The notes below the pieces were generated by a model. It worked only from the letters and a program-made list of their open reading frames with translations. It did no database searches and had not been told where the DNA came from. DNA of 64,000 nt from Shinella sp. WSJ-2. Its GTDB lineage: Bacteria > Pseudomonadota > Alphaproteobacteria > Rhizobiales > Rhizobiaceae. Within the stretch, counting starts at the first letter, position 1, and each line of letters starts with the position of its first letter. A program made the translations under genes and the position numbers. Shown here one piece after another: positions 1-64,000 of the stretch. The stretch spans positions 620,001 to 684,000 of the forward strand of contig NZ_QWBU01000002.1 of NCBI RefSeq assembly GCF_003432075.1, written 5' to 3'.

Positions 1-506
1 CGGTCTTTACCGAGCTGCCGCGCCTTCTGGAGCGCGCTGGCCCGGGCGCCGAGGGGACGGGCAGCATCACGGCAATCATCTCGATCCTCGTCGACGGCGA
101 TAACCACAACGATCCGATCGCCGATTCGACGCGCGGCATTCTCGACGGCCATATCGTCATGGAGCGCAGCCTCGCCGAGGAGGGCCGCTACCCGCCGATC
201 AATCCGCTCGCCTCCATTTCGCGCCTCGCCCGCAAGGCCTGGACGCCGGACCAGGAGAAGCTGGTGTCGCGCTTGAAGGCGCTGATCCACCGCTTCGAGG
301 AAACGCGCGACCTGCGTCTCATCGGCGGTTACCGCCCCGGTGGCGATGCCGATCTCGACATGGCGATCAAGCAGGTGCCGATCATCTACGAGGTTCTCAA
401 ACAGACGCCGGGTGAAAAGCCCGCTGCCGATTCGTTCTCCGATCTTGCCATGGCGCTGAAGAACGCGGCCGGGCAGGGCGGTGCGCCGGGTATGCGAAGG
501 GGATGA
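1..506 (+). CDS. fliI: Flagellum-specific ATPase FliI, C-terminal part (5' end outside window)
   Basis: Only the last 167 codons are present; the reading frame is open from base 3 and ends at the TGA at 504-506. The fragment holds the conserved ATPase region TGSITAIISILV followed by DGDNHNDPIADSTRGILDGHIV, typical of FliI/F1-beta-like enzymes. By family knowledge FliI is the cytoplasmic hexameric ATPase that helps deliver substrates to the flagellar type III export gate. The C-terminal helical domain follows. The stop overlaps the next start (ATGA at 503-506), so the two genes are translationally coupled. The first ATG in the fragment, at 159, is internal and is not the gene start. Confidence 0.95.
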   Translation, partial: VFTELPRLLERAGPGAEGTGSITAIISILVDGDNHNDPIADSTRGILDGHIVMERSLAEEGRYPPINPLASISRLARKAWTPDQEKLVSRLKALIHRFEETRDLRLIGGYRPGGDADLDMAIKQVPIIYEVLKQTPGEKPAADSFSDLAMALKNAAGQGGAPGMRRG

Positions 507-1069
507 CAGTGACGGATTTCGACGCTGACGAAGCAGTCCAGCCACTCAAGCGGGCAGATCGGCGCGGCTACAGCACCGGTGATAAGGTGCTGGCCGGGAC
601 GGGCGTGATGCTCGCGGCGATGGCCGCCTTCTTCCCTTGGTATGTCTTCCTCAATCCGGAAAAATTCTCCGTGCCCAACCTTTGGGAGGGCACAACCCGC
701 GATCTGCCTGAAACCGGCCCCAAGCAGGTGGTCAGCGTGTCGCCGGCCGCCATGGTCGATGATGACAAGGATTCGGGACCCGGTGCGAATCTGGACCCGG
801 TCGCGACCGCCAGCGCCACGGATGAGGGCAACGAGACGAAGCTCGGTGCGCCCATCGACAACGGTCTTGACCAGCCGCTGCCGGCCAGCACCGGCTTCCG
901 GCTGATGCATGTGGCAAACGGCCGGGCGCTGATCGAGGACGCTCGCGGCATGTATATCGTGCGTGTCGGCTCGGTTCTGCCCGACAACAGCCGCCTTGCG
1001 ACGCTGGAACAGCGCGACGGCGCCTGGGTCATCGTGACCTCGAACGGCGACGTCATCAAGCGCAACTAA
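503..1069 (+). CDS. Conserved membrane-anchored protein of the rhizobial flagellar cluster, function unknown
   Basis: 188 residues. A short charged cytoplasmic N-terminus is followed by one hydrophobic segment (about residues 27-50, VLAGTGVMLAAMAAFFPWYVF), a low-complexity linker, and a compact C-terminal domain (about 130-188) with GRALIEDARGMYIVRVGSVLPDNSR. That last stretch looks like a small beta-rich periplasmic domain. It overlaps fliI by four bases and lies before the flgB promoter region. Rhizobial flagellar clusters carry an unnamed gene in the same place. A role in flagellar assembly is inferred from position alone. Confidence 0.8.
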   Translation: MTVTDFDADEAVQPLKRADRRGYSTGDKVLAGTGVMLAAMAAFFPWYVFLNPEKFSVPNLWEGTTRDLPETGPKQVVSVSPAAMVDDDKDSGPGANLDPVATASATDEGNETKLGAPIDNGLDQPLPASTGFRLMHVANGRALIEDARGMYIVRVGSVLPDNSRLATLEQRDGAWVIVTSNGDVIKRN

Positions 1070-1074
1070 AGGAT

Positions 1075-1095
1075 GCGGGGCGCACGTCGCCCCGC
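1075..1095 (+). terminator. Hairpin after fliI and the unnamed gene
   Basis: A perfect 8-bp stem (GCGGGGCG / CGCCCCGC) with a 5-base loop starts six bases after the stop codon. No T-run follows, so it is either a weak terminator or an mRNA-stabilising hairpin. It separates the fliI run from the flgB promoter region. Confidence 0.45.
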
Positions 1096-1218
1096 GCCGA
1101 TTCGGCGGTCCTAGCTTGCCGGACCTGCCGCCCGCTCGCCGCGATTATTGCAGCTTGAGCACATATAATCCCGGGAATACAGGCACTTGCAGCTTAATCG
1201 TAGCGGTGCAAGTCTGAC

Positions 1219-1240
1219 GCAAGATTGGCTCCTTAGGTTC
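1219..1240 (+). promoter_or_regulatory. Putative flagellar promoter/activator element before flgB
   Basis: CGCAAG, 10 bases, then TAGGTTC. The same half-elements with exactly 10 bases between AAG and TAGG occur upstream of the motB run (19799-19822), flgE (26235-26257) and flhA (31601-31624). The TAGG ends 29 bases before the flgB ATG. It may be a Rem-dependent or core promoter element; this is inferred from recurrence. Confidence 0.5.
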
Positions 1241-1265
1241 GCCTCGAACAAGGATGGAGCTTGTC

Positions 1266-1646
1266 ATGCAACCGATACAACTGTTTGAACTGGCCACGAA
1301 ACAAGCTGATTGGCTTTCGGTCCGCCAGAGTGTCGTTGCTGGCAACCTCGCCAACGCCAACACCCCCGGGTTCAAGGCGAAGGACGTAACTCCCTTTCAG
1401 GCGGTGCTCGAGACGACGGGCATTCGCATGGCGGCGACGCAGCCGGGCCATTTCACCGAAACCGAAATGGCAAGCCGCGTCATCGAGACCAAACCCACCG
1501 AAGAGATCGGCGTGCAGGAATCCGGCAACACGGTCGGTATTGCCGAAGAACTCATGAAAGAGGGTCAAGTCAAGCGTGACTTTGAGTTGAATGCCGGCCT
1601 CGTCAAGGCCTTTCATCGCATGATGCTGATGACAGTCAGAAGGTAA
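1266..1646 (+). CDS. flgB: Flagellar proximal rod protein FlgB
   Basis: 126 residues from the chosen start. The N-terminal signature LSVRQSVVAGNLANANTPGFKA is the flagellar basal-body rod motif, in which the ANxxTPG part marks axial proteins. FlgB is the most membrane-proximal rod subunit and is exported by the flagellar type III system without a Sec signal. An in-frame ATG at 1254 also exists, but the Shine-Dalgarno GGAG at 1256-1259 lies inside it and is 6 bases from the ATG at 1266. I therefore prefer 1266 (MQPIQLFEL). It is the first gene of a long run ending at fliP. Confidence 0.95.
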   Translation: MQPIQLFELATKQADWLSVRQSVVAGNLANANTPGFKAKDVTPFQAVLETTGIRMAATQPGHFTETEMASRVIETKPTEEIGVQESGNTVGIAEELMKEGQVKRDFELNAGLVKAFHRMMLMTVRR

Positions 1647-1649
1647 AAA

Positions 1650-2069
1650 ATGGATCCGCTCGTAGCTTCACTGAAAGTCGCGGCCTCGGGACTTGAGGCG
1701 CAATCCACCCGTATTCGCATCGTTTCGGAAAACCTGGCCAACGCCCGCTCGACGGGCGACACCCCCGGTGCCGATCCCTTCCGCCGTAAGACGGTGACCT
1801 TCGCTGCCGAGCTCGACCGGGCGACCGGCGCCTCGCTGGTCCAGGTCGAGCGTCTCGGCGAGGACGAGGGCGATTTCTCGACCGAATACGACCCGGGCAA
1901 CCCTGCTGCCGACGAAAAGGGCATCGTCAAGATGCCGAACGTTAACATGCTGGTCGAAATGGCCGACATGCGGGAAGCAAACCGCTCCTATGAAGCCAAC
2001 CTGCAGAGCATCAAGCAATCGCGTGACCTGATCTCCGCGACCATCGACCTCCTGAGGGCCTCGCAATGA
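1650..2069 (+). CDS. flgC: Flagellar proximal rod protein FlgC
   Basis: 139 residues, the normal FlgC length. It begins [32 protein letters not shown], the axial-protein N-terminus, and ends with the amphipathic C-terminal helix [18 protein letters not shown], which pairs with the N-terminal helix in rod and hook proteins. It follows flgB after 3 bases and overlaps fliE by four (ATGA), showing tight coupling. The product is a cell-proximal rod subunit exported through the flagellar secretion gate. Confidence 0.96.
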
Positions 2070-2395
2070 TCGATAGCGTAACGGGCGTCAAATCGCTCTT
2101 CTCCACCCACGGCCTTTCGGGCGTCAACGAGACCTCCAGCAGCGTTTCGGCTGCCGCCGCGCAGGGAACCGGTACCGGCATGAGCTTCGCCCAGGTCATG
2201 GGCGACATGGCCACCGAAATGACCAACACGCTGAAGCTTGGTGAAACCAAGTCCTTCGAAGCCATCCAGGGCAAGGCGACGACCCGCGAAGTTGTCGACG
2301 CCGTCATGAACGCCGAGCAGACGCTGCAGACCGCCATCGCCATCCGCGACAAGGTCGTCACCGCCTATCTCGAAGTCGCAAGAATGCAGATCTGA
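2066..2395 (+). CDS. fliE: Flagellar hook-basal body protein FliE
   Basis: 109 residues. The C-terminal half ([44 protein letters not shown]) matches the FliE family, where the [10 protein letters not shown][17 protein letters not shown] stretch is the recognisable part. FliE joins the MS ring/export gate to the rod. The start overlaps the flgC stop, and the gene is followed after 9 bases by flgG. Confidence 0.95.
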
Positions 2396-2404
2396 GGACC
2401 GGAC

Positions 2405-3187
2405 ATGAAAGCCCTTGCCATCGCCGCCACCGGCATGAACGCGCAGCAGACCAACCTCGAAGTCATCGCGAACAACATCGCGAACATCAACACCACCGGG
2501 TTCAAGCGCGCCCGCGCCGAGTTCTCCGACCTTCTCTACCAGACCGAGCGCGCTGCCGGCGTTCCCAACCGCGCCAACCAGGCCGTGGTGCCGGAAGGCG
2601 CCATCATCGGTCTCGGCGTAAAGACCGCTGCCGTGCGCAACCTGCATCTGCAGGGCGGCCTCGTCTCCACGGGCAACTCTTTCGACATGGCGCTCATCGG
2701 CCGCGGCTGGTTCCAGATCGAGGCGCCCGACGGCTCTACGCTCTACACCCGCGCAGGTGCGTTCAACACCAATGCCGATGGCCAGCTCGTGACGCTCGAC
2801 GGCTACACCGTCGTGCCGGGCATCACGGTGCCGCAGGATGCCACCGAAGTCACCGTCAGCAAGTCCGGCCAGGTCTATGCGACAGTCGGTGGCCAGCAAC
2901 AGGACCTCGGACAGATCACGCTGGCGAACTTCGTCAACGAGGCCGGCCTCGAGCCGCTCGGTGAAAACCTCTATCGCGAGACCGCAGCTTCGGGTCCGGC
3001 CAATGTCGGCGCGCCTGACGAAGCGGGCTTCGCCTATATCCAGCAGAACTACCTCGAAGCCTCCAACGTCGATCCGGTCAAGGAAATCACCGACCTGATC
3101 TCGGCCCAGCGCGCCTACGAGATGAACTCCAAGATCATCCAGGCGGCCGACGAAATGGCGGCCGTGGTCAGCAAGAACCTGAGATAG
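2405..3187 (+). CDS. flgG: Flagellar distal rod protein FlgG
   Basis: 260 residues, the usual FlgG length. The N-terminus [35 protein letters not shown] carries the rod signature ANNIANxNTTGFK. The central part has [22 protein letters not shown], seen in FlgG/FlgF/FlgE, and the C-terminus has the axial helix [27 protein letters not shown]. FlgG forms the distal rod inside the P and L rings, which are encoded a few genes downstream (flgI, flgH). Confidence 0.97.
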
Positions 3188-3210
3188 CAACCGACAGACA
3201 CGCGGGGAAC

Positions 3211-3720
3211 ATGATGTTTCGCCTGATAGCAGCCCTTCGCAGAGCAAAGGCCCTTTCGGCCACGAGCCACGCGGCATTCGCCGCGTGCGCCGTGCTCGCC
3301 GGTCTTTTCGCAGCCGACGCGGCCCTCGCCGATACCCGCATGGCCGTCGTGCCCAAGCGGACGATCTATCCCGGCGAGGAAGTCCAGGCGGGGCAACTCG
3401 AAGAGGTCGAGGTCACCAACCCCAATATCGTCAAGGGCTATGCCGAAAGTATCGGCCAGGTCGATGGCCTGATCACAAAGCGCACGCTGCTTGCCGGCCG
3501 CGTCATTCTTGTTTCGGCACTGCGCGAGCCCTTCGCCGTTTCCCGCGGGACCACTGTCCAGCTTGTCTTCGACAACGGGTCGCTGATGCTGCGGGCGGCC
3601 GGCACACCGCTTCAGGATGCGGCCGTCGGCGAGCTGATCAAGGTTCGCAACAAGGATTCCGGCGTGATCGTCTCCGGCACGGTCATGCAAGACGGAACCG
3701 TACATGTGGTGGCACGATGA
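3211..3720 (+). CDS. flgA: Flagellar P-ring assembly chaperone FlgA
   Basis: 169 residues. An N-terminal Sec signal (about residues 1-38, ending near DAALADT) is followed by an SAF/FlgA-type domain with VVPKRTIYPGEEVQAGQLEEVEV. The C-terminus has GTTVQLVFDNGSLMLRAAGTPLQDAAVGELIKVRN, typical of the ChapFlgA family. The protein helps FlgI assemble into the P ring in the periplasm. It overlaps flgI, its client, by four bases. Start is ATG 3211 or the next codon at 3214. Confidence 0.93.
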   Translation: MMFRLIAALRRAKALSATSHAAFAACAVLAGLFAADAALADTRMAVVPKRTIYPGEEVQAGQLEEVEVTNPNIVKGYAESIGQVDGLITKRTLLAGRVILVSALREPFAVSRGTTVQLVFDNGSLMLRAAGTPLQDAAVGELIKVRNKDSGVIVSGTVMQDGTVHVVAR

Positions 3721-4832
3721 TGCAGCTTTTCTTCCGCCGCGTCGTTGCCGCTCTCGCGTGCATCATGCTCGCTGCCGGTCCGGCCCTTCCGGCCGCCCGC
3801 ATCAAGGATGTCGCCTCGCTCCAGGCCGGTCGTGACAACCAGCTGATTGGCTATGGCCTCGTCGTCGGTCTCCAGGGCACCGGCGACAGCATGCGTTCGT
3901 CGCCATTTACCGAACAATCCATGCGCGCCATGCTGCAGAACCTCGGCATCTCGATGGTCGGCACGCAGACGCGCGCCAAGAACATCGCAGCCGTGCTGGT
4001 CACCGCCAATCTGCCGCCCTTTGCCAGCCCCGGCAGCCGTATCGACGTGACGGTCGGCTCGCTGGGTGACGCGGCGTCGCTGCGCGGCGGCACGCTCGTC
4101 ATGACGTCGCTTTCCGGCGCCGACGGGCAGATTTACGCCGTCGCCCAGGGCTCGATCGTCGTGACCGGTATCAGCGCCAGCGGTGACGCGGCAAGCGTCC
4201 AGCAAGGCGTGACAACCGCCGGCCGCGTGCCGAACGGCGCGATCATCGAGCGTGAACTCCCGTCGCGCTTCAAGGATTCGTCCGATCTCGTGCTGCAGCT
4301 GCGCAATCCGGACTTCTCCACATCGGTTGGCATGGCCGATGCCATCAACCGCTATGCAGCCGCGCAGTACGGCAATCCGATCGCCGAATCGCGCGATTCG
4401 CAGTCGGTCTATATCGCCAAGCCCAAGATGGCCGATCTTGCGCGTTTGATGGCCGATATCGAAAATCTCGTCATCGAGACCGACGTGCCGGCGCGCGTGG
4501 TGATCAACGAACGCACGGGTACGATCGTCATCGGCCAGGACGTGCGTATCTCACCGGTCGCCGTCAGTTATGGAACCTTGACCGTGCAGATCACCGAAAT
4601 GCCGAAGGTCGTGCAGCCGGAACCCTTTTCCAGGGGCGTGACGGCGGTCGAGCCGAACACCGACATCCTCGTTCAGCAGAATGGCGGCAACGTCGCCGTG
4701 CTCGACGGCTCAAGCCTGCGTTCGCTTGTGGCAGGGTTGAACAGCATCGGCGTCAAGCCTGACGGCATCATCTCCATCCTGCAAAGCATCAAGACCGCGG
4801 GCGCCCTCCAGGCAGAATTGGTGCTGCAATGA
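3717..4832 (+). CDS. flgI: Flagellar P-ring protein FlgI
   Basis: 371 residues from the ATG that overlaps the flgA stop; a longer in-frame reading upstream lies inside flgA and is discarded. A signal peptide (about 1-23, ending LPAARIKD) is followed by KDVASLQAGRDNQLIGYGLVVGLQGTGDS, the FlgI hallmark, and later by INERTGTIVIGQDVRISPVAVSYG. Length and motifs are normal for the family. FlgI forms the bushing around the rod in the peptidoglycan layer. The stop overlaps the start of motE. Confidence 0.97.
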   Translation: MMQLFFRRVVAALACIMLAAGPALPAARIKDVASLQAGRDNQLIGYGLVVGLQGTGDSMRSSPFTEQSMRAMLQNLGISMVGTQTRAKNIAAVLVTANLPPFASPGSRIDVTVGSLGDAASLRGGTLVMTSLSGADGQIYAVAQGSIVVTGISASGDAASVQQGVTTAGRVPNGAIIERELPSRFKDSSDLVLQLRNPDFSTSVGMADAINRYAAAQYGNPIAESRDSQSVYIAKPKMADLARLMADIENLVIETDVPARVVINERTGTIVIGQDVRISPVAVSYGTLTVQITEMPKVVQPEPFSRGVTAVEPNTDILVQQNGGNVAVLDGSSLRSLVAGLNSIGVKPDGIISILQSIKTAGALQAELVLQ

Positions 4833-5359
4833 CGAACATGACCCTCCCCACCGTTGCCCGCAGGCTTGTTTTGCCACTCGCCGGCTTCGTCATGATGGCC
4901 ATTCCCGGTGCCTTCGCCGAGGAGCGCCCGGTCATCACGACCACGAATGCGAGCGCCGACGAAATCCGCGAATTCTGCACCAACATAGCCGACGCCGCGC
5001 GCGACCAGCGTTATCTCTTGCAGAAGCAGGAGCTGGAAAACCTCCAGAAGGACGTCGACGAGCGTATCAAGACGCTCGAGGCGCGCCGCGCGGAATACGA
5101 GGACTGGCTGACCCGACGAAACGCTTTCCTGAAGCAGGCTGAGGGCGGACTGGTCGAGATCTACCGGAAGATGAAGCCGGATGCCGCCGCCGCGCAGCTT
5201 GCGGAGCTCAATCCGGAAATCGCGTCTGCGATCGTCATGAAGCTGCCGCCGCGCCAGTCCAGCACCATTCTCGGTGAAATGCCGGCTGCCAAGGCTGCGC
5301 TTCTTACCCGCATCATCGCCGCCGCGGGCGATGCGAACACCTCAAAGGACCCGTCATGA
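4829..5359 (+). CDS. motE: Periplasmic motility chaperone MotE
   Basis: 176 residues: signal peptide (about 1-30, ending GAFAEE), a coiled-coil central part rich in Glu, Lys and Arg (LQKQELENLQKDVDERIKTLEARRAEYEDWL), and a C-terminal MgtE-N-like segment (YRKMKPDAAAAQLAELNPEIASAIVMKLPPRQSSTILGEM). In S. meliloti the gene at this place, between flgI and flgH, encodes MotE, a folding/stability factor for the periplasmic motility protein MotC. motC is present here at 21876. The gene overlaps both neighbours by four bases. Confidence 0.88.
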   Translation: MTNMTLPTVARRLVLPLAGFVMMAIPGAFAEERPVITTTNASADEIREFCTNIADAARDQRYLLQKQELENLQKDVDERIKTLEARRAEYEDWLTRRNAFLKQAEGGLVEIYRKMKPDAAAAQLAELNPEIASAIVMKLPPRQSSTILGEMPAAKAALLTRIIAAAGDANTSKDPS

Positions 5360-6066
5360 AGAAGACCGCCTCTGCACTCGCCGTTGCGCTGGCATTGTCG
5401 AGCTGCTCCAGCCAGGCCCTCAACGAGATCGGCAAAGCGCCCGCCATGAGCCCAATCGGCAGCGGCCTCAACTATGCCGAAACGCCGCAGATGGCGATGT
5501 ATCCCAAGCAGCCGCGCACGGCGGTAGCAGGCTATTCGATCTGGAGCGATCAGCAGTCGGCGCTGTTCAAGGACTCGCGCGCCTTCAAGGTCGGCGACAT
5601 CATGACGGTCAATATCCGTGTCAACGACCGGGCGAGCTTCGACAACAAGACGGACCGGTCCCGCACCAACAAGAGCGGCATGAACCTCGGCATCGGCATG
5701 AGTGGCGACCTGCCCGACGTCGAAGGCAAGGGCGACCTGACCTACGGTTCCTCGACCAGCAGCAAAGGCGACGGCTCCACGGAGCGCGCCGAAAAGCTGA
5801 ACCTCCTCGTCGCTGCCGTCGTGACCGGCGTCATCGAGAACGGCAACCTGCTGATCAGCGGCTCGCAGGAAGTGCGCGTCAACCACGAGCTTCGCATTCT
5901 CAACGTCGCCGGCATCGTGCGGCCGCAGGATGTCGATGCCAACAACCAGATTTCCTACGAGAAGATCGCAGAAGCCCGTATCTCCTACGGCGGCCGTGGT
6001 CGCCTGACCGAAGTGCAGCAGCCGCCATGGGGTCAGCAGGCCGTAGACCTGTTCTCGCCGATCTGA
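5356..6066 (+). CDS. flgH: Flagellar L-ring lipoprotein FlgH
   Basis: 236 residues. The N-terminus MKKTASALAVALALSSC has a lipobox (LSSC) with the acylated Cys near residue 17. The body contains the FlgH region SALFKDSRAFKVGDIMTVNIRVNDRASFDNKT and the C-terminal VNHELRILNVAGIVRPQDVDANNQISYEKIAEARISYGGRG. FlgH makes the L ring in the outer membrane around the distal rod. It starts inside the motE stop. Confidence 0.96.
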   Translation: MKKTASALAVALALSSCSSQALNEIGKAPAMSPIGSGLNYAETPQMAMYPKQPRTAVAGYSIWSDQQSALFKDSRAFKVGDIMTVNIRVNDRASFDNKTDRSRTNKSGMNLGIGMSGDLPDVEGKGDLTYGSSTSSKGDGSTERAEKLNLLVAAVVTGVIENGNLLISGSQEVRVNHELRILNVAGIVRPQDVDANNQISYEKIAEARISYGGRGRLTEVQQPPWGQQAVDLFSPI

Positions 6067-6099
6067 CGCGGACAGGCCCAGTCAACCGGGAAGAAAGAC

Positions 6100-6627
6100 A
6101 TGGCGGAAGAAGAACAGGTCGTCGCTGAGAAAAAGCCGTCGATCGTCATCACCATCGCGATCATCGCCGTCCTGACGCTGCTTGCCGGCGGCGGCGGCTG
6201 GCTCGTGGGCAACATGCTCGCACCGCCACCGGCTGAAAAGCCGGCCGAGGAAGTGGCAAAGGCCGAACCTGCCGCGGGTGGACACGGTGAGGGCGGCAAG
6301 AGCGCGGCGGCCGGCGAGGAGGTTGCGCATATCTCGACACCGGCAAACGGCATCGTGCTGCTCGATCCCATCACCAGCAACCTTGCCTATCCGTCGGAAA
6401 ACCGTATCCGGCTCGAAGTCGCCCTGATGTTCAAGGGGGCCGCCGACGTCAAGATCGCCGAAGAAATCCACCAGGATATCATGGCGTATATGCGCACCGT
6501 CACGCTCCAGCAGGTGCAGGGGCCGCGCGGTTTCCAATATCTCCGGGAAGACCTCCAAGAGCGGGTTGACCTCAGGTCGGAAGGGCGCGTAACCAACGTC
6601 ATGTTCCGGACCTTTGTGATCGAATGA
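6100..6627 (+). CDS. fliL: Flagellar basal body-associated protein FliL
   Basis: 175 residues. A short cytoplasmic N-terminus and one membrane helix (about residues 16-40, IVITIAIIAVLTLLAGGGGWLVGNML) are followed by an Ala/Glu/Lys-rich linker. The periplasmic domain has IVLLDPITSNLAYPSENRIRLEVALMFKG and ends with VTNVMFRTFVIE. FliL surrounds and supports the MotA/MotB stator. The gene overlaps fliP by four bases. Confidence 0.92.
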   Translation: MAEEEQVVAEKKPSIVITIAIIAVLTLLAGGGGWLVGNMLAPPPAEKPAEEVAKAEPAAGGHGEGGKSAAAGEEVAHISTPANGIVLLDPITSNLAYPSENRIRLEVALMFKGAADVKIAEEIHQDIMAYMRTVTLQQVQGPRGFQYLREDLQERVDLRSEGRVTNVMFRTFVIE

Positions 6628-7370
6628 TTCGAGCCCTTCTGACCTTCGTCGCCATCATGGCGATGACCGGCATGGCCTATGCCCAACAGCAGTTGCAGCT
6701 GCCGGGCAATATTCTCAATGCGCCTGTCGACGGCTCGGTCGCCTCCTGGATCATCCGTACCTTCGGGCTGCTCACCATCCTTTCGGTTGCCCCCGGCATC
6801 CTGATCATGGTGACAAGCTTCCCGCGTTTCGTAATCGCGTTCTCGATCCTGCGCTCCGGTATGGGCCTTTCGACCACGCCGTCAAACATGATCCTCGTGT
6901 CGCTCGCGCTGTTCATGACCTTCTACGTCATGGCGCCAACCTTCGACCGGGCCTGGCAGAACGGCGTCGAGCCGCTTATCGCCAACCAGATTGACGAGAC
7001 CGAGGCCGCCAAGCGCATCGCCGAACCCTTCCGCGCGTTCATGGTCGCCAATACCCGCGACAAGGACATCGAGCTCTTCATCTCGCTTGCCGAAGAGCGC
7101 GGCCAGACGGTCGTCGAAAACGACGTCGCGGACCTGCGCGTCGTCATCCCGGCCTTCATGATCTCGGAAATTCGGCGCGGCTTCGAGATCGGTTTCCTGG
7201 TCGTTCTGCCCTTTCTCGTCATCGATATGATCGTCGCCACCATCACCATGGCCATGGGCATGATGATGTTGCCTCCGACATCGATTTCGCTGCCCTTCAA
7301 GATTCTGTTCTTCGTGTTGATCGACGGCTGGAATCTGCTTGTCGGCAGCCTTGTCCGATCCTTCAATTAG
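6624..7370 (+). CDS. fliP: Flagellar export gate protein FliP
   Basis: 248 residues. The N-terminal signal sequence (about 1-20) is typical of FliP. Membrane helices include FGLLTILSVAPGILIMVTSF, SNMILVSLALFMTFYVMAPTF and FLVVLPFLVIDMIVATITMAMGMMML; the last precedes the conserved PPTSISLPFKILFFVLIDGW signature. FliP is the major subunit of the FliPQR export gate; fliQ and fliR lie at 31284 and 33775. It is the last gene of the flgB run. Confidence 0.97.
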   Translation: MIRALLTFVAIMAMTGMAYAQQQLQLPGNILNAPVDGSVASWIIRTFGLLTILSVAPGILIMVTSFPRFVIAFSILRSGMGLSTTPSNMILVSLALFMTFYVMAPTFDRAWQNGVEPLIANQIDETEAAKRIAEPFRAFMVANTRDKDIELFISLAEERGQTVVENDVADLRVVIPAFMISEIRRGFEIGFLVVLPFLVIDMIVATITMAMGMMMLPPTSISLPFKILFFVLIDGWNLLVGSLVRSFN

Positions 7371-7525
7371 ACGTTCTTAACCATACAATCTTACCCGCCA
7401 TTAACCCTGTTTTTCAGCGGGTTGAATGCCATCGTCCGATTTAAGGAGTTGGCAAGGATTGGCTGCGAGTTTTGGCATCACACGACGGGTTTGGTATCCC
7501 TCTGGATGTCTGGAGAAACCGAGTT

Positions 7526-7607
7526 GGCATGATGCCGAACCGCCGTAACCGGTAAGTTTTCAGTCCGGTATGTCCCCACCAGTATTTCGTTCAAAGGGAC
7601 AACTAGA
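7526..7607 (+). promoter_or_regulatory. Conserved flagellin leader element, copy 1
   Basis: This leader shares ordered blocks with the two other flagellin leaders: GCATGA (7527), ACCGG (7548-7552), TCCGG-x-ATGtCCC (7564-7576) and a TTCAAAGGGA ribosome-binding region before ATG 7608. The other copies lie at 8671-8748 and 18635-18710. In alphaproteobacteria FlbT acts on flagellin 5' leaders, and flbT lies at 30419, so this may be its target. That link is inference. Confidence 0.55.
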
Positions 7608-8492
7608 ATGTCGAGCATTCTCACCAACACCTCTGCAATGGCAGCCCTCCAGACGCTGCGCACGATCAACAACGACATGGAAACGACGCAGGGCCGCATT
7701 TCGTCCGGCGAGCGCGTTGGCGCGGCCAAGGACAACGCTGCCTATTGGTCGATCGCGACCACCATGCGCGCTGACAATGCAGCCATCTCTGCCGTTCAGG
7801 ACGCTCTCGGCCTCGGCGCCGCAAAGGTCGACGTCGCCTACAGCGGTGTCGAAGCCGCCATCGACGTCGTCAAGACGATCAAGCAGAAGCTCGTTACCGC
7901 AACCGAACAGGGCGTTGACAAGACCAAGGTCCAGGAAGAAATCAAGCAGCTTCAGGACCAGCTGAAGAGCATCGGCGCTTCGGCGACGTTCAACGGTGAA
8001 AACTGGCTTGCCGGCGGCAGCGCAGACAGCACGGTTGTCACCGGCTTCGTGCGCGGCGACGACGGCACGGTTAAGGTCACGACGGCAAGCTACGACTCGG
8101 CTGCAAATGCCCTGTTCGGCGCCTATGATCCGTCCACCGGCGAAGTTGACGACAGCTCGGGCTACCTGGCCGACACGCTCGCTATCGAACTGACGGACGC
8201 CACGACCGACGATGAAGTCGCTGGCCACCTCGACACGATCGAAACGGCGCTGACGAACCTCACGACGGTCGGTTCGAACCTTGGTTCGCTCTCCATGCGT
8301 ATCGGCCTGCAGGAAGACTTCGCAAACAAGCTTTCCGACGCCCTCGACAAGGGTGTAGGCCGTCTCGTCGACGCCGACATGAACGAGGAATCGACCCGCC
8401 TGAAGGCTCTGCAGACCCAGCAGCAGCTCGCTATCCAGTCGCTGTCGATCGCGAACTCCAACTCGCAGAACATCCTCTCGCTGTTCCGTTAA
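7608..8492 (+). CDS. flaA: Flagellin (first copy)
   Basis: 294 residues. The N-terminal D0/D1 part (SSILTNTSAMAALQTLRTINNDMETTQGRISSG) and C-terminal part (RLKALQTQQQLAIQSLSIANSNSQNILSLFR) match rhizobial flagellins, with a short variable centre (about 130-210). The filament protein is exported through the flagellar gate. SD AAAGGGA lies about 8 bases before the ATG. It has its own terminator (8539-8575) and a conserved leader. The symbol follows gene order in S. meliloti (flaA first) and is positional; orthology among rhizobial flagellins cannot be fixed by reading. Confidence 0.95.
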   Translation: MSSILTNTSAMAALQTLRTINNDMETTQGRISSGERVGAAKDNAAYWSIATTMRADNAAISAVQDALGLGAAKVDVAYSGVEAAIDVVKTIKQKLVTATEQGVDKTKVQEEIKQLQDQLKSIGASATFNGENWLAGGSADSTVVTGFVRGDDGTVKVTTASYDSAANALFGAYDPSTGEVDDSSGYLADTLAIELTDATTDDEVAGHLDTIETALTNLTTVGSNLGSLSMRIGLQEDFANKLSDALDKGVGRLVDADMNEESTRLKALQTQQQLAIQSLSIANSNSQNILSLFR

Positions 8493-8538
8493 TAAACGGA
8501 CGGGAGACGGCGGGAAGGCTGACCCCGCCAGATCCTAC

Positions 8539-8575
8539 AAAAAGGTCGCGTCCGGAAACGGGCGCGGCCTTTTTT
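8539..8575 (+). terminator. Rho-independent terminator of the first flagellin gene
   Basis: A long stem begins AAAAAGG and returns as GGCCTTTTT (15 pairs counting two G-U, loop 8554-8559), followed by TTTTTCGTTT. This is the strongest intrinsic terminator in the window, fitting a highly expressed single-gene transcript. Confidence 0.9.
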
Positions 8576-8670
8576 CGTTTTTCTTTCGCGTTAAAGAATT
8601 CCTTAACCTTATTGCGGTTTTCTAAGCCCATCGAAACGGTGGGTTAACCAAGAAACTTAACCGGTTAGCA

Positions 8671-8748
8671 GGCATGAAGCTGACCACCGTTTACCGGTAA
8701 CATCCGGAATGCCCTTCCTCAGTCAGCCATTCAAGGGGCACGCATCAC
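8671..8748 (+). promoter_or_regulatory. Conserved flagellin leader element, copy 2
   Basis: Blocks in the same order as copy 1: GCATGA (8672), ACCGG (8693-8697, same 22-base offset from GCATGA to CCGG as copy 1), TCCGG-x-ATGCCC (8703-8714) and TTCAAGGGGCA before ATG 8749. The GTTAAC-rich stretch just upstream (8590-8665) is the probable promoter region. Confidence 0.55.
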
Positions 8749-9714
8749 ATGACCAGCATTCTGACCAACGTCGCGGCAATGTCCGCTCTCAACACCCTTC
8801 GCTCGATCGGCGCGGACATGGAAACGACGCAGGGTCGCGTCTCCTCCGGCATGCGCGTCGGTGAAGCAGCAGACAACGCTGCCTACTGGTCGATCGCGAC
8901 CACGATGCGTTCCGACAACATGGCCCTTTCGGCTGTTCAGGACGCGCTCGGCCTCGGCGCCGCAAAGGTGGACACCGCCTATGCCGGTATGGAAGCCGCC
9001 ATCGACGTCGTCAAGGAAATGAAGAAGAAGGTTACTGCGGCGACCGAACAGGGCGTCGACAAGGCCAAGGTTCAGGAAGAAATCAAGCAGCTGCAGGAGC
9101 AGCTGGTTTCGATCTCGTCCGGCGCCGCCTTCAACGGCCAGAACTGGCTCGTTTTCGACAGCACCGCTGCCGACGCCGTTGCCGACAAGACGATCGTTTC
9201 GGGCTTCGTCCGCGACGCTTCCGGTACCGTCAAGGTCAACACCACGACCTACACGCTCGACGAACTGACCGCCGACTCGCAGAACGTTCTGTTCGGCACC
9301 GTTGACACCGACGACTACACGCAGAGCACCGGCGGCATCCTCGGCTCGGCCGGTGACGATATCGACGCGACGGGCAACACCTACACGATCACAGACACGG
9401 TCGTTACGCTCGACATCTCGGCCTTCACCGACGACGAAATGGCTGAAGCGCTGAACCTGACGGAAGCGGCTATCCAGCTGATGACGAAGGCTGCCTCGCA
9501 GCTCGGTTCGATTTCCATGCGCATCGATCTGCAGGAAGATTTCGCTTCCAAACTGACCGACGCAATCGACAGCGGTATCGGCCGCCTCGTCGATGCCGAC
9601 ATGAACGAAGAGTCCACCCGCCTCAAGGCTCTCCAGACGCAGCAGCAGCTGGGCATCCAGGCGCTCTCGATCGCCAACTCCTCGGCCGAGGGCATCCTCA
9701 CCCTCTTCCGTTAA
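8749..9714 (+). CDS. flaB: Flagellin (second copy)
   Basis: 321 residues, 27 longer than the first flagellin because of a larger central variable part (about 135-235). The termini are nearly the same as the first copy (TSILTNVAAMSALNTLRSIGADMETTQGRVSSG; RLKALQTQQQLGIQALSIANSSAEGILTLFR). The centre is rich in Thr, Asp and Ser, which would offer O-glycosylation sites; glycosyltransferase genes follow directly on the other strand. It has its own leader and terminator. The symbol is by position only. Confidence 0.95.
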   Translation: MTSILTNVAAMSALNTLRSIGADMETTQGRVSSGMRVGEAADNAAYWSIATTMRSDNMALSAVQDALGLGAAKVDTAYAGMEAAIDVVKEMKKKVTAATEQGVDKAKVQEEIKQLQEQLVSISSGAAFNGQNWLVFDSTAADAVADKTIVSGFVRDASGTVKVNTTTYTLDELTADSQNVLFGTVDTDDYTQSTGGILGSAGDDIDATGNTYTITDTVVTLDISAFTDDEMAEALNLTEAAIQLMTKAASQLGSISMRIDLQEDFASKLTDAIDSGIGRLVDADMNEESTRLKALQTQQQLGIQALSIANSSAEGILTLFR

Positions 9715-9750
9715 TCGGCAGAAGCGGTTCAAATCCTTCGACGGTTTCGC

Positions 9751-9775
9751 AAGGCCCCGGTTTATCCGGGGCCTT
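9751..9775. terminator. Terminator between the second flagellin and convergent glf
   Basis: A perfect 10-bp stem AAGGCCCCGG / CCGGGGCCTT with a 5-base loop (TTTAT). It lies between two converging genes (stops at 9714 and 9797) and can serve both strands. Confidence 0.8.
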
Positions 9776-9796
9776 CGTGTATTCAGGATAGGCCGC

Positions 9797-10993
<1,197 letters not shown>

Positions 10994-12280
10994 TTAGCCG
11001 GCCGCGCGCAGCGCCGGCTTTTCGGTTTCCGGGAAAAGGCGCGAGCGCATCAGGGCTTCATAGGCCTTGATGAGTGGCGTCGGATCCCAGCCGCGTTCCT
11101 GCGGGCCGAAGCTCAGATGGCTGACGGTGAAATCGGAATAGATCGCCGAGGGGCGGCCGAGGAAGGTCGGTACGCCGATGGTGAGCGCATGTTCATCGTC
11201 GCCCTGCGGCAGCGCCATGTGCAGAAGGTCGCGGCCGAGCCAGGCGATGAAGTTGATCGACTGTCGCTCGGTCCAGTCGACGGACGGCTGGGGGAGGGGC
11301 AGCGTACGGCCGTCTTCGCCCAGGAAGTAGCCGTGCAGCTTGGCTGCCCGTTCGGCGCTTTCCCAGAGCGTGCCGCCGAAACCGCCCGGCGGGTGCTCGA
11401 ACTCGCCGACCGATGCCGGGATCGAGCCCGCCGCCTGCTGGAGATAGGCGCACACGCCGTTGTTCACGACATTGGCCGAGACGATGAAGTAATGCGGGTT
11501 GGCGCGGCGGAACTGGATGTAGCCGTCGAGCTTGTCGATATCGACATAGACGATATCGTCGTCGCATTTCAGGAAGACAGCGTCCTCAAAGTCTTCGAAG
11601 CGCTTCGCGTAGTAGTCATAGGCCTGATAATAGGGCAGCTGCTCGTTCGGATTGCCGATGTAGCGGCGCGTGCGCGCATCGACATCGCAGAGTTCGAGGT
11701 CCGCACCCCAACCGCCGCGGATCTGCACGGTTGCGCCGGCCGAAAGGTTGATCTCCGGCCAGGTGCCGACCGTCACGTCGTTGATGCGCAGGATCGGCGC
11801 ACCGGCCGCATCGACGGAAAGCGTGACGTCGTTGGGACGGCCGGGCGAGAGAATGCCGGGGGTCGGCTGGCTCCAGAGCGTCTGTTCGTTGCCGCGGTCG
11901 AAATGCGAAAGCTGGTCGCGGCCGATCTTGCGCAGCACCGAATGGGTGTTCTTCCAACCCCCGACCGCGATCTCGTAGCAGTCGTGTGGGCGATCGTTCG
12001 GGATGACGGCGATGTGCAGGTCGTGACGAATGCGGGCGCTGGTGCGGAACGAGGCGCTCGGCGAGACCGTGCCGGCGCTCTGGTAGGCTACCTTGGAGCC
12101 CATATAGCGGGCCGGGCCGAATTCGCGCGTCACCCAGGCATGGTCGTCGGCCGAGCGGGTGAAGTCCCAGATGTGCCACTCGTCGATGATCCCGAGGTCC
12201 AGCGCGCGGCGAATATATTGCGTGAGGATTTCCATCCTCGTCTGCCGTCCGGCAAAGGTCACCAGGATAACTGGGGTCAT
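10994..12280 (-). CDS. Putative glycosyltransferase with internal FAM (farnesoic acid O-methyltransferase-like) domain
   Basis: 428 residues. The N-terminal part (1-80, PVILVTFAGRQTRMEILTQYIRRALD) and the part after about 210 (YYQAYDYYAKRFEDFEDAVFLKCDDDIVYVD) look like a GT-A-type glycosyltransferase; CDDD at about 240 fits a metal-binding DxD motif. Between them, about 88-205, lies a beta-sandwich-like segment with HDCYEIAVGGWKNTHSVLR, which resembles the FAM domain, a probable carbohydrate-binding module despite its name. It lies between glf and an OGT-type gene. The donor may be UDP-Galf, inferred from glf. I know no characterised close relative. Confidence 0.7.
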   Translation of the reverse strand: MTPVILVTFAGRQTRMEILTQYIRRALDLGIIDEWHIWDFTRSADDHAWVTREFGPARYMGSKVAYQSAGTVSPSASFRTSARIRHDLHIAVIPNDRPHDCYEIAVGGWKNTHSVLRKIGRDQLSHFDRGNEQTLWSQPTPGILSPGRPNDVTLSVDAAGAPILRINDVTVGTWPEINLSAGATVQIRGGWGADLELCDVDARTRRYIGNPNEQLPYYQAYDYYAKRFEDFEDAVFLKCDDDIVYVDIDKLDGYIQFRRANPHYFIVSANVVNNGVCAYLQQAAGSIPASVGEFEHPPGGFGGTLWESAERAAKLHGYFLGEDGRTLPLPQPSVDWTERQSINFIAWLGRDLLHMALPQGDDEHALTIGVPTFLGRPSAIYSDFTVSHLSFGPQERGWDPTPLIKAYEALMRSRLFPETEKPALRAAG

Positions 12281-12331
12281 GCGGTCCTCGTCGTTCAGAA
12301 CGGTTCGTGTTTCAAATCGGGTCTCCGGCCC

Positions 12332-14383
12332 TCAGCCGGCAGCACCCTTCCAAAGGCGAGCATCGGGCGTCAGCGGCGCGTGTTCGTCCATCAGTTTCAG
12401 CTGATCGAGATAGCGCTGCCGGTAGGCCTGTTCGCTTTCGAATTCGATGCCGGCGGCGGCAAGCTCGGCGCCGACCTCATAATAGACATTGAGGTTGCGT
12501 AGGTCCGGCACCGGCGTTTCGCCGCGCTCGGCGTCGCCCTGCATCTGCCAGAACAACTCTTCCAGACGGCGCACGAGGCCATCCATGTCGCGCAGCGCAC
12601 AGGTTTCGCGCTGGTCCTGCAAGGACTGGCGGATCGCGGCGAGGCTTTCCGGGTTCTTGGCGAAGGCGATTGCCTTGCCGACATAGTCTTCCGGCCCGGT
12701 GCAGATCAGCTCCGGAACGCCGGCGGCCGAGACGATGCTGGCGCAGAAGCGCGAGGCGAAGCTCTTGCCTGGCACGGTCAGCACCGGAAGGCCCTGCGTG
12801 ATCGCGTCGGCGGCGGTCGAATGGGCGCCATAGGGGAAGGTGTCGAGGAAGAGATCGGCAAGTCCGATGCGGGCCAGATGATCCGGATTCTGCACCTTGC
12901 CGGCGAAGATCAGCCGATCCGGCGAAACGCCGGCCTGCTGGGCCATCTGCTTGACGCGCTCGTTGACGCTGTCGTCCCCAACGAGCAGCCAGAGAACGCT
13001 GCCCGGCGTGGCCAGCAGGATCGCCATCCAGCGCGAGAAGCAGGAGGCCGATATCTTTTGCATGCCGTTGAAGCTTGCGAAGACGAAGGCGTCTTCCGGC
13101 AGGCCGACTGAGGCGCGCGTCGGGCGCGGACTGACGGTGCGCTTGCGGTCCACCGGCTGGTTGCAGGGGATGCGCAGGACCTTTTCCGTGTAATAAAGTT
13201 CGTTTTCCGGCGGCACGATATAGTCGTCGGCGATCATGTACTGGTGGTACGGGCTCGCCATCGAGCCGGGATAGCCGCAGAAATTCACGATCACGGGCGC
13301 CGGCCTGTAGGCGAAGATCTTCGTGCGGGCATGCTTGGTATAGCCGTTGACGTCGATGAGCACGTCGATCTCGTCGGCGACGATCTGGCGGGCCGCGTCG
13401 ATGTCGCTGACCTTGGTGATGTCGCGCCAATGATCGACAGCCTGCTTGATGCGGGCCTGCGTATGGTCGATCGGGGCCGGATCGCCGCAATAATAGGCGA
13501 AGATCTCGACCTGGGATTTGTCATGCAGCTCCAGCACTTCGCTGAGCGCAAAGCCGACGGCGTGCTGGCGCAGGTCCGAGGAGACATAGCCGACGCGCAG
13601 GCGCTGGCCGGTGCCGGATTTCTGGCGCACCGGCTTGCGCACGAAGCCGCGCGTATCCGGCCGGCCGACCGTGGCGGTGCAGTAGCGATGCGCCTTGGCG
13701 AGCTGGAAGAGCGGGTCGTCGGCGTAGCAGGCGATCGTCATGGAGGACATGGCGTCCATGAACTGCCGGCTCGAAATGTGGATGTTGGGCGTGATGACCG
13801 GCCACTTGACCTGGCGCATGCGCAGCGAAATCCAGTGCTGCGCGGCCTCGGTGCGGTGCGGCTGCAGTTCCATCGCCTGCCAGAGCGCGGCTTCTGCTTC
13901 TTCGAGCTTGCCGGCGCCTTCGAGAACGCGGCCGATATGCTGGAGCACGAGATGGCGGTGATTGATGCGGTCGGGCGTGACGTCATTGGTCGTATCGACG
14001 TAGCTGCGCCATTGCAGCACGGCCTGGCCCGTCAGGCCGCAATCCTCGAGCGTGCGGCCGAGATTGACATGGGCCTGGCCGAAATCCGGATTGATTTTCA
14101 GCGCGGCGCGTAGCGCATTCAGCGTGCCGGAGACGTCGCCGGACTTCGACAGCGAGACGGCATAGTTGAAATAGGCGAGATGCAGCAGCGGGTTGCCGTC
14201 GTTGAAGGCGATCCACGTCTTATAAAGCTCGATGGCATGCACCGGCTGTCCGGCGGCCGACAATCCCTCCGCCATCTGGAAGAGTTCGGCAAGCGAAAGC
14301 TGCTGGGTGCGGGCGCGGCCGAGAATGTTGGCAAGGGTTGCGTTCGGATCGGGAACGATGGGGGTGCTGACAGTCATGGCCAT
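12332..14383 (-). CDS. TPR-containing OGT/SPINDLY-type glycosyltransferase
   Basis: 683 residues. About residues 25-190 form TPR-like helices (GDVSGTLNALRAALKINPDFGQAHVNLGRTLEDCGLTGQAVLQW). From about 270 the GT41-type catalytic region begins: RLRVGYVSSDLRQHAVGFAL, DEIDVLIDVNGYTKHARTKIFAYRPAPVIVNFCGYPGSM, and YYTEKVLRIP. The C-terminal lobe has FASFNGMQKIS, LFLDTFPYGAHSTAADAITQGLPVLTVPGKSFASR. Family knowledge: these enzymes O-glycosylate Ser/Thr in proteins, and bacterial members near flagellin genes modify flagellin. The candidate substrates here are the flagellins on either side or the Ser/Thr-rich repeat protein encoded next door. The start may be the ATG at 14377. Confidence 0.88.
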   Translation of the reverse strand: MAMTVSTPIVPDPNATLANILGRARTQQLSLAELFQMAEGLSAAGQPVHAIELYKTWIAFNDGNPLLHLAYFNYAVSLSKSGDVSGTLNALRAALKINPDFGQAHVNLGRTLEDCGLTGQAVLQWRSYVDTTNDVTPDRINHRHLVLQHIGRVLEGAGKLEEAEAALWQAMELQPHRTEAAQHWISLRMRQVKWPVITPNIHISSRQFMDAMSSMTIACYADDPLFQLAKAHRYCTATVGRPDTRGFVRKPVRQKSGTGQRLRVGYVSSDLRQHAVGFALSEVLELHDKSQVEIFAYYCGDPAPIDHTQARIKQAVDHWRDITKVSDIDAARQIVADEIDVLIDVNGYTKHARTKIFAYRPAPVIVNFCGYPGSMASPYHQYMIADDYIVPPENELYYTEKVLRIPCNQPVDRKRTVSPRPTRASVGLPEDAFVFASFNGMQKISASCFSRWMAILLATPGSVLWLLVGDDSVNERVKQMAQQAGVSPDRLIFAGKVQNPDHLARIGLADLFLDTFPYGAHSTAADAITQGLPVLTVPGKSFASRFCASIVSAAGVPELICTGPEDYVGKAIAFAKNPESLAAIRQSLQDQRETCALRDMDGLVRRLEELFWQMQGDAERGETPVPDLRNLNVYYEVGAELAAAGIEFESEQAYRQRYLDQLKLMDEHAPLTPDARLWKGAAG

Positions 14384-14507
14384 CCTGCGGCAAGGCGGCC
14401 TTTCGGCCGGGCGGTTGAACGACTCGCAATGAGCTCGTCTGCCTTGCTACCGGAGTTGACTTGCGTCGGGCTGATCGTTTTGCGGGAAAACCGGTGTTTC
14501 GGCCCCA

Positions 14508-14547
14508 AACGAAAAGACGGCGCGGTTGGAGCCGCGCCGCCTCGTTT
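14508..14547 (-). terminator. Terminator after the octapeptide-repeat gene
   Basis: Read on the minus strand, AAAACGA leads into GGCGCGG-6 base loop-CCGCGCC, then GTCTTTTCGTTT. The stem is GC-rich with a T-rich tail, 20 bases after the stop codon. It indicates that the repeat protein has its own transcript and the glycosyltransferase genes have another or depend on read-through. Confidence 0.75.
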
Positions 14548-14566
14548 TGATGCTTTGGCGTCCTTA

Positions 14567-17500
14567 TCAGACGTCGTTGTAGGCTGCGATGACGGCTTCG
14601 ACCTGCGAGCTGCTCAGAGCCGCGATCTGTGCGCTCGTGAAGGCCTGGGCCTGTTCCGAGGTCAGACCGGCGATGTCGTCCGTGGAGAGACCCGGCAGGG
14701 CCTTCACGTTGATCGCTGCGATCTCGTCGCTGGTGAAGGTCGCGATCTCGTCCGAGTCCATCGCGTCGAGGGCGGCGGAGGAGAGTGCGGCGATCTGCGT
14801 CGAGGTCAGCGCTTCGATCTGGTCGGACGTCAGCGTTGCTACCTGATCGGTGCTCAGCGCAGCGATCTGGGTCGAGGTCAGGGCGACGATCTGGTCGCTG
14901 TCGAAGGATGCCAGAGCATCGGTCGAGAGGGACTTGATCTGGTTTGCCGTCAGGGCGGCGATCTGGCCGCTCTTCAGACCATCGACCTGGGTCGAGGAGA
15001 GAACCGCAACCTGCGCCGTCGTCAGCGAGGCGACCTGACCGGTGCTCAGCGCACCGACCTGATCGGTCGAGAGGAAGGACACGATGTCGGTCGACAGGCC
15101 GGCCAGAACCTTGGTGCTGATGGCTGCGACTTCATCCGTGGAGAACGTTGCGATCTCGTCGGATGCCATGGTGCCCAGCGCTGCGGCGCTGAGGGCTGCG
15201 ATCTGTGTGCTGGTGAGCGCCGCGACCTGATCGGAGTTCAGGACGGCGACCTGGTCGGTGGTGAGCGACGAGACCTGCTTGGAGGTCAGGACCTCGATCT
15301 GGGTGCTTTCCAGCGATGCGACGGCGTCGGTGGTGAGCGCTGCGACCTGGCTTGCCGTCAGAGCCACGACCTGGTCGGTCTTCAGGCCATCGAGCTGGTC
15401 GGAGATCAGGCTTGCGACCTGAGCCGTGGTCAGAGCGGCGACCTGAGCGGTGCTGAGGGCAGCGATCTGGTCACTTCCGAAGTTGCCGAGGGCAGCCGTG
15501 GAGAGGGCAGCCAGGACCTTGGTGGAGATGGCGGCGATTTCATCCGTGGTGAACTTGGCGATCTCATCGGATTCCATCACACCCAGTGCAGCGGCGCTGA
15601 GGGCTGCGATCTGCGCACTGCCGAGGGCTTCGACCTGATCCGAAGTCAGGGTTTCGACCTGGTCGGTGGTGAGGGCTGCGACCTGCTTGGACGTCAGGGC
15701 GGCGATCTGATCGCTGTCGAGCGATGCGATGGCATCGGTCGTGAGTTTGACGATCTGGGTCGCCGTCAGGGCAACGATGTTGGCGGAGGTCAGGCCATCG
15801 ACCTGGTCCGAGGTAAGCGTTGCGATCTGAGCGGTGGTCAGAGCGGCGATCTGCTTGCTGCTGAGGGCGGCAATCTTGTCGCTGTCGAGGTTGGCGATCG
15901 TGTCGGTCGAAAGGGCGGCCAGAACCTTGGTGGAGATGGCGGCGATTTCGTCCGTCGTGAAGGTCGCGATCTCATCCGAAGCCATCGTGTCCATGGCGGC
16001 GGCGGTGAGCGCGGCGATCTGAGTCGAGGTCAGGGCAGCAACCTGATCCGAGTTCAGGGTCTTGACCTGGTCGGTGGTCATGGCCGCGATCTGCTTGGCC
16101 GTGAGGGCTGCGACCTGGTCGCTGTCGAGCGATACGATGGCGTCGGTCGAAATCGCCGCTATCTGCTTGGCGGAGAGCGCGACGATGTTGGCCGTCGTCA
16201 AGCCATCGACCTGGTCGGACGTCAGCGTTGCAAGCTGCGCCGTCGTCAGGGCTGCGACCTGCTTGCTGCTGAGGGCGGCAATCTTATCGCTGTCGAGCTT
16301 GGAGATCGTGTCGGTCGAAAGGGCAGCCAGGACCTTGGTGGAGATGGCGGCGACTTCGTCCGTCGAGAAGGTTGCAATCTCGTCCGAAGTCATGGTGTCG
16401 AGGGCAACGGCGCCGAAGGCGGCGATCTGCGTCGACGTCAGAGCTCCGGCCTGGTCCGAGGTCAGGGCTTCGGCCTGATCGGTGGTGAGGGCTGCGATCT
16501 GCTTGGCGGAGAGAGCCGCGACCTGATCGGTCGAGAGCTTTGCGACGGCATCCGTCGTGAGGACGGCGACCTGCTTGGCTGTGAGAGCCGTGATGTTGGC
16601 GCTGGACAAGCCTGCAAGCTGGTCGGAGGTCAGCTTCGACACCTGGTCGGTGGTGAGAGCTGCGAGCTGCTTGGAAGACAGGGCGCCGATCTTGTCGCTG
16701 TCGAGGTTGGCGATCGTGTCGGTCGAAAGGGCGGCCAGGACCTTGGTGGAGATGGCGGCGACTTCGTCCGTCGTGAAGGTCGCGATCTCGTCCGATTCCA
16801 TCAGGTTGAGGGAAGCGGCGCTGAGGGCGGCGATCTGGGTGGAGGTGAGCGCAGAGACCTGATCCGAGTTCAGGATTTCGACCTGATCGGTGGTGAGGGC
16901 TGCGATCTGCTTGGCCGAGAGAGCGGCGATCTGGTCGCTGTCGAGCGAGACAACGGCATCCGTCGACATCGCGGCGACCTGCTTGGTCGTCAGGGCGGCA
17001 ACACCTGCCGTCGTCAGGCCGTCGATCTGAGCGGAGGTCAGAACGGCAACCTGTGCGGTGGTGAGCGAAGCAACCTGCTTGGAAGACAGGGCGCCGATCT
17101 GGGTGCTGTCGAAGTTGGCGATCGCGTCGGTCGAAAGGGCGGCCAGAACCTTGGTGGTGATGGCGGCGACTTCATCCGTCGTGAAGGTTGCGATTTCATC
17201 GGAAGCCATCGTGCCGAGTGCAGCGGCGCTGAGGGCGGCGATCTGCGTGCTCGAAAGGGCGGCAACCTGGTCGGAGTCGAGGATGGCGACCTGGTCGGTC
17301 GAGAGCGCGGCGACCTGCTTGGCGGAGAGGGCTGCGATCTGGTCGCTGTCGAGCGCCTTGACGGCGTCGGTGGAGAGGGCAGCAACCTGCTTGACGGTCA
17401 GAGCCGAAACCTGGCCGCTCGTCAGGCCCGCGACCTGGTCGGAGGTCAGGACGCCGACCTGCGCGGACGTCAGCGAGGCGATCTGCTTTGAAGAGAGGGC

Positions 17501-17998
17501 GCCGAGCTGGTCGCTGTTGAAATTGGCGATCGCGTCAGTGGAAATCTGCGCCAGAACCTTGGTGGAGATGGCGGCGACTTCATCCGAGGTGAAGGTCGCG
17601 ATTTCGTCCGAAGCCATCACACCCATGGCGGCGGCGCTGAGGGCGCCGATCTGTGTGGACGTCAGGGCGTCGACCTGGTCGCTGTCGAGCTGTGCGACCT
17701 GCGACGTGCTGAGCGCGTTGATCTGGGCCGAAGTGAGGCCGACGATGTTGGTGGCGCTGAGCGCGTCCATCTGCGAAAGGGTGAGACCGGTAATGGCGGC
17801 GGCGGTGACGGCGCTGAGCTGCGTGGAAGACAGCGTGGCGATGTCGTCCGATTCGAACGCGGCGATTTGCGTCGAGCTCAGAGCCTTGATCTGCGTGCTC
17901 GTCAGCGCTGCGATGTCGGTCGTGGTGAGGTTCTGGATCGCGGTCGACGAAAGCGCCTTGATCTGGTTGATCGAAAGAGATGTAACGATTGAAGTCAT
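14567..17998 (-). CDS. Giant octapeptide-repeat protein (141 tandem 8-residue units)
   Basis: 1143 residues from ATG 17998 (SD-like AAGGG 8-9 bases upstream); an in-frame extension to 18079 is unlikely. After a 12-residue start (MTSIVTSLSINQ) the protein is read as consecutive octapeptides of pattern [IVL]xx[LFI][ST][ST]x[QE], e.g. IAALTSKQ, VAALTTDQ, to residue 1140, with only NDV left over. Units are ordered in a 17-unit (136-residue, 408-bp) higher repeat. There is no Sec signal, Cys or Trp, and no recognised domain. The N-terminal MTSI resembles the flagellins' MTSILTN. Similar repeat proteins are annotated as hypothetical in other bacteria; function unknown. A surface or secreted role is only a guess from composition and neighbours. 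Confidence 0.85.
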   Translation of the reverse strand: MTSIVTSLSINQIKALSSTAIQNLTTTDIAALTSTQIKALSSTQIAAFESDDIATLSSTQLSAVTAAAITGLTLSQMDALSATNIVGLTSAQINALSTSQVAQLDSDQVDALTSTQIGALSAAAMGVMASDEIATFTSDEVAAISTKVLAQISTDAIANFNSDQLGALSSKQIASLTSAQVGVLTSDQVAGLTSGQVSALTVKQVAALSTDAVKALDSDQIAALSAKQVAALSTDQVAILDSDQVAALSSTQIAALSAAALGTMASDEIATFTTDEVAAITTKVLAALSTDAIANFDSTQIGALSSKQVASLTTAQVAVLTSAQIDGLTTAGVAALTTKQVAAMSTDAVVSLDSDQIAALSAKQIAALTTDQVEILNSDQVSALTSTQIAALSAASLNLMESDEIATFTTDEVAAISTKVLAALSTDTIANLDSDKIGALSSKQLAALTTDQVSKLTSDQLAGLSSANITALTAKQVAVLTTDAVAKLSTDQVAALSAKQIAALTTDQAEALTSDQAGALTSTQIAAFGAVALDTMTSDEIATFSTDEVAAISTKVLAALSTDTISKLDSDKIAALSSKQVAALTTAQLATLTSDQVDGLTTANIVALSAKQIAAISTDAIVSLDSDQVAALTAKQIAAMTTDQVKTLNSDQVAALTSTQIAALTAAAMDTMASDEIATFTTDEIAAISTKVLAALSTDTIANLDSDKIAALSSKQIAALTTAQIATLTSDQVDGLTSANIVALTATQIVKLTTDAIASLDSDQIAALTSKQVAALTTDQVETLTSDQVEALGSAQIAALSAAALGVMESDEIAKFTTDEIAAISTKVLAALSTAALGNFGSDQIAALSTAQVAALTTAQVASLISDQLDGLKTDQVVALTASQVAALTTDAVASLESTQIEVLTSKQVSSLTTDQVAVLNSDQVAALTSTQIAALSAAALGTMASDEIATFSTDEVAAISTKVLAGLSTDIVSFLSTDQVGALSTGQVASLTTAQVAVLSSTQVDGLKSGQIAALTANQIKSLSTDALASFDSDQIVALTSTQIAALSTDQVATLTSDQIEALTSTQIAALSSAALDAMDSDEIATFTSDEIAAINVKALPGLSTDDIAGLTSEQAQAFTSAQIAALSSSQVEAVIAAYNDV
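14600..17960 (-). repeat. 24-bp tandem repeat with 408-bp higher-order unit
   Basis: The coding sequence is a 24-bp (octapeptide) tandem array with a 408-bp super-period. A marker (TTGGTG on the plus strand, from the ISTKVLA unit) recurs at 15111, 15519, 15927, 16335, 16743, 17151 and 17559, each exactly 408 bases apart. A degenerate eighth copy is in phase at 14703. The exact spacing means no insertions or deletions have survived within the array, and it should be prone to copy-number change by recombination. Confidence 0.95.
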
Positions 17999-18634
17999 GA
18001 ACGCGCCCTTGATTGGTTGGCTGTCCACAAACGTCATGTCCCTGCGAGTCGACATCGCGAAAGGCCCGGCACGGTCCATTCACGGAAGACTCAGCATGTC
18101 CTGCGCTTGCTGCAGCGTTGGACGTCCGATAGGACCCGCTATTGGCGAAGCAATTCGGGTGTCCTGACGGACGATTCAATGTTTACTTGGAACATGACTC
18201 GAACGAGCCAGCGCATCGGAAGGGCATCATGCTTCCGGAGCCTAATCGCGGCTCCGATCCCTACGCCAGGGTCGTAAGTACCCAGATGGGTATTACTCTT
18301 ACAACTAATGAAAGTTCTAAGCAGCAAGTTCTAAAAATACGTTAACGCGATGCAACACATCCTTGCAATCGTCGAAACGTTTTGGATGGAAATGATACGC
18401 AAATTTGCCGGTTTGGTACGGCTTTGTGCCACTTGCGGGCATGGCCGTCGGGGCGTGAAATCGCTCATAGGTTGAAAGCAAGGCCTTTGAGGCCAGAACT
18501 GGCCGTCGGCCGGTAATCCTTTTTTTATGTTTCTTGCTAAAGCGTTAACGACGTTAACCATTTGTTAACCATTGGCCGTTAACTCTTCATTAAGAACGAT
18601 GGACTGGCGCCCAGGGCAAACGAGCGGCGCCGGA
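17999..18634. promoter_or_regulatory. Divergent control region between the repeat protein and the third flagellin
   Basis: 636 bases without a convincing gene. The half near 18270-18600 is AT-rich. It holds an inverted repeat TACCCA-GA-TGGGTA (18279-18292), a direct repeat AAGTTCTAA (18312-18320 and 18326-18334) and a cluster of four GTTAAC hexamers (18544-18583). Two TTAA of that cluster, at 18554 and 18565, are spaced as in the CtrA consensus TTAA-N7-TTAA. The cluster lies about 130 bases before the third flagellin ATG. No -35/-10 pair is clear. Confidence 0.5.
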
Positions 18635-18710
18635 TGCATGAGCACTCTCCTCGTTACCGGTCCCTCGCTTACTCCGGCATGTCCCCCGACACATATTCAG
18701 GGTAAGTCCT
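18635..18710 (+). promoter_or_regulatory. Conserved flagellin leader element, copy 3
   Basis: Same block order as copies 1 and 2: GCATGAGC (18636), TTACCGG (18654-18660), TCCGGCATGTCCCC (18673-18686) and ATTCAGGG, then ATG 18711. The block conservation across 11 kb, and across an inserted island, points to a functional RNA or DNA element. Confidence 0.55.
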
Positions 18711-19691
18711 ATGACCAGCATTCTGACCAACTCCGCCGCCATGGCGGCGCTGCAGACCCTCCGTTCCATCGATAACAGTCTCGAAACGACACAGGCCCGC
18801 GTTTCCTCCGGCCTGCGCGTCGAAACCGCGGCCGACAATGCCGCCTATTGGTCTATCGCCACGACCATGCGCTCCGACAACCGCGCGATCTCGACCGTCG
18901 CGGATGCCTTGGGCCTCGGTGCCGCGAAGGTCGATACTGCCTATACCTCGCTGGAAAACGTCATCGACGTGATGAGCGAGATCAAGGCGAAGCTGGTCGC
19001 CGCGCGAGAACCGGGCGTCGACAAGACCAAGATCAACGACGAAATCAAGGAGCTGAAGAGCCAGCTCGTCTCCGCGACCCAGTCGGCCTCGTTTTCCGGT
19101 GAAAACTGGCTTTATAATACGGGAACCGACGAACTCGGCATCAAGTCTGTCGTGGCGTCCTTCGTGCGCAGCGCCGACGGCAACGTCCGAGTCGCCACGC
19201 TCGATTTTGACACCGCAAACTCCGTGCTGATCGACATCGAAGCGCCGGAGCTGGGCTATCTCACCCGGTCCATCGACGTCGCCGACGTCATGGATGATCC
19301 GCCGAGCGGTGTTGGCCCTTACTACCTGATCGACATGTCGGAATACGTTTCGGGCGGATCGGCTGATGCCGGCGACCCGATCGCGATCGACAACGACACG
19401 AGCTATGACGAACTCGACGGCATGATCAGCGTCACGGACTCGATCATCAAGAACCTGACCAACGCCGCCTCCACGCTCGGCGCCATCACCAAGCGCATCG
19501 AGATGCAGGAGAGCTTCGTCGCCACCCTCGGCGACGTGATCGACAAGGGCATCGGCCGCCTGGTCGATGCAGACATGAACGAGGAATCGACCCGCCTGAA
19601 GGCGCTGCAGACCCAGCAGCAGCTCGGCATCCAGTCGCTCTCGATCGCCAATTCGAGCGCCGAGAACATCCTCCAGCTCTTCCGCCAGTAA
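18711..19691 (+). CDS. flaC: Flagellin (third copy)
   Basis: 326 residues. The termini follow the other two flagellins (TSILTNSAAMAALQTLRSIDNSLETTQARVSSGLRVE; RLKALQTQQQLGIQSLSIANSSAENILQLFRQ). The central region (about 140-235) differs in sequence and has few Ser/Thr, with GYLTRSIDVADVMDDPPSG. It is separated from the first two flagellins by the 8-kb glycosylation/repeat island. It has its own leader, and is followed by two GC-rich hairpins. The symbol is positional only. Confidence 0.94.
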   Translation: MTSILTNSAAMAALQTLRSIDNSLETTQARVSSGLRVETAADNAAYWSIATTMRSDNRAISTVADALGLGAAKVDTAYTSLENVIDVMSEIKAKLVAAREPGVDKTKINDEIKELKSQLVSATQSASFSGENWLYNTGTDELGIKSVVASFVRSADGNVRVATLDFDTANSVLIDIEAPELGYLTRSIDVADVMDDPPSGVGPYYLIDMSEYVSGGSADAGDPIAIDNDTSYDELDGMISVTDSIIKNLTNAASTLGAITKRIEMQESFVATLGDVIDKGIGRLVDADMNEESTRLKALQTQQQLGIQSLSIANSSAENILQLFRQ

Positions 19692-19714
19692 GGGCGGAAA
19701 GGCTTCGAAATCCA

Positions 19715-19779
19715 CCCGGCCGCTGGTCATCGGCCGGGCGGGCGGTTGGGCCGCGCGACTTGCCCTGGCGCGGCCCAAC
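19715..19779 (+). terminator. Double hairpin terminator after the third flagellin
   Basis: First stem CCCGGCCG / CGGCCGGG (19715-19738, loop 8). Second stem is 12 bp perfect, GTTGGGCCGCGC / GCGCGGCCCAAC (19745-19779, loop 11), followed by a C/T-rich tail. It ends just before the putative promoter element at 19799. Confidence 0.75.
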
Positions 19780-19798
19780 ACCCTTCATCTTCATCCTC

Positions 19799-19822
19799 GC
19801 ACAAGTTTGAACGCCTAGGCTC
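19799..19822 (+). promoter_or_regulatory. Putative flagellar promoter/activator element before the motB run
   Basis: CGCACAAG, 10 bases, TAGGCTC. Same layout as the elements before flgB, flgE and flhA. It lies 20 bases after the flagellin terminator hairpin and about 180 bases before the next start codon, so a long leader or a second start site is implied. Nothing else is recognised in the 19692-20004 gap. Confidence 0.5.
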
Positions 19823-20004
19823 AGCGGCACGATCAGGAAGATTGTGTGCCTTTCGCCTCCCGGAAGGCGCTGTGTCCGTGGAGATAGGTCAGCGGTGTTG
19901 TCAGGTTCCAGTGTTTTTAAGAGCAGGCGTTCGAGCAGCCCGCGGAGCATCCGCCGGGCTTCGTTTGCGTTTGCCGGGCACGCGGCAGAGCTGGGAGAGG
20001 GCGC

Positions 20005-20661
20005 ATGAGCGCACAACTTGCCCGCTACCTGAAGGATTTCGGCGCACCCTCGCGCGCCAAGACGCCGACTTTCCAGCCGCCGAGCTTCGGTACGGAAGAA
20101 GGCGGTGCTGCAGCTGCCGAACCCTTCGCCATGCCGCTCGCCTTGCCGCCGGTCGATATCGAAGCCGAGCGGGCCACCGCCTTCGCGGAAGGACGTTCCG
20201 AAGCCGAGGCCGAGTTGCACGCAAAGTTCGATGCAGAAATGGATGCCTTGAAAGAGGCGCATAAGGCGGAGCTGGAAACGCTGCGCCTGCGCTACGAGCA
20301 GGATTATGCCAGGGCGCTCGCCGAACGTTTCTCGATGCTGACGGGTGAGGTGGCCGATGTCGTCGCCGCCCAGACCGCGCAGGTGCTGGCACCCGTCATG
20401 AACCAGATCCTGACCAAGGGTGCCGTCGGTGATCTCGCGCGCATGATCACTGAAGGGCTGCAAGACGGTGAGGGCGTGACCATCACGGTGAAGGGGCCGG
20501 CAAACCTTTTCGAACAGTTGAAAGCGCGTTTCGACGACCCCGCGCCGGTCTTCCGGCATGTCGAGACGCAGGATGTCGATCTGACGGTGGAGTATGGCGA
20601 AACCGTCCTGGTAACGCGGATGGCGGCCTGGGCTGACACCGTACGCAAGGTGCTTGCATGA
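20005..20661 (+). CDS. Flagellar cluster protein, FliH-like candidate
   Basis: 218 residues, no signal peptide. The N-terminus (1-50) is low-complexity. About residues 53-110 are a Glu/Ala/Arg-rich predicted coiled coil (EAERATAFAEGRSEAEAELHAKFDAEMDALKEAHKAELETLRLRYEQDY). A C-terminal globular part follows (about 115-218, VADVVAAQTAQVLAPVMNQILTKGAVGDLARMITEGLQ). This layout is like FliH/YscL stator proteins that bind the FliI ATPase, and no other fliH is seen in the window. The assignment is inference from shape. It overlaps motB by four bases. Confidence 0.6.
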   Translation: MSAQLARYLKDFGAPSRAKTPTFQPPSFGTEEGGAAAAEPFAMPLALPPVDIEAERATAFAEGRSEAEAELHAKFDAEMDALKEAHKAELETLRLRYEQDYARALAERFSMLTGEVADVVAAQTAQVLAPVMNQILTKGAVGDLARMITEGLQDGEGVTITVKGPANLFEQLKARFDDPAPVFRHVETQDVDLTVEYGETVLVTRMAAWADTVRKVLA

Positions 20662-21872
20662 GCGAAGGCGAAAATCACCACCACGGCAAGAACGAGATCA
20701 TCATCGTCAAGCGCCATGGCGACCATGACGGCGACCACCATTCGGCTGCCTGGAAGATCGCCTATGCCGACTTCATGACGGCCATGATGGCGTTCTTCCT
20801 CGTGATGTGGCTCGTCAATGCCGCCAACGAGAAGACGCAGGCCTCCGTGGCCGCCTATTTCAATCCGATCAAGCTGACCGATGACAAACCGGCCGACAAA
20901 TCGGTGAAGAAGCCCGCCAACAGTGCGGAAGGCGAGGCGACGCAGGACAAGTCCAAGGAAGCCGGCCAAAAGCAGGCCGCTGGCAATGGCGCCGAAAACG
21001 GCAAGGACGAAAGCACCTCCGCGGGCGAGGAGACGCAGTATTCCGAGGCGAACTATTTCGAGAACCCCTATTCGGTTCTCTCCGAGATCGCACAGGAAGT
21101 CGGCCAGCAGGCCAATGTAAGTGCCAAGGGCGAGGGCGGCGCCGCCAATTCCGGTCCCGCGACCGGCGCGGATGGTGGCGAAGCCTATCGCGACCCGTTC
21201 GATCCCGATTTCTGGACGCAGCAGGTGGATATTTCCCAGGCGACCAGCAACGGCAGCGAAGGCAAGGCCAACCAGCAGGTTGCCGTCGCCAGCGACAAGA
21301 CCGTGCAGGAGGCGCTTGCCAAGGACAATGCGGAGAAGGCGGAGGCTGCCAAAGCCGAAACCGACAAGGCTGAAGCCGAAAAGGCCGCTGAGGACAAGAA
21401 GTCCAAGGAAGATGACGACGCCAACAAGCTGAAGGCCGAGATCACCGAACAGATCGGCACGCTCGGCAAGCTGGCGGAAGGCCTGACCGTTACGCCGGCC
21501 GAAGGCGGCCTGCTCGTCAGCCTTACCGACCAGATGGACACGCCCATGTTCAACATCGGCTCGGCGCTGCCCAAGCGCGAGATGGTGCTGGCCATGGAGA
21601 AGATTGGAAAAATCCTCGAAAGCCGCCCCGGCGCCATCGCCATCCGCGGCCATACCGACGCCCGGCCCTTCGCCGGCGGCAAGAACGACAACTGGCGCCT
21701 ATCCATGGATCGCGCGCAGAGCGCCTATTACATGCTGGTGCGCGGCGGGCTTGCGGAAAAGCGCGTGAGCCAGGTCACGGGCTTTGCCGACCGGCGCCTG
21801 AAGGTGCCGTCCGATCCGATGGCCGACGCAAACCGCCGTATCGAAATCCTCATCCAGGCCGAGGGCGGCTGA
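20658..21872 (+). CDS. motB: Flagellar motor stator protein MotB
   Basis: 404 residues. The N-terminus is His-rich (ENHHHGKNE, HGDHDGDHH). A single membrane helix follows (about 34-55, IAYADFMTAMMAFFLVMWLVNAANEK) with the proton-accepting Asp at residue 38. A long charged, low-complexity linker (about 75-265) leads to an OmpA-like peptidoglycan-binding domain (about 275-402, GSALPKREMVLAMEKIGKILESRPGAIAIRGHTDARPF). Much longer than enteric MotB, as is usual in rhizobia. motA is not in the window; in S. meliloti it lies upstream of fliI. Confidence 0.96.
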   Translation: MSEGENHHHGKNEIIIVKRHGDHDGDHHSAAWKIAYADFMTAMMAFFLVMWLVNAANEKTQASVAAYFNPIKLTDDKPADKSVKKPANSAEGEATQDKSKEAGQKQAAGNGAENGKDESTSAGEETQYSEANYFENPYSVLSEIAQEVGQQANVSAKGEGGAANSGPATGADGGEAYRDPFDPDFWTQQVDISQATSNGSEGKANQQVAVASDKTVQEALAKDNAEKAEAAKAETDKAEAEKAAEDKKSKEDDDANKLKAEITEQIGTLGKLAEGLTVTPAEGGLLVSLTDQMDTPMFNIGSALPKREMVLAMEKIGKILESRPGAIAIRGHTDARPFAGGKNDNWRLSMDRAQSAYYMLVRGGLAEKRVSQVTGFADRRLKVPSDPMADANRRIEILIQAEGG

Positions 21873-21875
21873 TCG

Positions 21876-23207
21876 ATGGGTCTGTTCCGCCGCCTTCTCC
21901 TGACGGGTACGGTTTTCTGCGCAGCGTTCGGCGCCGGTGCATCCGCGCGTGCAGCCAGCCCCGAGGACATCGAGCCCTACAAGATGATCCGGTCCCTGCA
22001 ATATGTACAGGACACGGTGGTGCTCGGCGATCACTCGGCCATGGAGATGCAGCGTTTCCTGCTGACCACCATCGACGACCGGCTGCGTACGGCCGAGCCC
22101 TCCGTCTTTGATGATCCGCGCAATGTCGATGCAGCCCTTGTCTATGCGATGAGCGGCGGCAATCCGGAAACGCTGGAACTGCTGATCAAGAAGGACGTCG
22201 ACGGCCATTTCGATTCCCGCCTGACGGATGCGCTCCGCGCCTATCTCTCCGGCCGCGGCACGCAGAGCGTCAAGTCGCTCGCGGAGATATTCCCGGAATA
22301 CAAGCGGTCGCGCGTTGGGCCTTATCTCGCGCTCGTCTCGGCCAATTCGGTCATCCGCAAGGATCCGGCGCTGGCACTGACCTATTTCGACTGGGCGAGG
22401 CTCGTCGCGCCCGGCACGATCGTCGAGGAAGCGGCGCTGCGCCGCTCCATCTTCATCACCAGCGAGGCCGGCTGGACCGACAAGAGCATGGTCTATGCCA
22501 ACCGCTACGCGCGCCGCTACCTGCGCTCGCCCTATGCCAGCCAGTTTGCCGATCTCTTCGTGAAGCTGGCCGTCGATCATTTCGATGAACTCAAGGAAGA
22601 GGACATCCTGGAGGTTCTCTCCTTCATGGACGTGCCGCGCCAGCGCGAGGTCTATCTGCGCATGGCGCGCCTTGCGGCCATCACCGGCAAGAACAAGCTG
22701 GCGACGCTCGCCGCCACGCGCGCGCAGATGCTGTCCGACGACGGCGAAAGCGTGCCCAAGGTGCTGGCGGATCTCTATTCGGGGCTGGCCTCAGTGCCTT
22801 CGGGTGATGTCGCCACGGCCATGGAAGCCATCGCCGCCATTCCGGACGACAAGCTTTCCCCCAAGGACCGGGCGCTGAAGGCGGCGGCGAAGGCGGTGGC
22901 CGAGGAAGTGCTGCGCGCGCCGGAGACGGCCGCACTGGAAGAGAGCGTGCCGCAAACGCAGGCCGCTCTTCCGGCGGAGGGGGAAGACCCCTCCTATGAC
23001 GGATTGAGTGAGGCCGAAACGGCCGACCGGACGATGGACCCGCGCGCAGGCGCGGGAGAGACTCCGGTCGTGGCCGCCGGGTCCGGGACTGAAGAAAAAG
23101 AGCAGCAGGGGAAGGCGGGCGTGGATCCGGCTTTCGACACTTTCGTGTCGAGCGGTCGCTCCAAACTCGATGCGATCGACGCGCTCTTGAAAGGAGAAGG
23201 CAGTTGA
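21876..23207 (+). CDS. motC: Periplasmic motility protein MotC
   Basis: 443 residues with a signal peptide (about 1-28, MGLFRRLLLTGTVFCAAFGAGASARAAS). The mature part is helical, with EDIEPYKMIRSLQYVQDTVVLGDHSAMEMQRFLLTTID near the start. The C-terminal 90 residues are acidic and low in complexity. By family knowledge rhizobial MotC is periplasmic, stabilised by MotE, and needed for flagellar rotation with MotB. It sits 3 bases after motB and its TGA overlaps the TTG start of fliK. Confidence 0.93.
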   Translation: MGLFRRLLLTGTVFCAAFGAGASARAASPEDIEPYKMIRSLQYVQDTVVLGDHSAMEMQRFLLTTIDDRLRTAEPSVFDDPRNVDAALVYAMSGGNPETLELLIKKDVDGHFDSRLTDALRAYLSGRGTQSVKSLAEIFPEYKRSRVGPYLALVSANSVIRKDPALALTYFDWARLVAPGTIVEEAALRRSIFITSEAGWTDKSMVYANRYARRYLRSPYASQFADLFVKLAVDHFDELKEEDILEVLSFMDVPRQREVYLRMARLAAITGKNKLATLAATRAQMLSDDGESVPKVLADLYSGLASVPSGDVATAMEAIAAIPDDKLSPKDRALKAAAKAVAEEVLRAPETAALEESVPQTQAALPAEGEDPSYDGLSEAETADRTMDPRAGAGETPVVAAGSGTEEKEQQGKAGVDPAFDTFVSSGRSKLDAIDALLKGEGS

Positions 23208-24721
23208 GCACCATCGGCAGCGGTATTAGCGGCGTCCTGCAAGGACAAACGTCCTCCAAGGGCAAGAGTGTTCAAGGCAAGGCGGCGGACACCTCGGAGA
23301 AGGGCGCCTTCGCCAGCGCGGTGGCCAGCCTGCAAGGCAAGGCAGGCGATGGCGAGAGCGGCCGCAAGGGCGGGCGTATCGCGATTGCCGAGACCAGCCG
23401 CAGCCAGATCCAGATCGAGCAGGCCACCGACACGCGCACAAGCGGCCAGCGTGACATTGCTGCACTTGCCGAGGCTTTGCAGGAAGCGAGCGCTACCGCA
23501 TCCGCCAAGACGGAAACGACGCCTCTCGAAGAGCAATTCACTCCGCAAACGGATGAGAACGGGCTTCAGCTTCGCAAGATTCGAGCCGGTGAGCATGAGA
23601 CGGGCGGAATCGTTGCGAAAAAGGACGGCGAGCCCAAGTCAAAGCATGCGGCGGGAGACGAGCTTCAGGCGGTGCACGTCGACACCAAGGACGTCAAAGA
23701 GGTTAAGGGCACCAAGGACGCCAAGTCCGTCGAGGAAGCCCCCGCTGACACCGATGTGGGCAATCTCCTCGAAATGCTGAGCACGCCTGCCGTCATTCCG
23801 CAATCCTTTGTCAATGGCGCTGCTGTCCAGGTGGCAGCTTCCGGCCTCATGCAGGATGTGAAGGGGCAAACGAGCGAGAAGGGGTCAGCGAAGGCCGAGC
23901 TTGCGCTCGCTGCGAAGGCTGACGGCAAGCCAGCTTCTAATGCGGATGCCGCGCTACTCGCTGATGCGGCGGATACAGGCGAGGTCCCCCAATCGGACAC
24001 GGACCAGCTCTTCCGGTTGATCCGCGCCGATGGCAAGGGCCGGGATCTCGATATGAGCATTTCGGGCATCGGCGAGCGGACGAGCGTACGTGATGCCGCC
24101 CAGACCACTGCCGGCAAGGTGGAGACGGTGACGGTGCTCGATTCCCGCCGCTATATTGGCTTGGCACCGACCAGCAATGCCGGTGCGGTGACGACCGCCA
24201 TTGCACAGGATCCGAACTGGGCGGCATCGCTCGGCTCCACCGGCGGCCTCAGCCATTCGGAAGCGGCAGCGACCGGTAAGGTCGTCAATACGCTTAAGAT
24301 CCAGATGAAGCCGATCGATCTCGGCACGGTGACGGCGACGCTGCGCCTGCACGGCGATGCACTGGTCGTGTCGCTGCAGGTGGAGACGGGCGAAGCCTAC
24401 CGCCAGCTCAGCGACGATCAGGATGCCATCGTCAAGGCGCTGCGCGGTCACGGCTTCGCCGTCGACCAGGTCAGCGTCCAGTTGTCGTCGATCGACCGCA
24501 GCAGCAGCGCGCAGCAGGGCGACGGACAGGCCTCCCAGCAACAACAGCAGTTCTCCAGTCAGCCCCAGACCCGTGAGGGCGGCAACGGCCGCCAGGGCGG
24601 CAATGGCGACGGCACACGCACTTTCGCAGGCGAAGGAACCTCCCATGACGGCAACACGTCGGAAAACACTTCTAGCCTCTCTGGCGGCCAGCCTGTGCGC
24701 TCTGGCGGCGTCTACCTCTGA
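23204..24721 (+). CDS. fliK: Flagellar hook-length control protein FliK (formerly MotD)
   Basis: 505 residues. The start is TTG (23204), overlapping the motC stop, preceded by a strong AAGGAG. The first 360 residues are low-complexity, rich in Ala, Lys, Glu and Ser. The C-terminal domain (about 360-435, LKIQMKPIDLGTVTATLRLHGDALVVSLQVETGEAYRQLSDDQDAIVKALRGHG) is the FliK_C fold, followed by a Gln-rich tail. In S. meliloti this gene was called motD and later recognised as fliK; it measures hook length and switches the export gate. The end overlaps the transglycosylase gene. Confidence 0.9.
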   Translation: MSTIGSGISGVLQGQTSSKGKSVQGKAADTSEKGAFASAVASLQGKAGDGESGRKGGRIAIAETSRSQIQIEQATDTRTSGQRDIAALAEALQEASATASAKTETTPLEEQFTPQTDENGLQLRKIRAGEHETGGIVAKKDGEPKSKHAAGDELQAVHVDTKDVKEVKGTKDAKSVEEAPADTDVGNLLEMLSTPAVIPQSFVNGAAVQVAASGLMQDVKGQTSEKGSAKAELALAAKADGKPASNADAALLADAADTGEVPQSDTDQLFRLIRADGKGRDLDMSISGIGERTSVRDAAQTTAGKVETVTVLDSRRYIGLAPTSNAGAVTTAIAQDPNWAASLGSTGGLSHSEAAATGKVVNTLKIQMKPIDLGTVTATLRLHGDALVVSLQVETGEAYRQLSDDQDAIVKALRGHGFAVDQVSVQLSSIDRSSSAQQGDGQASQQQQQFSSQPQTREGGNGRQGGNGDGTRTFAGEGTSHDGNTSENTSSLSGGQPVRSGGVYL

Positions 24722-25220
24722 AGCGGCGACGTCGGGCAGCTGCGAGCGTGAAATCCTCGCGGCGGCGGCGAAATACGATATCCCGGCCGGCATCCTCTAT
24801 TCCGTCGGTCTCACCGAGACCGGCCGGAAGGGATCGTTGCAACCCTATGCCATGAATATCGAGGGCAAGGCCTATTTCGGCCGGAACCAGGAGGAGGCGC
24901 TGCAGGCCTTCCAAGCGGCGCGGGCACGCGGCGCCAAGCTGATCGACCTCGGCTGCATGCAGATCAACCACCATTTCCATGGCGACCAGTTCGCGTCGCC
25001 GGCGGAAATGTTCGACCCGCGCAAGAATGTCGAATATGCGGCGTCCTTCCTTGCGCGTCTCCACGCCCGGCATGAGACCTGGACCATGGCCGTTGCCCGC
25101 TACCATGCGGGCCCGAACAACGACCCCGCACAGAAGCGTTATGTCTGCCGGGTGATCGCCAATCTGGTTGCGACGGGCTATGGAAGCTGGACGACGAACG
25201 CGAAAACGTTCTGCCAGTAA
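24645..25220 (+). CDS. Periplasmic lytic transglycosylase of the flagellar cluster
   Basis: 191 residues from ATG 24645, which overlaps the end of fliK by 77 bases in another frame. A signal peptide (about 1-27, MTATRRKTLLASLAASLCALAASTSEAAT) precedes an SLT-type domain: YDIPAGILYSVGLTETGRKG with the catalytic Glu in GLTETG, then LIDLGCMQINHHFHGDQF and VARYHAGPNND. The family cuts peptidoglycan glycan strands. The FlgJ-like protein at 35208 lacks a hydrolase domain, so this enzyme may open the wall for rod growth, as SltF does in Rhodobacter. That role is inferred. Confidence 0.85.
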   Translation: MTATRRKTLLASLAASLCALAASTSEAATSGSCEREILAAAAKYDIPAGILYSVGLTETGRKGSLQPYAMNIEGKAYFGRNQEEALQAFQAARARGAKLIDLGCMQINHHFHGDQFASPAEMFDPRKNVEYAASFLARLHARHETWTMAVARYHAGPNNDPAQKRYVCRVIANLVATGYGSWTTNAKTFCQ

Positions 25221-25500
25221 TTCTATTAAAAGTTGAATATTCGAGCCCAAACGGTCTGTGCCGTAATGTGGCAGCAATGCGCCCAGTTTTGGCATGGCAA
25301 GGCGCGGCGTTAACCTTTGTTAACTTTTCCACCGGAAAATTGTGGCGAAAACCGTCCGTACCTACTATATGTAGACCAAATCGGCACGCAATTCTTAATC
25401 AACTGTTAAAACCACCCAGTCACTTTCTCTAGTTGCCGGTGATTCGCCCGATTCGTACCACTGCCTGAACGAGGCACCACACTGATTCGGAGGCGGACGA
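25221..25500 (+). promoter_or_regulatory. rem promoter region with GTTAAC pair
   Basis: 280 bases, AT-rich. GTTAAC occurs at 25309-25314 and 25319-25324 with CTTT between; a near copy (GTTAAC-CATTT-GTTAAC) lies before the third flagellin. In S. meliloti rem is activated by VisNR, and CtrA-type regulators also bind TTAA pairs. Which acts here cannot be read from sequence. No clear -35/-10. Confidence 0.4.
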
Positions 25501-26175
25501 ATGATCGTAGTGGTTGATGAGCGCGAGCTCGTGAAAGACGGCTATACTTCTCTTTTTGGTCGCGAGGGCGTGCCCTCGACGGGGTTCGATCCCCGTGAAT
25601 TCGGCGAGTGGGTCAATACCGCCGCCGATTCCGACATCGATGCGGTCGAGGCATTCCTGATCGGTCAGGGCCAGCATGGCATGGAACTGCCGCGGGCGAT
25701 CCGTGACCGTTCGCAGGCTCCGGTCATCGCGGTCAGCGATACACCCTCGCTGGAAAACACCCTTGCGCTGTTCGACAGCGGCGTCGACGACGTCGTGCGC
25801 AAGCCGGTTCATCCCCGGGAAATCCTGGCCCGTGCGGCGGCCATCCGGCGCCGCCTGAAGGCGCTGACCAACTTCACCGAGATCGGCCCTATCAGGGTTT
25901 TCTCCGACGGTCGCGATCCCGAAATCAACGACGAGATCTTTCCGCTGCCGCGCCGCGAGCGTCGCATCCTGGAATATTTGGTCGCCAACCGCGGCCGCCG
26001 GCTTTCCAAGACCCAGATCTTCAATGCGATCTACGGCATTTTCGACGAGGACGTCGAAGAGAACGTGGTCGAAAGCCACATCAGCAAGCTGCGCAAAAAG
26101 CTGCGCAAGAAGCTCGGTTTCGACCCGATCGATTCCAAGCGCTTCCTTGGCTACTGCATCGACTGGCAGGGCTGA
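25501..26175 (+). CDS. rem: Flagellar transcription activator Rem (orphan OmpR-type regulator)
   Basis: 224 residues. The N-terminal receiver-like domain (1-115) has [13 protein letters not shown] at its start and [10 protein letters not shown] with the conserved Lys near its end. The C-terminal winged helix (about 125-222) has [31 protein letters not shown]. At the expected phospho-Asp place after beta strand 3 (AVEAFLIG) there is Phe, so canonical phosphorylation is unlikely. Rem is the known exponential-phase activator of flagellar genes in S. meliloti, and FtcR is its Brucella counterpart. Gene position between the transglycosylase and flgE agrees. Confidence 0.93.
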
Positions 26176-26181
26176 AAATTT

Positions 26182-26218
26182 GCGATCCGGCGGGGGAATG
26201 CGGACCGCGCCGGATCGC
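26182..26218 (+). terminator. Hairpin after rem
   Basis: A perfect 11-bp stem GCGATCCGGCG / CGCCGGATCGC with a 15-base loop, seven bases after the rem stop. No T-run follows. It lies directly before the putative flgE promoter element and probably separates the rem transcript from flgE. Confidence 0.55.
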
Positions 26219-26234
26219 GTTGCAGCCAGCTTCA

Positions 26235-26257
26235 CGCAAGGCCCGTCCCATAGGGTC
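26235..26257 (+). promoter_or_regulatory. Putative flagellar promoter/activator element before flgE
   Basis: CGCAAG, 10 bases, TAGGGTC; the layout matches the elements before flgB, the motB run and flhA. It ends about 28 bases before the flgE start codon. Confidence 0.5.
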
Positions 26258-26285
26258 CTGGTGACGAGATGAACGGGGATTTGAC

Positions 26286-27485
26286 ATGAGCCTTTACGGT
26301 ACGATGAGAACGGGTGTTTCCGGCATGAACGCCCAGGCAAACCGCCTGAGCACGGTTGCCGACAACATCGCGAATGCGAACACGACGGGCTACAAGAAAG
26401 CCTCCACCCAGTTTTCCTCGCTGATTCTGCCCACCACCGGTGGCGCCTATAACTCGGGCGGCGTAACCACTGACGTGCGCTACTCCATCGCCTCGCAGGG
26501 CACCTTCACGTACACGACGTCATCGACGGACCTCGCCATCAACGGCAAGGGCTTCTTCATCGTCAAGGGCAGCGACGGCCAGGAATACATGACCCGCGCC
26601 GGCGCCTTCACCCCGATGGATGACGGCACGCTGCAGAATTCCGCCGGCTTCACGCTGATGGGCTACCAATACTCTTCGACCGAAGACCCGACCATCGTCG
26701 TTAACGGCTTCGACGGCCTGGAAGAGATCAACCTGTCCTCCGGTGAACTCAGCGCCACGGGCTCGACCGAAGGCGCACTCGACGTCAACCTGCCGTCGAA
26801 TGCCGCCGATGGTTACGAGAAAAAGACTTCGCTCAAGGCCTATGACAGCCAGGGCAATTCGCGTCTCATCGAATTCACTTACACCAAGGTGTCGGACAAC
26901 AACTGGACCGTTGAAGCTGTTTATGACGGCACGTCGATCGCTGGCCCGATCGCCATGACCTTCGGCACTGACGGCAAGCTGCTGACCCCGTCGCCGGCGA
27001 CGATCACGACGAGTGCGCTGGCCACTGGCGGGGCGAACCTGGCTTCGCTTGAGATCAGCATCGGCGGTTCCACCCAGCTCGCCTCCGACTTCGACGTTTC
27101 CAACGGCAAGATCGACGGCAATGCGGCCAGCAAGGTCACCGGTTACGAGATCAGCGACGACGGTGTGCTTTCGCTGAAATATTCGAACGGCGAATTGACA
27201 CCGAAGTATCGTATCGCGATGGCCTCGGTGCAGAGCCCAGACAACCTCAAGCCGCTGCCGGGCAACGTCTACTCGCAGAGCAACGACTCGGGTGTTGTCG
27301 TCATGGGTTATGCCGGCACCAACGGCTACGGCAGCATCATTTCCGGCGCGCTCGAAGATTCCAACGTCGATATCGCCGAGGAACTGACGAGCATGATCGA
27401 ATCGCAGCGTAACTACACGGCGAATTCGAAGGTCTTCCAGACCGGTTCGGAACTCATGGAAACCCTCGTCAACCTGAAGAGATAA
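26286..27485 (+). CDS. flgE: Flagellar hook protein FlgE
   Basis: 399 residues. The N-terminus MSLYGTMRTGVSGMNAQANRLSTVADNIANANTTGYKK has the axial-protein signature. The middle has DLAINGKGFFIVKGSDGQEYMTRAGAF, and the C-terminus EDSNVDIAEELTSMIESQRNYTANSKVFQTGSELMETLVNLKR is classic FlgE. It polymerises into the hook outside the cell after export. It is the first of a run (flgE, flgK, flgL, flaF, flbT, flgD, fliQ). Confidence 0.97.
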   Translation: MSLYGTMRTGVSGMNAQANRLSTVADNIANANTTGYKKASTQFSSLILPTTGGAYNSGGVTTDVRYSIASQGTFTYTTSSTDLAINGKGFFIVKGSDGQEYMTRAGAFTPMDDGTLQNSAGFTLMGYQYSSTEDPTIVVNGFDGLEEINLSSGELSATGSTEGALDVNLPSNAADGYEKKTSLKAYDSQGNSRLIEFTYTKVSDNNWTVEAVYDGTSIAGPIAMTFGTDGKLLTPSPATITTSALATGGANLASLEISIGGSTQLASDFDVSNGKIDGNAASKVTGYEISDDGVLSLKYSNGELTPKYRIAMASVQSPDNLKPLPGNVYSQSNDSGVVVMGYAGTNGYGSIISGALEDSNVDIAEELTSMIESQRNYTANSKVFQTGSELMETLVNLKR

Positions 27486-27528
27486 TGCGGCCTGAACCCC
27501 GCGCGCAGTCGAGAGTTAGGTAAATCCG

Positions 27529-28974
27529 ATGTCGCTTTCAACAGCAATGAAGACTGCTCAGTCGAGCTTTTCGAACGTAGGCCTGCAATCGGCCGTCGCG
27601 TCGAAGAACATTGCCAATGCAAGCGATGCATCCTATGCGCGCCGGTCGGCGGTTCTCGCCACGGCCGCAACAGGGGCCTCTGTCGTCGAAACGCAACGGG
27701 CCCAGAACGAGGCGCTGCTGAAGCAGAACCTCGTCAGCATTTCCAAGTCGTCCGCGCAGAATACGCTTCTGACCGGGCTGACCAATATGAAGATGATGCT
27801 CGGTGGCGAGGACTACGAACTCGCCCCGTCCACCTATCTTTCCAAGCTACGCGACAATCTCCAGGCCTTCGCCGACAAGCCGAACGAAGTTTCACTTGCC
27901 GAGACCGTCATTGCCGATGCGACCGATGTCGCCAACTCGCTGAACGGTACGTCGCTTGCCGTGCAGAAGATGCGTGCAGAGGCAGATGCCGATATCGGCA
28001 CCGCCGTGACGGAACTCAACCGCCTGCTGTCCGAATTCAAGACCTATAACGACCAGGTCAAGCAGGGCACAGCCGCCGGCACTGACGTCAACGACGCTCT
28101 CGATCAGCGCGACAAACTCCTGACCCAGATCTCACAGATCGTTGGCGTCAGCACGCTGAAGCGCACCAACAACGATCTGGCGCTCTATACCAGCGACGGC
28201 ACCGTGCTGTTCGAAACGGAGCCACGTGCCGTTACCTTTACGGCGACTCCGACCTATACGGCGACCGTAACCGGCAATCAGGTTTACATCGATGGTGTCG
28301 CCGTCCAGATGGGCACCGGGGGCAACACGAGCGCACAGGGCTCCATCGGGGCACTCCTGCAAATTCGCGACTATACGGCCCCAACCTTCCAGACGCAGCT
28401 TGACGAGACGGCGCGCAGCCTGATCAACATGTTCTCCGAAAACGTTTCGGGAACGCAGGTGGACGGGCTTTTCGTCCGCAACGGCGTCGGCGTCGGCGAT
28501 GACTTCAGTGTCGATACGGCCGTGTCGGGACTGGCCACGGTGATCGGGGTCAATCCCGCCGTCATCACCAGCCAGGGCGGTAACGCCATGCTGCTGCGCG
28601 ATGGTATCAACGATACTTTCAACACCGGTAACAATGCCAGCTTCTCCGAACTCCTGAAAAGCTATGCCGCGGCGTTCGAAACGCCGATGACCTTTGACAC
28701 GGATGCGGCAATCGACACGACGGCAACGATCCTTGCTTTCTCGACCGGCTCGGTCGGTTGGCTTGAACAGCTGCGCAGCGCGGCAACGACGGCAAGCGAC
28801 GACAAGACGGCGCTGCTCGGCCGCACGCAGGAAGCGCTGCAGAACGTGACGTCCGTCAGCCTCGACGAGGAGCTTGCGCTGCTGCTCGACCTCGAACAGT
28901 CCTACAAAGCATCGGCAAAACTTGTGTCGGCGGTCGATGAAATGATCACCGCGCTTCTCCAGGCAGCAGGCTAA
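27529..28974 (+). CDS. flgK: Hook-filament junction protein FlgK
   Basis: 481 residues. The N-terminus SLSTAMKTAQSSFSNVGLQSAVASKNIANASDASYARR is the axial-type start with ASKNIANA. The C-terminus (LLGRTQEALQNVTSVSLDEELALLLDLEQSYKASAKLVSAVDEM) matches FlgK, where NVSLDEELA and LEQSYKASAKL are characteristic. It forms the first junction layer between hook and filament (HAP1). Confidence 0.96.
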   Translation: MSLSTAMKTAQSSFSNVGLQSAVASKNIANASDASYARRSAVLATAATGASVVETQRAQNEALLKQNLVSISKSSAQNTLLTGLTNMKMMLGGEDYELAPSTYLSKLRDNLQAFADKPNEVSLAETVIADATDVANSLNGTSLAVQKMRAEADADIGTAVTELNRLLSEFKTYNDQVKQGTAAGTDVNDALDQRDKLLTQISQIVGVSTLKRTNNDLALYTSDGTVLFETEPRAVTFTATPTYTATVTGNQVYIDGVAVQMGTGGNTSAQGSIGALLQIRDYTAPTFQTQLDETARSLINMFSENVSGTQVDGLFVRNGVGVGDDFSVDTAVSGLATVIGVNPAVITSQGGNAMLLRDGINDTFNTGNNASFSELLKSYAAAFETPMTFDTDAAIDTTATILAFSTGSVGWLEQLRSAATTASDDKTALLGRTQEALQNVTSVSLDEELALLLDLEQSYKASAKLVSAVDEMITALLQAAG

Positions 28975-28977
28975 GCT

Positions 28978-31283
<2,306 letters not shown>

Positions 31284-31287
<4 letters not shown>

Positions 31288-31550
31288 ATGAGGCAGACGC
31301 CCTCGACATAGCGCAGGCAGCCATCTGGACGGTCGTCGTGGCCTCCGGACCGGCCGTGCTTGCCGCCATGATCGTCGGCGTCACAATCGCCTTCGTGCAG
31401 GCCCTCACGCAGGTGCAGGAAATGACCCTCACCTTCGTGCCAAAAATCCTGGCGATCTTCGTTGCGATCGCCATTTCGGCGCCTTTCATCGGCGCCCAGA
31501 TCTCCATCTTCACGGATCTCGTCTTCTCCCGCATCCAGAGCGGTTTCTAG
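31284..31550 (+). CDS. fliQ: Flagellar export gate protein FliQ
   Basis: 88 residues. The start codon is TTG (31284), overlapping the flgD stop as TTGA; the family-typical N-terminus MNEADALDIAQAAIWTVV supports it. Two membrane helices (about 16-42 and 55-75) with GVTIAFVQALTQVQEMTLTFVPKILAIF match FliQ. It is part of the FliPQR gate. Confidence 0.94.
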
Positions 31551-31600
31551 CGCGCCTCCGGATGCGCTTTACGCCTCGCCGGCGTGGCTTTCCCCATCCT

Positions 31601-31624
31601 CGCACAAGCTTCGCCCTGTAGGTC
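31601..31624 (+). promoter_or_regulatory. Putative flagellar promoter/activator element before flhA
   Basis: CGCACAAG, 10 bases, TAGGTC. Matches the elements before flgB, the motB run and flgE. It lies in the 140-base gap between fliQ and flhA and suggests that flhA begins a new transcript. Confidence 0.5.
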
Positions 31625-31690
31625 ATCGGGTGAAATGGGCGACGCATGTTCCGCGTCGCCGCCTCTCATGATGAGACGGGAAGCATAAAG

Positions 31691-33778
31691 ATGGCGCAAG
31701 TTCCGGCAATCAACCTTCCGAAGGTCAGTCCCAGCGGTCGCGATGTCGCATTCGCCGTGGGCATCCTGACGATCCTGTCGATCCTCTTCCTGCCGATCCC
31801 GGCCTTCATGATCGATATAGGCCTGGCCTTCTCGATCGCCTTTTCCGTCCTGATCCTGATGGTCTCGCTGTGGATCCAGCGGCCGCTCGATTTCTCGGCC
31901 TTCCCGACCGTTCTCCTCATCGCCACCATGGTGCGCCTGTCGCTGAACATCGCGACGACGCGCGTCATTCTCTCGCATGGCAACGAGGGCCACGACGCGG
32001 CGGGCGGCGTGATTGCCGGCTTCGCCAGCCTCGTGATGTCCGGTGACTTCGTCATCGGTATCATCGTCTTCATGATCCTGATCGTGGTGAACTTCATCGT
32101 CATCACCAAGGGTGCGACGCGTATCGCGGAAGTCGGCGCGCGCTTCACCCTCGATGCGATCCCCGGCAAGCAGATGTCGATCGACGCCGACCTTTCGGCG
32201 GGCCTCATCGACGAGAAGCAGGCGCAGCTGCGTCGCCGCGAGCTGGAAGAGGAAAGCTCCTTCTTCGGTTCGATGGACGGTGCGTCGAAATTCGTGCGCG
32301 GCGACGCGATTGCCGGCCTTCTCATCACCGCCATCAACGTGTTCGGCGGCATTATCATCGGCTATTTCCGCCATGGCATGGAACTCGGCGAAGCCGCCGA
32401 CGTCTTCGTCAAGCTGTCGGTCGGTGACGGTCTGGTCTCGCAGATCCCGGCCCTCATCGTTTCGCTCGCCGCAGGCCTCATCGTCTCGCGCGGCGGCACG
32501 TCCGGTTCCACCGACCAGGCCGTTATCAACCAGCTCTCCGGTTATCCGCGCGCGCTTATGGTCGCGGCGGCCCTGATGATCATGCTGGCCCTCATGCCGG
32601 GTCTGCCTTTCCTGCCCTTCATGGTGCTTGGCGGTCTGATGGCCTTCGGCGGCTGGATCATTCCGCGCCGCATCGAGGCCGAGAACCAGGTCAAGCGTGC
32701 CGCGGAAGCCCAGCAGGTGCAGGCGACGCGGGACCAGGAGAAGGACTCGGTCAAATCGGTGCTCAAGACCGCCGAGATCGAACTCCTGCTCGGCAAGCAG
32801 GTCTCCACCCGCCTGCTCGGCGCGCACCAGGAACTGGCCTTCCGCGTCGGCAAGATGCGCAAGAAATTCGCCGGGCAATACGGCTTCGTCGTTCCGGAAA
32901 TCAAGGTGTCCGACGACATCGCCATTCCCGACAAATCCTACCAGATCCGCATCCACGGCACGACGATCGCGTCCAACATCGTGCGCGTCGGCGAAGTGCT
33001 CGTCGTCACCGGCGGCGGCCGCAAGCCGAGCGTGCCGGGTGACGAGATCCGCGAGCCCGCCTTCGGCATGCCGGCCGTGTCGATCCTCGAAACCTTCGCA
33101 GAGGACCTGCGCCGCGAAGGCTTCCACCCGATCGACAACGTTTCGGTCGTGCTGACACATCTTTCGGAAGTCATCCGCAACAACCTGCCGCAGCTTCTGT
33201 CCTACAAGGACGTCAAGGTGCTGATCGAGCGCCTTGATCCGGAATACCGCAAGCTCGCCGACGAAATCTGCTCATCGCACATGTCCTATTCCGGCCTGCA
33301 GGCCGTGCTGAAGCTGCTGCTTGCCGAGCGCGTCTCGATCCGCAACCTGCATCTCATTCTCGAAGCCGTTGCCGAACTCGCGCCGCATGTGCGCAAGACC
33401 GAGCAGATCGTTGAGCATGTGCGCATCCGCATGGCGCAGCAGATTTGCGGCGACCTGACCGACAACGGCGTGCTGCCGGTGCTGCGCCTCGGCAACAAGT
33501 GGGACATGGTGTTCCACCAGGCGCTGAAGCGCGACTCGAAGGGCGAAATCGTCGAGTTCGACATCGATCCGCGCCAGTTGGAAGAGTTTTCCGAACAGGC
33601 GACCCGGGTTATCCGCGAGTTTCTCGACCGCGGCACACCCTTTGTACTGGTCACGTCGCCCGAATCCCGCTCTTATGTGCGCATGATCATCGAACGCCTG
33701 TTTGCAACATTGCCGGTTCTCTCGCATGTCGAGCTCGCCAAGGGCATCGAGATCAAGATCCTCGGCTCGATTTCATGA
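31691..33778 (+). CDS. flhA: Flagellar export gate protein FlhA
   Basis: 695 residues from ATG 31691 (an upstream in-frame ATG at 31646 lacks family support). About eight membrane helices lie in the first 320 residues. The FHIPEP signature region [23 protein letters not shown], then [51 protein letters not shown], is highly conserved. The C-terminal cytoplasmic domain (about 350-695) forms the nonameric ring that docks export chaperones. The stop overlaps fliR. Confidence 0.97.
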
Positions 33779-34527
33779 TAACCGACCCGCAGGGCACGGT
33801 GCTGGCGCTGTTCGCCGCCTTCTGCCGTGTCGGCGGGTGTTTCATGCTTTTGCCGGGCTTCTCTTCGGCCCGCATCTCGATCCAGATCCGCCTGTTCCTG
33901 GCGATCGCGATCTCGATGGGTGTGCTGCCGATCATGTGGGACGTCATCTATCCGCGCTCCACCGGCGATCTCGACGGTTATCTTTCGATGATCGCCTTCG
34001 AGACGCTGACGGGGGCGGTCATTGGCCTGATCGCCCGCTACTACGTGCTTGGCCTGCAATTCGCTGGCACGGTGCTGACCATGATGATGGGCTTCAACGC
34101 GCCGCCGACACCCGATGTGCTGGAAGATACCCAGGAAAACCAGCTGACAAACCTCTTGTCCTTTGCCGGTCTACTCGTGCTGTTCATGCTGGATTTCCAC
34201 CATGTCGTCATGCGGGCGCTGATCGAATCCTATAATGTCATGCCGATCGGTGCGGGCTTCAATCCGCAGAGCGCGCTGATCACGCTCACCGACACGCTCA
34301 GCCAGACCTTCATGATCATGCTCAGGCTGGCGAGCCCCTTCATTCTTTACGGCCTGGTGTTCAACGTCTCCGTCGGCCTGATCAACAAGCTCGCGCCACA
34401 GATCCCGATCTATTTCGTCTCGCTGCCCTTCATCATCACGGGGGGGCTGCTCCTGCTCTATTTCGGTATATCGTCGCTGCTCGAGATTTTCGCGAGCGGC
34501 TTCATTCCGGTCTTCAGAGGGGAATAG
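33775..34527 (+). CDS. fliR: Flagellar export gate protein FliR
   Basis: 250 residues from the ATG overlapping the flhA stop. Six hydrophobic segments, including [54 protein letters not shown] and [30 protein letters not shown]. These match FliR, which closes the FliP-FliQ ring of the export gate. Confidence 0.95.
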
Positions 34528-34529
34528 CC

Positions 34530-34928
34530 ATGGCGCAGAGCCGTTCGGAAAAGCTCAAACGTCTCGTTACCGTGCAGCGCCATCTCGAGAAGATGGCCGA
34601 GATCGATCTCGCCAACACCACGCGCCAGCGCCAGGAAGCCGCCGAAACCATGGATGCGGTCGCCGACGCGATCAATTCGCTGAACCCGGTGCATCGCAGC
34701 TTCTCGCGCCACTATTCCGGCCAATACAGCCGGCTGCAACAGCAGGACCAGATGCTGGCCAACGTCCAGCAGATGCATGAGATGCGCGTGGTGCGCGAGC
34801 GCACCAAGGGCGATCGCATGGAAGACCACATGAAGGAAGCCCGCAGCGCCGAAGAGCGCGAGGCGGCCGATGACGCTATCTACGATCTGATCGACCAGCA
34901 CATCGCCTATAAGGGCGGCGACGACTGA
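34530..34928 (+). CDS. Small coiled-coil flagellar cluster protein, FliJ-like candidate
   Basis: 132 residues, no membrane segment. It is nearly all predicted helix with high Glu, Arg, Gln and Met (EKLKRLVTVQRHLEKMAEIDLANTTRQRQEAAETMDAVADAINSLN). It follows fliR after 2 bases. Length and the charged coiled-coil character resemble FliJ, the central stalk of the export ATPase, and no other fliJ is visible. Sequence signal is weak, so the FliJ idea is inference. Confidence 0.6.
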   Translation: MAQSRSEKLKRLVTVQRHLEKMAEIDLANTTRQRQEAAETMDAVADAINSLNPVHRSFSRHYSGQYSRLQQQDQMLANVQQMHEMRVVRERTKGDRMEDHMKEARSAEEREAADDAIYDLIDQHIAYKGGDD

Positions 34929-35207
34929 GATCGTCCGCAAGTTTCTGAGACGACACAGCATTTTCGCGCGCGCAAGGTCAAGCTTGCCTCAAATTGGATT
35001 TCGGATGCACTGCCGTCACGGCATCGTCATCCGCCACCAGCCTCCCGTAAGGTTGAGCAGCGATAGTCTCTCAACGGACGATGAAGAGTTTGCCGAAGCA
35101 GCTGCGATGTGCAGCGCGGGTGAGCCGATGTCCCGATGGTCATGAGGCCGGCGGACCGCCATGAGGACGGGTCCGGCTCGCAGGATTTACCTGAAAGGCT
35201 TTGAGAC
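34929..35207 (+). other. Intergenic region before the rod-binding protein gene
   Basis: 279 bases. It holds an inverted repeat GCAAG-GTCAA-GCTTGC near 34973-34990 and, at 35046-35070, a CGTAAG followed after 12 bases by TAGTCTC, a poorer version of the CGCAAG-N10-TAGG element. No gene is seen. A promoter for the following three genes is likely but not located. Confidence 0.3.
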
Positions 35208-35765
35208 GTGGCAATTACCCCCCCCAGTGATCTGGTGCTCGATGTCGTGCGGGCTGCCGATCCCACCCAGGTTCAGGAAGCGCAAGCCAAACTGAAATCG
35301 AACCGCGCTTCCTTCGAAGCGACCAGTCTTGCCGAAGCAGGCGCCGGATTCCAGGCCGCCGTCGGCACCATTCTCAATCGTGATTCCGCTGGCGCGACCG
35401 CGGCGTCCAACGGTGTTTCCGCCGTCGGCGGCAAGGCGGCCGTGCCGGAACATCTGCGCAAGTTCGAGACGATGGTTCTGCAGAACTTCGTGAAATCGAT
35501 GATGCCGAGCGAGAGCGAGCAGATCTACGGCGAAGGCACGGCCGGCGAAATGTGGCGCGGCATGATGGCCGACCAGCTGGGCGAGGCGCTCGGCAAGGGC
35601 GGCGGCATCGGCATCGCCGAGGCGCTCGCCAAGAAGAGCGGCATTTCGGGAGGCGCCAAGGACAACGATCCCGACCGTGTCGCTTCCGGCATGGTTCAGG
35701 CCTTGCAGCGGGAAGCCTTTGCCGACCTGACGCCCGGCATCAAAGAACACAAGAAAACGGCATAA
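35208..35765 (+). CDS. Flagellar rod-binding protein, FlgJ N-terminal-domain type
   Basis: 185 residues; GTG start at 35208. The C-terminal half (about 85-150, VPEHLRKFETMVLQNFVKSMMPSESEQIYGEGTAGEMWRGMMADQLGEALGKGGGIGIAEAL) is the rod-binding domain of FlgJ. There is no muramidase domain. In enterics FlgJ joins rod capping with peptidoglycan hydrolysis; here the hydrolase is probably the separate transglycosylase at 24645. It leads a three-gene run with the FlgN-like and 176-residue proteins. Confidence 0.85.
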   Translation: MAITPPSDLVLDVVRAADPTQVQEAQAKLKSNRASFEATSLAEAGAGFQAAVGTILNRDSAGATAASNGVSAVGGKAAVPEHLRKFETMVLQNFVKSMMPSESEQIYGEGTAGEMWRGMMADQLGEALGKGGGIGIAEALAKKSGISGGAKDNDPDRVASGMVQALQREAFADLTPGIKEHKKTA

Positions 35766-35780
35766 GCGGAGAACAACAAA

Positions 35781-36149
35781 ATGGAACAGGCAAGCAACGA
35801 AATCCGAATCCGCTCCGTGCTCGGTCGGCTTGAAACCATTATCGACAACGAGAACGACAATATCGGTCACGATCCCGATTTCGATCTGCCGACGTCGAAT
35901 GCCCACAAGAGCCGCTGCCTTTATGAGCTGGCCATGCTGACGCGCGACGTGCGCCCGGAAGAGGTTCCGCAGAGCTTCTCGCCGCAGCTCGGCCGTGTGC
36001 GCGAAAAGCTCGCCACCAATGCCCAGCGCGTCTCGGCCCATCTCGATGCGGTGCGGGAGGTCGTGACCATCCTGAAGAATGCCGTACAGGACCTCGAAGC
36101 TGACGGCACCTATTCGCAGGAACAGTTCCGCCTGGGTTACGGTACATGA
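35781..36149 (+). CDS. flgN: FlgN-like export chaperone
   Basis: 122 residues, cytoplasmic and helical, with IRIRSVLGRLETIIDNENDNIGHDPDFDLPTSNAHKSRCLYELAMLTRDV. The Cys/Tyr-Leu-rich helix pattern and the length fit FlgN-type chaperones for FlgK and FlgL, which are encoded upstream. Conservation outside rhizobia is low, so the call rests on length, helical character and neighbours. It overlaps the next gene by four bases. Confidence 0.65.
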   Translation: MEQASNEIRIRSVLGRLETIIDNENDNIGHDPDFDLPTSNAHKSRCLYELAMLTRDVRPEEVPQSFSPQLGRVREKLATNAQRVSAHLDAVREVVTILKNAVQDLEADGTYSQEQFRLGYGT

Positions 36150-36676
36150 TAAAGCTCATCGGCACCGGTGTCTGGGTCCTCGCGGTCACGCTTGCTGCGG
36201 TGTATTTTTCGCTGAAGATGGCCTCGGCCCCAAAGGTCGACGAGGAAGCCGCGGCGCGCGAAGCCGCGATGGAATTCGTCACCGGCTATACGACGACCGT
36301 CCCCGTTCTCGGTCAGGATGGGGTCAACGGCTACTTGCTCACCAAGCTAGCCTACAAGGCGAACAAGGAACTGGCAGCCAAGCAGGTCGTACCACTGCCG
36401 CAGATGATCACGGACGAGCTTTACACGTTGCTCGTCGGCAAGAAGATGATCGACGTGAAGGCCGCGGGCGATTTTGACCTCGACGCCTTCCGCGGTGTCA
36501 TCAAGGAAGGCCTTAATCGTCGTTTCGGTGCAGACGTGATTGCTGAGGTCTATGTCGAGCAGATCGATTACATCACCACCGCCTCTCTCGAAGAACCGGC
36601 GCCCAAGAAGGGCGTCACGCTTCTGAAGGGTGAAGTGCCCGAAGTGAAGCCGGCAGAAAAAAGCGGCGGACACTAG
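36146..36676 (+). CDS. Membrane-anchored protein at the end of the flagellar cluster, function unknown
   Basis: 176 residues. One N-terminal membrane helix (about 4-24, LIGTGVWVLAVTLAAVYFSLKMA) is followed by a soluble, probably periplasmic part with YLLTKLAYKANKELAAKQVVPLPQMITDELYTLLVGKKM. The topology resembles FliL and the fold could be FliL-like, but no firm motif is seen. It overlaps flgN by four bases, so it is probably co-expressed with it. Confidence 0.75.
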   Translation: MIKLIGTGVWVLAVTLAAVYFSLKMASAPKVDEEAAAREAAMEFVTGYTTTVPVLGQDGVNGYLLTKLAYKANKELAAKQVVPLPQMITDELYTLLVGKKMIDVKAAGDFDLDAFRGVIKEGLNRRFGADVIAEVYVEQIDYITTASLEEPAPKKGVTLLKGEVPEVKPAEKSGGH

Positions 36677-36703
36677 GTCCACCGCTGAGGTGAGGCAGTT
36701 TTT

Positions 36704-36739
36704 GCAGAAGCCGGCCGCCTAGCGCGTGCCGGCTTCTGC
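36704..36739. terminator. Hairpin between converging flagellar and glycosyltransferase genes
   Basis: A perfect 11-bp stem GCAGAAGCCGG / CCGGCTTCTGC, loop 14. The minus-strand stop codon of the neighbouring gene lies in the loop. A second, imperfect stem (36662-36686) spans the stop codon of the plus-strand gene. Confidence 0.5.
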
Positions 36740-37528
36740 CGTTTCATCGTCCGGGCGCTTCACCACCAGGCCCGACAGCTTGTAACGCATGACATGGTAG
36801 AGGAAGAGTGGGTTGCCGATCACGTAGCGCCGCCACAGGCGCGAGGGTTCCTGAAGCAGCCGGTAGAGCCATTCGAGGCGCAGTTTGCGGATGCCAAGCG
36901 GCGCGCGGCGAACGTCGCCGGCGACGAAATCGAACAGTGCGCCGACGCTCAGCACCAGCCTTGCATGGCCGGGACCGACATGGCGGTCGATCCACTTCTC
37001 CTGTGCGGGGCTGCCCATGGCGACCAGCAGGATATCGACATTGGCCTCGCGCACCTGCTCCATGATCTCGTCGGATTTCGCCCGGTCGAAGAAACCGTCG
37101 GAAATCGGAATGAATTCATGCCAAGGCGCATGGCGGCGGAAATTTTCCGTCGCGCGCTGGAGCGTCTTGGCGCGCGTGCCGATCAGGGCGACGCGCATCG
37201 GCTTGGTGATATAGGTCAGGAGCGCTGGCACGAAATCCGTGCCGTTGAGGTTTGCCGGGAATTTGCGGCCGTGGAAAACCATGGAGGCGATATCGACGCC
37301 GTGGCCATCGGGGAAGACGACCTGGCGCTCAAGCACGGCGCGGTATTCCGGATCACGCATCATCAGGTTCGCATTGTTGGCGTTGATGAAGGCGATCACG
37401 GTCTGGCCGAAGGGCATGGTCGCTACCTCTTCGGCAAAAGTAAAGGCGTCGGCCCAGCTGAGCTCGCAGACGGGAAGACCGAGAATGTCGCGTTGCGCGG
37501 TGACGATATTGCCTGACACGAGGTTCAT
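36719..37528 (-). CDS. WecG/TagA/CpsF-family glycosyltransferase
   Basis: 269 residues from ATG 37528, chosen because GAGGAG lies 7 bases upstream; a 50-residue in-frame extension has no family support. Motifs: INANNANLMMRDPEYRAVLERQVVFPDGHGVDIA, then VALIGTRAKTLQRATENFRR and ILLVAMGSPAQEKWIDRH, all GT26-type. The C-terminal amphipathic tail with LEWLYRLLQEPSRLWRRY probably binds the membrane. These enzymes add N-acetylhexosamine-type sugars to lipid-linked intermediates of surface polysaccharides. Whether it serves the flagellar island or another polysaccharide is unknown. Confidence 0.9.
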   Translation of the reverse strand: MNLVSGNIVTAQRDILGLPVCELSWADAFTFAEEVATMPFGQTVIAFINANNANLMMRDPEYRAVLERQVVFPDGHGVDIASMVFHGRKFPANLNGTDFVPALLTYITKPMRVALIGTRAKTLQRATENFRRHAPWHEFIPISDGFFDRAKSDEIMEQVREANVDILLVAMGSPAQEKWIDRHVGPGHARLVLSVGALFDFVAGDVRRAPLGIRKLRLEWLYRLLQEPSRLWRRYVIGNPLFLYHVMRYKLSGLVVKRPDDETAEAGTR

Positions 37529-38064
37529 GACAGGGCTCCTCTCGCGGTGACGCCGCACGTCTGGCGACCGGACCGGCCGGCCGTCATGGCCTGCCAATTG
37601 GCTCGATGCTTCGGGAATGTGGGAAAGGGCTTCATGCTGCTCCCGCAATGCTTGTGCTGCTGGAAGCCGGTGTAACAAGCCCGCCTGAAAGGGCTTTTAA
37701 GGAATTCGTTAGAAGGCGGCGGGGTGCTTTTATCCTTTGCTAACCATGCGCGTTCCGCCTATGTTATCTCACTGAAAAGACTTTCTTTTCATGCGATGCT
37801 ACCGTCGCTTTCGGCCCTTTCGGGGCAAAAATATTTGCGGCGGGTGCTTCAAAAAAAGACTGATACGGGCATCTGATTGGCTCTCTCATGCCGCCCAAAA
37901 GCCCTTTCAGGAGTGAGAGGAAAACGGATGTTAACGAATTGGGCCGGTTGTTTGCGAAACGGGACGCTTGAATTTATGCGTTTTGGACAGCATAGGGCGT
38001 TAAGAGGCCATCCCGCCGCGCAGCCGCGCTCCTAAAGTGGGCGCAATTCATCAGGGAGAGAAAT
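37529..38064. promoter_or_regulatory. Divergent promoter region between the glycosyltransferase gene and folD
   Basis: 536 bases without a convincing gene. AT-rich patches around 37690-37790 and 37835-37975 probably hold the two promoters. No operator repeat was recognised. The folD ribosome-binding site GGGAGAG is at 38054-38060. Confidence 0.4.
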
Positions 38065-38955
38065 GTGACCACCATTATCGATGGGAAGCAGGTTGCCGCT
38101 TCCGTGATCGACGCCGTGAAGGCCGCGACCGTGACCTTGGAAAACGAGGCCGGCGTCAAGCCTGGTCTCGCCGTCGTCATCGTCGGCGATGATCCGGCAA
38201 GCCACGCCTATGTCGGCGCCAAGAGCCGCATGTCGAAGGAATGCGGTTTCAACTCCATCCAGCATACCCTGCCGGAGCAGACGACGCAGGAAGAGCTTGC
38301 CGCGCTCGTCGAGACGCTGAATGCCGACGAGACCATCCACGGTATCCTCGTCCAGCTGCCGCTGCCCAAGCACCTGAATTCGGACCCGATCATCCAGTCG
38401 ATTAGGCCGGAAAAGGATGTCGACGGCCTGCATGTCGTCAATGCCGGCAAGGTGGCGACCGGCGATCTCGACGGCGGTCTCGTCTCCTGCACACCGGCCG
38501 GCGCCATGGTCTTCGTGCGCCGCACCCATGGCGAGGACCTGTCCGGTCTCAATGCGGTGGTGATCGGCCGCTCCAACCTGTTCGGCAAGCCGATGTCGGC
38601 CCTGCTGCTCGCCGCCAATGCGACGGTGACGACCGCCCATTCGCGGACAAAAGATCTCGCTGGTGTCTGCCGCAATGCGGATATCTTGGTCGCTGCTGTT
38701 GGCCGCCCAGAAATGGTCAAGGCGGACTGGGTGAAGCCTGGCGCCACCGTCATCGATGTCGGCATCAACCGGATCACGACGGCGGAAGGCAAGACCCGCC
38801 TCGTCGGCGACGTCGCCTTCGACGAAGCCGCCAAGGTCGCCGGCGTCATCACGCCGGTTCCCGGCGGTGTCGGTCCGATGACGATTGCCATGCTGATGGC
38901 CAACACCGTGATCGCCGCCTATCGCAAGGCCGGCAGGAAACCGCCGAAATTCTGA
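38065..38955 (+). CDS. folD: Bifunctional methylenetetrahydrofolate dehydrogenase/cyclohydrolase
   Basis: 296 residues; start GTG 38065, because the ATG two bases before runs straight into TGA. Catalytic-site motif [16 protein letters not shown] with the conserved Tyr and Lys, [11 protein letters not shown], and the NADP-binding [29 protein letters not shown]; the C-terminus has [19 protein letters not shown]. It interconverts 5,10-methylene-, methenyl- and 10-formyl-tetrahydrofolate in the cytoplasm. Length is normal. It is a single gene with a strong terminator. Confidence 0.97.
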
Positions 38956-38970
38956 TGATCGCGTGAATGT

Positions 38971-38997
38971 AAAAGGCGCCCCGCGGGGCGCCTTTTT
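38971..38997. terminator. Bidirectional terminator between folD and aglR
   Basis: AAAAGGCGCCCC-GC-GGGGCGCCTTTTT is a near-perfect palindrome with A-run and T-run flanks. It lies between converging genes and overlaps the aglR stop codon by two bases. Confidence 0.9.
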
Positions 38998-40024
38998 ATT
39001 TGCCCGCGGGGGCAGGGCCGGTCGAGGCGCGCACGATCAGGTCGGTCTTCCAGAGTTCCTGCTGCGGCAGGGTCTCCAGTTGAAGAATATCGGCGATCAG
39101 CCGCCGCGCGATGCGCTGGCCGGCGGCTCGCAGCGACGAGCGCGTCGTCGTCAGCGGCACCATGAAATTCTCCGGTTTCAGCATCGGCAGCACGTCGTCA
39201 TGGGCGATCAGCGAGATATCCGAGCCGAGCTTGAGTTCCGCCTGGTTGATCGCCCGCACCGCGCCGAGCGCCAGAACCGTACTGGAACACAGCACCGCCG
39301 TCGGTGGGGTCTCCAATTGCAGGAAGCGTTCCATGGCACGAAACCCGTGCTCGTCGGTCATCTGCGAATTGGAATTGCATTCGTCGCGCAGCACGAGGCC
39401 GTGTTCCGCCAGCGCCCGCACCGTGCCCTTTGTCCGCCGCTTGGAGAAGGTGAGATAGTCGGGCCCGTTGATGAGGGCGACGTGCCGGTGGCCAAGCTGC
39501 GCAAGCAGGCGCGCGGCATCGTAGAAGGCGCCGGTATTGTCGATATCGAGATAGGGATAGTCCGTCGCGATGCCCATCGAGCGGCCATGCACGACGAAGG
39601 GCGTTTTCAGCGACTTCATCATGGCGATGCGCGGATCCTTTTCGCGCATATAGGCGAGGAACAGCGCATCGACATTGCCGCTGGCCACGAGGCGCCGGCA
39701 CGTCGCGACCTCGTCCTCCGGATGGCTCGGATTGATGACGAAGTGGAAATCGTGCTTGACCGCCTCGTCGCCGAGGCCGGCGAGGAATTCGCCGAAATGC
39801 ACGTCGGACTCGATGCCGTCGGCGGTCGGCATGACCAGGCCGATCGAACCGGCGCGGCCGGTCGCAAGCCGCTGCGCGGCCCTGTTGGGGCGATAGCCTG
39901 TCTCCCGGACGGCATCGAGAACCCGCTGACGCGTCTCGGCATTGACTTCCGGATAGCCGTTCAGCGCCCTGCTGACGGTTGTCTGCGACAGACCCAGCAA
40001 TTGCGATAACTGCTTGAGATTCAC
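38996..40024 (-). CDS. aglR: LacI-family regulator of alpha-glucoside genes
   Basis: 342 residues. The N-terminal helix-turn-helix (NLKQLSQLLGLSQTTVSRALNGYPEVNAETRQRVLDAVRETGYRPN) is LacI type. A periplasmic-binding-protein-like effector domain follows (about 60-335, SIGLVMPTADGIESDVHFGEFLAGL). It is divergent from aglEFGAK, as in S. meliloti, where AglR represses alpha-glucoside transport. The intergenic region has three CAAAGCG-CTTTG-type palindromes, the form LacI proteins bind. Confidence 0.93.
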   Translation of the reverse strand: MNLKQLSQLLGLSQTTVSRALNGYPEVNAETRQRVLDAVRETGYRPNRAAQRLATGRAGSIGLVMPTADGIESDVHFGEFLAGLGDEAVKHDFHFVINPSHPEDEVATCRRLVASGNVDALFLAYMREKDPRIAMMKSLKTPFVVHGRSMGIATDYPYLDIDNTGAFYDAARLLAQLGHRHVALINGPDYLTFSKRRTKGTVRALAEHGLVLRDECNSNSQMTDEHGFRAMERFLQLETPPTAVLCSSTVLALGAVRAINQAELKLGSDISLIAHDDVLPMLKPENFMVPLTTTRSSLRAAGQRIARRLIADILQLETLPQQELWKTDLIVRASTGPAPAGK

Positions 40025-40047
40025 ATGCTTAGCTTTCTTGAAACATT

Positions 40048-40058
40048 AAAAGCGCTTT
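40048..40058. promoter_or_regulatory. Candidate AglR operator 1
   Basis: AAAGCGCTTT palindrome (40049-40058) with the central CG typical of LacI-family operators, about 25 bases before the aglR start codon. It suits autoregulation. Confidence 0.65.
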
Positions 40059-40092
40059 GGAGATTGTGCGTTGATATTCCCCATATTGTTCC

Positions 40093-40104
40093 CAAAGCGT
40101 TTTG
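40093..40104. promoter_or_regulatory. Candidate AglR operator 2
   Basis: CAAAGCGTTTTG, one mismatch from a perfect palindrome. Its centre is 45 bases from operator 1, about four helical turns. Confidence 0.6.
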
Positions 40105-40255
40105 ACATCTAACATCAGCAATTCCTTCAGGAAAAGCGGATTTGGTCATTTTGCGGCGCAAAACTACGCTGCACTGCGTCAGAAACGTCGTTTTTGTTTG
40201 AAATGATTTGGGGGTACTTGACGAGGGTGAGGGGGAAATGGGATGAAAGGAAATC

Positions 40256-40267
40256 CAAAGCGCTTTG
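40256..40267. promoter_or_regulatory. Candidate AglR operator 3
   Basis: CAAAGCGCTTTG, a perfect 12-bp palindrome, 65 bases before the aglE start codon and 163 bases from operator 2. A downstream operator could block RNA polymerase or support looping. It lies inside a possible N-terminal extension of aglE, which argues for the GTG start at 40333. Confidence 0.75.
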
Positions 40268-40332
40268 AATTTTGGGGTATTTTAGAGGATGCCTGCCCTG
40301 GGAGGGCGGGTTTGCTATGGGAGGCAAATCAC

Positions 40333-41691
40333 GTGAAAAAGACATTGCTGATGACGGCTGCGCTGGCACTTCTGATGGCTGGCGGCGCTGCTGCTGCCGA
40401 CTTGAAGTTCAAGCCCGGCGAAGATTCGAAATTCAACTGGCAGAGCTTCGAAGACTTCAAGAAGGGTCATGACCTCAAGGGCCAGACCTTGACCATCTTC
40501 GGCCCCTGGCGCGGCGAAGACGAAGCGCTCTTCAAGAATGTCTATGCCTATTTCGTCGAAGCGACGGGCGTCGACCTGAAGTACTCCTCCTCGGAAAACT
40601 ACGAACAGCAGATCGTCATCGACACCCAGGCCGGCAGCCCGCCTGATGTCGCCATCCTCCCGCAGCCAGGCCTGATCGCCGACCTCGCGTCCAAGGGTTA
40701 CCTGACGCCGCTCGGCGAGGAGACCCAGAAGTGGCTTCTCGACAACTACGCCGCCGGCCAGTCCTGGGTCGATCTCTCGACCTATAAGGGCAAGGATGGC
40801 ACGGCCGCGCTCTATGCCTTCCCCTACAAGATCGATGTGAAGTCGCTCGTCTGGTACGTGCCTGAGAACTTCGAAGACGCCGGCTACGAAGTGCCGAAGA
40901 CTATGGAAGACCTGAAGGCGCTGACGGAGAAGATCGTCGCCGATGGCGGCACGCCGTGGTGCATCGGCCTCGGTTCGGGCGGCGCCACCGGCTGGCCGGC
41001 GACCGACTGGGTCGAAGACCTGATGCTGCGCACGGCCTCTCCCGAAACCTACGACAAGTGGGTGAAGAATGAGATCCCGTTCACCGACGCCTCCGTCGTC
41101 GGCGCGCTGGATGAATTCGGCTGGTTCGCCAAGAACGACAAGTTCGTCGATGGCGGTGCGGCTGCCGTTGCCTCCACCGACTTCCGCGACAGCCCGAAGG
41201 GCCTCTTCGCGTCGCCGCCGAAGTGCTACCTGCACCACCAGGCATCCTTCATCCCGTCCTTCTTCCCGGAAGGCACGGTCGTCGGTGAGGACGCGGACTT
41301 CTTCTACATGCCGCCCTATGCCAGCAAGCCGGAACTCGGCAACCCGGTTCTCGGTGCCGGCACGCTTGCCATGATCACCAAGGACACGCCGGCCTCGCGC
41401 GCTTTCATCGAATTCCTGAAGACGCCGATCGCCCATGAAGTCTGGATGGCGCAGACAAGCTTCCTGACGCCCTACAAGAGCGCCAACAAGGAAGCCTATG
41501 CCAATGGTCCGATGAAGAAGCAGGGTGAAATCCTGCTGAATTCCACGACCTTCCGCTTTGACGGTTCCGACCTGATGCCGGGCAAGATCGGCGCGGGCGC
41601 GTTCTGGACGGGCATGGTCGACTTCGTCGGCGGCAAGTCCGCGGCTGATGTCGCCGCCGGCGTCCAGAAGGCCTGGGACGCCATCAAGTAA
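40333..41691 (+). CDS. aglE: Alpha-glucoside ABC transporter, substrate-binding protein
   Basis: 452 residues from GTG 40333 (SD GGGAGG upstream). A signal peptide (about 1-20, KKTLLMTAALALLMAGGAAAADL) starts here, whereas the longer in-frame reading from 40243 would place 30 non-signal residues in front. The body is a family 1 solute-binding protein (TLTIFGPWRGEDEALFKNVYAYF; IDTQAGSPPDVAILPQPGLIADLASKGYL). It captures alpha-glucosides in the periplasm for AglF/AglG/AglK. A hairpin follows before aglF. Confidence 0.95.
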   Translation: MKKTLLMTAALALLMAGGAAAADLKFKPGEDSKFNWQSFEDFKKGHDLKGQTLTIFGPWRGEDEALFKNVYAYFVEATGVDLKYSSSENYEQQIVIDTQAGSPPDVAILPQPGLIADLASKGYLTPLGEETQKWLLDNYAAGQSWVDLSTYKGKDGTAALYAFPYKIDVKSLVWYVPENFEDAGYEVPKTMEDLKALTEKIVADGGTPWCIGLGSGGATGWPATDWVEDLMLRTASPETYDKWVKNEIPFTDASVVGALDEFGWFAKNDKFVDGGAAAVASTDFRDSPKGLFASPPKCYLHHQASFIPSFFPEGTVVGEDADFFYMPPYASKPELGNPVLGAGTLAMITKDTPASRAFIEFLKTPIAHEVWMAQTSFLTPYKSANKEAYANGPMKKQGEILLNSTTFRFDGSDLMPGKIGAGAFWTGMVDFVGGKSAADVAAGVQKAWDAIK

Positions 41692-41701
41692 CATCCTGGC
41701 G

Positions 41702-41730
41702 AACCGGCGGGTCCTTGCCCGCCGGTTTTC
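41702..41730 (+). terminator. Intra-operon hairpin between aglE and aglF
   Basis: A 10-bp perfect stem AACCGGCGGG / CCCGCCGGTT, loop 6, then TTC. It lies 10 bases after the aglE stop. Such hairpins commonly make more binding protein than permease by partial termination or 3'-end protection. Confidence 0.7.
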
Positions 41731-41854
41731 CCAAGCATGCCAACATGCAGCGGACCATGCGGTGCAAGCCGCGTGAGCGCCCCTTGTGCCTCTCAGGGTC
41801 CGGTTTGCGTGTGGAGAAGAGCGTCAGGGGATGCATTCCTGGGGAGGAACTGCC

Positions 41855-42862
41855 ATGCAGCAATTGTTATTCGCCATTATGACGATGGTGGGGGGCGTGC
41901 TCGCCTGCGCCGCCTATTTCTTCGGAACGAACTGGCTGCTCGACAGGATTTTCCCCTCCAAGGGGCTGACGGGCGCGCAGGCATCGCAGAACCTGCGCAT
42001 CACCAATGCCATCAGGCCCTGGCTGTTCATGGCGCCGGCGCTGTTCGCGCTCGCCATCTACTTGGTCTATCCGGTTTTCGAATCCGTCCGGCTCGCCTTC
42101 CATGACCGATCCGGCCAGCAATTCGTCGGCTTGAGCAATTTCGTCTGGATGTTCAACGACGGCGAGTTCCGCCAGTCGATCTTCAACAATTTCCTCTGGC
42201 TCCTCGTCGTGCCGGCGCTTTCCACCTTCTTCGGCCTTGTAATTGCGGCGCTGACCGATCGCATCTGGTGGGGTAATATCGCAAAGACGCTGATCTTCAT
42301 GCCGATGGCGATCTCCTTCGTCGGCGCCGCCGTCATCTGGAAATTCGTCTACGACTACCGCTCGGAAGGTTCCGAGCAGATCGGCATCCTCAATGCCATC
42401 GTCGTCGCGTTTGGCGGCCAGCCCGAAGCGTGGATGACCATTCCCTTCTGGAACAACTTCTTCCTCATGGTCATCCTGATCTGGATCCAGACCGGCTTCG
42501 CCATGGTCATCCTGTCGGCGGCGCTGCGCGGCATTCCCGAGGAAACCATCGAGGCGGCGGTCATCGACGGCGCGAACGGAATGCAGATATTTTTCAAGAT
42601 CATGGTGCCGCAGATCTGGGGCACGATCGCCGTGGTCTGGACGACGATCACCATCCTCGTCCTCAAGGTCTTCGACATCGTGCTCGCCATGACCAACGGG
42701 CAATGGCAGACGCAGGTTCTGGCGAACCTGATGTTCGACTGGATGTTCCGCGGCGGCGGCGATTTCGGGCGCGGCGCGTCCATCGCCGTCGTCATCATGA
42801 TCCTGGTCATCCCGATCATGATCTGGAACATCCGCAACGCCACCAAGGAAATGGAGCGCTGA
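41855..42862 (+). CDS. aglF: Alpha-glucoside ABC transporter permease
   Basis: 335 residues from ATG 41855, preceded by GGGGAGGAA; the reading from 41786 lacks a ribosome-binding site. Membrane helices include an N-terminal one (3-27), PWLFMAPALFALAIYLVYP and four later ones. The EAA-type loop AALRGIPEETIEAAVIDGANGMQIFFKIMVPQIWGTI contacts AglK. It is a MalF-type inner membrane permease and ends 1 base before aglG. Confidence 0.94.
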   Translation: MQQLLFAIMTMVGGVLACAAYFFGTNWLLDRIFPSKGLTGAQASQNLRITNAIRPWLFMAPALFALAIYLVYPVFESVRLAFHDRSGQQFVGLSNFVWMFNDGEFRQSIFNNFLWLLVVPALSTFFGLVIAALTDRIWWGNIAKTLIFMPMAISFVGAAVIWKFVYDYRSEGSEQIGILNAIVVAFGGQPEAWMTIPFWNNFFLMVILIWIQTGFAMVILSAALRGIPEETIEAAVIDGANGMQIFFKIMVPQIWGTIAVVWTTITILVLKVFDIVLAMTNGQWQTQVLANLMFDWMFRGGGDFGRGASIAVVIMILVIPIMIWNIRNATKEMER

Positions 42863-42863
42863 G

Positions 42864-44009
42864 ATGATTGCTTCCGCCCGTTCGCCGCTCATCATCGTCG
42901 TCCATATTTCCGTCCTGCTGCTCGTCGCGCTCTGGACGCTGCCGACCGCCGGCCTCCTGATCTCGTCGCTGCGTGACAAGGACCAGCTCGCCGTCTCCGG
43001 CTGGTGGACGGCCCTTTCCACCTCCTCGCAGAACCTCACCGGCCGCGCCGCTTCGCCCGAAGCGCAGGTCGAGAAGGACGGCAAGTTCGTCATCGAGGGC
43101 AAGCTCCTCGAAGGCGACACTGCCAAGATCTCGGCCTTCGGCGTGCGCCCTTTGCAGCCGTCCGCCTTCGAAGCCGGCAAGCCCGCCGATCTGGGCGACG
43201 GCCAGACATTGACCGTCAACGAGGACGGCAGCTACCAGATCGTCTCGCCGACCAAGATGGAAGGCACGCGCGGCCAGCGCATCTTCTACACGGCGTCCGT
43301 GCCGCCGCGCTTCACGCTCGACAATTATCGTGAAGTGCTGAATGCCGCCGGCATCGGCTCGTCCTTCATCAACTCGCTGACGGTGGCGATCCCCTCGACG
43401 ATCATCCCGATCCTCGTTGCCGCCTTCTGCGCCTATGCGCTGGCCTGGATGCCGTTCCCCGGCCGGGCGATCCTGATCGCCGTCATCGTCGGCCTGCTCG
43501 TCGTGCCGCTGCAAATGTCGCTGATCCCGCTCCTGAAGCTCTATAACGGCGTCGGCGCGTTCTTCGGCGTGCCTGCGAAAACCTATGTCGGCATCTGGCT
43601 CGCCCATATGGGCTTCGGCTTGCCGCTCGCGGTCTATCTGCTGCGCAACTACATGGCCGGCCTGCCGCGCGAAATCCTGGAATCCGCCCGCGTCGATGGC
43701 GCCAGCGATTTCGATATCTTCGTGAAGATCATCCTGCCGCTCTCCTTCCCGGCACTTGCCTCGTTCTCCATCTTCCAGTTCCTGTGGACCTGGAACGACC
43801 TGCTCGTCGCCATGGTCTTCCTTGGCACGGGTAATGACGAGCTGGTGCTGACCGGACGCCTGGTGAACCTGCTCGGTTCGCGCGGCGGCAACTGGGAAAT
43901 CCTCACGGCCTCTGCCTTCATCACCATCATCGTGCCCCTCATCGTGTTCTTCAGCCTGCAGCGCTATCTCGTGCGCGGCCTGCTGTCGGGTTCGGTCAAG
44001 GGCGGCTGA
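42864..44009 (+). CDS. aglG: Alpha-glucoside ABC transporter permease
   Basis: 381 residues. After the first membrane helix (about 5-30) comes a roughly 120-residue soluble insert (about 38-150) typical of AglG/MalG-like permeases. Helices then follow with INSLTVAIPSTIIPILVAAFCAYALAW and the EAA loop NYMAGLPREILESARVDGASDFDIFVKIILPLSFPAL. It pairs with AglF in the membrane. Confidence 0.94.
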   Translation: MIASARSPLIIVVHISVLLLVALWTLPTAGLLISSLRDKDQLAVSGWWTALSTSSQNLTGRAASPEAQVEKDGKFVIEGKLLEGDTAKISAFGVRPLQPSAFEAGKPADLGDGQTLTVNEDGSYQIVSPTKMEGTRGQRIFYTASVPPRFTLDNYREVLNAAGIGSSFINSLTVAIPSTIIPILVAAFCAYALAWMPFPGRAILIAVIVGLLVVPLQMSLIPLLKLYNGVGAFFGVPAKTYVGIWLAHMGFGLPLAVYLLRNYMAGLPREILESARVDGASDFDIFVKIILPLSFPALASFSIFQFLWTWNDLLVAMVFLGTGNDELVLTGRLVNLLGSRGGNWEILTASAFITIIVPLIVFFSLQRYLVRGLLSGSVKGG

Positions 44010-44037
44010 TGCCTTTCAGATAATAGGACATGCAAGA

Positions 44038-45693
44038 ATGACGACGACGTCGGATTCCACCCTTCTCATCCCGGACAAGGACTGGTGGCGTGGCGCGGTG
44101 ATCTACCAGATCTATCCGCGCTCGTTCCAGGACACGAATGGCGACGGGATCGGCGACCTCAAGGGCATCACCGAGCGGCTTGCCCATGTCGCCTCGCTGG
44201 GCGCGGATGCGATCTGGATTTCGCCGTTCTTCACCTCACCGATGAAGGATTTCGGCTACGACGTCTCGGATTACCAGGATGTAGACCCGATCTTCGGGGA
44301 GCTAGCCGATTTCGACGCGCTGATCGCCGAGGCGCATCGTCTCAACATCCGCGTCATGATCGACCTCGTCCTGTCGCACACCTCCGACAAACATCCGTGG
44401 TTCGTCGAAAGCCGCTCGCGCCGCACCAATCCCAAGGCGGACTGGTATGTCTGGGCGGATTCGAAGCCCGATGGCACGCCGCCGAACAACTGGCTGTCGA
44501 TCTTCGGCGGCTCCGCCTGGCAGTGGGACCCGACGCGCCTGCAATATTACATGCACAACTTTCTGACCTCGCAGCCGGACTTGAACCTGCACAATCCCGA
44601 GGTTCAGGACGCGCTGCTCTCGGTCGCCCGCTTCTGGCTGGAGCGCGGCGTCGACGGCTTCCGCCTCGATACGATCAACTTCTACTTCCACGACAAGGAG
44701 CTGCGCGACAACCCGTCGCTCGCCCCCGAGCGGCGCAACGCGCAGACGGCGCCGGCCGTGAACCCCTATAACTACCAGGAACATATCTACGACAAGAACC
44801 AGCCGGAGAACCTGGAATTCCTGAAGCGCTTTCGCGCCGTGATGGAAGAGTTTCCGGCAATCGCCGCCGTGGGCGAGGTGGGCGACAGCCAGCGCGGTCT
44901 GGAGATCGCCGGCGAATACACCTCCGGCGGCGACAAGATGCACATGTGCTACGCCTTCGAATTCCTGGCGCCCGACCCGCTGACGCCGGCCTTCGTTGCC
45001 GATACCCAGCGCGCGCTGGAAAAGGCAGCACCCGAAGGCTGGGTCTGCTGGGCCTTCTCCAACCATGACGTGATGCGCCATGTCACCCGCTGGGGTAATG
45101 CCGTCACCGACCATGAGGCGCATGCAAAGCTGCTCGCCAGCCTCCTGATGTCGCTGCGCGGTTCCGTCTGCATCTATCAGGGCGAGGAACTGGCGCTGCC
45201 GGAGGCCGAGCTCGCCTATGAGGATCTGCAGGATCCCTATGGCATCCAGTTCTGGCCGGATTTCAAGGGTCGCGACGGCTGCCGCACGCCCATGGTCTGG
45301 GAAAGCGACAAGCAATCCGGCGGCTTTAGCCAGGGCAAGCCGTGGCTGCCCGTCCCGGACGTCCATCTCGAGCGCGCCGTCAGCGTGCAGGAGGGCGACG
45401 ACGCCTCGGTTCTCGCGCATTACCGCCGCTTCCTCGCCTTCCGCAAGGAGCACGTGGCGCTGGTCAAGGGTGAGATCGACTTCCAGTCGGCCGAAGGTGC
45501 CATCCTTTCTTTCGTGCGCACGCACGGCAACGAGAAGGTCTTCTGCGCCTTCAACATGAGCCCGATCGCCCGCCTCGCCGATCTTCCGGCAGGCCAGCTG
45601 GAGGTGCTGGAAGGCCATGGCTTCGGCAGCATCATGCATGAGGAAAATATCGAACTTCCGGCCTGGAGCGGGTTCTTCGCCCGCTTTGCTTGA
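44038..45693 (+). CDS. aglA: Alpha-glucosidase (GH13)
   Basis: 551 residues, no signal peptide, so cytoplasmic. GH13 motifs: WWRGAVIYQIYPRSFQDTNGDGIGDLKGI at the start and MIDLVLSHTSDKHPWF. GVDGFRLDTINF carries the nucleophile Asp (about 210), AVGEVGD the acid/base Glu (about 280) and FSNHDVMRH the third Asp (about 343). It hydrolyses alpha-glucosides imported by AglEFGK. Family members may instead be oligo-1,6-glucosidase-like; the operon supports alpha-glucosidase. Confidence 0.95.
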   Translation: MTTTSDSTLLIPDKDWWRGAVIYQIYPRSFQDTNGDGIGDLKGITERLAHVASLGADAIWISPFFTSPMKDFGYDVSDYQDVDPIFGELADFDALIAEAHRLNIRVMIDLVLSHTSDKHPWFVESRSRRTNPKADWYVWADSKPDGTPPNNWLSIFGGSAWQWDPTRLQYYMHNFLTSQPDLNLHNPEVQDALLSVARFWLERGVDGFRLDTINFYFHDKELRDNPSLAPERRNAQTAPAVNPYNYQEHIYDKNQPENLEFLKRFRAVMEEFPAIAAVGEVGDSQRGLEIAGEYTSGGDKMHMCYAFEFLAPDPLTPAFVADTQRALEKAAPEGWVCWAFSNHDVMRHVTRWGNAVTDHEAHAKLLASLLMSLRGSVCIYQGEELALPEAELAYEDLQDPYGIQFWPDFKGRDGCRTPMVWESDKQSGGFSQGKPWLPVPDVHLERAVSVQEGDDASVLAHYRRFLAFRKEHVALVKGEIDFQSAEGAILSFVRTHGNEKVFCAFNMSPIARLADLPAGQLEVLEGHGFGSIMHEENIELPAWSGFFARFA

Positions 45694-45723
45694 TCGGTCA
45701 AAAACTATTGGGGAGGTAAGAGC

Positions 45724-46815
<1,092 letters not shown>

Positions 46816-46827
46816 TTCTTCGCCCGG

Positions 46828-46850
46828 GCGGCAGGATTTCGACCTGCCGC
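46828..46850 (+). terminator. Hairpin after aglK
   Basis: Perfect 8-bp stem GCGGCAGG / CCTGCCGC, loop 7, thirteen bases after the stop. No T-run, so termination is uncertain. Confidence 0.45.
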
Positions 46851-46920
46851 TCAACCCGATATTAAGCCTTGTTGCCTAGGCTTTCCCCCGGAAAATCGAG
46901 AATGCCGGGGGCAGGCAACA

Positions 46921-47331
46921 ATGGGCATGGGTCAGACACCGCGCAACAACTACCTCAACAAGGAAGAGTCCTTCATGTACGACCGGGAAAAGAGTTTCCC
47001 GATGGAGGATACCTGTAACGAGGCGCGCATCGAATTCACCGAGAACGGCGGCCTCGTCAATCTCGTCTCCCGCCGTGGTCTGATCGTCAAGCTCTCGCGC
47101 AGCGGCGCCGTCATCACCATGACGACGAAGTTCCAGCTGCCGCGCAACTTCTATCTCGACATCGTCAGCGCCCGCCTGCCGATGATCGGCTGCCTGACGC
47201 AGCGCGTTTATCCCAACGATGTCGTCGAGGCCCGCTTCCTGCGCCTGCTCTCCGACAAGGACCTGCAGCGCATCTTCGTCTATTCGACGCACCGCAACCA
47301 CCAGAACCGGACGCTGGATATTTACAGCTGA
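46921..47331 (+). CDS. Small PilZ-like protein
   Basis: 136 residues from ATG 46921; a second in-frame ATG at 46975 has the better ribosome-binding site (AAGGAAGAG) and would give 118 residues (MYDREKSFPMED). The body is beta-rich with LVNLVSRRGLIVKLSRSGAVITMTTKFQLPRNFYLDIVSARLPMIGCLTQRVYPNDVVEARFLRLL. The order of strands resembles a PilZ domain, but the RxxxR motif for c-di-GMP is not clear. If PilZ-like, it may not bind the nucleotide. Monocistronic between agl and edd. Confidence 0.75.
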   Translation: MGMGQTPRNNYLNKEESFMYDREKSFPMEDTCNEARIEFTENGGLVNLVSRRGLIVKLSRSGAVITMTTKFQLPRNFYLDIVSARLPMIGCLTQRVYPNDVVEARFLRLLSDKDLQRIFVYSTHRNHQNRTLDIYS

Positions 47332-47335
47332 TACG

Positions 47336-47364
47336 AAAAGAGGTTCGAAACGCCTCTCTTTTTC
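47336..47364 (+). terminator. Terminator after the PilZ-like gene
   Basis: AAAAGAGG, 9-base loop, CCTCTCTTTTT with a two-base bulge, then CTCTC. It starts 4 bases after the stop codon. Confidence 0.55.
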
Positions 47365-47403
47365 TCTCTGCCGTCACCCGAACTTGGCACGGCCTGTCCC
47401 GTC

Positions 47404-47483
47404 ATGCTTCGGCTTGACCCGAGCATCCATCCACCCTGCAGGCCCGACTTGCATCTGTGGATCCTCGGTTCAAGGCCGAGGAT
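47404..47483. repeat. Rhizobial intergenic palindromic element
   Basis: Two hairpins in a row: ATGCTTCGG-CTTGAC-CCGAGCAT (47404-47426, one bulge) and ATCCTCGG-TTCAAGG-CCGAGGAT (47461-47483, perfect 8-bp stem). The form (gtcatgctYggcttgacccgagcatcc ... ggatcctcggttcaa) is that of short mosaic repeats scattered between genes in rhizobial genomes. No coding function is expected. It fills the gap between the PilZ-like gene and edd. Confidence 0.7.
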
Positions 47484-47526
47484 GATGTTGCGTGTGTGGT
47501 GCTGGGTTGCCCAAATCACACGCCAC

Positions 47527-49347
47527 TCACGCGAACAGCACACTTGCGCCGTGATCCGCTGGACCTGCAATGGCGCGGAAGGCGGCGAAGAGCTCGCGGC
47601 CCATGCCGAACTCATTGCCCGAGAGATCGGCCGAGGCCTGCGGGCGCGCGGCGAATTCGGCAGCATCCACCAGAACCTCGATCGTGCCATGGGTGGCGTC
47701 CAGACGGATCATGTCGCCGTTCTGGATGCGGCCGATCGGGCCGTTGTCGACGGCTTCGGGCGTTACATGAATGGCGGCCGGCACCTTGCCGGAAGCGCCG
47801 GACATGCGGCCGTCGGTGAGCAGCGCCACGCGCTGGCCGCGATCCTGCAAGATGCCGAGCACGGTGGTCAGCTTGTGCAGTTCCGGCATGCCGTTCGATT
47901 TCGGCCCCTGGAAGCGCACGACGGCGATGAAATCGCCGGTCAGTTCGCCAGCCTTGAAGGCAGCATTGAGCTCCAGCTGGTCGTGAAACACCTTGGCCGG
48001 GGCCTCGATGACATGGCGCTCCGGCTTGACGGCGGAGATCTTGATGACCGCCTTGCCGATATTGCCGCTCAACATCTTCAGGCCGCCGGTCGGCTGGAAG
48101 GGCGTCTCGATATTGGCGAGCACCTTCGGGTCGTGGCTGACCTTCGGCGACGGCTCGCGCACCACCGCGCCGTTCTCGCCGAGCCGGGCATCGACCGTGT
48201 AGGCCTTGAGGCCCTGGCCATAGACCGTGCGCACGTCGTCATGCAGCATGCCGGTCTTGAGCAGTTCTTGAATAAGGAAGCCCATGCCGCCGGCCGCGTG
48301 GAAATGGTTCACATCGGCAAGGCCGTTCGGATAGACGCGGGCGAGCAAGGGCACGATGTCGGACAGTTCGGAAATATCCTGCCAGGTCAGAACGATACCG
48401 GCGGCGCGCGCCATGGCGATGAGATGCAGCGTGTGGTTGGTCGAACCACCCGTGGCATGCAGGCCGACGACGCCGTTGACGACGGAACGTTCATCGATCA
48501 TCTCGCCAGCCGGCGTGAATTCGTTGCCCTGCGCGGTAATCGCCAGTGCCCGCTTGGCGGCTTCCCTGGTCAGCGCGTCTCGCAGCGGCGTGCCGGGATT
48601 GATGAAGGAGGCACCGGGCATGTGGAAGCCCATGATCTCCATCAGCATCTGGTTGGAGTTCGCCGTGCCGTAGAAGGTGCAGGTGCCGGGTCCATGATAG
48701 GACTTGGACTCGGCTTCGAGCAGCTCCGCGCGGCCGACCTTGCCCTCGGCGAAGAGTTGGCGCACGCGCGCCTTCTCGTCGTTCGGCAGGCCAGAGGTCA
48801 TCGGGCCGGCGGGGATGAAGACGGCCGGCAGGTGGCCGAAGGTCAAGGCGGCAATCGTAAGCCCGGGGACGATCTTGTCGCAGACGCCGAGATAGACGAC
48901 CGAATCGAACATGTTGTGCGACAGGCCGACGCCGGCCGCCATGGCGATCAGGTCGCGCGAGAACAGCGACAGTTCCATGCCCGGCTGGCCCTGGGTGACG
49001 CCGTCGCACATGGCCGGCACACCGCCCGCCACCTGCGCCACGCCGCCGGCTTCTCGCGCGGCATCGCGGATGAGGGCCGGATAGGTCTCGAACGGCTGAT
49101 GGGCCGAGAGCATGTCGTTATAGGAGGTGATGATGCCGAGGTTCGGGACGCGATCGCCGGCGAGCGCGTCTTTCTCGGCGGGGGAACAGACCGCGAAGCC
49201 GTGCGCAAGGTTCCCGCAGGAAAGGATCGAGCGGTGCACACCCTTGGAGATGGCAGCACGGACGCGGCCGAGATAGGGCTCGCGATGCGGCTTGGAGCGT
49301 TCGACGATACGGGCGGTGATGGCTTCGATGCGTTTATCGGCGGACAT
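47527..49347 (-). CDS. edd: 6-Phosphogluconate dehydratase
   Basis: 606 residues from ATG 49347, the usual Edd length; an in-frame extension to 49431 is not supported. Motifs of the IlvD/Edd family: [56 protein letters not shown] and [22 protein letters not shown] hold the Cys that bind the Fe-S cluster. [23 protein letters not shown] is near the end. It makes 2-keto-3-deoxy-6-phosphogluconate in the Entner-Doudoroff pathway. It follows pgl with a 120-base gap; eda is not in the window. Confidence 0.96.
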
Positions 49348-49467
49348 GGGAGCTATCCTGACTTCCTCGATTGCATTTGACACGGCAAAGCGAGCGGGAG
49401 TGCTGCGCCATCCGCGGGTAAACGGCGCCACGCGCCGGGCATGTTCGGCTTCAGCCGGCTGAGTGCT

Positions 49468-50166
49468 CTAGGGCGCCCAGTAGATATCGACCGGCGTCGC
49501 CGCGCGCCGGAGAATGGCGCGGATCGGCATGTCGGTTTCGGGGCCGTCCGCTTCCGCAGCGGCCAGCACGTCTTTCTTGCCCTGACCTTCGATATGCAGC
49601 GCCAGAAGGCGGGCATCCTGAAGGCTGGTGAAGGTGAAGGTAAGGCGGGTTTCACCGGCACCCTCAGCTTCCATGGTGACCACGCCGCGTGGCGTCTCAG
49701 CCGAGATGGCTTCGGCGAGATTGTTGCCGCCGGGGAAGAACGACGCCGTATGACCATCCGTTCCCATGCCGAGAATGGCGACGTCGAACGGCACGCCAAG
49801 CGAAACGGCATCGGCAGACACGATTTTTGCCGCCTCTTCCGGACTGCCGGCTTCCCGGTAGAGCGGAAGAAAGCCCGCGGCCTTCGCCTTGTCCTGCAAC
49901 AGGTTGTCGGCAACCAGCTGATGGTTGGAGCGCGGGTTATCCGCCGGAACGAAACGCTCGTCGACGAGCGTCACCGTCACCTTGGACCAATCAATATCAC
50001 GGTTGGACAGTGCCTTGAAGAAAGCCTTTGGAGTCGAGCCGCCGGAGACCGCGATGGTCGCCTTGCCGCGGGCCGCGATCGCGTCGGCAAGCGCGGCGGC
50101 AACCGTGTCCGCCAGACCCTCGGCCAGATCGGCGCCGTTGTTGAATTCGTGCAATCTCGCGCTCAT
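49468..50166 (-). CDS. pgl: 6-Phosphogluconolactonase
   Basis: 232 residues. AARGKATIAVSGGSTPKAFFKALSNRDIDWSKVTVTLVDERFVPADNPRSNHQLV and FDVAILGMGTDGHTASFFPGG are the glucosamine-6-phosphate isomerase/6PGL signatures. It hydrolyses the lactone made by Zwf to 6-phosphogluconate. It starts 9 bases after the zwf stop. Confidence 0.95.
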   Translation of the reverse strand: MSARLHEFNNGADLAEGLADTVAAALADAIAARGKATIAVSGGSTPKAFFKALSNRDIDWSKVTVTLVDERFVPADNPRSNHQLVADNLLQDKAKAAGFLPLYREAGSPEEAAKIVSADAVSLGVPFDVAILGMGTDGHTASFFPGGNNLAEAISAETPRGVVTMEAEGAGETRLTFTFTSLQDARLLALHIEGQGKKDVLAAAEADGPETDMPIRAILRRAATPVDIYWAP

Positions 50167-50175
50167 CGCAATTCC

Positions 50176-51648
50176 TTACGCTTCGTGCCAGGTGCGGCCG
50201 TCGCGCTCGATGAGCGCGATCGACTGGCTCGGACCCCAGGTGCCGGCGGTGTAGCCCTGCGCCTGCTGGCCGGTCGCTTCCCACGCCTTCAGGATCGGGT
50301 CGACCCAGCGCCAGGCGGCTTCCACTTCGTCGCGGCGCATGAAGAGCGTCTGGTTATTGCGGATGACATCGAGCAGCAGGCGCTCGTAAGCGTCGGCATT
50401 GCGGGCATCGAAGGCCTCGGCGAAGCTCATGTCGAGCGAAACGTTGCGCAGGCGCATGCCGCCCGGGCCCGGGTCCTTGATCATCAGCGACTGCTTGACG
50501 CCTTCATCCGGCTGTAGGCGGATGATGAGCTGGTTAGCTTCGATACGGCCGGCCGAGGGGTCGAAAATCGAATGCGGGATCGGCTTGAAGGTGATGACGA
50601 TCTCCGACATGCGCGCGGCGAGACGTTTTCCCGTCCGGATGTAGAAGGGCACACCCGCCCAGCGCCAGTTGCCGATCTCGGCCTTTATGGCGACGAAGGT
50701 TTCCGTATTGGAGACGCCGCCTTCCAGCTCCTCCAGATAGCCCTTTACCGGGCCGCCGGCCGAAGCACCGGCGCGGTACTGGCCGCGTACCGTCAGGCGC
50801 TCGACATTGTATTGGTCGATCGGTTTCAGCGCGCGCAGCACCTTCAGCTTCTCGTCGCGCACGGCCTCGGCGTCCATGGAGGAGGGTACTTCCATGGCGA
50901 CGAGGCAGAGCAGCTGGAGAATGTGGTTCTGCACCATGTCGCGCAGCGCGCCGGCCTTGTCGTAGTAACCGGCACGGCTTTCGAGGCCGACGGATTCGGC
51001 GACCGTGATCTGCACATGGTCGATATGGGCGGAGTTCCACAGCGGCTCGTAGAGCGCGTTGGCAAAGCGCAGCGCCATCAGGTTCTGCACCGTCTCCTTG
51101 CCGAGATAGTGGTCGATGCGGAAAATCTGCTCTTCGCGGAACACTTTGCCGATCGTGTTGTTCAATTCGTTTGCGGAGGCAAGATCGCGGCCGATCGGCT
51201 TCTCGACGACGATGCGGGTCTGCTTGGTGATCAGCTTGTGGTCGCGGATCTTTTCCGAGATATCGCCGAAGATCGCTGGCGCGACGGCGAGATAGAAGGC
51301 GCGCACGCGCTCCTTGCCCTCGTCGAGCAGGTCCTTCAGCTTGTCCCAGCCGGCATCGGACTTGGCGTCGACGGCGACATAGAACAGCCGGTCGCAAAAA
51401 GCCTTGACCTGCTCATCCTCGAATTCGCCAGGCTTCAGGTGCTCCTTCAGCGCATCGACGGCGAACTTGCGGTATTCCGCATCCGTGAATGCGGTGCGCG
51501 ACGCGCCGATGATGCGCGTCGGGTCGGAGAGCTGGCCATCGAGCTGCCGGTGATAGAGGGCCGGAAGGAGCTTGCGCTCCGCAAGGTCGCCGGTTCCACC
51601 GAAGACGACATAGTCGAAGGGTTCAACAGGAATGATCTGGCTGCTCAT
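50176..51648 (-). CDS. zwf: Glucose-6-phosphate 1-dehydrogenase
   Basis: 490 residues from ATG 51648, normal for the family. The NADP-binding motif VVFGGTGDLAERKLLPALY (about 14-32) has GGTGDLA where many have GASGDLA. The active-site RIDHYLGKETVQNLMALRFAN is exact. It oxidises glucose-6-phosphate in the cytoplasm and begins the zwf-pgl-edd run. An AATCGATT palindrome lies 41-48 bases before the ATG. Confidence 0.96.
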   Translation of the reverse strand: MSSQIIPVEPFDYVVFGGTGDLAERKLLPALYHRQLDGQLSDPTRIIGASRTAFTDAEYRKFAVDALKEHLKPGEFEDEQVKAFCDRLFYVAVDAKSDAGWDKLKDLLDEGKERVRAFYLAVAPAIFGDISEKIRDHKLITKQTRIVVEKPIGRDLASANELNNTIGKVFREEQIFRIDHYLGKETVQNLMALRFANALYEPLWNSAHIDHVQITVAESVGLESRAGYYDKAGALRDMVQNHILQLLCLVAMEVPSSMDAEAVRDEKLKVLRALKPIDQYNVERLTVRGQYRAGASAGGPVKGYLEELEGGVSNTETFVAIKAEIGNWRWAGVPFYIRTGKRLAARMSEIVITFKPIPHSIFDPSAGRIEANQLIIRLQPDEGVKQSLMIKDPGPGGMRLRNVSLDMSFAEAFDARNADAYERLLLDVIRNNQTLFMRRDEVEAAWRWVDPILKAWEATGQQAQGYTAGTWGPSQSIALIERDGRTWHEA

Positions 51649-51742
51649 CGGAAATCTCGATCTCGTTCTGTTGTCGGCGTTATAATCTAATCGATTTAAA
51701 AACACCAGCGTGCAACGCAACAAATCGATCTTTCCGTGTCGA

Positions 51743-53026
51743 TCACAGCCTGTCGCGCAGAGCGTACCACGTCATGGCGAGGAAGAGCAGCGGCGACCGG
51801 AACCTCGAACCACCCGGAAAGGCCTGGATTTTCAGGGCTTTCAGCTGGTCGAGCTCCGCGCTGCCACCAGTCACGTCCTCGGCATAGAGCTTGCCACAGT
51901 AGTTTGACAGCATGACGCCATGGCCGGAATAACCGCCGATCGTCGTAATACCGGGCATAACCTCGCGGACATAGGGTTTACGCGGCATGGTGATGCCGAC
52001 CGAACCACCCCAGGCATGGGTGAGCTCGATGCCCTTCAGCTCCGGATAGACCTCCTCGATCTGCCGGCGGATCGGCGGCGTCATGTCGTCGAGATTTTCC
52101 GAATAGGCCTCGCGCCCGCCGAACAGCAGGCGTCCGTCGCGGGTCTTGCGGAAGTAGCGCACGACGAAACGCGTGTCGGCAATCGCTTCGCCGCCGGGAA
52201 TGATCGACGGAAACTTGTCGAGCGGCACGGTCGCGCCGATGAAGGAGCGGATCGGCATGACATGGGCCGCCGTCTTCGGTTCGAGATTGCCGATATAGGC
52301 GTTGCAGCAGATCAGCGCCCTGTCGGCGCGGATCGTGCCCCTCGCGGTGGTGATGACCGCTTTGCCGCCCGCCCGCTCGATCTTCAGGGCAGGGGTCTTT
52401 TCATGCAGGCTCGCACCGGCGGCCTTTGCCGCCTTGGCAACGCCGACCAGCAGCTTCATCGGGTGGATATGGCCGGTGCCGGTATCGCGCATGCCGAAGA
52501 AGAAGCGTTTCGAGCCGACGCGCTGTTCTGTCTCCGCGCGGTCCATATAGCTCAGATGCCTGTAGCCGAAGCGCGTCGCGGCGATCTCGATATGATCGCG
52601 AAACTCCTTCTCATAGCTTGCCTTATGGCTCACATTGAGCTGGCCGGGCACATAGTCGATCTCGAGGTTCTGGCTGGCGGCGAAATCGTGGATATGCTGC
52701 TTGGCATTTTCCGCGAGATCGAACAGCGCCTTGGCGCGCTCGAAGCCGAGTTCGGCTTCGAGGGCCTCCGCGTCGGCCCGCTGGCCGGTGCCGAGCTGTC
52801 CGCCGTTGCGGCCGGACGCGCCGTCGCCGAAGCGATGCGCCTCGACAAGCACGACGCGCACGCCCTTCTTCGCGAGATTATAGGCGGCCTGCAGGCCGGT
52901 GAAGCCGCCGCCCACGATCGCGACATCGGTCTCGACGGAGCCGTCGAGCGGGGCATATTCGGGACGGTCGCCGACACTGGCCTCATACCAGGAGACGCCG
53001 GGGGAAATCGGGCTTTGCCAAGGCAT
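51743..53026 (-). CDS. FAD-dependent amine oxidoreductase, gamma-glutamylputrescine oxidase type
   Basis: 427 residues from ATG 53026 (a GTG at 53035 is possible). The Rossmann motif VETDVAIVGGGFTGLQAAYNLAKKG and VVLVEAHRFGDGASGRNGGQLGTGQR identify a DAO-type flavoenzyme of the PuuB/OrdL group. The C-terminus has THAWGGSVGITMPRKPYVREVMPGITTIGGYSGHGVMLSNYCGKLYA. It lies 88 bases after a glutamylpolyamine synthetase-like gene, so the pair probably degrades putrescine or a related amine through gamma-glutamylated intermediates. The exact substrate is not readable. Confidence 0.85.
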   Translation of the reverse strand: MPWQSPISPGVSWYEASVGDRPEYAPLDGSVETDVAIVGGGFTGLQAAYNLAKKGVRVVLVEAHRFGDGASGRNGGQLGTGQRADAEALEAELGFERAKALFDLAENAKQHIHDFAASQNLEIDYVPGQLNVSHKASYEKEFRDHIEIAATRFGYRHLSYMDRAETEQRVGSKRFFFGMRDTGTGHIHPMKLLVGVAKAAKAAGASLHEKTPALKIERAGGKAVITTARGTIRADRALICCNAYIGNLEPKTAAHVMPIRSFIGATVPLDKFPSIIPGGEAIADTRFVVRYFRKTRDGRLLFGGREAYSENLDDMTPPIRRQIEEVYPELKGIELTHAWGGSVGITMPRKPYVREVMPGITTIGGYSGHGVMLSNYCGKLYAEDVTGGSAELDQLKALKIQAFPGGSRFRSPLLFLAMTWYALRDRL

Positions 53027-53123
53027 AGCGCACACTCATAAGGTCAAGAGGGTGCGGCGGCGCGCCGGGGCGCCGGCCGCTTCTCAGGTCTGGTCTCTTG
53101 CGGCGGCCCGGACCGCCGGCCGC

Positions 53124-54563
53124 TCAGACGTTGAGCAGCAGGAACTCGCGTTCCCAGGGGCTGATCACCTGCATGAACGTCTCGAACTCGCCGCGCTTGA
53201 CGCCGGCATAGAGCCCGATGAATTCCGCGCTCAGGACCTCCGCCAAAGCCGGATCCGATTCCAGCAGCGAGACGGCTTCGAGAAGGCCGCGCGGCAGGTC
53301 GATCGACCCTTCATTGGCGGTGTCTTCCGTAGGCGGGCTCGGCTCGACCTGGTTCATGATGCCGAGCAGGCCGCAGCCGAGCGAGGCCGCGAGCGCGAGA
53401 TAAGGATTGGCATCCGAGCCGGGCAGGCGGTTCTCGACGCGCCGCGCCGCGGCATCCGAAACCGGGATCCGGAAAGCGGTGGTGCGATTGTCATAGCCCC
53501 AGGCATTGTTGACTGGTGCGGACATTTCCGGCGTCAGGCGCCGATAGGAGTTCACATAGGGCGCCATCATGACAAGCGTCTTCGGCACATAGGCCTGCAT
53601 GCCGCCGATGAAGTGGAAGAACTCCTTCGAGGGCGATCCATCCGGGTTGGAGAAGACGTTCTTGCCCGTCGCGATCTCCACCACCGACTGGTGGATGTGC
53701 ATGGCCGAACCCGCCTGGCCCTGCATGGGCTTGGCCATGAAGGTGGCGTAGATACCGTGCTTCAGCGCCGCCTCGCGGATTGTGCGCTTGAAAAGGAACA
53801 CCTGGTCGGCGAGTTCCACCGGATCGCCGTGGCGCAGGTTGATCTCGAGCTGTGCGGGACCTTCCTCGTGGATCAGGGTGTCGATTTCGAGGCCCTGCTT
53901 TTCCGAGAAGTGGTAGATGTCGTCGATCAGTTCGTCGAACTCGTTGATCCCTGCGATGGAATAGCCCTGGCCGCCCTGGATGGCGCGACCGGACCGGCCC
54001 TTCGGCGGGTGCAGCGGATAGTCCGGGTCCTCGTTCATGGCGACGAGATAGAACTCGATTTCCGGCGCGACGACCGGCTTCCAGCCGCGGTCGCGATACA
54101 TCTGCACAACGTTCTTCAGAACGTTGCGCGGCGTATAGGGCACGCTTTCGCCGGTCGAGCCGACGATGTCGCAGATGACCTGCGCGGTCGGATCGGTCTC
54201 CCACGGCACGACGGAAAGCGTTGAAAGATCCGGCAGAAGCTTGAGATCGCTATCGCGCGGTTCATAGCGGAAATTGCCGGTTTCTTCCGGGTAGTCGCCC
54301 GAAATCGTGTGGCGGTAGAGGGCGGAAGGCAGCGCCAGTGAGGTGTTCGAGGTAAATTTCGACGACGGCATCATCTTCCCGCGCGGGACGCCTGCAAGAT
54401 CAGGCGTGATGCATTCGATATCCTCGATACCGCGGGCCCGAAGCCAGTCTGCGGCGTCCTTCCAGGTCTTTACCCCTCGTGGTACGCTGATGGAGGGAGG
54501 TACTTTTCCAGAGCGTACGGCTTTCTCGATGGTAGGGGTAACGACTTTCTTTTTGGACGGCAT
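53124..54563 (-). CDS. Glutamine synthetase family protein, gamma-glutamylputrescine synthetase type
   Basis: 479 residues. GS beta-grasp and catalytic domains: APEIEFYLV, QLEINLRHGDPVELADQVFLFKRTIREAALKHGIYATFMAKPMQGQAGSAMHIHQSV with the ATP-binding HIHQS, NSYRRLTPEMSAPVNNAWGYDNRTTAFRIPVSD, and RVENRLPGSDANPYLALAASL. The RLPG-x-DANPYLA end and lack of a Tyr-adenylylation motif point to the PuuA-like branch, not GlnA. It probably ligates glutamate to an amine. A flavin oxidase gene follows downstream. Confidence 0.87.
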   Translation of the reverse strand: MPSKKKVVTPTIEKAVRSGKVPPSISVPRGVKTWKDAADWLRARGIEDIECITPDLAGVPRGKMMPSSKFTSNTSLALPSALYRHTISGDYPEETGNFRYEPRDSDLKLLPDLSTLSVVPWETDPTAQVICDIVGSTGESVPYTPRNVLKNVVQMYRDRGWKPVVAPEIEFYLVAMNEDPDYPLHPPKGRSGRAIQGGQGYSIAGINEFDELIDDIYHFSEKQGLEIDTLIHEEGPAQLEINLRHGDPVELADQVFLFKRTIREAALKHGIYATFMAKPMQGQAGSAMHIHQSVVEIATGKNVFSNPDGSPSKEFFHFIGGMQAYVPKTLVMMAPYVNSYRRLTPEMSAPVNNAWGYDNRTTAFRIPVSDAAARRVENRLPGSDANPYLALAASLGCGLLGIMNQVEPSPPTEDTANEGSIDLPRGLLEAVSLLESDPALAEVLSAEFIGLYAGVKRGEFETFMQVISPWEREFLLLNV

Positions 54564-54730
54564 GACACACCGGGTTTGTTGACGATGGCGCCATCATAAC
54601 CACAGAATAGACCTTGGCTAGCTCCCCCCGGGGGGTAGAAAACGCGATTTCTGCGGTATTTCTTGTTTTTTATGTCCGATTGACTTTCTTGCGCGATAGC
54701 AGAAAGGAGAGGCGAACGGGGATTTTTGAC
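54564..54730. promoter_or_regulatory. Divergent intergenic region with CCCCCCGGGGGG palindrome
   Basis: 167 bases between the synthetase and the flavoprotein gene. CCCCCCGGGGGG (54624-54635) is a perfect 12-bp self-complementary run flanked by CTAGCT and TAG. It could be a hairpin or a binding site; I know no regulator for it. Confidence 0.3.
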
Positions 54731-55912
54731 GTGGCAGAACGGCGGGACGTCGTCATTATCGGGGCTGGTGCGGCAGGCATGATGTGCGCCATAGAAGCGG
54801 GCAGGCGGGGTCGCCGCGTGCTGGTGCTCGACCATGCCAAGGCGCCGGGCGAGAAGATCCGCATCTCCGGCGGCGGGCGCTGCAATTTCACGAATATCCA
54901 TGCCGGGCCGAAGAATTTTCTGTCGGCCAATCCGCATTTCGCCAAGTCGGCGCTCGCTCGCTACACGCCGCGCGATTTTCTCGACCTCGTTGAGCGCCAT
55001 CATATCCCGTGGCATGAAAAGACGCTGGGCCAGCTGTTCTGCGACAACTCGGCGAAGGACATCATCGCCATGCTGCTCTCGGAGATGAAGGCGGCCGGCG
55101 CTGAGCTGCGGCTTTCGACCGGGATTACCGATATCTCGCATGATGGCCATTCCTTCCGCGTTGCCACGGAGCATGGCCTGATCGAGGCGGCCTCGCTGGT
55201 GATCGCCACCGGCGGCAAGTCGATCCCGAAAATGGGCGCGACGGGCTTCGCCTATCGCGTCGCCGAGCAGTTCGGTCTGGCTGTCACGGAAACCCGCGCC
55301 GGTCTCGTGCCGCTAATGCTCGATCCGGTAACGCTTGCCGCGCATGAGGGCCTGCCCGGCGTCGCCGTGGATGTCGTCGCCCGCCACGGCAAGACGGAAT
55401 TTGCTGAAGCTGCCCTCTTTACGCACCGCGGGCTTAGTGGCCCCGCCATCCTGCAAATCTCCTCCTATTGGCGCGAAGGCGAGGAGATTTCGCTGCAAAT
55501 CCGCCCCGATCTCGATTTTGCCGCCATCATCGCCGCCGCTCGCAAGCAGAACGGCCGGCAGGCGGTGCAGACGGTGCTTGCCGACTATATCCCCAAGAAG
55601 CTGGCACAGCTTCTCGTCAGCGACCTCGGCATCGACGGGACGCTGGCCGAGCAATCGGGAAAACGCATCGAAGCGCTCGTGCAGAAACTGCGCGACTGGC
55701 GTTTCCGTCCGCCGGGCTCGGAAGGCTATCGCACGGCGGAGGTCACGCTCGGCGGCGTCGATACGGCAGCGCTCGATTCCCGCAGCATGGCGGCGAAGGC
55801 GGTGCCGGGACTCTATTTCGTGGGCGAGGCGGTGGATGTGACCGGCTGGCTCGGCGGTTACAATTTCCAATGGGCCTGGGCCTCGGGCCACGCTTCCGGC
55901 CTGGATGCCTAA
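54731..55912 (+). CDS. HI0933-type FAD-dependent flavoprotein
   Basis: 393 residues from GTG 54731 (upstream extension begins at a TTG and is not family-like). FAD-binding: DVVIIGAGAAGMMCAIEAGRRGRRVLVLDHAKAPGEKIRISGGGRCNFTN, where KIRISGGGRCNFTN is diagnostic for this family. The C-terminus has AEVTLGGVDTAALDSRSMAAKAVPGLYFVGEAVDVTGWLGGYNFQWAWASGH. The biochemical role of most members is unsettled (some reduce flavins or act in bile acid metabolism). Single gene. Confidence 0.9.
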   Translation: MAERRDVVIIGAGAAGMMCAIEAGRRGRRVLVLDHAKAPGEKIRISGGGRCNFTNIHAGPKNFLSANPHFAKSALARYTPRDFLDLVERHHIPWHEKTLGQLFCDNSAKDIIAMLLSEMKAAGAELRLSTGITDISHDGHSFRVATEHGLIEAASLVIATGGKSIPKMGATGFAYRVAEQFGLAVTETRAGLVPLMLDPVTLAAHEGLPGVAVDVVARHGKTEFAEAALFTHRGLSGPAILQISSYWREGEEISLQIRPDLDFAAIIAAARKQNGRQAVQTVLADYIPKKLAQLLVSDLGIDGTLAEQSGKRIEALVQKLRDWRFRPPGSEGYRTAEVTLGGVDTAALDSRSMAAKAVPGLYFVGEAVDVTGWLGGYNFQWAWASGHASGLDA

Positions 55913-56075
55913 GCCCGCCGCGCGGGAATAGCGATACGGTCTTTACCGCCCGTTAAGACCTCGCGGCGGATGCTGCCGGCATGTCGGCGTTTCCCGCCTT
56001 CGGGAGACAACATGATGTAGGCCGGCTGGCCGGATCACCCGGAGTATCTGTTCTCGCGTAACGGAGTTTCGCCGC

Positions 56076-56213
56076 ATGTCTGAAAGCCGCCGTCCTGCCC
56101 GCGCTATTGCCATTGCCGCCGCTCAAGAAAGCCGCCGTCGCCTTTTTGCGATCGGCATGAACTGCGCGCTTGCCGCCCTGCTTGTCGCTGTCCTTGCCAT
56201 CACCGCACTTTGA
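56076..56213 (+). CDS. Possible 45-residue single-span membrane protein
   Basis: ATG 56076 with GGAG nine bases before it. The product begins MSESRRPARAIAIAAAQESRR (basic), then a hydrophobic helix of about 18 residues near the C-terminus (NCALAALLVAVLAITAL) that ends two residues before the stop. Tail-anchored layout. No homology is recognised; it may be spurious. The rest of the 55913-56442 gap shows no gene. Confidence 0.45.
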   Translation: MSESRRPARAIAIAAAQESRRRLFAIGMNCALAALLVAVLAITAL

Positions 56214-56442
56214 CAACTTGGAACCGTCATAAATCGGTTTAAATTGGTGATGGAATTTTAAAGATTGCCGCCGATGATCCCTGCATAGGGTTCCGGAAGC
56301 CGCGTCCCGTCACGGATGCATGCGGCGTGCAATGATTGCTCCCCCGGATACGCGGCATTGCTGCCGCATGAAGTCGGTAATCCGGCGTCCGAATCCTGGG
56401 GAGGCCCTATAAAAGGGCAGGGGTGGAGCACGCCGACAACGG

Positions 56443-58980
56443 ATGTTCCGCCAGATGTTTATTGATCGTATTCTTGCCCGTTTTAAAATCCAGACCAAGG
56501 TTTTGGTCTTCATTCTGCCCTTCGTGATGTCGATCTGCGCCGTGGGCTTTACGGGGCTTTACGCCTCCGGGCTCCTGCAGGGCCGCATGGAAATTTCCAA
56601 CAGCGTTCTCCAGTCGCTGAGCGGCTTCAAGGACGTTTATGCCGGCATGAACCGGTTCCTTCAGAACACCAGCGAAGAGACCCGCGATGCGGTCAACGAG
56701 CGGCTGAAGGCCCAGGTCGCGTTGCTGCGCCAGACGATGGACGGCCTGACGCCCGATGTCGATGCCTCAAAGCTTCTGGATGCCCAGAAGCAGACCAAGG
56801 ACATCGAGGCCCGCATGGACGGGCTGTGGCTGCTCTATGTCAACGAGAACAAGCTGCACGACAAGATGGCCAAGAACCTCAGCACGCTGTCCAGCGAGCA
56901 GGTCAAGATCCTCGACGAGGCGACGAAGCTGCAACGCACCGTACGGCAGAACGAGAATGCCGCAAAAAGCATGCTGCGTGAGGCCGAGCGCCTGACGGCG
57001 GCCAGCAAGTTCTTCGGCGATCTGCTCTCCGAATTCAGCCGCGGCGCGACGCCGGAGGACCAGCTGAAGGTCATCAAGGAGTGTTTCCCCTTCATTTCGA
57101 AGACCGAGCGCTCCATTTCGACCATCCTGCCGAAGAACCAGAAGGTCGTCTCCATCACCATCCGCAACACGATCGAAGAGCTCAGCGGATTCCTGTCCTC
57201 GTCGGATCCGGCGTCCGTCACGGTGCCGGAGATCGCGCGCCGCGTGAACCGCTTCCGCCAGGTCACCATCCAGATGCAAGGTGCCGCCGCCGAAAAAATG
57301 CGCGAAGCGACCCGCATCTTCGGTGAACTCGACGAGCCGATCATCAAGTCCGAGGCGGTTCTTGCCTCCACCCGCAAGCTGACCTCGTCGATCGACGATA
57401 TCGAAGTGGCGGCTGTGCGTTTCCTCGGCGAGACCTCGGACGAAAATCGCGTCAAGCTGCTCGGCAACCTTTCTATGTTGCAGATCGACATCAAGGGCCT
57501 GCGCGGCACTGCGAGCGGCCTGCCGTTCTTCGATAAGGTCGACGAGACGCTGGCGCCGGTTCTGGAACGCATTCAGGCCGATAGTGACGCGCTGGTGAAG
57601 ATCAGCGCCCAGCGCAATGCCGATTTCGATGCGGCCGGCATGTCCATCGATTCGATCTGGAACCTGCTCAGCCAGTTCGCCGAGGAACAGAAGACCAGCG
57701 CCGGCACGGAACGTGAAAAGGCCAACCAGGTCTCCGTCCTTGCGACCGCCATCGGTGCGGCCATCGCCGTGCTGGCCGGCATCGCTCTGGTGCTGACGCT
57801 GAAGGGCCCGATCGGCCAGATCACCGGCGCCATGCGCCGCCTGGCCGATGGTTTCCTCGACACCGGCATCTCCGGCGAAGGCCGTGCCGACGAAATCGGC
57901 GACATGGCCCGCGCGCTCGGTGTGTTCAAGGAAAACGCGCTCTCGAAGATCCGTGTGGAAGCCGAAAGCGAGCAGCAGCGCGCCGAGGCGGATGCCGAAC
58001 GCACCCGCAACGATGCGGAAAAGCAGGCCCTCGACCGGCAGATCGATTTCGCGGTGAACGCGCTCGCCGCTGGTCTCGGACGTCTCGCCCAGGGCGACCT
58101 GTCGCGCCAGATCGACACGCCTTTTACCGGCCGTCTCGAACAGCTGCGCCAGGACTTCAACGTTTCGCTCGAACGCCTTCAGGACACGCTCGGCCAGATT
58201 CGCAGCAACGCGATGTCGATCCAGCGTAGCGGCTCCGAAATGCTGCAATCGGCCGATGCGCTCTCCAAGCGTACCGAAGCGCAAGCTTCATCGCTGGAAG
58301 AGACCGCCGCTGCCGTCGAGCAGATCACCGTGACCGTGCGCTCCTCCGCCGAACGGGCGCATGAGGCCAATGTCATCGTCGGCGCCACGAAACGCAGCGC
58401 TGACAGCTCGGCCTCTGTCGTCAACAATGCGATTGCCGCCATGGGCCGCATCGAAGGTGCCTCGCGCCAGATCGAGCAGATCATCGAGGTCATCGACGAC
58501 ATCGCCTTCCAGACCAACCTGCTCGCCCTCAATGCCGGTATCGAAGCCGCGCGTGCCGGCGAGGCCGGAAAGGGCTTTGCAGTCGTGGCGCAGGAGGTGC
58601 GGGAACTCGCCCAGCGTTCGGCAAGTGCTGCCCGCGAGATCAAGGGTCTGATCGAGAAGTCGACGAGCGAGGTCAATGCCGGTTCGCATCTCGTGCAGGA
58701 GACGGGCTCGGTACTCGCCTCGATCAGCCAGCAGATCGTTACCGTGAGCCAGCACGTGGACATGATGGCAACGGCGAGCCGGGACCAGGCGGTGGCGCTG
58801 CAGGAGGTCAACGGCTCCGTCAACCAGATGGACCAGATGACCCAGCAGAACGCCTCGATGGTTGATCTCACAACCACCGCCAGCCGCAAACTTGCCGGCG
58901 ATGCCGACACGCTGATGATGCTGGTGGAGCAATTCCGTCTGGAAGCGGACGAGCATTCAGCGGTTTACCGTGCGGCCTGA
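56443..58980 (+). CDS. mcpZ: Methyl-accepting chemotaxis protein, McpZ-like, with very long periplasmic region
   Basis: 845 residues. TM1 about 20-44; a mostly helical periplasmic region of about 385 residues; TM2 about 429-453 ([23 protein letters not shown]). A HAMP domain and a second HAMP-like segment follow ([33 protein letters not shown]). The signalling hairpin has [47 protein letters not shown]. No CheR-docking pentapeptide is at the C-terminus. S. meliloti McpZ has an unusually long all-helical periplasmic region and lies near aceA, so I use that symbol with caution. Ligand unknown. Start ATG 56443 or 56455. Confidence 0.88.
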
Positions 58981-59003
58981 GTGCAGTTGTTAGGGTTGAA
59001 GGG

Positions 59004-59040
59004 AAAAACCCCGGCGTGCGGAAAGCACACCGGGGTTTTT
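59004..59040 (+). terminator. Terminator after the chemoreceptor gene
   Basis: AAAAACCCCGG and CCGGGGTTTTT enclose GCGTGC / GCACAC with one mismatch. T-run at the end. It may also serve the converging Lrp gene. Confidence 0.85.
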
Positions 59041-59066
59041 CTTGAGCTGCATGATCCGGGTTTGCG

Positions 59067-59519
59067 TCAAAGCCGGATGGCGGTTTCCTCTTTCGCCGTG
59101 CGGATGACCACCATGGTGAAAAACCTGGCAACGTTGTTATCGTCGCTGAACAGTCGGTCGCACAGTGGCGCATATTCTTCCATGTCGCGCAGGCGCAGCA
59201 TGAGCACGACGTCGGTCTCGCCGGTGACGGCATAGGCCTGCGAAACGGCCTCCTCTGCAATGGCGATATCCAGGAAGCGGCGCATATGCTGCTCGCCGTG
59301 CAGCTTCAGTTCCACCGTGACCAGTGCCTTGATCGTGCGCCCGGACTTGGCCGGATTGAGGATCGCGACGATCCGCTCGATCACACCGGATTTTCTAAGC
59401 CGCTGCGTGCGGCGCAGGCAACTTGAGGGCGACAGGCCCACTGCATCCGCTAGATCCACATTGGTGCGCGACGCGTCGCGCTGCAGGAGGTTCAGAAGCT
59501 TCTTGTCGATGCGGTCCAT
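59067..59519 (-). CDS. Lrp/AsnC-family transcription regulator
   Basis: 150 residues from ATG 59519. The N-terminal helix-turn-helix (MDRIDKKLLNLLQRDASRTNVDLADAVGLSPSSCLRRTQRLRKSGVIERIVAIL) and C-terminal RAM-type domain (AVTGETDVVLMLRLRDMEEYAPLCDRLFS) are typical; the length is normal. It is divergent from a membrane protein gene (starts 117 bases apart), so it probably regulates it in response to an amino acid. That is inference from layout. Confidence 0.92.
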   Translation of the reverse strand: MDRIDKKLLNLLQRDASRTNVDLADAVGLSPSSCLRRTQRLRKSGVIERIVAILNPAKSGRTIKALVTVELKLHGEQHMRRFLDIAIAEEAVSQAYAVTGETDVVLMLRLRDMEEYAPLCDRLFSDDNNVARFFTMVVIRTAKEETAIRL

Positions 59520-59636
59520 GGGCCGAGCATATTCCACCGCGTGATCTTTGCAATAAAATTGCATTCAGCTGCAATCTTTGACCAAAAGTGCGAAACGGTT
59601 CGGGCTACAGGATGGGCAGCGCAAGAGGAGCCCGCC

Positions 59637-60611
59637 ATGCCGTTCGTCACTTCTGCCCTGAACAAGACCAGGGAAACCCTCGCCATTTATTGGGTGCTTG
59701 TACGGATTACCGTTCCCATCGCCCTCCTGACGGAGCTTTTGGCTAGGATGGGCGTGATCGAGGCGATGACGCCGGCTTTTGCACCGGTCATGAACCTTGT
59801 CGGGCTTCCGCCCGAGCTGGGGCTGGCATGGCTGACCGGCATGCTCGTCGGGATATGGGGCGCCGTGCCGCTCCTCTTCACCCTCGTTCCGGTGTCCTCG
59901 CTCAGCGTGGCTAACGTCACGGTCTTTTCCGCGCTCATCCTGTTTGCGCACGGCCTTCCCATCGAGCAGAAGATCATCCAGCAGGCCGGTCCGGGCATGA
60001 TCGCCACGACGGTGTTGCGCCTTGCCGGCGGCCTGCTCTATGCCTTCCTGCTGCATCATGTGCTCAACGCGACCGGCTGGCTTTCGGCCCCCGTCGATCC
60101 CGCCTGGATCCCGCTCGGCGCGACGCCCGATTGGGCCCATTATCTGCGCGGGCTTGCGGAGACGATGGCCTGGATGCTCGTCATCCTCCTCGTCCTCTCC
60201 TGGGGCCTCGAGCTTCTCAAGGTCACCGGGGCACTGGCTCTTCTGATGAAGGCGCTATCGCCGGTGCTGCGCCTGGCGGGTATCCGCGGCGAGGCGGAGC
60301 ATCTCACCGCTGTCGGTCTGTTCCTCGGCATTTCCTATGGCGCCGGCCTTCTTATCCGCGAGGCGCAATCGGGCGCGATATCGCCGCGCCAGATCTTCCT
60401 GTCCTGCGTCTTCATGGGCTTCGCCCACAGCGTGATCGAGGATACGCTGATCGTGATCTCGCTTGGCGCGGATGTTTATGGCGTGCTCGCGGGGCGGATC
60501 GTCTTCGCCATCGCGGCGACGGCCATCCTCGCCGCCCTGTTGCGCCAGCTCTCGGACAAAGCCTTCTTTGCCCGGATGTTTCGGATGGATGCCGTAAAAG
60601 CCGGCGGCTGA
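59637..60611 (+). CDS. Membrane protein with nucleoside-recognition (gate) domains
   Basis: 324 residues from ATG 59637 (SD AGAGGAG); the extension from 59541 runs into the promoter region. About eight membrane helices. VLVRITVPIALLTELLARMGVIEAMTPAFAPVMNLVGLPPELGLAWLTGMLVGIWG and LVLSWGLELLKVTGALALLMKALSPVLRLAGI are two gate-like halves. Relatives are annotated only as nucleoside-recognition or spore-maturation-like proteins. Pairing with an Lrp regulator hints at amino-acid or small-metabolite transport. Substrate unknown. Confidence 0.8.
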   Translation: MPFVTSALNKTRETLAIYWVLVRITVPIALLTELLARMGVIEAMTPAFAPVMNLVGLPPELGLAWLTGMLVGIWGAVPLLFTLVPVSSLSVANVTVFSALILFAHGLPIEQKIIQQAGPGMIATTVLRLAGGLLYAFLLHHVLNATGWLSAPVDPAWIPLGATPDWAHYLRGLAETMAWMLVILLVLSWGLELLKVTGALALLMKALSPVLRLAGIRGEAEHLTAVGLFLGISYGAGLLIREAQSGAISPRQIFLSCVFMGFAHSVIEDTLIVISLGADVYGVLAGRIVFAIAATAILAALLRQLSDKAFFARMFRMDAVKAGG

Positions 60612-60631
60612 CGTGGAGCGCCTGAAACGAA

Positions 60632-60664
60632 AAATCCCCGGCGCAGGGAACGCCGGGGATTTTC
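60632..60664. terminator. Bidirectional terminator between the gate-domain gene and the aceA partner gene
   Basis: AAAATCCCCGGCG / CGCCGGGGATTTT, a perfect 13-bp stem with loop 7, T-run outside. It lies between converging genes. Confidence 0.88.
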
Positions 60665-60684
60665 TTTGACTGGATTTATGCCTG

Positions 60685-60924
60685 TCAGCCGCGACCCTGC
60701 GTCACGATGACCGGGATCAGCAGGTCGCCCCAGTTGCCCTCGCCGCCGTGGTGACGGGCGGAGCGGACGAGTTCGACCGAAACGCCGGCCTCGACCGCCT
60801 TCATGACGGACTGGTTGAGGCGGTGCAGGTCGTTGGCGACCATGCGGATCATGGCCTGCTGGTCTGGTGTCATCGCGGAAGCCTGTTCTTCAGCGCGTTC
60901 CTTGACTCGGGTCTGGACTGTCAT
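60685..60924 (-). CDS. Small conserved protein next to isocitrate lyase
   Basis: 79 residues, soluble. The N-terminus is a charged helix (TRVKERAEEQASAMTPDQQAMIRMVANDLHRLNQSVMKAVEAGVSVELVRS) followed by HHGGEGNWGDLLIPVIVTQGRG. It has its own SD (AGGAGA) and lies 48 bases after aceA. I know genes of this kind beside aceA in rhizobia but no function. Confidence 0.75.
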   Translation of the reverse strand: MTVQTRVKERAEEQASAMTPDQQAMIRMVANDLHRLNQSVMKAVEAGVSVELVRSARHHGGEGNWGDLLIPVIVTQGRG

Positions 60925-60972
60925 GGCATTTCTCCTCTTTTAATCGGGGTTCTTGAAGGTTGGACGAAGGGC

Positions 60973-62262
<1,290 letters not shown>

Positions 62263-62482
62263 AGTATCCTCCAAATGCGATGTCTCGGGATCGGGCTTGT
62301 GTCACTTCGCTGCCCGATTTCATGTGACAGTATTTACATCGCAGCGCACAATAGGGCGAGAGAAAACCGGAAAATCAGCGAGATAATCGGGTAATGATGT
62401 CTTGTCTTTGACAATTCCGATCTGTAAAAAAGTAAAGATTGTAAATTCAGCGTTTGAGAAATCCGTGTAAAGGATGTGACAT
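62263..62482. promoter_or_regulatory. aceA / regulator divergent control region
   Basis: 220 bases, AT-rich on the regulator side. TGTAAA occurs at 62423, 62440 and 62466 and, inverted, as TTTACA at 62333. TTGACA at 62408-62413 could be the regulator's -35 box, but a matching -10 is unclear. The repeats may be sites of the adjacent regulator. Confidence 0.4.
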
Positions 62483-63904
62483 ATGGCCGAGAACAAGATT
62501 TTTGCCGGCCCGAAAGTCCGGCGCATCCGCAACACGCTCGGCTTGACCCAGACGGCGATGGCCGAGGGCCTGTCGATCTCGCCGTCCTATCTCAACCTCA
62601 TCGAGCGCAACCAGCGACCATTGACCGTGCAGCTGCTGCTGCGGCTCGCCTCCGTTTACAAGGTCGATCTCGACGATCTCCAGGGTGAGAGCGCCGGCAA
62701 TGCCCGCCAGCTGCGCGAGGTCTTTGCCGATCCGCTGCTCTCGGGTGAACTTCCGGGGGATCACGAACTGGTGGAAATCGCCGATGCCGCGCCGAATGTC
62801 GCGAGCGGCATCGTTAAACTCTACCGCGCCTATCGCGAACAGGCCGCGCGCCTTACCGATCTTGCCGATCTGCTCGCCCGCGAAGGGCACGCCACCACGC
62901 TTGCCGGCACGCTGCTGCCGATGGACGAGGTGCGCGACAAGCTGGAAGGGCGGCCCAACTATTTCGGAGCCATCGAGGAGGCGGCCGAGCGGTTTCACGC
63001 GGCGCTGGCGCCCGGCGACGACCTGAGCAATGCCCTGAAGGGCTGGCTGCGCAAGGAACATGGCGTCGTAGTGCGCGCGCTACCGGTCCATACCATGCCA
63101 AACCTGCGCCGCCGCTTCGACCGGCACTCCATGCGCCTCTTTCTCTCCGAGCGCCTGTCGCCCTTCGACCAGCTGCGCGAGATCGCCATGGAGACGGTGC
63201 AGCTGGCGCTTCAGGATGAGATCTTCGCCGAACTCGACCTGCTTGCCTTCTCGACGGCGGAGGCAAAGCGCATCGCCCGCTTCGAGCTGGCGCGCTATGC
63301 CGCCCATGCGCTGATGATGCCCTATGAGGCCTTCCATGCGACGGCGCAGCGCGTGCGCTACGATGTCGACGTGCTGCGCTCCCGCTTCGGCGTCTCCTTC
63401 GAGCAGGCCGCGAACCGCCTGACCATGCTGCAGCGGCCGGGCAAGACGGGCGTGCCCTTCTTCATGCTGGAAATCGACAATGCCGGCCATCGCTTCCGCC
63501 GGGCCGGCGCACAGGGCTTTCCACAGGCACGCTTCGGCGGCGGCTGTCCGAAGCTCGGCGTGCATTCGGCCTTCTCCCAGCCGGGGCAGATCCTCGTCGA
63601 CCGCGTCGAGATGCCGGATGGCGGGGTGTTCCTGACGGTATCGCGCACGCTGGAAGGACCGCAGGGCGCCTTTGCCGAACGGGTGCGCCGCACCGCGCTG
63701 CTGCTCGGCTGCGATGCTGCCCATGCGGAGGAGACGGTCTATGGCGAGGCGGTGCGCCGCGACGGTGCCGTCGCAGTCGCAGTCGGCACGGCCTGCCGGT
63801 TGTGCGAGAGGCAGGGATGTCTGGCCCGCGCGGAGCCCCCTGTGACACGTCCTCTGGGGCTCGATGAAATGGTCGCGGGCCTCAGCCTTTTCGACTTCCA
63901 GTAA
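62483..63904 (+). CDS. ScfR/RamB-type regulator of acetate or short-chain fatty acid metabolism
   Basis: 473 residues. The XRE-type helix-turn-helix is at 10-65 (KVRRIRNTLGLTQTAMAEGLSISPSYLNLIERNQRPLTVQLLLRLASVY). An IrrE/ImmA-like domain follows (about 175-300; HSMRLFLSERLSPFDQLREIAMETVQLALQDEI), then the C-terminal domain of short-chain fatty acyl regulators with GTACRLCERQGCLARAEPPV (CxxCxxxxC). The IrrE-like part lacks the HExxH peptidase motif. RamB, a relative, represses aceA in Corynebacterium; the divergent aceA here fits that role. The family is well known; the symbol is not given because the name varies. Confidence 0.9.
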   Translation: MAENKIFAGPKVRRIRNTLGLTQTAMAEGLSISPSYLNLIERNQRPLTVQLLLRLASVYKVDLDDLQGESAGNARQLREVFADPLLSGELPGDHELVEIADAAPNVASGIVKLYRAYREQAARLTDLADLLAREGHATTLAGTLLPMDEVRDKLEGRPNYFGAIEEAAERFHAALAPGDDLSNALKGWLRKEHGVVVRALPVHTMPNLRRRFDRHSMRLFLSERLSPFDQLREIAMETVQLALQDEIFAELDLLAFSTAEAKRIARFELARYAAHALMMPYEAFHATAQRVRYDVDVLRSRFGVSFEQAANRLTMLQRPGKTGVPFFMLEIDNAGHRFRRAGAQGFPQARFGGGCPKLGVHSAFSQPGQILVDRVEMPDGGVFLTVSRTLEGPQGAFAERVRRTALLLGCDAAHAEETVYGEAVRRDGAVAVAVGTACRLCERQGCLARAEPPVTRPLGLDEMVAGLSLFDFQ

Positions 63905-64000
63905 ATTTCCGCTTGATTTCCGTCACCGATAGGTTTTGAAATCTGATAGGAATGGGAACAATGTGATATCAAAATTCGCTCTCTGTTTGCGTAGAATGCA

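Follow-up and report, generated by a model that had tools for sequence, protein, structure and literature searches.

Octapeptide-repeat protein linked to a GT41 glycosyltransferase in Shinella: a predicted helical screw and probable exported, O-glycosylated rod

The window analysed here is a stretch of 64,000 nucleotides from Shinella sp. WSJ-2, in which a gene for a long repeat protein sits between flagellin genes and adjoins a gene for a glycosyltransferase of family GT41. The features of this locus are listed below in window coordinates.

7608..8492, plus strand: flagellin gene, by Pfam match
8749..9714, plus strand: flagellin gene, its ends similar to two Pfam-tested flagellins
9797..10954, minus strand: glf, UDP-galactopyranose mutase, by profile and sequence match
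10994..12280, minus strand: gtX, with only a Methyltransf_FA-type domain match
12332..14383, minus strand: TPR and GT41 (O-GlcNAc-transferase-like) glycosyltransferase gene, Pfam profile E 2.9e-70
14514..14543, minus strand: terminator-like hairpin of the intrinsic type, directly after the repeat gene
14567..17998, minus strand: ALTTAQ-repeat protein gene, 1143 residues from an MTSI start
14733..17653, minus strand: array of a 408-bp (17-octad) higher-order repeat, by TRF and unit comparison
18711..19691, plus strand: flagellin gene, divergent from the repeat gene, by Pfam match

A preliminary description of this DNA had placed at 14567..17998 a protein of 1143 residues made of 141 in-frame octapeptides, inside a flagellin cluster and beside a glycosyltransferase gene. 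All of this was confirmed, with flagellins on both sides and the GT41 gene adjacent; the open reading frame is on the minus strand, which had not been stated. An alternative in-frame ATG upstream at 18079 would give 1170 residues. The MTSI start had been likened to that of the flagellins, but an MTS[IT] start is common to many relatives of the repeat protein, among them several (for example L096, L097, L098, L101, L107 and L112) whose fetched stretch gave no flagellin match, and we therefore read no flagellin relationship from it. The protein is free of Cys, as previously noted, and also of Arg, His and Trp; it has one Pro, 31 Gly among its 1143 residues and a computed pI of 4.05. No signal peptide was evident by eye, in agreement with the first reading. 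The claim that it has no known domain did not hold, as the PF20080 (ALTTAQ repeat) profile matches it in 50 stretches at 745.8 bits against a cut-off of 26.4; by this match the protein is a member of that Pfam family. Judged by the dN/dS of orthologues against the window gene (0.10-0.27), the repeat gene is under purifying selection. The hairpin at its end suggests that the gene may have its own transcript, with the sugar genes transcribed separately or by read-through (five terminator-like sites were found in the scanned region, versus 2.9 expected from shuffles).

Residues 13-1140 form exactly 141 octads in a single register. The unbroken register thus stands as first described, but the strict pattern given for it, [IVL]xx[LFI][ST][ST]x[QE], is found in only 56 of the 141. 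A looser core, with hydrophobic residues at octad positions 0 and 3 and polar or small ones at position 4, is present in 131 of 142 octads, a count that takes in one partial N-terminal octad. For the 408-bp array, TRF reports 7.2 copies with 76% matches and a score of 2362. The marker noted earlier does recur at 15111 + n x 408 in seven occurrences, with a degenerate copy at 14703; the seven copies resemble one another without being identical, and at 408 spacing no exact word longer than 9 bases is common to all of them. Orthologues of the gene have a repeat lag of 136 residues. The octad and 408-bp pattern is far beyond chance.

A solenoid had been proposed from the first reading, with AlphaFold prediction suggested as a check, and this is borne out by the two models obtained, both all-helical, and by the 3.4-octad periodicity. 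Two repeat units (272 residues) were predicted with a pLDDT of 94 and a pTM of 0.83. For the full-length protein, the best of five models reached a pLDDT of 85.9 (the others 73, 71, 69 and 55) with a pTM of 0.41. This model contains 141 helices, one per octad, whose starts are exactly eight residues apart at 140 of 140 steps, and its helix lengths vary with a period of 3.41 octads (z 28). On the strength of these models, the protein very probably folds as a helical screw. Each octad is confidently predicted to form one helix of 5-6 residues and a turn, capped by Ser, Thr, Asp or Asn at position 4 (counted from 0), and each turn of the wound mini-helices would take about 3.4 octads (27 residues); 17 octads would then complete five turns and present a recurring surface pattern. 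In the sequence, Asp at octad position 6 falls on one face and Lys at the same position on the opposite face, and both would be exposed. The nearest folds among the Foldseek matches listed are helical solenoids, importins among them, with mesothelin a weak match. Mesothelin was the best fold match listed for the 272-residue model, at a TM of 0.36-0.38 and an rmsd of about 10 A, and was set aside as a loose analogy only. Models of viral proteins gave only weak structural matches.

The 3.4-octad period also appears across relatives. Among 59 repeat blocks with at least 40 octads in register (a set without L078, L079 and L084-L086), a peak at 3.36-3.46 octads was one of the four strongest in 58 and the top peak in 27, L155 being the sole block without it. 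The remaining strong peaks lie mostly at 2.4 and 8.5-9 octads and are aliases of the second and third harmonics of the 3.4-octad peak. Lags of 5 to 60 octads, in steps of eight residues, were searched for self-similarity in those 56 of the 70 collected repeat ORFs that have at least 700 residues of repeat (14 omitted). At 3.41 octads per turn the best lag fell within 0.11 turn of a whole number in 56 of 56. The ten distinct lags did better than 20,000 random sets, and a period scan from 2.6 to 6.0 picked 3.40-3.41, where the ORF and block sets include close orthologues and pieces of one gene and the lags 7/14, 17/34 and 24/48 are not independent. In L078 and L079 the true repeat is 133 residues, or 4.9 turns. 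Given best lags near whole turns of about 3.4 octads and the helix-length peak at 3.41 in the model, the 408-bp unit probably represents five superhelical turns.

The adjoining GT41 gene is the only PF13844 match in the window's genome. When its product is aligned to human OGT, a Lys, two His and the [ST]T-x-x-D site are kept, which we take to be the OGT catalytic residues. The close GT41 subfamily (at least 60% identity, the next best being 37%) occurs in 17 of 199 family genomes, all of which fall among the 30 family genomes with PF20080. In 16 of these 17 Rhizobiaceae genomes GT41 adjoins a repeat gene, often together with glf, and gtX is found in some linked loci, not all. The linkage is seen again in Hyphomicrobiales, Rhodobacterales, Rhodospirillales and a Pseudomonas plasmid; GT41 was adjacent in all seven plasmid loci opened, of 57 records matched. 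A class-level survey found the repeat in 6 of 385 genomes, the window's own included, and of the other five, three have GT41 beside the repeat gene (G391, G419 and G487) and two do not (G256 and G357); G391 and G419 additionally carry a repeat gene without GT41 in the stretch. Nine family genomes have clear repeat genes without a close GT41, a combination also seen in G256 and G357 of the class sample, and a second, unlinked repeat gene is frequent in genomes with a linked one. Four genomes of the family sample with weak PF20080 matches (G055, G090, G105 and G177) were excluded from the clear-repeat count. The match in G177 lies, by eye, inside a FliF-like protein, and those in G055, G105 and G090 (L108, L162 and L163) lie in large proteins of another kind; L163 has a clear short octad block. 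The output for the PF20080 entry gave no function, period or partner, and the 3.4-octad screw, the lag rule and the GT41 coupling are new beyond it.

The flagellar context held within Shinella, where 17 of 18 linked loci, the window included, lie among flagellins, but it extends to few relatives outside the genus. It is possible, though unlikely, that GT41 and Glf modify the flagellins, as FlmG does in Caulobacter, and that the repeat protein is a bystander or merely a second substrate. In addition to the Shinella setting, the presence of a single GT41 gene in the window's genome is consistent with this, and FlmG is a TPR-glycosyltransferase that modifies flagellin in the cytoplasm (PMC7591256). 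In two Shinella genomes (G017 and G018) GT41 and glf lie between flagellins and the 20-kb stretch concerned contains no repeat gene, their repeat genes being elsewhere, and flagellin may thus also be a GT41 substrate. However, in 12 of the 14 non-Shinella family genomes with a close GT41, this gene adjoins a repeat gene and the fetched stretch gave no flagellin match; the exceptions are G037, which has a flagellin near, and G205, in which GT41 has no repeat match in the fetched 20 kb. Every family genome with a close GT41 also contains PF20080, and G002, which has flagellins, has neither a repeat-protein match nor a close GT41. We consider it likely that the repeat protein is a substrate of GT41.

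The initial suggestion that the protein is possibly glycosylated is strengthened, at the sequence level, by this coupling across genera and by a shift in Ser/Thr content. Position 5 is Ser or Thr in 119 of the 141 octads of the window protein. The mean fraction at this position is 0.74 in 39 GT41-linked loci versus 0.47 in 34 unlinked (p 1e-8, uncorrected for kinship; linked and unlinked proteins are phylogenetically structured, so this value overstates independence), and outside Shinella it is 0.82 (21 linked) versus 0.46 (15 unlinked). At position 4 there is no difference (0.72 linked versus 0.74 unlinked). Of 21 within-genome pairs, 18 have the higher fraction in the linked protein at position 5, and 9 do so at position 4. 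Helix N-capping needs Ser, Thr, Asp or Asn at position 4; the enrichment of linked repeats is at the helix N1 position, not the N-cap. For these counts the linked set was assigned by hand from neighbourhood inspection, loci with few in-register octads were kept, and the ambiguous L105, L155, L154 and L156 (0.57-0.93), the first two being contig-end pieces, were set aside. A narrower comparison, which left out five linked loci with few in-register octads and took L105 and L155 as unlinked, gave 0.795 in 34 linked ORFs versus 0.512 in 24 unlinked (p 5e-7).

Were the repeat protein secreted but unglycosylated, its Ser/Thr would be helix caps only and GT41 would be linked for another reason. The residues at position 4 do suit N-capping and are equal in linked and unlinked proteins, several genomes carry repeats without a close GT41, and three linked Shinella proteins nearly lack Ser/Thr at position 5 (in G014, G008 and G011, GT41 lies beside a divergent repeat protein of ~720 residues with a fraction of only 0.11-0.13). 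The extra Ser/Thr at position 5, a site that is Pro or Ala in many unlinked proteins, and the recurrence of GT41 linkage across the three orders and the Pseudomonas plasmid nevertheless make this explanation improbable.

The earlier proposal of a secreted or surface protein gains indirect support from type I secretion genes, which together with GT41 adjoin four distant relatives (L113, L114, L149 and L153). L148 has its repeat block within a large protein that resembles, by eye, a secreted adhesin. The window's genome yielded no dedicated type I exporter; its best full-length ABC matches are 32-34% identical. In relatives that carry a type I system alongside, the rod would leave the cell through it. 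A helical solenoid acting in the cytoplasm, as a scaffold or a binding protein, would suit the importin-like folds (and, weakly, mesothelin) nearest among the Foldseek matches listed and the lack of a signal peptide evident by eye; the secretion genes beside four relatives, the L148 adhesin-like protein and the acidic composition free of Cys, Arg, His and Trp argue against it, and we judge it highly improbable. Export of the repeat protein appears quite likely.

Other identities were considered and rejected. For the repeat protein, neither Flagellin_N nor Flagellin_C appeared among the Pfam matches listed up to E 1. No Gly/Asp-rich nonapeptide Pfam match of the RTX type was listed, and the repeat is an octapeptide. 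Cereibacter relatives are annotated as ice nucleation protein, a beta-solenoid of 16-residue coils; our models are all-helical with no strands, and no such Pfam match was listed. Matches to LRR proteins among PDB sequences were weak. As to phage origin, only two records matched, weakly, both from Mycobacterium phage Squirty. PHROGs gave one sizeable match, phrog_15773, a family of unknown function (E 2e-35).

A phmmer match (E 1.6e-19 over 110 residues) relates the repeat protein to HeliScrew4 (PDB 9zem), which shares its octad grammar. HeliScrew4 has 120 residues and mostly Pro-Glu at positions 5-6, whereas the Shinella protein has Ser/Thr-Asp there; 9zem is absent among the best 50 fold matches listed, and the relation is known from sequence. 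Our literature search found no paper naming HeliScrew or ALTTAQ and listed none joining GT41 with the ALTTAQ repeat, and papers containing the string PF20080 were, by title, unrelated. Two listed papers, dealing with galactofuranose or flagellin glycosylation, may be relevant (PMC5109656, PMC12269835). In HMW1/HMW1C of Haemophilus and the Gram-positive serine-rich repeat glycoproteins, a dedicated partner enzyme glycosylates an exported adhesin while it is still in the cytoplasm. HMW1C belongs to GT41 as well, and HMW1 has N-linked glycans and two-partner secretion. By description, these systems differ from that of Shinella in sequences, folds and exporters. FlmG of Caulobacter crescentus and the Shinella GT41, again compared by description and not by sequence, both combine TPR with a glycosyltransferase, and in Shinella the gene lies in a flagellin neighbourhood; FlmG acts in the cytoplasm before export, and the same is proposed for the Shinella enzyme. 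The sugar of FlmG is pseudaminic acid (PMC7591256), whereas at the Shinella locus glf points to galactofuranose and the repeat protein is the partner that recurs.

Taken together, the screw fold and the frequent adjacency of a GT41-type gene in relatives suggest that the repeat protein is an exported, densely O-glycosylated rod, a reading to which we assign a probability of roughly 0.6. Before export, the neighbouring TPR-GT41 would add sugar in the cytoplasm to the position-5 Ser/Thr of many octads, at each helix start. Glf would probably, as a weaker step of the scheme, supply UDP-galactofuranose for the first or a later sugar; that galactofuranose is in the glycan is possible but somewhat doubtful. 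Outside the cell, the rod may act in attachment, surface coating or shielding of the flagellar filament. More speculatively, the locus could encode a two-part surface system: a turn-locked screw rod (7, 10, 17, 24, 27, 31 octads and the like) with acidic and lysine stripes on opposite sides for side-by-side packing, and a dedicated GT41 that fills a single sugar site in each mini-helix, Glf providing the galactofuranose. This rod would be joined in some lineages to a type I exporter and in others to the flagellum, as a Gram-negative counterpart of serine-rich-repeat glycoproteins. If the reading as a glycosylated rod is right, a substrate would be named for a bacterial branch of the OGT family, and the closing of whole turns of a 3.4-octad screw would give a physical reason for higher-order repeat lengths. 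The family would also provide a simple scaffold of repeats that could take a sugar once in every octad, and the whole-turn rule would predict the allowed repeat lengths in similar proteins.

Downstream of the repeat gene and on the same strand, a terminator-like hairpin is followed by genes for a TPR-glycosyltransferase (GT41, OGT-like), gtX and glf:

14567-17998, minus strand: repeat gene, 1143 residues from an MTSI start
12332-14383, minus strand: GT41, TPR and Glyco_transf_41 domains
10994-12280, minus strand: gtX, 428 aa, Methyltransf_FA-type domain
9797-10954, minus strand: glf, UDP-galactopyranose mutase

The repeat protein contains 141 octads (eight-residue units, positions counted 0-7) that fill residues 13-1140 in one register throughout, the commonest residues at positions 0-7 being I/V/L, A, A/T, L, T/S, S/T, D/A/K/T and Q. 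TRF detected a single 408-bp array of 7.2 copies in the gene, each unit being 17 octads or 136 residues, and the markers spaced 408 bases apart in the preliminary description were correctly positioned. The same description recognized no known domain; this was wrong, because the protein is a member of Pfam family PF20080 (ALTTAQ repeat). It is acidic (119 D/E, 38 K, no R; computed pI 4.05) and contains no Cys, His or Trp. Antisense to the gene lies a 1103-aa open frame (14180-17491, plus strand), which most likely reflects the GC richness of the repeat codons rather than a gene.

Fold prediction with AlphaFold, a check proposed in the preliminary description, returned one mini-helix per octad, mostly of 5-6 residues, with starts spaced exactly eight residues apart. 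The pTM of the full-length model was low (0.41), and the overall path of that model is therefore not to be trusted. A two-unit model was confident (pLDDT 94, pTM 0.83); its alignment consisted of shifted units of the window protein itself and of two close orthologues, which limits its weight as independent evidence. The window protein is predicted to adopt a helical screw fold.

Spectra were computed over the octad series, one octad counting as one step. Of 59 blocks, 58 had a peak at 3.36-3.46 octads per turn within their top four, and in 27 blocks it was the top peak, while the remaining strong peaks fell mostly at ~2.4 and 8.5-9 octads, the alias values of the second and third harmonics of the 3.4 peak. 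A period-17 array can show multiples of 1/17 only, but nothing in that constraint requires 5/17 to be prominent. Arrays in other lineages span 7, 10, 24, 27, 31 and 44 octads, each likewise near whole turns. Across 56 ORFs, the best lag (the spacing of best self-similarity) deviated from a whole turn by a mean of 0.037 versus 0.254 expected, and for the ten distinct lags the mean deviation was 0.065, a value that none of 20,000 randomly drawn sets attained. When periods between 2.6 and 6.0 were scanned on the lags, 3.40-3.41 was selected. Helix lengths in the AlphaFold model had a period of 3.41 (z 28); these lengths were not fitted to the lags, yet derive from the same sequence. Given the whole-turn lags and the helix-length period, 408 bp most likely corresponds to five turns of the predicted screw. 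At the 3.4-octad period, Asp at octad position 6 of the window protein is centred at 63 degrees and Lys at that same position at 243 degrees. Acidic and basic residues are separated by about 130-180 degrees in many relatives and by about 55-130 degrees in most more distant relatives and some Shinella members; several relatives have a basic signal too weak for its direction to be assigned. Rods of this kind may pack side by side.

The nearest named relatives are from Shinella sp. CPCC 101442 (93% identity) and Shinella curvata (90%), and the protein was matched in 20 of 21 Shinella genomes, the exception being G002. Six orthologues, namely the window protein, four others from Shinella and one encoded on a Pseudorhizobium flavum plasmid, share the same length of 1143 residues with zero indels. 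Their dN/dS against the window gene is 0.10-0.27, and identity is 0.68-0.98 between orthologous repeat units versus 0.48-0.80 between paralogous units within the window protein. Together, these comparisons indicate that the array is old and maintained, and not recently homogenised. Other Shinella members vary, with open frames of ~720 to 1610 residues, and two (L078, L079) repeat at 133 residues instead of 136, so that some part of each unit is three residues shorter. A paralogue of 2255 residues with the same kind of start lies on another contig of the window's genome; it has lags of 56, 80 and 136 residues and not one strict array, and long members like it were found in 18 of 21 Shinella genomes. 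On the P. flavum plasmid (107 kb; L111), flagellins, repeat gene, GT41, gtX and glf are clustered together; the repeat protein there is 78% identical to the window's, several Shinella members being less close, and may possibly have been acquired by horizontal transfer. At locus L148 (8559-11987), a block of ALTTAQ-type repeat sits within a large protein whose flanks resemble, by eye, tandem secreted-adhesin domains. Weak repeat matches in three loci (L108, L162, L163) fall in large proteins whose C-terminal tails resemble one another and look SH3/LysM-like by eye; stretches of these loci also match FlhB or FliI, and ALTPEQ-type octads are clear in L163.

Aligned to human OGT, GT41 keeps a Lys, two His and the [ST]T-x-x-D positions, and it also matches XcOGT and SPINDLY; the gene is single in the window's genome. 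gtX accompanies GT41 and glf in several genera, and a PDB sequence search with it found no relative. Close GT41 genes were present in 20 of 21 Shinella genomes, with a repeat gene beside them in 18, the window included; 17 of these pairs lie inside the flagellin cluster and one (G007) outside. Two genomes (G017, G018) keep GT41 and glf with the repeat gene absent there. These genomes and the precedent of FlmG, the Caulobacter TPR-glycosyltransferase that modifies flagellins (PMC7591256), leave flagellin modification by GT41 as a live though less probable alternative. G002, with no match to the repeat protein, has no close GT41. It carries a different GT41 (L184, 9395-10501) ~1 kb from flagellins and 40% identical to a Pseudomonas plasmid GT41, a candidate flagellin glycosyltransferase.

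Across the family, 17 of 199 genomes (10 genera) carry a close GT41 (at least 60% identity); all 17 fall among the 30 carrying PF20080, and in 16 the two genes are side by side. Outside Shinella, 12 of the 14 such genomes have the pair in a stretch from which a flagellin match is absent. Of the 57 plasmid records with a match, seven were also examined, chosen for spread while their neighbours were still unseen: GT41 adjoins the repeat gene in all seven, and Pfam confirmed the GT41 domain in 5/5 loci scanned. HlyD and ABC exporter genes are also at the locus in Cereibacter sphaeroides 2.4.1, a Pseudomonas plasmid and two class-level loci (L149, L153), consistent with a repeat protein that is probably exported. 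The Rhodovastum locus has flagellar export genes. The C. sphaeroides gene (L113, plasmid pA, 11329-16014) is annotated as "ICE nucleation protein", and in other records as "heme utilization protein"; it encodes an ALTTAQ-type repeat protein neighboured by an OGT-like gene and the HlyD/ABC exporter genes.

Modification of the repeat by GT41 would predict that linked proteins (GT41 beside the gene) are richer in Ser/Thr at potential sugar sites and not at helix caps. Helices begin at octad position 5, so position 4 is the N-cap and position 5 is N1. Mean Ser/Thr at position 5 was 0.74 across 39 linked loci versus 0.47 across 34 unlinked ones, and for loci outside Shinella the values were 0.82 (21 linked) and 0.46 (15 unlinked). 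Position 4 did not differ; Pro or Ala occupies position 5 in many unlinked proteins. Within genomes, the linked member was higher at position 5 in 18 of 21 pairs and at position 4 in 9 of 21. Shinella contributes 17 of these pairs, and the three failing pairs (G014, G008, G011) form one group with a shortened, divergent repeat protein, so the 21 pairs represent few independent events. The sharpest pair (G391) had 0.95 linked versus 0.30 unlinked at position 5, and another (G419) was almost flat (0.69 versus 0.66). The repeat, its family, its periodicity, the gene coupling and the composition shift are observed in the sequences themselves. We infer that the repeat protein is O-glycosylated; galactofuranose may be among its sugars, and the protein may act in attachment, surface coating or flagellar-filament shielding.
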